A DNA stretch of 21,421 bases from a virus. The stretch covers positions 1 through 21,421 of IMG/VR virus record IMGVR_UViG_3300042560_000559, one strand, 5' to 3'. The notes beneath the pieces are model-generated. The model saw nothing but the letters and a program-made list of their open reading frames with translations. It was not told where the DNA came from and did no database searches. Both the position numbers and the translations under genes were made by a program. Shown here piece by piece: positions 1 through 21,421 of the stretch. Each line of letters begins with the position of its first letter. Position 1 is the stretch's first letter.

Positions 1-15
1 TGTTCCTTGGCTCAT
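1..15 (-). CDS. Start of a further tail gene (partial)
   Basis: An ATG at 15-13 overlaps the TGA of the J-like gene as ATGA, the same coupling as elsewhere in this operon. Five codons (MSQGT) are visible before the window ends. Nothing can be said about the product. Confidence 0.5.
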
Positions 16-3000
16 GCGGCCACTCCGTACCCTTGCGAGATGTAGTTGAAATTTCGGGCCACGCGCGCCGCCGCAGCGGTTCGCACGTTGATCGTGAATC
101 CAGTTGCCGTTTCTGCCGTGATCGTGGCGTATTCGCCAGTTGCCACGTCCAGCACCGTCACGCCGACCTTTGGCACGGCCTTGAACGCCGGCGAGTAGGA
201 AACAACAGTGTCGCCAACAGCACTTGTGATCCCGGTTCCCGAGGCCACGCGATCCGGCATGTCAATCGTGACGGAGAGGGCCGTTACGGCAGGCGTTGAT
301 GTCGTGGAATCGCTGGTCATCTGCACGCGGAACTGAAACGCGCGGGCGGTGTAGTCTCCAACGACAAACGGTCGCCAGTCGCCCCACACAGGAGTGCCGG
401 ACGGGTCATCGTTGGTCGTGCGGATTTCAAGATAGGCGTTGACGTTTGAAGGGTTCTCGCCATCGAACAGCCCGACCGCATCGTCAAACAATCCCGCCGC
501 GTCATCAAAGAAGTTGACGTAGCCGAGTGCCTCAACCGTGATCGCCGCCGTGACACGCGACGTGTAAACCGCCCCGAGGTCCGGCGTTGTGGCGAATGTG
601 TAGGTGCCAGAAGTCACAACCGTGCCGGAGCCGCCGTCGAATAATCCGGTGGCGTCATCAAAACTGCCCGCTCCGTCGTCGAACAAAGCAGAAGTTTCAA
701 GGACCAAACGGCTATCAATAGAAACAACGTTGGACTTCGTGCCCGTGAACCCTGGGTTTTCCGTAATCGTCTGCACGACGTTGAGGCCAAGAAGGCTCGC
801 CACGGTGCTAACCGTCGCTGTCGCCGTGACCGATTCGTTGCCCTTGAGGTCAACCGCCTTAATCAGATACGTGCCGATCAGGGCCGGAACATCGACGCTG
901 GTTGCGGGCCGGGCCACCCGCGTCACAAGATCAATTGCGCTTGCCCACGCCGCAGCCGACACGGCAGGCGACCATCGGATGCGGTAGTGCGACAGGTCGA
1001 TATCTGCCACAGCGTCCCACGTCAGATGCGCGGTCGCCGCAACGATGTTGACGGTAAAGTTGTCAACATCGGCGGGAGGCGTTGTCTGACCGACCGGCGT
1101 ATAGGTGCTGGTTGTCCATTCGGAATTTACGCCGATCACGCTCAGTGCGCGGGCGCGGACCTGATATGTGTCGCCGTCCACCAAGGGAGACAATTCGTAA
1201 ACGGTGCCCGGCCCGGACCCGGCAGAACGCCAGTCCGAATCAGACGGCCCCATGAACTGGACTTCGTATCGATCCGCAAAACCCCCAGGCGATGGGGTGA
1301 GCGTGGCAATAACCACAGTGACAACCGTTCCCGTCGCCGTCGCCCGCAGTTCTTCCGCGAAGGCAATCCCCGGCACAGGCAAGACCGTGTTCGGGTCCGG
1401 CAGGTTCGTGTCTGGCGCAGGATCAACAGTCGTTTCTTCCTGCGACCAATCCCACATGGCGTCCGCTTCCTCGGACAGCGACAGGTCAACGCCGCCATCC
1501 TCAGAAATGCGAAGGCCCGTAATGCGAAACTTTTTAGCCGACCACCCGAACCGGGAGTTGGTAATGTTGACCGTATCCCAGACCTTGAGCCGCAATGCCG
1601 AAAGGTTGCATGGGTAATTGACGGAAATCTGCTGCCGGTTGCGTTCCAGTTCAATCTTGGCAAGCCGCTGCGTGCGTGCGCTCGTGACCGTAAACGGCAG
1701 GTCCAGATTCTTCCATATCCGCGTGCCATTATCATTCGTCTGGTATGTGCTGTTGAGAACCGCCGGGCAGGTTGTCGCCTGCCACGCCTTGTCCGGGTCC
1801 GTGTAGACGCCCTTGACGGCGTTAAACAGGGACGCCCGCGAGCGGCGGGGGTTTACCGTCACCGGCCCGCGCAAGTCGTCTTCCGTTAGCGTGATCGTTG
1901 CTGCCTGCGCCGCGCCCGCGTAAATGCGCCAGACGCCACCGGAATAGGTGAGCACTCCGGCCATGCTGGAAAGCAAAGCCTGAATTGCATCAACTGGCGC
2001 GGTCGCGTCGTCAATCGTCGCGTGGCAGGTATAGCGCAGTTCCGACTTGAGGGTGACTGTCAGCGTGCCGGACCCGGCGTCGGAGAACGTGACCGGCGTT
2101 CCCGCTAGGGCATTTGCCAGCGATGAAGCAACCTTGCCGCTCTTATCCCCGGCAGGAATCCAATAATAGTTCGTCGCGGCAGACAACCCGGTGGGCAGGG
2201 CCGCGCTGCTCGATACTTGCACAATGCAGCCGCGCTCAAGCCCAGCCAGCCCGTTAGCCAGCGTTAGTTTGTCGTTGTCCGCATCCGCCGTGAACGTGTC
2301 GCTCACTTCAACAAGAGCAACCTGCTCGTCGCAGACATTGGCCGCAGCCTGGACTGCCGTGTCATCAATGTCAGCCGATGCAACGCCGATCCGGTTGACC
2401 AGAAAGTCACGGACAGCTAGAGCAGGGTTTGCGCTGTAGGTGGTGGCTGTGGTGCGGGGGTCGTATAGCTTCTTGCCGCGCATCCGCACGCGCAAGCCTT
2501 CAATACGGAAATCGGCAAAGGCGCTTTGCAGATAGGCAAGGCGGGTATGGGTGTAGGCAATACCCGAGAGGCGATGCTGCGCCGTCCACAGGCCGTTTGA
2601 TTCGGCAACCAGCGTGGCATCCGCCGCCTGCCCGTCCGTGCCCACATACGAGAAGATTTGCGCCAGCGTAGCGCCGGGCGACAGCGGGTTTAGATACGCC
2701 CCCTGAACGTCATTCCCGCTGAGGGTAAGCAACTGATCGCCAAACCAGTATTCGTCAAACGCCTCGATTTCATGCGAGGCAAACGCGGCGACAAGGGACA
2801 AGAACTGATTGGCTGAGCCAAACGACTCGGCATACATGAGCGTGCCGCCGACCAACTGTTCGCCGTAGACAGTGCGACGGGGCGCGTTGGCTTGCCGGAT
2901 CGAATCCTGCCGCCCTGCCGCGAGGGAAGACGCGGAGAGGTTGCCCAGCTTGGGCTTGGGGGCCAGTACGGTTGATGCAAGAAGGCCTATAGCCGCAAAT

Positions 3001-3077
3001 GCCACCTGCGCAACTGTGATGCCCGCAAAGAGTGTGGTCCCGAGTACGGGAATTGCCGCTGCTGCTACAACTGGCAT
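12..3077 (-). CDS. J-like central tail-tip/host-specificity protein (1021 aa)
   Basis: This is the largest gene of the window, in the slot of lambda J and the GTA megatron. Residues 1-40 are very hydrophobic and could insert into a membrane. Residues ~60-250 and 345-545 form the conserved hub region (VYGEQLVGGTLMY, YWFGDQLLTL, VWDTVNITNSRFGWSAKKFRI). It is interrupted after CDEQVAL by an insert (~256-343). Two fibronectin III-like domains follow (~570-665 and ~668-760), then two clusters of FDDA-GLFDG repeats flanking a beta segment, and a C-terminal beta region (~945-1021). The ATG is at 3077. The TGA at 14-12 overlaps the next ATG (ATGA). It likely contacts the receptor. Confidence 0.92.
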   Translation of the reverse strand: MPVVAAAAIPVLGTTLFAGITVAQVAFAAIGLLASTVLAPKPKLGNLSASSLAAGRQDSIRQANAPRRTVYGEQLVGGTLMYAESFGSANQFLSLVAAFASHEIEAFDEYWFGDQLLTLSGNDVQGAYLNPLSPGATLAQIFSYVGTDGQAADATLVAESNGLWTAQHRLSGIAYTHTRLAYLQSAFADFRIEGLRVRMRGKKLYDPRTTATTYSANPALAVRDFLVNRIGVASADIDDTAVQAAANVCDEQVALVEVSDTFTADADNDKLTLANGLAGLERGCIVQVSSSAALPTGLSAATNYYWIPAGDKSGKVASSLANALAGTPVTFSDAGSGTLTVTLKSELRYTCHATIDDATAPVDAIQALLSSMAGVLTYSGGVWRIYAGAAQAATITLTEDDLRGPVTVNPRRSRASLFNAVKGVYTDPDKAWQATTCPAVLNSTYQTNDNGTRIWKNLDLPFTVTSARTQRLAKIELERNRQQISVNYPCNLSALRLKVWDTVNITNSRFGWSAKKFRITGLRISEDGGVDLSLSEEADAMWDWSQEETTVDPAPDTNLPDPNTVLPVPGIAFAEELRATATGTVVTVVIATLTPSPGGFADRYEVQFMGPSDSDWRSAGSGPGTVYELSPLVDGDTYQVRARALSVIGVNSEWTTSTYTPVGQTTPPADVDNFTVNIVAATAHLTWDAVADIDLSHYRIRWSPAVSAAAWASAIDLVTRVARPATSVDVPALIGTYLIKAVDLKGNESVTATATVSTVASLLGLNVVQTITENPGFTGTKSNVVSIDSRLVLETSALFDDGAGSFDDATGLFDGGSGTVVTSGTYTFATTPDLGAVYTSRVTAAITVEALGYVNFFDDAAGLFDDAVGLFDGENPSNVNAYLEIRTTNDDPSGTPVWGDWRPFVVGDYTARAFQFRVQMTSDSTTSTPAVTALSVTIDMPDRVASGTGITSAVGDTVVSYSPAFKAVPKVGVTVLDVATGEYATITAETATGFTINVRTAAAARVARNFNYISQGYGVAA
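459..512 (-). repeat. FDD-GLFDG repeat cluster 2
   Basis: Residues ~856-873 read FFDDAAGLFDDAVGLFDG, again three seven-residue units, 40 residues after cluster 1. The two clusters bracket a beta segment containing YTFATTPDLG and VTAAITVEALG. Confidence 0.8.
630..686 (-). repeat. FDD-GLFDG repeat cluster 1
   Basis: Residues ~798-816 of the J-like protein read LFDDGAGSFDDATGLFDGG, three seven-residue units with FD at fixed spacing. The matching bases recur on the plus strand as variants of 'gtcatcaaa' and 'gtcgtcgaa'. Confidence 0.8.
2049..2312 (-). other. Inserted LPTGL/GKVA--AxAG/DAGSGT domain, copy 2
   Basis: Residues ~256-343 of the J-like protein interrupt the hub between CDEQVAL and SELRYTCHATID. 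The segment contains FTADADNDKLTL, ALPTGLSAATNYYW, GKVASSLANALAGT and DAGSGTLTVT and matches the insert in the 389-residue accessory protein along its full length. Borders are by eye. Confidence 0.78.
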
Positions 3078-3078
3078 T

Positions 3079-3501
3079 TCAACGCCCCGTTGCCCATGCG
3101 CGCACCACCTGTTTTATCGGAACAAACCAGACGCCAGACATCGCCGCCACCGCCGCGCGATCCCCGGCACAAATGCCAAGGGCCGTGCCGTCAACGCCAG
3201 CATCAACCAACAGCACGTCACCGCGTTGGGCCAGTGATGGCTTGATTTCTTCGCAGCCGTGTTCTTCTGCAATCCATGCGGCCAATTGAGCCAGCCCGCC
3301 ATAACCAGCGATCATCCGCGCGGCCCCGGTCTTGGTCGAATACTTGCCGCGAAACTCCCGCGCAGGGTCCGTGCCCGTCATGGCGTTGACCACGTTGCAG
3401 GCGAACAGCGCGCAGTCGTGCTCGCCCCATGAAAAAGGCCGCTCCGACGCGGCCTGTATCTCTGCCAGTAGGTGCTTTGCCCAATCCGGTTTGCGCTGCA
3501 T
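3079..3501 (-). CDS. NlpC/P60-like tail protein (DUF6950 type)
   Basis: I start at ATG 3501, which forms TGATG with the hub stop; a TTG one codon upstream is also possible. The 140-residue protein has FSWGEHDCALFACNVVNAMTG (23-43) with a Cys30 at the position of the NlpC/P60 nucleophile, YSTKTGAARMIAGYGG and RGDVLLVD. It sits in the slot of the GTA cell wall peptidase. Where NlpC/P60 enzymes usually have a histidine after the GD motif (often G-H-V-G), this protein reads DGTALGICAGD, so it may be inactive or use a different residue. Family membership is likely; peptidase activity is uncertain. Confidence 0.78.
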   Translation of the reverse strand: MQRKPDWAKHLLAEIQAASERPFSWGEHDCALFACNVVNAMTGTDPAREFRGKYSTKTGAARMIAGYGGLAQLAAWIAEEHGCEEIKPSLAQRGDVLLVDAGVDGTALGICAGDRAAVAAMSGVWFVPIKQVVRAWATGR

Positions 3502-4208
3502 CAAATGCCGAAGTTGCTGTCCTGCTGCGCGGGGCCAGCCGGAGAAAACACGTTGTTGCCAAATTCGTCTGTGGTTTCAACACTGCCCGGCGGCGGCGCT
3601 GTTGGCGTCGATCCACCGGGGCCAGTCGCGGGCGCAGGGCTAGACCGCACGCGCCCCCAGACGATCTCCTTGGTCTGCAATTTCTCGACGAACTGGCAGC
3701 CAAGGTCGCCGGACGAATAGCGTTGCTGATCCGCGTCCGTGTAGTAACGAACCTCGCTCGGCCGCTCCAGGTCGATCAGCCGATTTTCCGCAGTTACGAG
3801 TATCTCGCAGGCCGTACCCGAATCGACAACCTGCATCACGTCAAGGCTGCCGGAGAACACTTGCACAGGGTCGTCAATCAAAACGTTGGAGGCATTAAAG
3901 AACGCCATCCGCACCCGGCACGCCCGGCCCTGGTACTGCGTGCCCAGCGCAACCGAAATCAGCGCGGAAGGGATGCCAGAGAGGGATAGCTGAATGCCAT
4001 TGGACCGAACGTCTGATGTTTCCTCAATCTGACTGATCCGGCCAAGCGATCCCGTGCCGAGATACGTCCGGCCATCCCAAACTAGACTGCCAAGCCCGGA
4101 CCACACATAAAGCGGGTCCGTGTCGAAAACCAATTCCGCCAGCATCGCCATACGGAGGCGCGACTTCGCAACCTCCGTCGCAACGCCCGCCGTGATATCG
4201 CGCGTCAC
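3501..4208 (-). CDS. Tail hub-like protein, DUF2163-type
   Basis: This 235-residue protein has an N-terminal MTRDITAGVATEVAK, FDTDPLYVWSGLGSLVWDGRTY (28-49), LGRISQIEETSDVRSNGIQLSLSGIP (split, 55-80), DPVQVFSGSLDVM and a DQQRYSSGDLGC segment. This pattern is shared with GTA-type hub proteins and phage baseplate hubs. Residues ~188-235 are a Pro/Thr/Gly-rich flexible tail absent from the core. The start is GTG at 4208, overlapping the previous TGA (GTGA). The stop shares a base with the next ATG (TGATG). It probably joins the tube end to the large tail-tip protein. Confidence 0.8.
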   Translation of the reverse strand: MTRDITAGVATEVAKSRLRMAMLAELVFDTDPLYVWSGLGSLVWDGRTYLGTGSLGRISQIEETSDVRSNGIQLSLSGIPSALISVALGTQYQGRACRVRMAFFNASNVLIDDPVQVFSGSLDVMQVVDSGTACEILVTAENRLIDLERPSEVRYYTDADQQRYSSGDLGCQFVEKLQTKEIVWGRVRSSPAPATGPGGSTPTAPPPGSVETTDEFGNNVFSPAGPAQQDSNFGI

Positions 4209-4807
4209 AGGGCTTCAACCGCTGAGAATTGCAGGGTGATGTTCGACGTTCGATCCCCGGTCCAGACTACGGAATCTTCCACCAGCCGCATGACGCATTT
4301 GGGGTTTGTGACCGTCACGCCAGCATTGTTCGCCGGAGATTCGCGCAAGGCAGGCTCAATCGTCAGAGATACCTCGCCTGAGCCGTTGGCCGTGGCGTCT
4401 TCCACCACAAGATAGAGGTAATTGCCAACCTGGATATAGGTGCCCCGGAGAATGGTCCCCAATGCGGAGATGCCGTCAACCGCCAGCGCGTTGCCCGTCT
4501 GCGATCCGCCATTGACTGCAATGGTGCCGGTAGCCGTGCCCAGAAGCGTCTTTTGGTCGGGGTCAAACCCATAGAACGTGCCGTAGCGGCCTCGCAGGGA
4601 AATGAGAAACGCGCGCCACTGTGCCGCCACGGACGGGCGCATGGGCGGCAGGACATAGCTGCCCACCCACCGCGCCCCCGCGCGTTCAAGCACCTGCTCA
4701 ACGCGGTTTAGGGGCGACGTGAATACGGTGGTGTTGGCCTCAAGGCCGAAGGTGGAGGACACAAAGCCGGGCGTTGTGGGCATCGTGACGGGGTAGGAAA
4801 TGGCCAT
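4205..4807 (-). CDS. Probable distal tail protein
   Basis: This 200-residue protein begins MAISYPVTMPTTPGFVSSTF. It contains the pattern ARWVGSYVLPPMRPSVAAQWRAFLISLRGRYGTFYGFDP (split, about 45-83), which is typical of phage proteins located between tape measure and hub. Position equals the distal tail protein slot of GTAs, but I do not see the canonical DUF2460 sequence, so the call relies on position and general pattern. The C-terminal half is beta-rich with DSVVWTGDRTSNITLQFSAV. ATG 4807 is part of TAATG. Its stop overlaps the next start as GTGA. Confidence 0.7.
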   Translation of the reverse strand: MAISYPVTMPTTPGFVSSTFGLEANTTVFTSPLNRVEQVLERAGARWVGSYVLPPMRPSVAAQWRAFLISLRGRYGTFYGFDPDQKTLLGTATGTIAVNGGSQTGNALAVDGISALGTILRGTYIQVGNYLYLVVEDATANGSGEVSLTIEPALRESPANNAGVTVTNPKCVMRLVEDSVVWTGDRTSNITLQFSAVEAL

Positions 4808-6516
4808 TAGCGGCCACCCAGGAAGGCGGGCTCGCGGGCGTTGCGGGAGCGCACGGTGTTGACCGCCATGGCGACGGCTTCGCGCTTGTTGCGGTCTAGC
4901 ATCGCTTGTAGACGCGGCAGCACGGACGGATCAGCGCCACGGGCGTCAATGTTGTATGTGACGGAAGCACCACCACCCATGCGAGACATGGGCACAATCG
5001 TACCTGATCCTCCGGGGTTGAAGACCTCGGGGCCGCGTTCGCCAACCAGAGTGGGGCCGGAGATCGTGCCGCCGCCTGCCTTGCCGAAGTTGAACAGGTT
5101 GCCCAACAGGCTTGTGCCAAAGTTCGCCAGCTTTTCCGTGACCGTCTTCCGCACCATAATGCGTATCAGGTCTTGGGCCAGCCCTTGCAGCACTTCGGAC
5201 AGTTTCTTGCCCGACACCACCGCATCTTCAAACGCAGACGTGAAGGTCAGTCCCAACTCGCGAGCGGCATCGGACGCCGCGCGGGCGTTTTCCTCTGCCA
5301 CCTTGGCGTTTGCTTCGGCCAGGTTCTGCACACCTTCGGCCACAGCGTTCATTTCCGCCGTCATGCGGTCGCGGTAAGCCTTTTCTGCATCCGCGATGGC
5401 AATGCCAGACGCGATAACCGCATCCGTATACGCCTGACGGTTGGCCAGCATCGCCTCGGTTTTGCGTTCGTCGATTTCCATAAGGCGGTCAGATAGGGCC
5501 GCCTCGCGCTTCTCAAAGTCCTTGCGGTCCTTTTCAACCTCTTCGGTTGTCTGCGGAATCGACGTAGTTCCCGTTGACGCCTTCGGCAACGGGTTTGCGT
5601 CAATACGCGCCTGAAGGTCGCGCTGCATCTTTAGCAGATACAAACGATCATCCAGGTCTTTCTTGACCTTGGGGTCAGCCGTAACAACCGGGTTATTGAA
5701 CGCATTTTGCAGGTCTGCAATTCGCTCGTTGAGCGTGCCGCCACCAAATGCCTTTCGGATACTGTCCGCTATTGAGGAAATGGCCGGGGCCGCCTTGGCA
5801 ACAATGGTCTGCGCCATCTTGCCTAGCGCCGTTTCCATCGCGGCAATCTTGTCGCTCGCCTCATCCGCTGCCGCGATCAGGTCGCTCGACAGGACCGCAC
5901 CAGCGTTCTTCGCTTCGGTGCGGAATTTCTCAAGCCCGGCAGCGCCCTGAGATAAAAGGGGAAGCAGACGCTGGCCGGACTTGCCAAACAGGTCAACAAC
6001 CACAGCCGCACGCTTGGCAGGGTCATCAATGGCTGCGAGCCGGTCGGCTATGTCGGCAATAACCGTATCGGTGTCACGGATTTTGCCTTGGGCGTCCAGA
6101 ACGCCGACACCTAGATTGCGGAAGGCTTTTACGGCGGTTGCCTCGCCTGCCGCTGCATCACCCAGCGTGCGGGTAAGCCTTGCCAAGCCTGCCTCTAACT
6201 CGCTCGATTCAACGCCCGCCTGCGCCGCAGCGAATTGATAGGATTGCAGGTTTTCGGTCGAAACGCCAAGTTGCTCGGCCAACTCCCCAATGCCGCCAGC
6301 CGCGTCCAGCGTGCGCCGGGCAAAGTCCACAGACAGCGCGACACCGGCAGCAGCCGCAACCGCACCCAAGGCCCGGAATGCCGCACCGATGGGCTTAAGG
6401 GCCCCCTCCATGCCGCGCATCGCGCGTGAGGTTTCGCCCTGCGCCTTGTTCAATTCGCGCGACAGTTCCTTAAAGTCCGCCGAAAACTGGACGATCAGTT
6501 GGTCAATGACCGCCAT
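4807..6516 (-). CDS. Tail tape measure protein
   Basis: This 569-residue protein is expected to set tail length and be ejected during infection. It opens with VIDQLIVQFSADFKELSREL and an Ala-rich hydrophobic segment (43-66). Lambda-type TMP landmarks GELAEQLGVSTENLQSYQFA (77-96) and VDLFGKSGQRLLPLL (about 170-184) follow, then a charged coiled-coil stretch (about 325-430). The end has the typical Gly-rich segment with GPTLVGERGPEVFNP and a GGASVTYNIDARG strand. At about 0.15 nm per residue, the known TMP rule suggests a short tail near 85 nm. It starts inside the chaperone frame (14-base overlap) and ends in TAATG. Confidence 0.94.
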   Translation of the reverse strand: MAVIDQLIVQFSADFKELSRELNKAQGETSRAMRGMEGALKPIGAAFRALGAVAAAAGVALSVDFARRTLDAAGGIGELAEQLGVSTENLQSYQFAAAQAGVESSELEAGLARLTRTLGDAAAGEATAVKAFRNLGVGVLDAQGKIRDTDTVIADIADRLAAIDDPAKRAAVVVDLFGKSGQRLLPLLSQGAAGLEKFRTEAKNAGAVLSSDLIAAADEASDKIAAMETALGKMAQTIVAKAAPAISSIADSIRKAFGGGTLNERIADLQNAFNNPVVTADPKVKKDLDDRLYLLKMQRDLQARIDANPLPKASTGTTSIPQTTEEVEKDRKDFEKREAALSDRLMEIDERKTEAMLANRQAYTDAVIASGIAIADAEKAYRDRMTAEMNAVAEGVQNLAEANAKVAEENARAASDAARELGLTFTSAFEDAVVSGKKLSEVLQGLAQDLIRIMVRKTVTEKLANFGTSLLGNLFNFGKAGGGTISGPTLVGERGPEVFNPGGSGTIVPMSRMGGGASVTYNIDARGADPSVLPRLQAMLDRNKREAVAMAVNTVRSRNAREPAFLGGR

Positions 6517-6673
6517 CGGGGAACCTCGTCTTTAGCTGCTCAAATTCATCACGGGACAACGGCTCAATCGCGTCTTTGTGGCCGTTCTTTTCCAGCCAGC
6601 CATCAAAGGCCGCTGACAAGTCCCACGGGGTTGACCGCCAGAATTGATCGGGCACCCATTCAAGGATGCCCAT
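6503..6673 (-). CDS. Second tail assembly chaperone, if started independently (56 aa)
   Basis: The -1 frame contains an ATG at 6673-6671 that would give 56 residues (MGILEWVPDQFWRSTPWDLS onward, ending RFPDGGH). GAGAG lies six bases upstream, a weak ribosome binding site. This start omits the PWRRYREIG segment expected at the front of the domain, so I favour production mainly as the frameshift fusion. Both routes could operate. This is an alternative reading of the same bases. Confidence 0.45.
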   Translation of the reverse strand: MGILEWVPDQFWRSTPWDLSAAFDGWLEKNGHKDAIEPLSRDEFEQLKTRFPDGGH

Positions 6674-7044
6674 GCCGATCTCTCGATAACGCCGCCACGG
6701 AATAGCGTCTACTGCGCGGCGGCTTCCTCGTTTCCCTCTGCCTTGTCTCCCGCCAGCGCATTGGTGAGAAACGACGCAATGGGCTGGGCAAGAGTGAATA
6801 TGCCCGTTTGCACAATAAGCGCCGGGAACTTGTCCGGCACCTTGCCTTCACCCGCCCGGACAGCCTCGATCACAACCGTCACAACGTCACGGATGCCGAA
6901 ATCTTGCTGCCCAAACCGACGCCACAAGGGAATGATCCCCACGCCGGTCTTTTCCTCGATAGCCGCCAGCGCCTCAAACGAAGGCCGCATGGTGTAGACA
7001 GTGCCCGCGATGGTCACGGGCACGTCGCCGCGTTGTGGGTTCAT
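6503..7044 (-). CDS. Frameshifted tail assembly chaperone fusion (180 aa, -1 product)
   Basis: This is the predicted -1 frameshift product, analogous to lambda gpGT. The first 105 codons are those of the chaperone. After the slip at 6736-6730 the -1 frame reads on through CGA GGA AGC without a stop to TGA 6505-6503, adding 75 residues. The added part contains AIPWRRYREIGMGILEWVPD, then QFWRSTPWDLSAAFDGW and DEFEQLKTRFPD, a pattern I recognise from the second chaperone family beside GTA-type chaperones. Its conserved PW start lies upstream of the first ATG in that frame, so independent initiation would truncate it. The end overlaps the tape measure start by 14 bases. Confidence 0.82.
6691..6723 (-). 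promoter_or_regulatory. Stem-loop stimulating the frameshift
   Basis: Six bases (GAGGAA) after the slippery heptamer, GCCGCCGCG (6723-6715) can pair with CGTGGCGGC (6699-6691), a nine-pair stem with one G-T. The 15-base loop contains the 0-frame TAG stop. Position and stability fit a -1 frameshift stimulator. Confidence 0.8.
6709..7044 (-). CDS. Tail assembly chaperone, GTA-type (0-frame product)
   Basis: This 111-residue protein has the layout of gene-transfer-agent-type tail assembly chaperones: a beta start (VPVTIAGTVYTMRPSFEALAAIEEKTG split between residues 8 and 34), then helices covering RDVVTVVIEAVRAGEG and ALIVQTGIFTLAQPIASFLTNAL. It would guide tail tube polymerisation around the tape measure. 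The start is ATG 7044, coupled to the tube gene (three-base gap). Near the 3' end it carries GGGAAAC with G GGA AAC phased to the frame, an upstream SD-like element and a downstream stem-loop. A fraction of ribosomes is therefore expected to shift to -1 and make a longer product. The 0-frame stop TAG is in the loop of that stem. Confidence 0.9.
   Translation of the reverse strand: MNPQRGDVPVTIAGTVYTMRPSFEALAAIEEKTGVGIIPLWRRFGQQDFGIRDVVTVVIEAVRAGEGKVPDKFPALIVQTGIFTLAQPIASFLTNALAGDKAEGNEEAAAQ
6730..6736 (-). promoter_or_regulatory. Slippery heptamer GGGAAAC for -1 frameshift
   Basis: In the chaperone frame the codons are GAG GGA AAC, so the heptamer is phased X XXY YYZ and a -1 slip re-pairs as GGG AAA. 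The phage lambda G-GT site is GGGAAAG. A GGGAG SD-like element (6751-6747) lies ten bases upstream, matching the spacing of the dnaX stimulator. Confidence 0.85.
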
Positions 7045-7047
7045 GGC

Positions 7048-7449
7048 TTATGCAATCGAAAATGTGCCGGAGGATTGAAGCGAAACGCTGTAAGTCTGTT
7101 CGCCGTTGTGCTCGCCCGTCGCCTCGAAGGATTCAACCTGGAAGCCCGAGACGATGGTATCGCCATCATCAAACACCGTCGTATATGTGCCGATGGTGCG
7201 ATCCTTCACCTGGTTGAAGAAATACTGCGTCTGGGTGCCGCCCTGAAGCACGCCCGCGCCCGTGAGGGAAAGCGAAGCCACGCCAGCGGAACCAAGTAGT
7301 TCCCGCAGGTTGTTGGGCGAATCCTTGGTGGTTACGTCCACGGTTTCGCCGTTGACGGAAAAGCCGGAAGAACGAAGACCTGCAACCGTGGTCGCAGCCG
7401 TCCCCGTTCCGATCTTGAGCAGGAAGCTCCGACCAGTTTGTGCAGGCAT
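7048..7449 (-). CDS. Major tail tube protein
   Basis: This 133-residue protein has the TP901-1-like major tail protein pattern: AQTGRSFLLKIGTG at the N-terminus, GLRSSGFSVNGETVDVTTKDS (24-44) and a C-terminal FEATGEHNGEQTYSVSLQSSG strand pair. Stacked hexamers would form the tail tube. ATG 7449 has AGGAG five bases upstream, among the best ribosome binding sites in the window and consistent with high expression. Position directly upstream of the chaperone pair is standard. Confidence 0.9.
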   Translation of the reverse strand: MPAQTGRSFLLKIGTGTAATTVAGLRSSGFSVNGETVDVTTKDSPNNLRELLGSAGVASLSLTGAGVLQGGTQTQYFFNQVKDRTIGTYTTVFDDGDTIVSGFQVESFEATGEHNGEQTYSVSLQSSGTFSIA

Positions 7450-7458
7450 GGTAGACTC

Positions 7459-7869
7459 CTAGTCCTGTGTCACGACCCGATAGCGTTGAATCCCGTGGTA
7501 GGTCAGCCCATCGGGATCAGAGAAAATCTCGTTAAACTCGTTTTCCAGATTGACGAAGGTGAAGCCGGTCCCTGCTAGGGTGCCCCGGTGCAAAAGGCCG
7601 TACATGGCCGAATGAATTTGCTTCACTTCGCGACGGCCCCGCTGGCGGGACCATGTGTGCATGACTATGGTCTGCTCAAAGCCGCGCTCAGTCTTTGTGT
7701 CGTATGGCTCGCCCGTGCTTTCGCCAACCTCGACGTAGGGAAACGTCGCGGGGTCAGGCGAAACCGGCACATGATCGTAAAGCCGCGTCCCCACCAAGTT
7801 TGTGAACGACGTTCCGGCCAAAAGTTTCGAGTAGATCGCCTGTTGAACCGGCCAAAATGAATCGCTCAT
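7459..7869 (-). CDS. Tail terminator/completion protein, DUF3168 family
   Basis: This 136-residue protein starts with an N-terminal helix, PVQQAIYSKL (7-16), followed by LVGTRLYDHVPVSPDPATFPYVEVGE (25-50). It continues with a HTWSR strand (71-75) and a long helix with IHSAMYGLLHRG, and finishes with a GIQRYRVVTQD strand. This is the usual DUF3168 layout. Such proteins cap the tail tube and join it to the neck. ATG 7869 is part of ATGA. The gene is followed by a nine-base gap before the tube protein. Confidence 0.9.
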   Translation of the reverse strand: MSDSFWPVQQAIYSKLLAGTSFTNLVGTRLYDHVPVSPDPATFPYVEVGESTGEPYDTKTERGFEQTIVMHTWSRQRGRREVKQIHSAMYGLLHRGTLAGTGFTFVNLENEFNEIFSDPDGLTYHGIQRYRVVTQD

Positions 7870-8285
7870 GTCCGATCCCTCTTGGCTGCCTGTTTTTGCA
7901 GTGCGTTCTTCGCGGCCTTTGCAATCGCCGCGCGGCCACTTGTTTTCCGCGCCCTGAAGGCCGGAAAAAGGAACGGCTTTGGCTTGCTTCTCTGCGTGCC
8001 GAGTTCAACGAAGGCGGCATAAAACGTGCTGACGCCCTTGGCTAACTGCCGCTTTGTCCGCCGAAACACACCAACCCGCGCCCGCAGGCCCTTGTTGGTG
8101 AAGCGGATGCGTATATCGTCCCGCAGCGCGCCCGTTTTCACCGGCACCGCAGATTTTGCTGCTTGCAGAACCGCCTCTGCCTGCTGCCGGATCACGTCCT
8201 TGACGGGCTGCTGTAGATCGTCCGGCAATGTGCGAAGAACGCGGGCCAGGTTCTGGCCGCCACGGATTGTGGCCCTGACCTTCAC
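7866..8285 (-). CDS. HK97 gp10-like neck/tail protein
   Basis: This 139-residue basic protein carries the family landmarks VKTGALRDDI (49-58), YAAFVELGT (89-97) and PKPFLFPAF (102-110). HK97 gp10-like proteins are tail or neck components needed to join tails and heads. Start is GTG at 8285, overlapping the previous TGA as GTGA, a clear coupling signal. The last bases overlap the next ATG (ATGA at 7869-7866). The C-terminus is strongly Lys/Arg/Ala-rich and likely helical. Confidence 0.9.
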   Translation of the reverse strand: MKVRATIRGGQNLARVLRTLPDDLQQPVKDVIRQQAEAVLQAAKSAVPVKTGALRDDIRIRFTNKGLRARVGVFRRTKRQLAKGVSTFYAAFVELGTQRSKPKPFLFPAFRARKTSGRAAIAKAAKNALQKQAAKRDRT

Positions 8286-8614
8286 GTTGCCACGCCCCGT
8301 TCGCAGGTCAATTGCAGGAATCGGTCGCGCTCTTCCTCGCAGATAACCGCGCGAATGTTGAAATTGATGCTGTTCCAGACCAGCCTCATACCCGGAACCA
8401 CGTCTGAGCGGTAACGGATCGTGATTCGCGTGTTGACGATGCCTTGCAGCTTGTCCGCCTCAATCTGCTCCCGCCCCGTTAACGGCTCAAGCTTTGCCCA
8501 GACCGTGGCAACGTCTGACCACGCAAGCGTCGATCCGCCGCCGCCGTCTGACGTGTTGTTTTCCTGCTGAAGCGTCACCCGCTCCCGCATTTTGCCCAGA
8601 CCCGGAACGCGCAT
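8282..8614 (-). CDS. Head closure (head-tail joining) protein, SPP1 gp16-like
   Basis: This 110-residue protein begins with GLGKMRERVTLQQ (5-17) and has a W-DVATVWAKLEPLTGRE segment (about 32-49), ITIRYRSDV and a final L-CERG strand. This is the typical pattern of the phage head-tail joining family, which plugs the portal-adaptor channel after packaging. It starts at ATG 8614, sharing one base with the previous TAA. It ends in GTGA with the next gene. Position between the gp6-like and gp10-like genes supports the call. Confidence 0.9.
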   Translation of the reverse strand: MRVPGLGKMRERVTLQQENNTSDGGGGSTLAWSDVATVWAKLEPLTGREQIEADKLQGIVNTRITIRYRSDVVPGMRLVWNSINFNIRAVICEEERDRFLQLTCERGVAT

Positions 8615-9183
8615 TAGCGGAACGTCGTGATGCGGAAGGGATAAAGCAGCACCTCGGCAAACTTCGGATGCACGTCCTCGCCGCGATGCTCATTCATCGC
8701 CGCCGCTGCCTCTTTGATGCCTATCTTGATGCCGTCAGGAACCGTGCTTTGCGCCGTGCCGTAGCCCACCGTGTAGCGCACCGTGACTGCGTTGAAATAG
8801 TCGTCATCCTCGTCAGGCCACAGGCCGCTCGGAACCGGGCGCAGGCGCGCGGGCTCCTTGTTGGTGTCAACCTGATAGCTGGTCCCGGCCCATGTTCCCG
8901 TCCCGCCGCCCAACGTGCGGTAGGTCACGGAATCAACCGACTGCACCGGCCCGTGAAGCAACTCAATCCAGCCGTTGCTTGACTGCGGGAAACTCGACGC
9001 GGTGTATTCCCACGTCCCTTGCAGAAGGGTCCGGCCAAGAAACTGTTCGGCCCACTTCGTCGCCGCGACATTGATCCCGTCGAGCAAGGCGTCTTCCGCC
9101 GTGCCGTCGATCTTCAGCCACGTCTTCACTTCATCCCGCGTGACAGGGGTGGTCCCAGCCGCCGACAATTGCTTGTAGGTCAT
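8614..9183 (-). CDS. Head-tail connector (adaptor), HK97 gp6-like
   Basis: This 189-residue protein would form the adaptor ring below the portal. The N-terminal part PVTRDEVKTWLKIDGTAEDALL (13-34) followed by a helix with WAEQFLGR (44-51) is the hallmark of the gp6/phage connector family. Strands with SFPQSSNGWIELLHGPVQSVDSV and VRYTVGYG and a final helix region with MNEHRGED complete the fold. Length is in the usual range. ATG overlaps the previous stop (ATGA), and its TAA stop overlaps the next start (TAATG at 8614). Confidence 0.9.
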   Translation of the reverse strand: MTYKQLSAAGTTPVTRDEVKTWLKIDGTAEDALLDGINVAATKWAEQFLGRTLLQGTWEYTASSFPQSSNGWIELLHGPVQSVDSVTYRTLGGGTGTWAGTSYQVDTNKEPARLRPVPSGLWPDEDDDYFNAVTVRYTVGYGTAQSTVPDGIKIGIKEAAAAMNEHRGEDVHPKFAEVLLYPFRITTFR

Positions 9184-9362
9184 GCCGTCCCCTTCCGCTC
9201 ATAACCCCGGACGATCCGTGTTTCTTTCGGCTCGTCCGCAAGATCGACAACCCCGGCAGCAATCAGCGGCAGCGCCCGCATTGGGGCCATATCCGCTTCG
9301 TCGCCAACCGATAGCCCGTCCTCGGCTAGTGCCGGGTCAGGCCGCAACACTTTGATTCGCAT
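9180..9362 (-). CDS. 60-residue small head-tail region protein
   Basis: I start this gene at ATG 9362. Upstream in-frame codons to 9446 are the shadow of the glycosyltransferase. The product starts MRIKVLRPDPALAEDG and contains SVGDEADM and LPLIAAGVVDLADEP, a compact arrangement seen in small proteins beside phage connector genes. Its TGA overlaps the ATG of the connector gene (ATGA at 9183-9180). A GGA sits close to the start codon (two bases away), so translation probably depends on coupling. No function is known to me. Confidence 0.7.
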   Translation of the reverse strand: MRIKVLRPDPALAEDGLSVGDEADMAPMRALPLIAAGVVDLADEPKETRIVRGYERKGTA

Positions 9363-10725
9363 GTTCCAGGATCGCAAGAATCGCCTGAATGTAATCTGCC
9401 GGTGGAACAGCAGCCGCACAGGCCGCCGCGCCGGTTTCATTGTCAATCGGGCACGTCCCGGCTTCCTTGTGGTGCAGCCGGTGGCACGGGTGACAGGGCA
9501 CCTGTGGGATCAGCGCAACCGCGTTTTTCCAATCATCCGTCAGGTTCGACGGGGCCGAATGACTTAGCAGGCAAACCTTCGGCACGTCTTCCATGCTCAC
9601 GGCGTTCAGGATGCCCGTCTCGGGGCCGATCACCAGCGCGGCTTTCTGCGCCAGCGCCATGACCTGCGACATGGTTTTGTCGCCCACCACCGAATCAACC
9701 CGCTCTTTCGTGCCATGATATTCAATCACGGTGTCAAGAATAACCGACTCCAGGTCGCGCGCATCCGGGCCGCCCGCGAGCACGATCCGAAAGGACGTGT
9801 GCGCCAGTAGCTGCGTCACTACCTTGTGCATGTGCGGGTGCCACTTGTAGTAAGCGGAGCCCCGCAAAACGACCATGGCGAACGGGCCAAGGCGATCCGC
9901 TGTATCTTTTGCCCATCCCGCGTCATCCGGGGAAGGGTAGAACTTCACCCGGTATGGGCCGGGCACGCCTGCCAGCAAGTGATGGTCCGCGAGATACGAA
10001 CCGCCAAACGACCGTCGCCGCTGATCGTCCGGCCACCAATATTCATTGTGCCATGCTTGCGGGAGGGTTCGCCCCTCGACTGCGTTGGTCAGGTTGATGA
10101 CGTGATCGAAACGGCTGGAAATTGCTTTCCAGTAGGTGCTCATTTCGTCGTCAGCCACCTGATTGTCGCCAAGCGCCACAACCTCGTCAACGTGCGGATC
10201 GAAGCGCATGATTTCCGCGCCGCGATCATGCGAATAAAAGCTGATCTTGTAGCCCTGTTCTTTAAGGCCCGGCAGCACGGACGACGCCATGATGGCATCC
10301 CCGAACGCGCCAGACCGGAACACCAGGCACCGCTTCGCCTCACCCTTGCCCCATGGCACGTAATGCCATGCGCCAAGATCGCGGTGAATGACGATGAAGG
10401 CGTGGCCCTCAATCAGTGCATCCTCTACGCAGCGCCAGCCGGGAGCCTCAAGGGCTTGCAGTACATCCTCGCGCGTGACCCGCGCGCCCGTCGATTCGTG
10501 ATACCGAACGTCAGGTATCCAGCAAATCAGGGTGTGGCACTGGTCGCGCCAGCCCTGAAGAATCTCTTTCCACTGCGCCCCCGCCTTCAGCACCGTGGCG
10601 TCTGCGAACACCGTCTGCACGGGCCGCATACTCGCGGGAAACTCGGGGTGCGGCTCAGTGGGTGTCACCACTTGCTGGCGGCTCATATAGCGGAGCCCCA
10701 GCCACCAGCCTGTCGGCTTTGTCAT
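9337..10725 (-). CDS. GT9-like glycosyltransferase (heptosyltransferase family)
   Basis: This protein of up to 462 residues is not a canonical virion component. Residues ~131-460 resemble GT-B fold family 9: CLVFRSGAFGDAIMASSVLPGL (132-153) for the N-terminal nucleotide-sugar fold, MVVLRG (284-289), VLAGGPDARD (315-324), VIGPETGILNAVSMEDVP (365-382) and the Cys411-Cys414-Cys425 cluster, all in the order of LPS heptosyltransferases. Residues ~1-125 are an extra domain. The substrate is unknown; virion proteins or host surface glycan are possible. ATG 10725 has no Shine-Dalgarno sequence because a T-run precedes it. ATG 10686 (residue 14), after GGGG at nine bases, may be the true start. The 3' end overlaps the next gene by 26 bases. 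Confidence 0.82.
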   Translation of the reverse strand: MTKPTGWWLGLRYMSRQQVVTPTEPHPEFPASMRPVQTVFADATVLKAGAQWKEILQGWRDQCHTLICWIPDVRYHESTGARVTREDVLQALEAPGWRCVEDALIEGHAFIVIHRDLGAWHYVPWGKGEAKRCLVFRSGAFGDAIMASSVLPGLKEQGYKISFYSHDRGAEIMRFDPHVDEVVALGDNQVADDEMSTYWKAISSRFDHVINLTNAVEGRTLPQAWHNEYWWPDDQRRRSFGGSYLADHHLLAGVPGPYRVKFYPSPDDAGWAKDTADRLGPFAMVVLRGSAYYKWHPHMHKVVTQLLAHTSFRIVLAGGPDARDLESVILDTVIEYHGTKERVDSVVGDKTMSQVMALAQKAALVIGPETGILNAVSMEDVPKVCLLSHSAPSNLTDDWKNAVALIPQVPCHPCHRLHHKEAGTCPIDNETGAAACAAAVPPADYIQAILAILEHANQSVAA

Positions 10726-10727
10726 GC

Positions 10728-10759
10728 AAAAAGGTCGGGGGTGAGTTGCCCCACCCCCG
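10728..10759 (-). terminator. Terminator-like hairpin before the glycosyltransferase
   Basis: On the minus strand the arms CGGGGGTGGG and CTCACCCCCG pair over ten positions (one G-T) around a GCAA loop, followed by ACC and five T (10732-10728). This is the form of a rho-independent terminator. It lies 14 bases after the 126-residue gene and the T-run ends two bases before the annotated ATG of the next gene. Confidence 0.78.
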
Positions 10760-10773
10760 TCACAGGTTTGGCG

Positions 10774-11154
10774 TTACGAGAGCGGCGTGCGGGCCGGGTG
10801 GCCGCGCATGATCACAAAGCTGGCGTGCATCGTGCCGCCCGCCTGCGTGAACACACCGCGAACATAACGGTTGTCCCCGATGTAGCCGACGCGCTGGGTA
10901 GACGTTCCAGTCGTGATGGCAGCAAACGTGCCATCTAGGCTGGCCGCAACCACCGCTGCGTAGGTCGTGCCGTCCACCGAGTCTTCGAGCGACGGCGTGA
11001 TGGTGCCGCCCGCCTTTGCGCCGACCGAGACATAGGCCGCCGCGCTTTCATAACCGCGCAGGTCAACGGCAGAGCCGGTGCCCGAAGCAGTGCGGTCAGC
11101 GGGGATGAACGTGTCCACCGCGTCAACCACGCTTTTAAGATCGAATTTTGCCAT
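10774..11154 (-). CDS. 126-residue beta-rich head-region protein
   Basis: This protein has the pattern DRTASGTGSAVDLRGYESA (about 20-38), then YVSVGAKAGG, SLEDSVDGTTYAAV and QRVGYIGDNRYVRGVF, ending in VIMRGHPARTPLS. I have a general memory of similar proteins following the capsid gene in phages, where they are unassigned or suspected head decoration or stabilisation proteins. The ATG at 11154 has AAGGGA at seven bases, so expression should be efficient. It lies between the capsid hairpin and a terminator-like hairpin. Decoration is inferred from position, size and beta-rich composition. Confidence 0.75.
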   Translation of the reverse strand: MAKFDLKSVVDAVDTFIPADRTASGTGSAVDLRGYESAAAYVSVGAKAGGTITPSLEDSVDGTTYAAVVAASLDGTFAAITTGTSTQRVGYIGDNRYVRGVFTQAGGTMHASFVIMRGHPARTPLS

Positions 11155-11186
11155 GGGATTGTCCCTTCAGAAGAGATGAAGCGAGT

Positions 11187-11208
11187 GGGGCGAGCCGAAG
11201 CCCGCCCC
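11187..11208 (-). other. UUCG-loop hairpin after the capsid gene
   Basis: On the minus strand GGGGCGGGC, loop TTCG, then GCTCGCCCC form a nine-pair stem with one G-T wobble. It starts nine bases after the capsid stop codon. No T-run follows (ACTCGCTTCATC), so it is more likely an mRNA stability or processing element, or a weak attenuator, than a strong intrinsic terminator. Confidence 0.6.
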
Positions 11209-11217
11209 GTCCTGCGG

Positions 11218-12594
11218 TTACGAGCCGAACTTCAGGAACTTGATCGCCTCGAAGTGGATGACATCGCCGCCGACGCGCTTCGTGGCGTACAGGCCCACAT
11301 AGGGCTTGTTCGTCAGGTTGTCGCGCGTCACGCGGATGCCGATGCGGTCCACCACCTGGTAGCCGCGACGGAAGTTGCCGAACGCCACGGCCAAAGCATC
11401 GGTCGTGGTAAACGGGTCCATGTCTTCCATCTCGACAACCGGATGGCCGAAGAGCGATCCCGAGTAGGGGTTCACTTCAGCCGCGCCGTTGTTGGCCAGG
11501 TTCGGGAGCCAGATGAAGCCACCGGCTGCATCCTTGAGTTGGCGGACGCCCGCAAGCGTCGTCTTGCTCATGGCCCACACCGCGCCCGGACGGTAGCCCG
11601 TGCGAAGCTTGAACATGGTCTGGATCAGCTTTTCCGCGCCGACCGAAGACGTGCCGAACGAACCGTTGGTGCCCGTCGCGACGTGTTCCATGGTGCCCCA
11701 GCCGCGCGAAGCGTCGGCAGTTGCAGCCGTGGGGTAGGTCGTGAAACCACGGGGACGCTTCGGCGTGTTGCCGGACACGAACGCAGTGGACTCCGTAAGC
11801 GCGAAGTCCTCAGCGATCTTGCCAGCCATCCAGGCTTCCACGTCCACAGCGGCGTCGTCGATCAGGTCCTGGGTGGCCTGCGGGAACGAATACATTTCCC
11901 GAACCGGGATTTCCCATTCGCCCAACTGCGCCGTGGTGGTGGCCGAGCGCGACTCGGTTTCACCAACCCATGAGGCGTTGGTGCGCTCGATATCGCGCAG
12001 GCCCTTCAGGCTCGCCGTGCTGATCGACTGCACAGAGGCAATCGCGCGAACCGGAGAACTGTCACGCAGGACGGTCGCGATCTGGCCGGACATATCCGGG
12101 TGTACCAGATAGCCGCCATCCGGGCCGACGCCGACCGACATGGCCTTGAGCGCGATGGACTCTTCCGAGGAAAGTCCTTCGTGGCCACGGCGAACGAACG
12201 TCTCGAACGCCTTGCGATAGGTGCGATATGCGTCCACCTCGACCTTGGGAGCCTGCTTGCCCTTCTCGGCAAACGCGGCATCAAGGACGCCCTGGAACTC
12301 GCCAACCGCCTTCATCTCGCGGTCGTCGGCCTTCTGGCCGAAGCCGGGGCGGCCCAACTTGGCCTCCATGGCGTCGGTCGCTTCCTTCGCGGCCTTGGCT
12401 TCCTTCGTCGCAGCGTTCGCGGCCTCAATGGCAGCGGTCGCGGCTTCGGCGGACTTGTTGATCTTTTCGAGGGTCAGCGGATCGACCGAGCCCCGCTTCA
12501 GTTCGTCGAACTTCTGATTGACTGCCACACGTTCGTCTGCCACCGCCTTGTCGATGTTTTCGACGAGACGCTTGATTTCTGCGAGATCACTCAT
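11218..12594 (-). CDS. Major capsid protein, HK97 fold
   Basis: This 458-residue shell subunit has an N-terminal coiled-coil delta domain (roughly residues 1-115, with a long Ala/Glu/Lys heptad-like stretch at 45-80). That domain should act as the internal scaffold and be removed by the protease. The mature part follows, with GPDGGYLVHPDMSG (157-170), RDSSPVRAIASV and a C-terminal AVAFGNFRRGYQVVDRIGIRV segment typical of HK97-type capsids. I choose ATG 12594 because AGGA lies eight bases upstream. An in-frame GTG at 12627 would overlap the protease and lacks comparable support. A UUCG-loop hairpin begins nine bases after the stop. Confidence 0.96.
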   Translation of the reverse strand: MSDLAEIKRLVENIDKAVADERVAVNQKFDELKRGSVDPLTLEKINKSAEAATAAIEAANAATKEAKAAKEATDAMEAKLGRPGFGQKADDREMKAVGEFQGVLDAAFAEKGKQAPKVEVDAYRTYRKAFETFVRRGHEGLSSEESIALKAMSVGVGPDGGYLVHPDMSGQIATVLRDSSPVRAIASVQSISTASLKGLRDIERTNASWVGETESRSATTTAQLGEWEIPVREMYSFPQATQDLIDDAAVDVEAWMAGKIAEDFALTESTAFVSGNTPKRPRGFTTYPTAATADASRGWGTMEHVATGTNGSFGTSSVGAEKLIQTMFKLRTGYRPGAVWAMSKTTLAGVRQLKDAAGGFIWLPNLANNGAAEVNPYSGSLFGHPVVEMEDMDPFTTTDALAVAFGNFRRGYQVVDRIGIRVTRDNLTNKPYVGLYATKRVGGDVIHFEAIKFLKFGS

Positions 12595-12607
12595 GGGAGT
12601 GGTCCTT

Positions 12608-13303
12608 TCAGGTTGAGGTTTTGACACGCGCCGCTACGGCGGAAAGCCGTGCGGCCAGTTGCGCCAACTCGTCCTCGTCCCGAGGTTCCGGTGCGGCTTT
12701 GAAACCGCCGTCCGCGATTGCGCGGGCAGCGGCGTTTGAAAATCCCCCTTCATCCCGAAGGAAGGACTCAAATTCTCGAATGGTCTTGAACCGGCTGTTG
12801 CTCTTGACCGCTTCAACCCGCGCCTTGTCGTTAGCGGGGAATGTCACAAGAGACACTTCCAGTAGGTCGATTTTCTTCAGCGTGCGCCGGGGCTCTTCCG
12901 GCTTGCTGCGCATCGTCCATTCCTTGGGAATGAACCCAATGGACAGGCCGGTAATTGCAGGGCGCGGCGTCATCTTCAGCAGCGTGTAAGCCTCGCGGCC
13001 TCGCTCTGTGTCTGCCAGCTTGCCGGTGATCTTCAGGCCGTGGCCGTCTTCAGCCATTTCCGTCCAGATGCCGATGGGCGTCATGTCGTCGGCAGCGCCC
13101 ATAAACCCGCCGTGCTGCAACAGCATTGCGGGCCACTGGTTGCTTTGCTTGGAAGCGGCGAGCGTGTCGGCAAACGCCCCCGGCTGGATCACGTCGCCGT
13201 AAGAATCAATGTTGCCAAACACCGCCCCGTAGCCGGTGAAGGACATGGCTTCGCCGTCCCCCGCAAACTTGATTTCGCGAAGGCCAAAGGCCGAATGTTG
13301 CAT
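12608..13303 (-). CDS. Prohead (capsid maturation) protease, HK97 gp4/S78 type
   Basis: This 231-residue serine protease would cleave the delta domain of the capsid protein and itself during prohead maturation. The N-terminal core contains GYGAVFGNIDSYGDVIQPGAF (about 24-44). The candidate catalytic triad is His64 in LLQHGG, Ser121 in GLSIGF and Glu149 in DLLEVSLVTFPAN, in the order and spacing of the HK97 gp4 family. The C-terminal ~70 residues are charged and likely the self-cleaved tail. The ATG at 13303 has GGAG eight bases upstream. Immediately downstream is the capsid gene, as expected, but upstream the usual neighbour, the portal, is separated by about 4.5 kb. Confidence 0.95.
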   Translation of the reverse strand: MQHSAFGLREIKFAGDGEAMSFTGYGAVFGNIDSYGDVIQPGAFADTLAASKQSNQWPAMLLQHGGFMGAADDMTPIGIWTEMAEDGHGLKITGKLADTERGREAYTLLKMTPRPAITGLSIGFIPKEWTMRSKPEEPRRTLKKIDLLEVSLVTFPANDKARVEAVKSNSRFKTIREFESFLRDEGGFSNAAARAIADGGFKAAPEPRDEDELAQLAARLSAVAARVKTST

Positions 13304-13321
13304 AGCGTTACTCCGCGCGTC

Positions 13322-13579
13322 TTATCCCGCGATCAGGAAAATGAACTCTTCGTCGTCATCGTCGCTAATGGCGTCAAAATAGTCAGATATAAAAAGCGCC
13401 GTGCTGCGTCCATGTGCCGAAAATATGCCTGCGGACACAACGTCGCGGCGACGGGGGAAAAGCCCCGCGCTTGAATACGAATATCTCGGCACCACGACAG
13501 GAACAGGAACGAACCCGGCCCCGCCCCACCACTGACCAGCGGTATCACCGGCCCATTGGCCGAACCACTGGCCCGCCAT
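13322..13579 (-). CDS. Trp/Gly-rich 85-residue phage protein
   Basis: This 85-residue protein starts at the ATG of a TAATG overlap. Its N-terminus repeats a G-Q-W unit (AGQWFGQWAGDTAGQWWGG, residues 2-20). A Val/Pro strand (FVPVPVVVPRYSYSS) follows, and the C-terminus is acidic (SDDDDEEFIFLIAG). Similar short W-F-G or G-Q-W repeat proteins occur next to head genes in other phages, but I know no assigned function. It ends 18 bases before the protease start. The shadow frame inside (13333-13548) has no such pattern. Confidence 0.72.
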   Translation of the reverse strand: MAGQWFGQWAGDTAGQWWGGAGFVPVPVVVPRYSYSSAGLFPRRRDVVSAGIFSAHGRSTALFISDYFDAISDDDDEEFIFLIAG

Positions 13580-14415
13580 TACGTCACGTCGCGGTCAGTC
13601 ACCGTGCGCGTACCGCTCGAATAGGTCGCCGTGATGCGATCCGTTGTGCCATCCAGGCCTTTGAACACAGGCGCACCGCTTTCCAGCCCGCTTGCATCGC
13701 CCTGCACTGCCGCCGCGATCAGTTTCAAAATCTGCGCCGCCGTGTAGCCGGATTCGATGACCTCAGTCCACGGGTTGCTGGCAGACCCTGCGTCGTTGAG
13801 TTTCTCACCCATAGAGCCAGCCGTGTCATTCTGCGTGGCAATCGCCGCCCAGACAGCCGGGCCGACGTTCGCCGTCGTCAATCCTGTGCCCGTCACCACC
13901 AGCGCGGCGGCCAGCGCACCAACGCCGGTCAGCGTCCCGTCCGCCAGCCCGGAGCCTGTCAGGGCGGCAAGCAATTCACCTAGGCCGGTCAGCGTGCCGT
14001 CCGCATCGCCCGTGCCCGTCAGTGCTGCGGAGAGTTGCAGAAACGCCTGTATGTCAGCGTCTGAAATCTCGCCGGAACCCGCGACCGCAGCGACAAGCTG
14101 GACGATCAGGCTGCCGGTTGCGGTCAGCGCGCCGGAGCCGCTAACCGACGCAGCCGCCAGCTTGACAGCCCACAATTCCGCGTTTGTTATCTCGCCGGTC
14201 CCCGTCAGCGTGTCGTGTGCCACGATCCGGCCTGCCGTGCGGGGCGGGATCATGCAATGCGGGAAATAGAGACCCGTCGAATAGGCACTCAGCTTTGTGA
14301 ACCCTTCGCTATTCGACTGGTTCATTACCGCCGTGTCATGCACAAAATTCTGCCAGGCCAACCCGGTCAGCGAAAGCGGGATGGCGTTTGTCGAAAGCCC
14401 GTTACGAAGCAGCAC
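13579..14415 (-). CDS. Repeat-containing phage structural protein (278 aa)
   Basis: I start this gene at GTG 14415, which has AGAGG six bases upstream. Further upstream in-frame codons to 14490 only shadow the 55-residue gene. The N-terminal part (MLLRNGLSTNAIPLSLTGL) leads into roughly five units of 20-22 residues ending in G-(S/T)-G, such as the ADGTLTGLGELLAALTGSGL unit. The C-terminal ~70 residues (WTEVIESGYTAAQILKLIAAAVQG, then ATYSSGTRTVTDRD, with a DGTTDRI segment between) match a module seen at the end of many phage repeat proteins. It ends in TAATG with the next gene. Likely virion-associated; function not established. Confidence 0.75.
   Translation of the reverse strand: MLLRNGLSTNAIPLSLTGLAWQNFVHDTAVMNQSNSEGFTKLSAYSTGLYFPHCMIPPRTAGRIVAHDTLTGTGEITNAELWAVKLAAASVSGSGALTATGSLIVQLVAAVAGSGEISDADIQAFLQLSAALTGTGDADGTLTGLGELLAALTGSGLADGTLTGVGALAAALVVTGTGLTTANVGPAVWAAIATQNDTAGSMGEKLNDAGSASNPWTEVIESGYTAAQILKLIAAAVQGDASGLESGAPVFKGLDGTTDRITATYSSGTRTVTDRDVT
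13924..14004 (-). repeat. 60-base-period repeat in the 278-aa gene
   Basis: The plus-strand 21-mer starting gccggtcagcgt occurs at 13924-13944 and again at 13984-14004, exactly 60 bases apart, with one mismatch. It encodes the recurring ADGTLTG peptide unit. Weaker units extend the pattern upstream to about 14210. Confidence 0.8.
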
Positions 14416-14569
14416 GAATGGCCTCTGCAACGTCCTGCTGCGCAAGCCCTTCTGCCACCAAGGCGTCGTCCTCGCGCTGCCGCTGGGCAATCAGCATGGC
14501 CAGCGTGAAGGCGTTACCGCCCCAAAGCCCGATGTTGCTCACGATGTCACGGACTTCTTTGGCGGTCAT
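14402..14569 (-). CDS. 55-residue small phage protein
   Basis: This short gene begins at the ATG of a TAATG overlap with the 389-residue gene and ends at TAA 14404-14402. It encodes 55 residues beginning MTAKEVRDIVSNIGLWGGNA. It is followed by a hydrophobic helix (FTLAMLIA, ~21-28) and a charged helical C-terminus rich in Gln, Glu and Ala. The coupling at both ends and the clean helical composition argue that it is translated. Its 3' end overlaps the likely GTG start of the next gene by 14 bases. I do not recognise its function. A structural or chaperone role is possible because it lies among virion genes. Confidence 0.7.
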   Translation of the reverse strand: MTAKEVRDIVSNIGLWGGNAFTLAMLIAQRQREDDALVAEGLAQQDVAEAIRAAS

Positions 14570-15738
14570 TATCCCCACCCGAAGTCAAGATAGCCCATGA
14601 TCGGCGTGTTCGCGGTAGTCGCAGCGCCGGGGAAGAACAGCAGGCCCAAGCACGCACCGTCATAAATGCGCGGCAGGGACGGAAGCTGCATCACCATTGA
14701 CCGTTCGCCAGCCACCGCCGCCGTGACAATCGGGATCGTCGCGAGCGGCTTGCACATGATGAGCGCGCCCGCCTGCGCCGAACCGTAGGCCGTCGAAAGA
14801 CGGTACTGCGTGACGCGGCGCACGCCCACATCGCCTGCCTGCAAAGGCAAATACGGGGCGAAGTTGGACGCCGCAACGCCGGAATGGAATATCTTGCCGA
14901 CCGGGGGAATGGACGTGCCGCCCACCGTGTAGTTTGTCACTGCACCCAGAACGCGGCCCGTCGCCGGGGCGCTGCTTGTGTATTGGAAGTCGGTCGCGTT
15001 AATGACCGGCGTGAGCGTGTTCGTCACCGTCGCCGTCGCCACCGTGTACATACGAAGGCCCGCGCCATCCGCATAGCGATTCGGCGTTACCGTCAGCGTG
15101 TTGGTGCCAGACCCCGCGTCCGTGTAGGCAATAAAGGTGCCTGCAATAGCGTTTGCCTCGCTAGTCGCGACCTTCGACGTGGTGGAGGACTGGCGAACTA
15201 GATAAAAAACGTCCGTGTTGTTTAGGCCGGTCGGCAGCGCGCCCGTGGTCGTGAACGTCACGCTCGTGTAGTGGGTCGCTGATCCGAAATCGTTTGTGTG
15301 GGTCAGCAGCAGGCCGCCCGAACTCGACGCGGTGAACGTGTTGGAATTGATGAGCGTCTGCAACGTCGTGACGTTGTTTGCCAGCGCCGGGTAGTACATC
15401 ACGATGTCAACGAGATGCACCACCGCAGGAACCGCCGTGGCAACCGACGCATAGAGACCGATGTTCAGCAGATGCTTGGTGTCGGGCGAGACGTTGCCGC
15501 CGTGATAGATGCCGAAGGACGCGCCCAGCGCCGTGCCGCCGTTCTTGTCGGTTGGCGTCTGGGCAACCAGCGTGGTGCCCGGGTAAGTCGCCGCGACCGG
15601 CGATCCTGCGAACTGTTGCAGGTCGTACATATTGCCCGCGACGAAGTTGTTGGTGCCCGAGCCTTTCGAGATGTCGGCCCGCCAGGATTTCCCGGCAGAC
15701 AGCTCGGCAACCATGTCATCGACGCTCGCATAGCCCAT
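14569..15738 (-). CDS. Beta-rich accessory structural protein, long paralogue (389 aa)
   Basis: This 389-residue protein starts at ATG 15738, three bases after the previous stop. It begins MGYASVDDMVAELSAGKSW. It resembles the preceding 289-residue protein over its N-terminal ~130 residues and C-terminal ~170 residues. Between these (about residues 135-218) is an extra domain with LPTGLNNTDVFYLV, SKVATSEANAIAG and TDAGSGTNTLTV, closely related to an insert in the J-like tail-tip protein at 2049-2312. The TAA stop shares a base with the next ATG (TAATG at 14569). Composition (Thr/Ala/Gly/Val-rich, few charges) fits a virion surface protein. No catalytic motif is visible. Confidence 0.7.
   Translation of the reverse strand: MGYASVDDMVAELSAGKSWRADISKGSGTNNFVAGNMYDLQQFAGSPVAATYPGTTLVAQTPTDKNGGTALGASFGIYHGGNVSPDTKHLLNIGLYASVATAVPAVVHLVDIVMYYPALANNVTTLQTLINSNTFTASSSGGLLLTHTNDFGSATHYTSVTFTTTGALPTGLNNTDVFYLVRQSSTTSKVATSEANAIAGTFIAYTDAGSGTNTLTVTPNRYADGAGLRMYTVATATVTNTLTPVINATDFQYTSSAPATGRVLGAVTNYTVGGTSIPPVGKIFHSGVAASNFAPYLPLQAGDVGVRRVTQYRLSTAYGSAQAGALIMCKPLATIPIVTAAVAGERSMVMQLPSLPRIYDGACLGLLFFPGAATTANTPIMGYLDFGWG
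15085..15336 (-). other. Inserted LPTGL/SKVA--AxAG/DAGSGT domain, copy 1
   Basis: Residues ~135-218 of the 389-residue protein form a domain absent from its 289-residue paralogue and present in the J-like protein. Shared landmarks are FTA at the start, ALPTGL, Y/FYL or YYW, SKVA or GKVA, ANAIAG or ANALAG, and DAGSGT--LTVT at the end. Borders are estimated by eye. Confidence 0.75.
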
Positions 15739-15741
15739 AAT

Positions 15742-16611
15742 TCAGCCCCAAACGAAGGAAAATTCGCCGTGCAGCGTCGTCGGTGATGCCGTGACTGTGC
15801 CGCGTGCGATTGCGTGGATATAAGCGCCGTCCGCGACTTCAGCCATACTCAGGCGGTCGCGCATGTAGTCAACCTCAATCGGGGTCGTCAATTCCTGCCA
15901 ACTGATCGTGCCCAGGGGCTTGACGATGCAGGCCGCGAATATGCCGCCAACCGAAGTCGGGAAATTGATGTTGTCGATGCTGTTGATGCCAGAACTGCCC
16001 GGCAGAAGGTTCATGTAGGGGTTGGCCGTGTTGTAGCCCAAAACGCCCAGCGCCGTTGCGTCTATTGGCGTCAGCAGTTGGCCCGCCGTCGCCGTGTTGC
16101 GCGTGTAGACCGGCGAAATGGTCCGCTGCACGCCCTCGGTGTCAGTGTATGTGATCGTCGCGTCTATCGCGTCCGCCGTGCCCGCGCCTTGCGACACTAG
16201 CATGATCTTGCAGCCCGTGCCGCCGTCATACCGCAGCGTGCCCAGCCCGTTCACCATGTCCTGCGAGCCGCCGTCGCCATCGACAAACGGATAAACCGCC
16301 ACGATGTCGTGAACCAGCATGGTCACGGTGCCGACCGATGTAGCCGGGGGGATCAGCAGCGCCTTGTGCAGATACTTCTTGAAACCCGCCGCATTGACAG
16401 AAGGCCCCGCGAAAATGCCCTCGGAAGCTGAAAGCTGGGTCGCCGCCACTGGCGTTGCCGCGTAATAATTCGCAACCGGGATACCCGCCGCGTAAGAGAG
16501 ATCAGTCCAAACGCCCGCCGTCATCGCCGGGCCACCGCGCCGCAGGTAGCCGGACCACTGTCGGCCCGCCGTATAGGCGTCCGCGACTCCGGCTACGTTT
16601 GTGATCGTCAA
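15742..16611 (-). CDS. Beta-rich accessory structural protein, short paralogue (289 aa)
   Basis: I place the start at TTG 16611-16609, which overlaps the TGA of the 90-residue gene (TTGA). Upstream in-frame codons to 16740 only shadow that gene. The protein is 289 residues, rich in Gly, Ala, Thr and Ser, and lacks enzyme motifs. It aligns in order with the following 389-residue protein: an N-terminal W--L/I and VAATQL region, the 'K-LH-LLI-P' and 'VHDIVAVYP' strands, 'CIVKPLGTI' versus 'MCKPLATI', and closely similar C-termini (FSFVWG versus LDFGWG). It lacks the ~85-residue insert of its paralogue. A capsid decoration or tail-fibre role is possible; none is shown. Confidence 0.65.
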   Translation of the reverse strand: MTITNVAGVADAYTAGRQWSGYLRRGGPAMTAGVWTDLSYAAGIPVANYYAATPVAATQLSASEGIFAGPSVNAAGFKKYLHKALLIPPATSVGTVTMLVHDIVAVYPFVDGDGGSQDMVNGLGTLRYDGGTGCKIMLVSQGAGTADAIDATITYTDTEGVQRTISPVYTRNTATAGQLLTPIDATALGVLGYNTANPYMNLLPGSSGINSIDNINFPTSVGGIFAACIVKPLGTISWQELTTPIEVDYMRDRLSMAEVADGAYIHAIARGTVTASPTTLHGEFSFVWG

Positions 16612-16880
16612 GCGTCCCGTCCCGTCAGATAGGCCTTGGCTTTCATCCAGGCAATCGCAGCCCTGGTGCCGATACTGGCCCCGCCCTTGCCGACGCAAAC
16701 CGCGCTGCGCGGGGCGATGATGCCGTTGCCGCATTCCCATCCGCAGGGGCGCTTGATAACCGGCTCGCCACCGTCAACCGGCGTGACCTTCACACCGCGC
16801 AGGCATTCCCCGCAGTAGTAAAGCGGCGGGCCGATCCGCTCCCAAAGCAGCTTCTCAAGGGGTGATCGGCTGTCGAGCAT
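16608..16880 (-). CDS. 90-residue protein with two cysteine pairs, function unknown
   Basis: This small protein starts at the ATG of a TAATG overlap with the previous gene (16880-16878). A longer frame reaching 17099 exists, but its extra part is only the shadow of copy B. The protein has CGEC (Cys23, Cys26) and CGWEC (Cys46, Cys50), a CxxC-x19-CxxxC arrangement that could bind a metal ion. A basic C-terminal half contains GTRAAIAWMKAKAYL. It ends with TGA overlapping the TTG start of the next gene. I do not recognise a family. Metal binding is inferred from cysteine spacing only. Confidence 0.68.
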   Translation of the reverse strand: MLDSRSPLEKLLWERIGPPLYYCGECLRGVKVTPVDGGEPVIKRPCGWECGNGIIAPRSAVCVGKGGASIGTRAAIAWMKAKAYLTGRDA

Positions 16881-17311
16881 TACGATTCCGTCACCGTCAG
16901 CGCACCCGCCGCAAACTGCGGCGTGATGCCGGACGAAACCGCCAGAGGCGAGTTGAGCGCGCCGTAGTGCCAGACCGTGCCAGCCGATCCCAGCGTGGTT
17001 CCGATGGCAACGTCCGTCAGGGTCGCGCCCGTCACCCCGCACTGCGGGAAGGTGATCGCCGCAGCGTTGGCCGTCGCACCACCCGATGCCGCGTCCCATC
17101 CGGTCGAGCGCGCGACTGCCTGACGGGCATAGTCCGTGTATGACGTTTCGTTGGTCGTCTGGTTGTTCCCGGTGCCGGGCGAGGCCGTGTAGAGGCCGAC
17201 ATAGGTGTTTGTCAGCGGCGAGGACGACGCATTGTCAGCGACGTTCGCCCATGCCGTCGCGCGGTACATGAGGTTAATGATCGAATTGCAGGTCGATGTG
17301 GACTTAGGCAT
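16880..17311 (-). CDS. Small tail-fibre-like structural protein, copy B
   Basis: This 143-residue protein is a diverged paralogue of the preceding gene. Shared landmarks in the same order are a YVGLYTASPG strand, NNQTTNETSYTDYARQAV, ITFPQC, TDVAIGT and the C-terminal TVTES. The ATG at 17311 has AAGGA six bases upstream, so this copy has its own ribosome binding site. Its TAA stop shares one base with the ATG of the next gene (TAATG at 16880). The spacer to copy A is only 31 bases. Probable virion structural component; the exact location on the particle is unknown. Confidence 0.72.
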   Translation of the reverse strand: MPKSTSTCNSIINLMYRATAWANVADNASSSPLTNTYVGLYTASPGTGNNQTTNETSYTDYARQAVARSTGWDAASGGATANAAAITFPQCGVTGATLTDVAIGTTLGSAGTVWHYGALNSPLAVSSGITPQFAAGALTVTES

Positions 17312-17342
17312 GTCTGATCCTTACGCGGGCGGCCACGCCCAT

Positions 17343-17780
17343 CTAGCTTTCCGTGACAGTTGATGCCGATTTAACAAGCGGAACAGCGCCAACCGCCATC
17401 GGCACATTAGGTTCCAGGATGCCGACATAAAGCAATTTACCAGCGCCGTTCAAAGCCGTGCCGATTCCAACGTGAGTTATGGTCTCGCCGGGCGACGACA
17501 AACACTCGGGAAAGTTAATATCAGCAGCCGGGGAAACTGCGTTTCCATTAACCGTGAAGCCTGCGCCCCGCGTTACAGCCCGCCGCGCATAGGGGTAATA
17601 AGCCGTCTCATTGGTTGTCTGGTTGCCCGCGTCACCAGGATCGGCAGTGTGGAGGCTTAGGTACAGGCTGCCCGCCACAACGCTGCCCCGAAGGCCGCCC
17701 GCATCGCCAACACCAGCAAAGTCAATATTTCTAAACACAAGATTAAGAAGCCCGGTCTGCCAAGCGTCCGTCTTACTCAT
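17343..17780 (-). CDS. Small tail-fibre-like structural protein, copy A
   Basis: This 145-residue protein belongs to the recurrent phage type with an N-terminal L-LSLHTADPG stretch (residues ~40-50), the motif GNQTTNETAYYPYARRAV (~52-69), an INFPEC strand and a C-terminal TVTES. Such proteins are commonly annotated as phage tail fibre or hypothetical structural proteins. It is paralogous to the next gene, sharing NQTTNE-Y--YAR-AV, I-FP-C, T-V-IGT and the last five residues TVTES. The ATG at 17780 overlaps the portal stop by eight bases, implying translational coupling because no good Shine-Dalgarno sequence is visible. A virion surface or receptor role is inferred from family habit, not shown here. 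Confidence 0.72.
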   Translation of the reverse strand: MSKTDAWQTGLLNLVFRNIDFAGVGDAGGLRGSVVAGSLYLSLHTADPGDAGNQTTNETAYYPYARRAVTRGAGFTVNGNAVSPAADINFPECLSSPGETITHVGIGTALNGAGKLLYVGILEPNVPMAVGAVPLVKSASTVTES

Positions 17781-19305
17781 TAATGCCCGTGACCTTCACG
17801 GTTTTGTTTTTCTTAAACGACTCAATGCGGCCTTTTTCGTCGCGCAAAACCTTCGTCTCGCCTTCGTCAACCGAAATCTGGGCAGACAAGGTTACGGCGG
17901 GCGCTGCGACGTTCACTGTCGGCGCGGCAACATTTACGTTGGGCGCGGGGGCCGCCATTACATTGACGTTCGGAGCCTCGACGGAGGTTTCAGGCAGCGT
18001 CACATTGACCGCTGCCGGATTGAATGTAATGGGGGCTTGGTTGATCGTGATGTTATTTTGTTTTTGTGCTTCTGGTTCTGGCGCGTTGGGCGGATCGTCA
18101 GAAGGGGCCGTCTCGCCGTTCCCCATGTTCAGCGGGCGCAGCGGCAGATCGAGGCCGTCCAGCGGGTTCATTTCTTCAAAGCCACGGGCTTCGTTGCGGG
18201 TCATCCAGCCGTCTTTGATGCCAGCGCCGTACAGCGCAGCACGCGCCGCAGCGTCACCGCGCAGCAGCCCAGCCGTGATGAATTTGGTGAAAATCTTGTC
18301 GTCCGCCGAACCACTCAACAGGTTTTTGTCGGCGCTCAGTTCGAGGCGCGAATACCATGGCCCCAACGTATGCATGACGTGAGCCAGAAACATTTGCTCG
18401 GCAGAGGCGTAAGTGGCCGCCTTGTCCGCACGTCCGACCATGATCGGCAGCACGCGGAACGCCCGGCAGATTTCCTCGACCTGGAAGCCGCGCAACTCAA
18501 GCAACTGCGCGTCTTCATGCGTCTGCGAGATTGGGTTGAACTTCATTCCGTCTTCAAGGATGCCCGTCTTTCCTGCATTCCCCGCGCCGGAGTAGTTCGC
18601 TTCCCACGTTTCGCGCAGCCGCTTCAACGCTTCGTCGGACAGTTTCGCCGGGTACTCAAGAACGCCAGAGAGGCGCGTGCCCTGCTTGAACGCGCGGGAC
18701 TCCGTTTCCTCGCTGGCCATGCCAAGGCCGATGGCCTCGCGCGCCAGCTTTATGGCCTCCATGCCGAACCAGCCGTTCCACGACAGCCCGCGCATATGCC
18801 ACATGCGGTCAGACGGAATGACAATCTGCCGCCCGTCTTCCGTGTTCACCTTGTAGGTCAGCGAATAGTCTTCGTTGCGCCGCACCGTCACGGTCTGCGG
18901 CTCGAACGGCAGCAACTCAATCACCTGCCCGCGTGCGTTCATGTTCTTGAACACAAAGGCATTTGAGCACAGCGCCAGGTGCGCCATGATCTGCTCTCGG
19001 AACTCGTAGCTGGTCTGCCACGGGTTTGGCTTGTAACTCAGCAGGTCATACGCCCAATGGTCGCGGGCGACTTCCCTACCCTTGCCGTCCGCCGTTTCCC
19101 GGTAGACCTTCCATGGAACCTGCGCGATGCCATCCGCCAGAACGCGAACACACGCAAGAACCGTTGTGACTTCAAGGGCGGACTTCCACGTTACTACCTG
19201 CCCTGACTTGGCCGGAGGGGCGCTGTAAAGTTCGCGCAGAAGGTCGTCAATCGACGCGGCTTTCTGCTCGGGACGCCAGAATGCGAGACGCTGCATCAAT
19301 CCCAT
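17773..19305 (-). CDS. Portal protein, HK97 family, with C-terminal repeat extension
   Basis: This 510-residue protein would form the dodecameric portal ring at one capsid vertex, through which TerL packages DNA. The sequence from the VTWKSALEVTTVLACVRVLA region (about residues 38-58) through the GMASEETES region matches the HK97 portal pattern. The core ends near residue 415, close to the usual family length. Residues 417-510 are an added tail with repeated NVNV/AAP units, followed by a charged segment containing RDEKGRIESF. The ATG at 19305 is preceded by AAAGGGG at five bases. The last eight bases overlap the start of the next gene (ATGAGTAA). The core identification is firm; the role of the tail is unknown. 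Confidence 0.95.
   Translation of the reverse strand: MGLMQRLAFWRPEQKAASIDDLLRELYSAPPAKSGQVVTWKSALEVTTVLACVRVLADGIAQVPWKVYRETADGKGREVARDHWAYDLLSYKPNPWQTSYEFREQIMAHLALCSNAFVFKNMNARGQVIELLPFEPQTVTVRRNEDYSLTYKVNTEDGRQIVIPSDRMWHMRGLSWNGWFGMEAIKLAREAIGLGMASEETESRAFKQGTRLSGVLEYPAKLSDEALKRLRETWEANYSGAGNAGKTGILEDGMKFNPISQTHEDAQLLELRGFQVEEICRAFRVLPIMVGRADKAATYASAEQMFLAHVMHTLGPWYSRLELSADKNLLSGSADDKIFTKFITAGLLRGDAAARAALYGAGIKDGWMTRNEARGFEEMNPLDGLDLPLRPLNMGNGETAPSDDPPNAPEPEAQKQNNITINQAPITFNPAAVNVTLPETSVEAPNVNVMAAPAPNVNVAAPTVNVAAPAVTLSAQISVDEGETKVLRDEKGRIESFKKNKTVKVTGINE
17890..18057 (-). repeat. Asn-Val/Ala-Pro repeats in portal C-terminus
   Basis: Residues 417-472 of the portal contain alternating short beta-type units such as VNV, NVNVMAAPAP, NVNVAAP and VNVAAP. 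The repeated bases are visible as recurring versions of 'gttgggcgcggg' or 'gtcggcgcggca' spacing on the plus strand. This lies outside the conserved portal core and looks like an independent beta-rich appendage. Confidence 0.75.
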
Positions 19306-19318
19306 GCGCGCCCCTTTC

Positions 19319-21055
19319 TCATACCGCTAGCAGGCCGCGCGTTTCATACGCCGACGCTGTAACCTCTTCACTCATCATCACACCAACGGCCATCGCCAAC
19401 GCGACAAACCCGTCAATCTTGTCTTGGCTGTTCTTGCGATCCGGGGCCACGTTGTTGTTCGCATCCCGCCGCGCCACCACGTTCGACGCCATCCATGCGA
19501 GGACGGGATCGCCACCGTGATCGATCAGCCCCGCCGTAATCACCCTCTGCAATTCCTGCATTGGTGCGGCAAAGGACGGGATGCCCTGCCGGAACTCAAC
19601 CATGGGGGCCGACTTGCCCACCAGCCGGTTCACCAAATCCCGCGCGTTCCACGGGTCATAGGCAAACTTCTCTATCCGGTTGTCTTTCAAGTCCCGGTCA
19701 AGATCGGCCTCGACAAACTCGTAATCGCACACGTCGCCGGGCGTGACCTGTAGCCAGCCCTGTTGCACCCAACGCTTGTACGGCAGGGAGGCGCGGCGTT
19801 CGCGCTCTTCCACCTGTCGCTCGGGAACCCAATAGCGCCCCCGCACAAGCAGACGCCCGTCCTTGCGCGCGACCAGCACGCGGGCCGTGATATCCGACAC
19901 CGACGCAAGGTCAATCGCAGCAAAGACGGGAAGCCCGTCGAAAGCAGCCGGGACAGCGGCCCCGCGCTTCCACAATTCCATGTTGACCCAGCCGTTTTTG
20001 GCTGAAGTCCAGATATTCAATCGCTTGGTCTGGAACTCGCCCATTGAGTCGGGCGAGGCCACCGCTTCCTTGGCATAGGAGCGCATGGATTCGACCGTGG
20101 GCGTCACCCCCAACATGGGGTTCGCCTTGGGCCAGACCGATTCGTCTAGGGGGTTGTCCCCTTCATCCAGGGTAAAGATGACGCCGAAGTAATGATCGGC
20201 CTCGACAATCCCCTCTAGAATCTTGGTTAACAGGGTGCGTTGCTCGTAGCAGACGCCCTGATCGTTGTACCCAGCCGTGGTGATGATCCACAGCAGCGGG
20301 TTCTTGCGCGAACCGAACGCAGACCGGATCACGTCATACAGGCCGCGATCCTTGTGCGCGTGCAACTCGTCGAGAATGCCGACGTGCGGGTTGTGACCGT
20401 CCTGCGTCGAACTCTTGGCGTTGATGGTCTGGATATACCCGCCTGAATCCTGGCAGGTAATCGACCGCGCCCACGCCTCAACACCAAACGCATCCCGCAA
20501 CTGCGCAGTGCGCTTGACCATTTGCTGCGCGGGCTTGAATACCTTGCTCGCCTGCTCGCCTGTCGTCGCGCCGATGACAATCTGCGGACCAACCTCACCT
20601 TCGCATGTCAGACAGTAGAGCGACACGCCAGCAGTCAGGGTGCTTTTGGCCCCCTTGCGGGCCATTTCGATATAGACGGTGGAGAACCGCCGGAGCCCAT
20701 CCGCCTTGCGTCTCCACCCGAACACCACGCACAGGATGAAAACCTGCGGCGGTTCGAGCGTAATAGTCTTCGATTCCCACGAACCCTCGATATGAGGGAG
20801 AGCCGCGATGAAGTTGCAAACGTGTTCTGCGTCCGCTGCGACGTACTCGTAAGCCCAATTCTTCCGCTTCAGGTCGTCAAGGTGCCGCTGCGCAGCGAGC
20901 CTGACCCACTTGCAATGTTTCCGGCCCTTCCGGTCCGCCGCCGCTTCCTTGGCAAAGGCCAGGGCGACAGCGGTATAGCTACCGTCGCTTGGTGAAGGGG
21001 TTGCCGTCCGGCTTCGGCGGCGGGGCTCGCCCGACGCGCGACTTTGGACCTGCAA
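19319..21055 (-). CDS. terL: Terminase large subunit (packaging ATPase/nuclease)
   Basis: This 578-residue motor protein translocates DNA into the prohead and cuts it. The ATPase half shows a Walker A-like MARKGAKST (residues 131-139), a Walker B stretch ending in DE (VGILDE, 225-230) and an ITTAG coupling motif (258-262). The nuclease half shows acidic positions expected of the RNase H-like fold: FAAID (Asp382), YDPWNA (Asp467) and KIDGF (Asp548). The start is TTG at 21055, with GGAG ten bases upstream. No ATG or GTG lies in the first 50 codons, so the 77-base overlap with terS appears genuine. The gene ends 13 bases before the portal start. Length and motif order fit HK97/lambdoid-type TerL. 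The first ~25 residues are Arg/Ser-rich and could be non-conserved. Confidence 0.96.
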   Translation of the reverse strand: MQVQSRASGEPRRRSRTATPSPSDGSYTAVALAFAKEAAADRKGRKHCKWVRLAAQRHLDDLKRKNWAYEYVAADAEHVCNFIAALPHIEGSWESKTITLEPPQVFILCVVFGWRRKADGLRRFSTVYIEMARKGAKSTLTAGVSLYCLTCEGEVGPQIVIGATTGEQASKVFKPAQQMVKRTAQLRDAFGVEAWARSITCQDSGGYIQTINAKSSTQDGHNPHVGILDELHAHKDRGLYDVIRSAFGSRKNPLLWIITTAGYNDQGVCYEQRTLLTKILEGIVEADHYFGVIFTLDEGDNPLDESVWPKANPMLGVTPTVESMRSYAKEAVASPDSMGEFQTKRLNIWTSAKNGWVNMELWKRGAAVPAAFDGLPVFAAIDLASVSDITARVLVARKDGRLLVRGRYWVPERQVEERERRASLPYKRWVQQGWLQVTPGDVCDYEFVEADLDRDLKDNRIEKFAYDPWNARDLVNRLVGKSAPMVEFRQGIPSFAAPMQELQRVITAGLIDHGGDPVLAWMASNVVARRDANNNVAPDRKNSQDKIDGFVALAMAVGVMMSEEVTASAYETRGLLAV

Positions 21056-21374
21056 TGCCTAGCAACTCCGACAGACGACGCAGCTCCGTGATCGATGACA
21101 TGGGCGGGGTTTCATTCGACGCAAAGCACTGATCCACCGCCGCCTTTAGGTGGCAGTAAACGCCGAACAAACCCGAGTCCAATTCAACGACGCCCGCCGC
21201 CATGACGCGCGGCAGTTCCGTTTCCCACACAACCTGCGCGCTCGGTGTCAGCGCGGGGGCAAGCGGCGGATCGCTCGGAACAACAATTTCCACGCGCTCT
21301 CCGTCCCGCCAAGGCTGCAAAGTTCCCCTTGCCTCCTTCACGGAAGGCGGCGTAGGCTTGGTTCCTCGCTGCAA
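20979..21374 (-). CDS. terS: Terminase small subunit, P27 family
   Basis: This 131-residue protein is the likely DNA-recognition subunit of the packaging motor. It would bind phage DNA and hand it to the large terminase encoded next. The N-terminal RGTKP motif (residues 3-7), a central helical part with a conserved-looking W-E pair near residues 50-52, and a C-terminal basic NPF-rich tail are typical of P27-type small terminases, which are usually 120-160 residues. The start codon is TTG at 21374. It is supported by a GGGGAG Shine-Dalgarno sequence seven bases upstream, and no better ATG is available. The 3' end overlaps the large terminase gene by 77 bases. The function rests on family resemblance, length and the adjacent terL. 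Confidence 0.88.
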   Translation of the reverse strand: MQRGTKPTPPSVKEARGTLQPWRDGERVEIVVPSDPPLAPALTPSAQVVWETELPRVMAAGVVELDSGLFGVYCHLKAAVDQCFASNETPPMSSITELRRLSELLGIAGPKSRVGRAPPPKPDGNPFTKRR

Positions 21375-21421
21375 AATCTAACTCCCCTGAAAACCTTTAG
21401 CCGGGAACGCAGGATTTTTCT

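Follow-up and report, generated by a model that had tools for sequence, protein, structure and literature searches.

How is the second of two tail assembly chaperone domains translated when its reading frame offers no start codon ahead of it? This question is raised by a gene pair in the IMG/VR viral record IMGVR_UViG_3300042560_000559, positions 1 to 21,421 of which were analysed (this whole stretch of 21,421 nucleotides is referred to as the window). The initial annotation had proposed that a frameshift joins both chaperone domains, and this proposal is borne out by the domain matches, the missing start, the phase and uniqueness of the slip site, the downstream hairpin and the conservation in relatives. 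Judged from the sequence, the site is very probably one of -1 programmed ribosomal frameshifting, of the type known from lambda G/GT, which would yield a protein of 111 aa and a TAC_11/TAC_6 fusion of 180 aa.

A tail chaperone domain without a start codon

The gene pair sits between the genes for the major tail protein (PF06199) and the tape measure protein (PF10145) (Table 1). The 111-aa chaperone matches PF11836 with an E value of 7.5e-14 (52 bits against a cut-off of 27.8), and the -1 frame matches PF09550 with an E value of 1.3e-12 (48.3 bits against a cut-off of 23.4). The latter frame, as had been claimed, is open from the slip to 6503, with no stop before the TGA at 6505-6503, and the predicted products are the 111-aa protein and a fusion of 105 + 75 = 180 aa. 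The ATG of the tape measure gene already falls within the last 14 nt of the -1 frame (6503-6516); therefore, among the ribosomes translating the chaperone, only the frameshifted ones would get there, and translation of the tape measure protein might be coupled to the frameshift.

Table 1. Features of the chaperone gene pair and its neighbours in the window.
Feature	Position	Strand	Description and evidence
Upstream neighbour, major tail (tube) protein	7048..7449	minus	PF06199 E 7.3e-27; TIGR02126 above cut-off
0-frame chaperone gene	6709..7044	minus	111 aa; Pfam PF11836 Phage_TAC_11 (GTA-gp10)
GGGAG, SD-like	6747..6751	minus	ten bases 5' of heptamer; doubtful as part of the signal
Slippery heptamer G GGA AAC	6730..6736	minus	sequence; the only one of its class in the window; kept in relatives
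Spacer GAGGAA, six bases	6724..6729	minus	sequence
Hairpin 5' arm GCCGCCGCG	6715..6723	minus	RNAfold; synonymous-codon null p 0.007
0-frame stop TAG	6709..6711	minus	within hairpin; sequence and junction table
Hairpin 3' arm CGTGGCGGC	6691..6699	minus	RNAfold; codes PWRR in the -1 frame
-1 frame extension after slip	6503..6730	minus	75 aa; Phage_TAC_6, PF09550
Downstream neighbour, tape measure protein	4807..6516	minus	PF10145 and PHROG tape measure families

Other features of the window can be mentioned here. A glycosyltransferase family 9 (heptosyltransferase-like) protein of 462 aa (9337-10725, minus strand) is encoded among the head genes, an unusual location. Two similar adjacent proteins (16880-17311 and 17343-17780, minus strand) have the motif NQTTNET in common; the first matches the Gp80 fibre protein family PF23140, and the pair falls within a block of about 4 kb with portal and protease genes on either side. 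Scanning the window for Rfam families and tRNAs returned no matches.

No ATG, GTG or TTG was found ahead of PWRRY in the -1 frame of the window. The first ATG of this frame (6673-6671) falls after PWRRYREIG, in agreement with the initial annotation, which had placed this conserved segment ahead of any ATG. A shortened TAC_6 protein could in principle be made alone from this ATG, which is preceded by a weak GAGAG, but it would lose PWRRYREIG, a segment that is kept in startless relatives and that starts right after the ATG in those relatives where an ATGA overlap links both genes; we consider this reading very improbable. One apparent protein spread over two frames could also reflect a mistake in sequencing or assembly, or a gene that has been disrupted. 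This explanation, whose probability we regard as negligible, is contradicted by four IMG/VR contigs at 94-99% identity and by many diverged loci from separate sources.

The four contigs, whose identity was determined in the TAC_6 frame, have the same gene arrangement and an identical junction stretch. Among three near haplotypes, to which the test of local sequence conservation is confined, 24 of 549 nt are variable and none of the 24 variable sites lies within -63 to +24 of the stop, which by our estimate would happen by chance in about 1.5% of cases for a pre-set interval of that size. Named phages gave distant matches only, and a scan of genome contigs with a single protein gave no match. 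In MW462191, the annotated start of the second part falls within the domain region, an example of how this part can be overlooked or annotated too short for want of a preceding start codon.

The slippery heptamer

Direct reading of the chaperone gene bears out the claim that GGGAAAC, at 6736-6730, is phased as G GGA AAC in the 111-codon frame, since the codons read GAG GGA AAC. In-phase XXXYYYZ motifs start at 17 places among the 6757 codons of the coding genes of the window, and the heptamer is the single in-phase case of the GGGAAAN, AAAAAAN or GGGGGAA type in these codons. The homopolymer runs at the site could also suggest that the fusion arises through slippage of RNA polymerase rather than of the ribosome. 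With three G and three A, these runs are short for slippage of the polymerase, and the codon phase and the spaced downstream hairpin are what is expected of ribosomal slippage; we consider polymerase slippage very improbable.

RNA elements around the slip site

Two RNA elements had been described around the heptamer. The first, a nine-pair stem six bases downstream, stands with regard to its pairs, one of which is G-U, and its spacing. The initial annotation had nonetheless located the 0-frame stop in the loop, and this part does not hold: the TAG is enclosed by the nine-pair stem and is itself paired in an upper stem rather than lying in an open loop. In the fold of the 45 nt at 6729-6685, the nine pairs are extended by five further pairs (AGUAG/CUAUU, with the loop ACG), with a predicted stability of -22.3 kcal/mol. 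None of 200 dinucleotide shuffles was as stable (z -3.43), and synonymous-codon shuffles gave -13.1 +/- 3.4 kcal/mol (p=0.007), under a null that takes no account of what the -1 frame encodes from the slip to the stop. A fold of 101 nt around the site presented no excess stability (z -0.57) because the surroundings dilute the hairpin.

The second element, GGGAG, is found ten bases upstream as described, but its role in what had been called a complete signal is doubtful. Its pairing with the anti-SD shows no excess over the synonymous null (z -1.09, p=0.18), and it is absent from the relatives L153, L154 and L181, all of which retain the slip site (diverged loci are given by their L numbers). 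As a conserved stimulator, the SD-like element is not supported.

Conservation and divergence among relatives

In total, 200 loci with both domains were collected from viral contigs and alphaproteobacterial genomes, forming 96 clusters at 80% identity, of which 90 encode the second domain in the -1 frame. Two main arrangements were observed: either a start overlaps the stop (ATGA, GTGA or TTGA), or a start is lacking and the stop comes after an in-phase heptamer. In either class, TAC_6 is encoded in that -1 frame. Across the 90 dereplicated clusters, in-phase XXXYYYZ motifs are present in 26 of the 47 clusters with no start versus 1 of the 21 ATG clusters (Fisher p 4e-5), and the other two phases hold only 3 such matches in the no-start clusters. 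In an upstream control of the same genes, the rate was 6 per 6300 codons, with an expected number of 0.9 (binomial p 1e-32, uncorrected for relatedness). With GGGGGAA added, a motif that joined the list after the loci had been seen, the count rises from the 26/47 of the strict list to 36/47, leaving 11/47 no-start clusters without any listed slip motif. One of these, L188, has no start and no recognised heptamer, the aligned position reading C GCA AGC, and contains a perfect ten-pair hairpin with a three-base loop formed by the stop codon TAG.

On a tree of the 90 clusters, built from both domains with a quick method and weak in its inner branches, the clade of the window comprises L005 (GGGAAAA), L189 (AAAAAAC), L153, L154 and L181 (GGGAAAC) and ten GGGGGAA lineages (L077, L190, L191, L193, L194, L196, L197 and L200-L202), of which L193 also carries an ATG. 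In this clade, the -1 frame is kept, the start codon is absent and a slip motif is present in most loci; the noncanonical G GGG GAA with its downstream hairpin is conserved across many of the diverged members. The conservation of slip site, hairpin and -1 frame that the initial annotation had proposed to look for is thus seen in most of the clade. Relatives with a proper start (ATGA or GTGA, with no heptamer), which it had regarded as evidence against a frameshift, do exist, mainly in other branches, whereas the near relatives keep the heptamer and have no start. The relative L005, at 60% identity, carries G GGA AAA and its own hairpin of other sequence. Slip and domain are 36 nt apart in the window as well as in L005 and L153, and 42 nt apart in L154, while the distance from slip to stop varies.

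Against the synonymous null, the z value of the hairpin is -2.7 in the window, -3.1 in L005, -3.4 in L075, -5.2 in L153 and -5.3 in L154, and between -2 and -5 in most GGGGGAA lineages; in L181 and L189, both of the clade of the window, the excess is insignificant. Mean values are -1.93 for the slip class (35 lineages) and -0.17 for the ATG class (19 lineages; Mann-Whitney p 1.6e-4). The hairpin starts about 5-7 bases past the slip in L005, L153, L154 and most GGGGGAA loci, and its 3' arm codes for the P-x-R-R front of TAC_6 in most loci of the clade. L005 and L153 have a stem register in common, in which two double changes were spotted by eye, and the register of the window is two bases off from theirs. 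Since registers differ among lineages, what we claim is maintenance of the hairpin, not column-by-column covariation.

The comparison of junctions also bears on whether TAC_6 could be made as a separate protein, by ribosomes that terminate at the TAG and restart at a rare non-AUG codon (GTA 6712-6710 or ATT 6703-6701) in a degenerate form of ATGA coupling. The junction GTAG of the window occupies the place of ATGA or GTGA in relatives (ATGA in the ATGA-class loci), and TAC_6 shares the -1 frame across both classes, as such an origin would have it. Nevertheless, bacteria do not use GTA or CTA as start codons, the candidate SD GAGGAA is 20 bases from the ATT, and L005 and L153, equally startless, retain GGGAAAN at the same 36-nt distance. 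Separate initiation is disfavoured because the conserved front of the domain has no start ahead of it, either in the window or in close and intermediate relatives, and we consider it very improbable.

Comparison with known frameshift systems

The -1 frameshift of the lambda tail chaperones G and GT takes place at G GGA AAG, and that of E. coli dnaX at A AAA AAG with an SD and a hairpin. Compared by layout rather than by protein homology, the window resembles lambda G/GT in its position ahead of the tape measure gene, the -1 direction, the P-site codon and the two products with a common N-terminus; it differs in its TAC_11/TAC_6 domains, the A-site codon AAC and the strong hairpin six bases downstream. 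With dnaX, whose function is unrelated, it has in common a heptamer, a predicted downstream hairpin and an SD-like element ten bases upstream, although in the window this last element is neither conserved nor above chance.

Frameshifts in tail chaperones are well established (Xu, Hendrix and Duda 2004, as cited in PMC5009743). GGGAAAC has been predicted in the tail chaperone overlap of the Caulobacter phage Colossus (PMC3556154) and of the Burkholderia phage KL1 (PMC3483164), and proposed for the haloarchaeal HCTV-1, according to its mention in the review PMC5009743. The likeness of the window to Colossus and KL1 is one of heptamer, not of protein homology, and the KL1 heptamer, unlike that of the window, directly abuts the stop. 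Since GGGAAAC has been published for these other tail chaperone frameshifts, the AAC codon, which had been put forward as noteworthy, is unremarkable. With regard to GGGGGAA, this 'fivetwo' motif of SEA-PHAGES has been found by others in roughly a thousand annotated frameshifts of tail chaperones (PRFect, PMC10885494); relatives in the clade of the window use it at the same place, while the window itself has a canonical heptamer.

RcGTA gp10/gp10.1 (PF11836, PF09550 and TIGR02216, 'rcc01693 family') has homologous domains in the same order, but the sampled GTA-like members mostly have a stop-start overlap without a heptamer. The protein of the window scores 36.6 against TIGR02216, below the cut-off of 56.1. 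The window is a viral record of IMG/VR and its terminase resembles those of ordinary siphophages.

Proposed mechanism and possible switching between two forms

Most ribosomes would read the chaperone gene to the TAG at 6711-6709 and release the 111-aa protein. A minority would be paused by the hairpin six bases downstream with GGA and AAC in the P and A sites, and both tRNAs would re-pair on GGG and AAA in a simultaneous -1 slip, after which the -1 frame would be read to 6503 to give the TAC_11/TAC_6 fusion of 180 aa. If lambda gpG/gpGT is taken as the model, coating of the tape measure protein would fall to the short form, and recruitment of the tail tube protein to the small number of fusion molecules. 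We infer the slippage, its rate and the roles of the chaperones, the roles being drawn from that analogy.

The device is already known in tailed phages; less expected is the stop-start arrangement of the same gene pair. An overlap of stop and start without a heptamer is seen in many GTA-like and prophage members, and L017, L023, L027, L029, L031, L038, L051 and others link TAC_11 and TAC_6 through an ATGA overlap, with no heptamer and still in the -1 frame. By parsimony, slip and start changed at least 11 times, a soft number because the inner branches of the tree are weak. In L182-L186, GGGAAAC is closely followed by a hairpin with an ATGA in its loop, and these loci are possibly an intermediate between the frameshift and stop-start forms. 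Whether the TAC_11/TAC_6 pair has repeatedly switched between a -1 frameshift fusion and separate translation by ATGA overlap in the same register, with L182-L186 bearing both signals, is in our view an evenly balanced proposition.

With this locus, the TAC_11/TAC_6 family gains a well-supported frameshift whose hairpin is kept while its sequence changes. If the switching is true, the covalent fusion, with its fixed low ratio, would be replaceable, and the family would show the stepwise gain or loss of a recoding signal. The presence of both forms in one family makes it testable whether tail assembly requires the fusion itself or just both domains.
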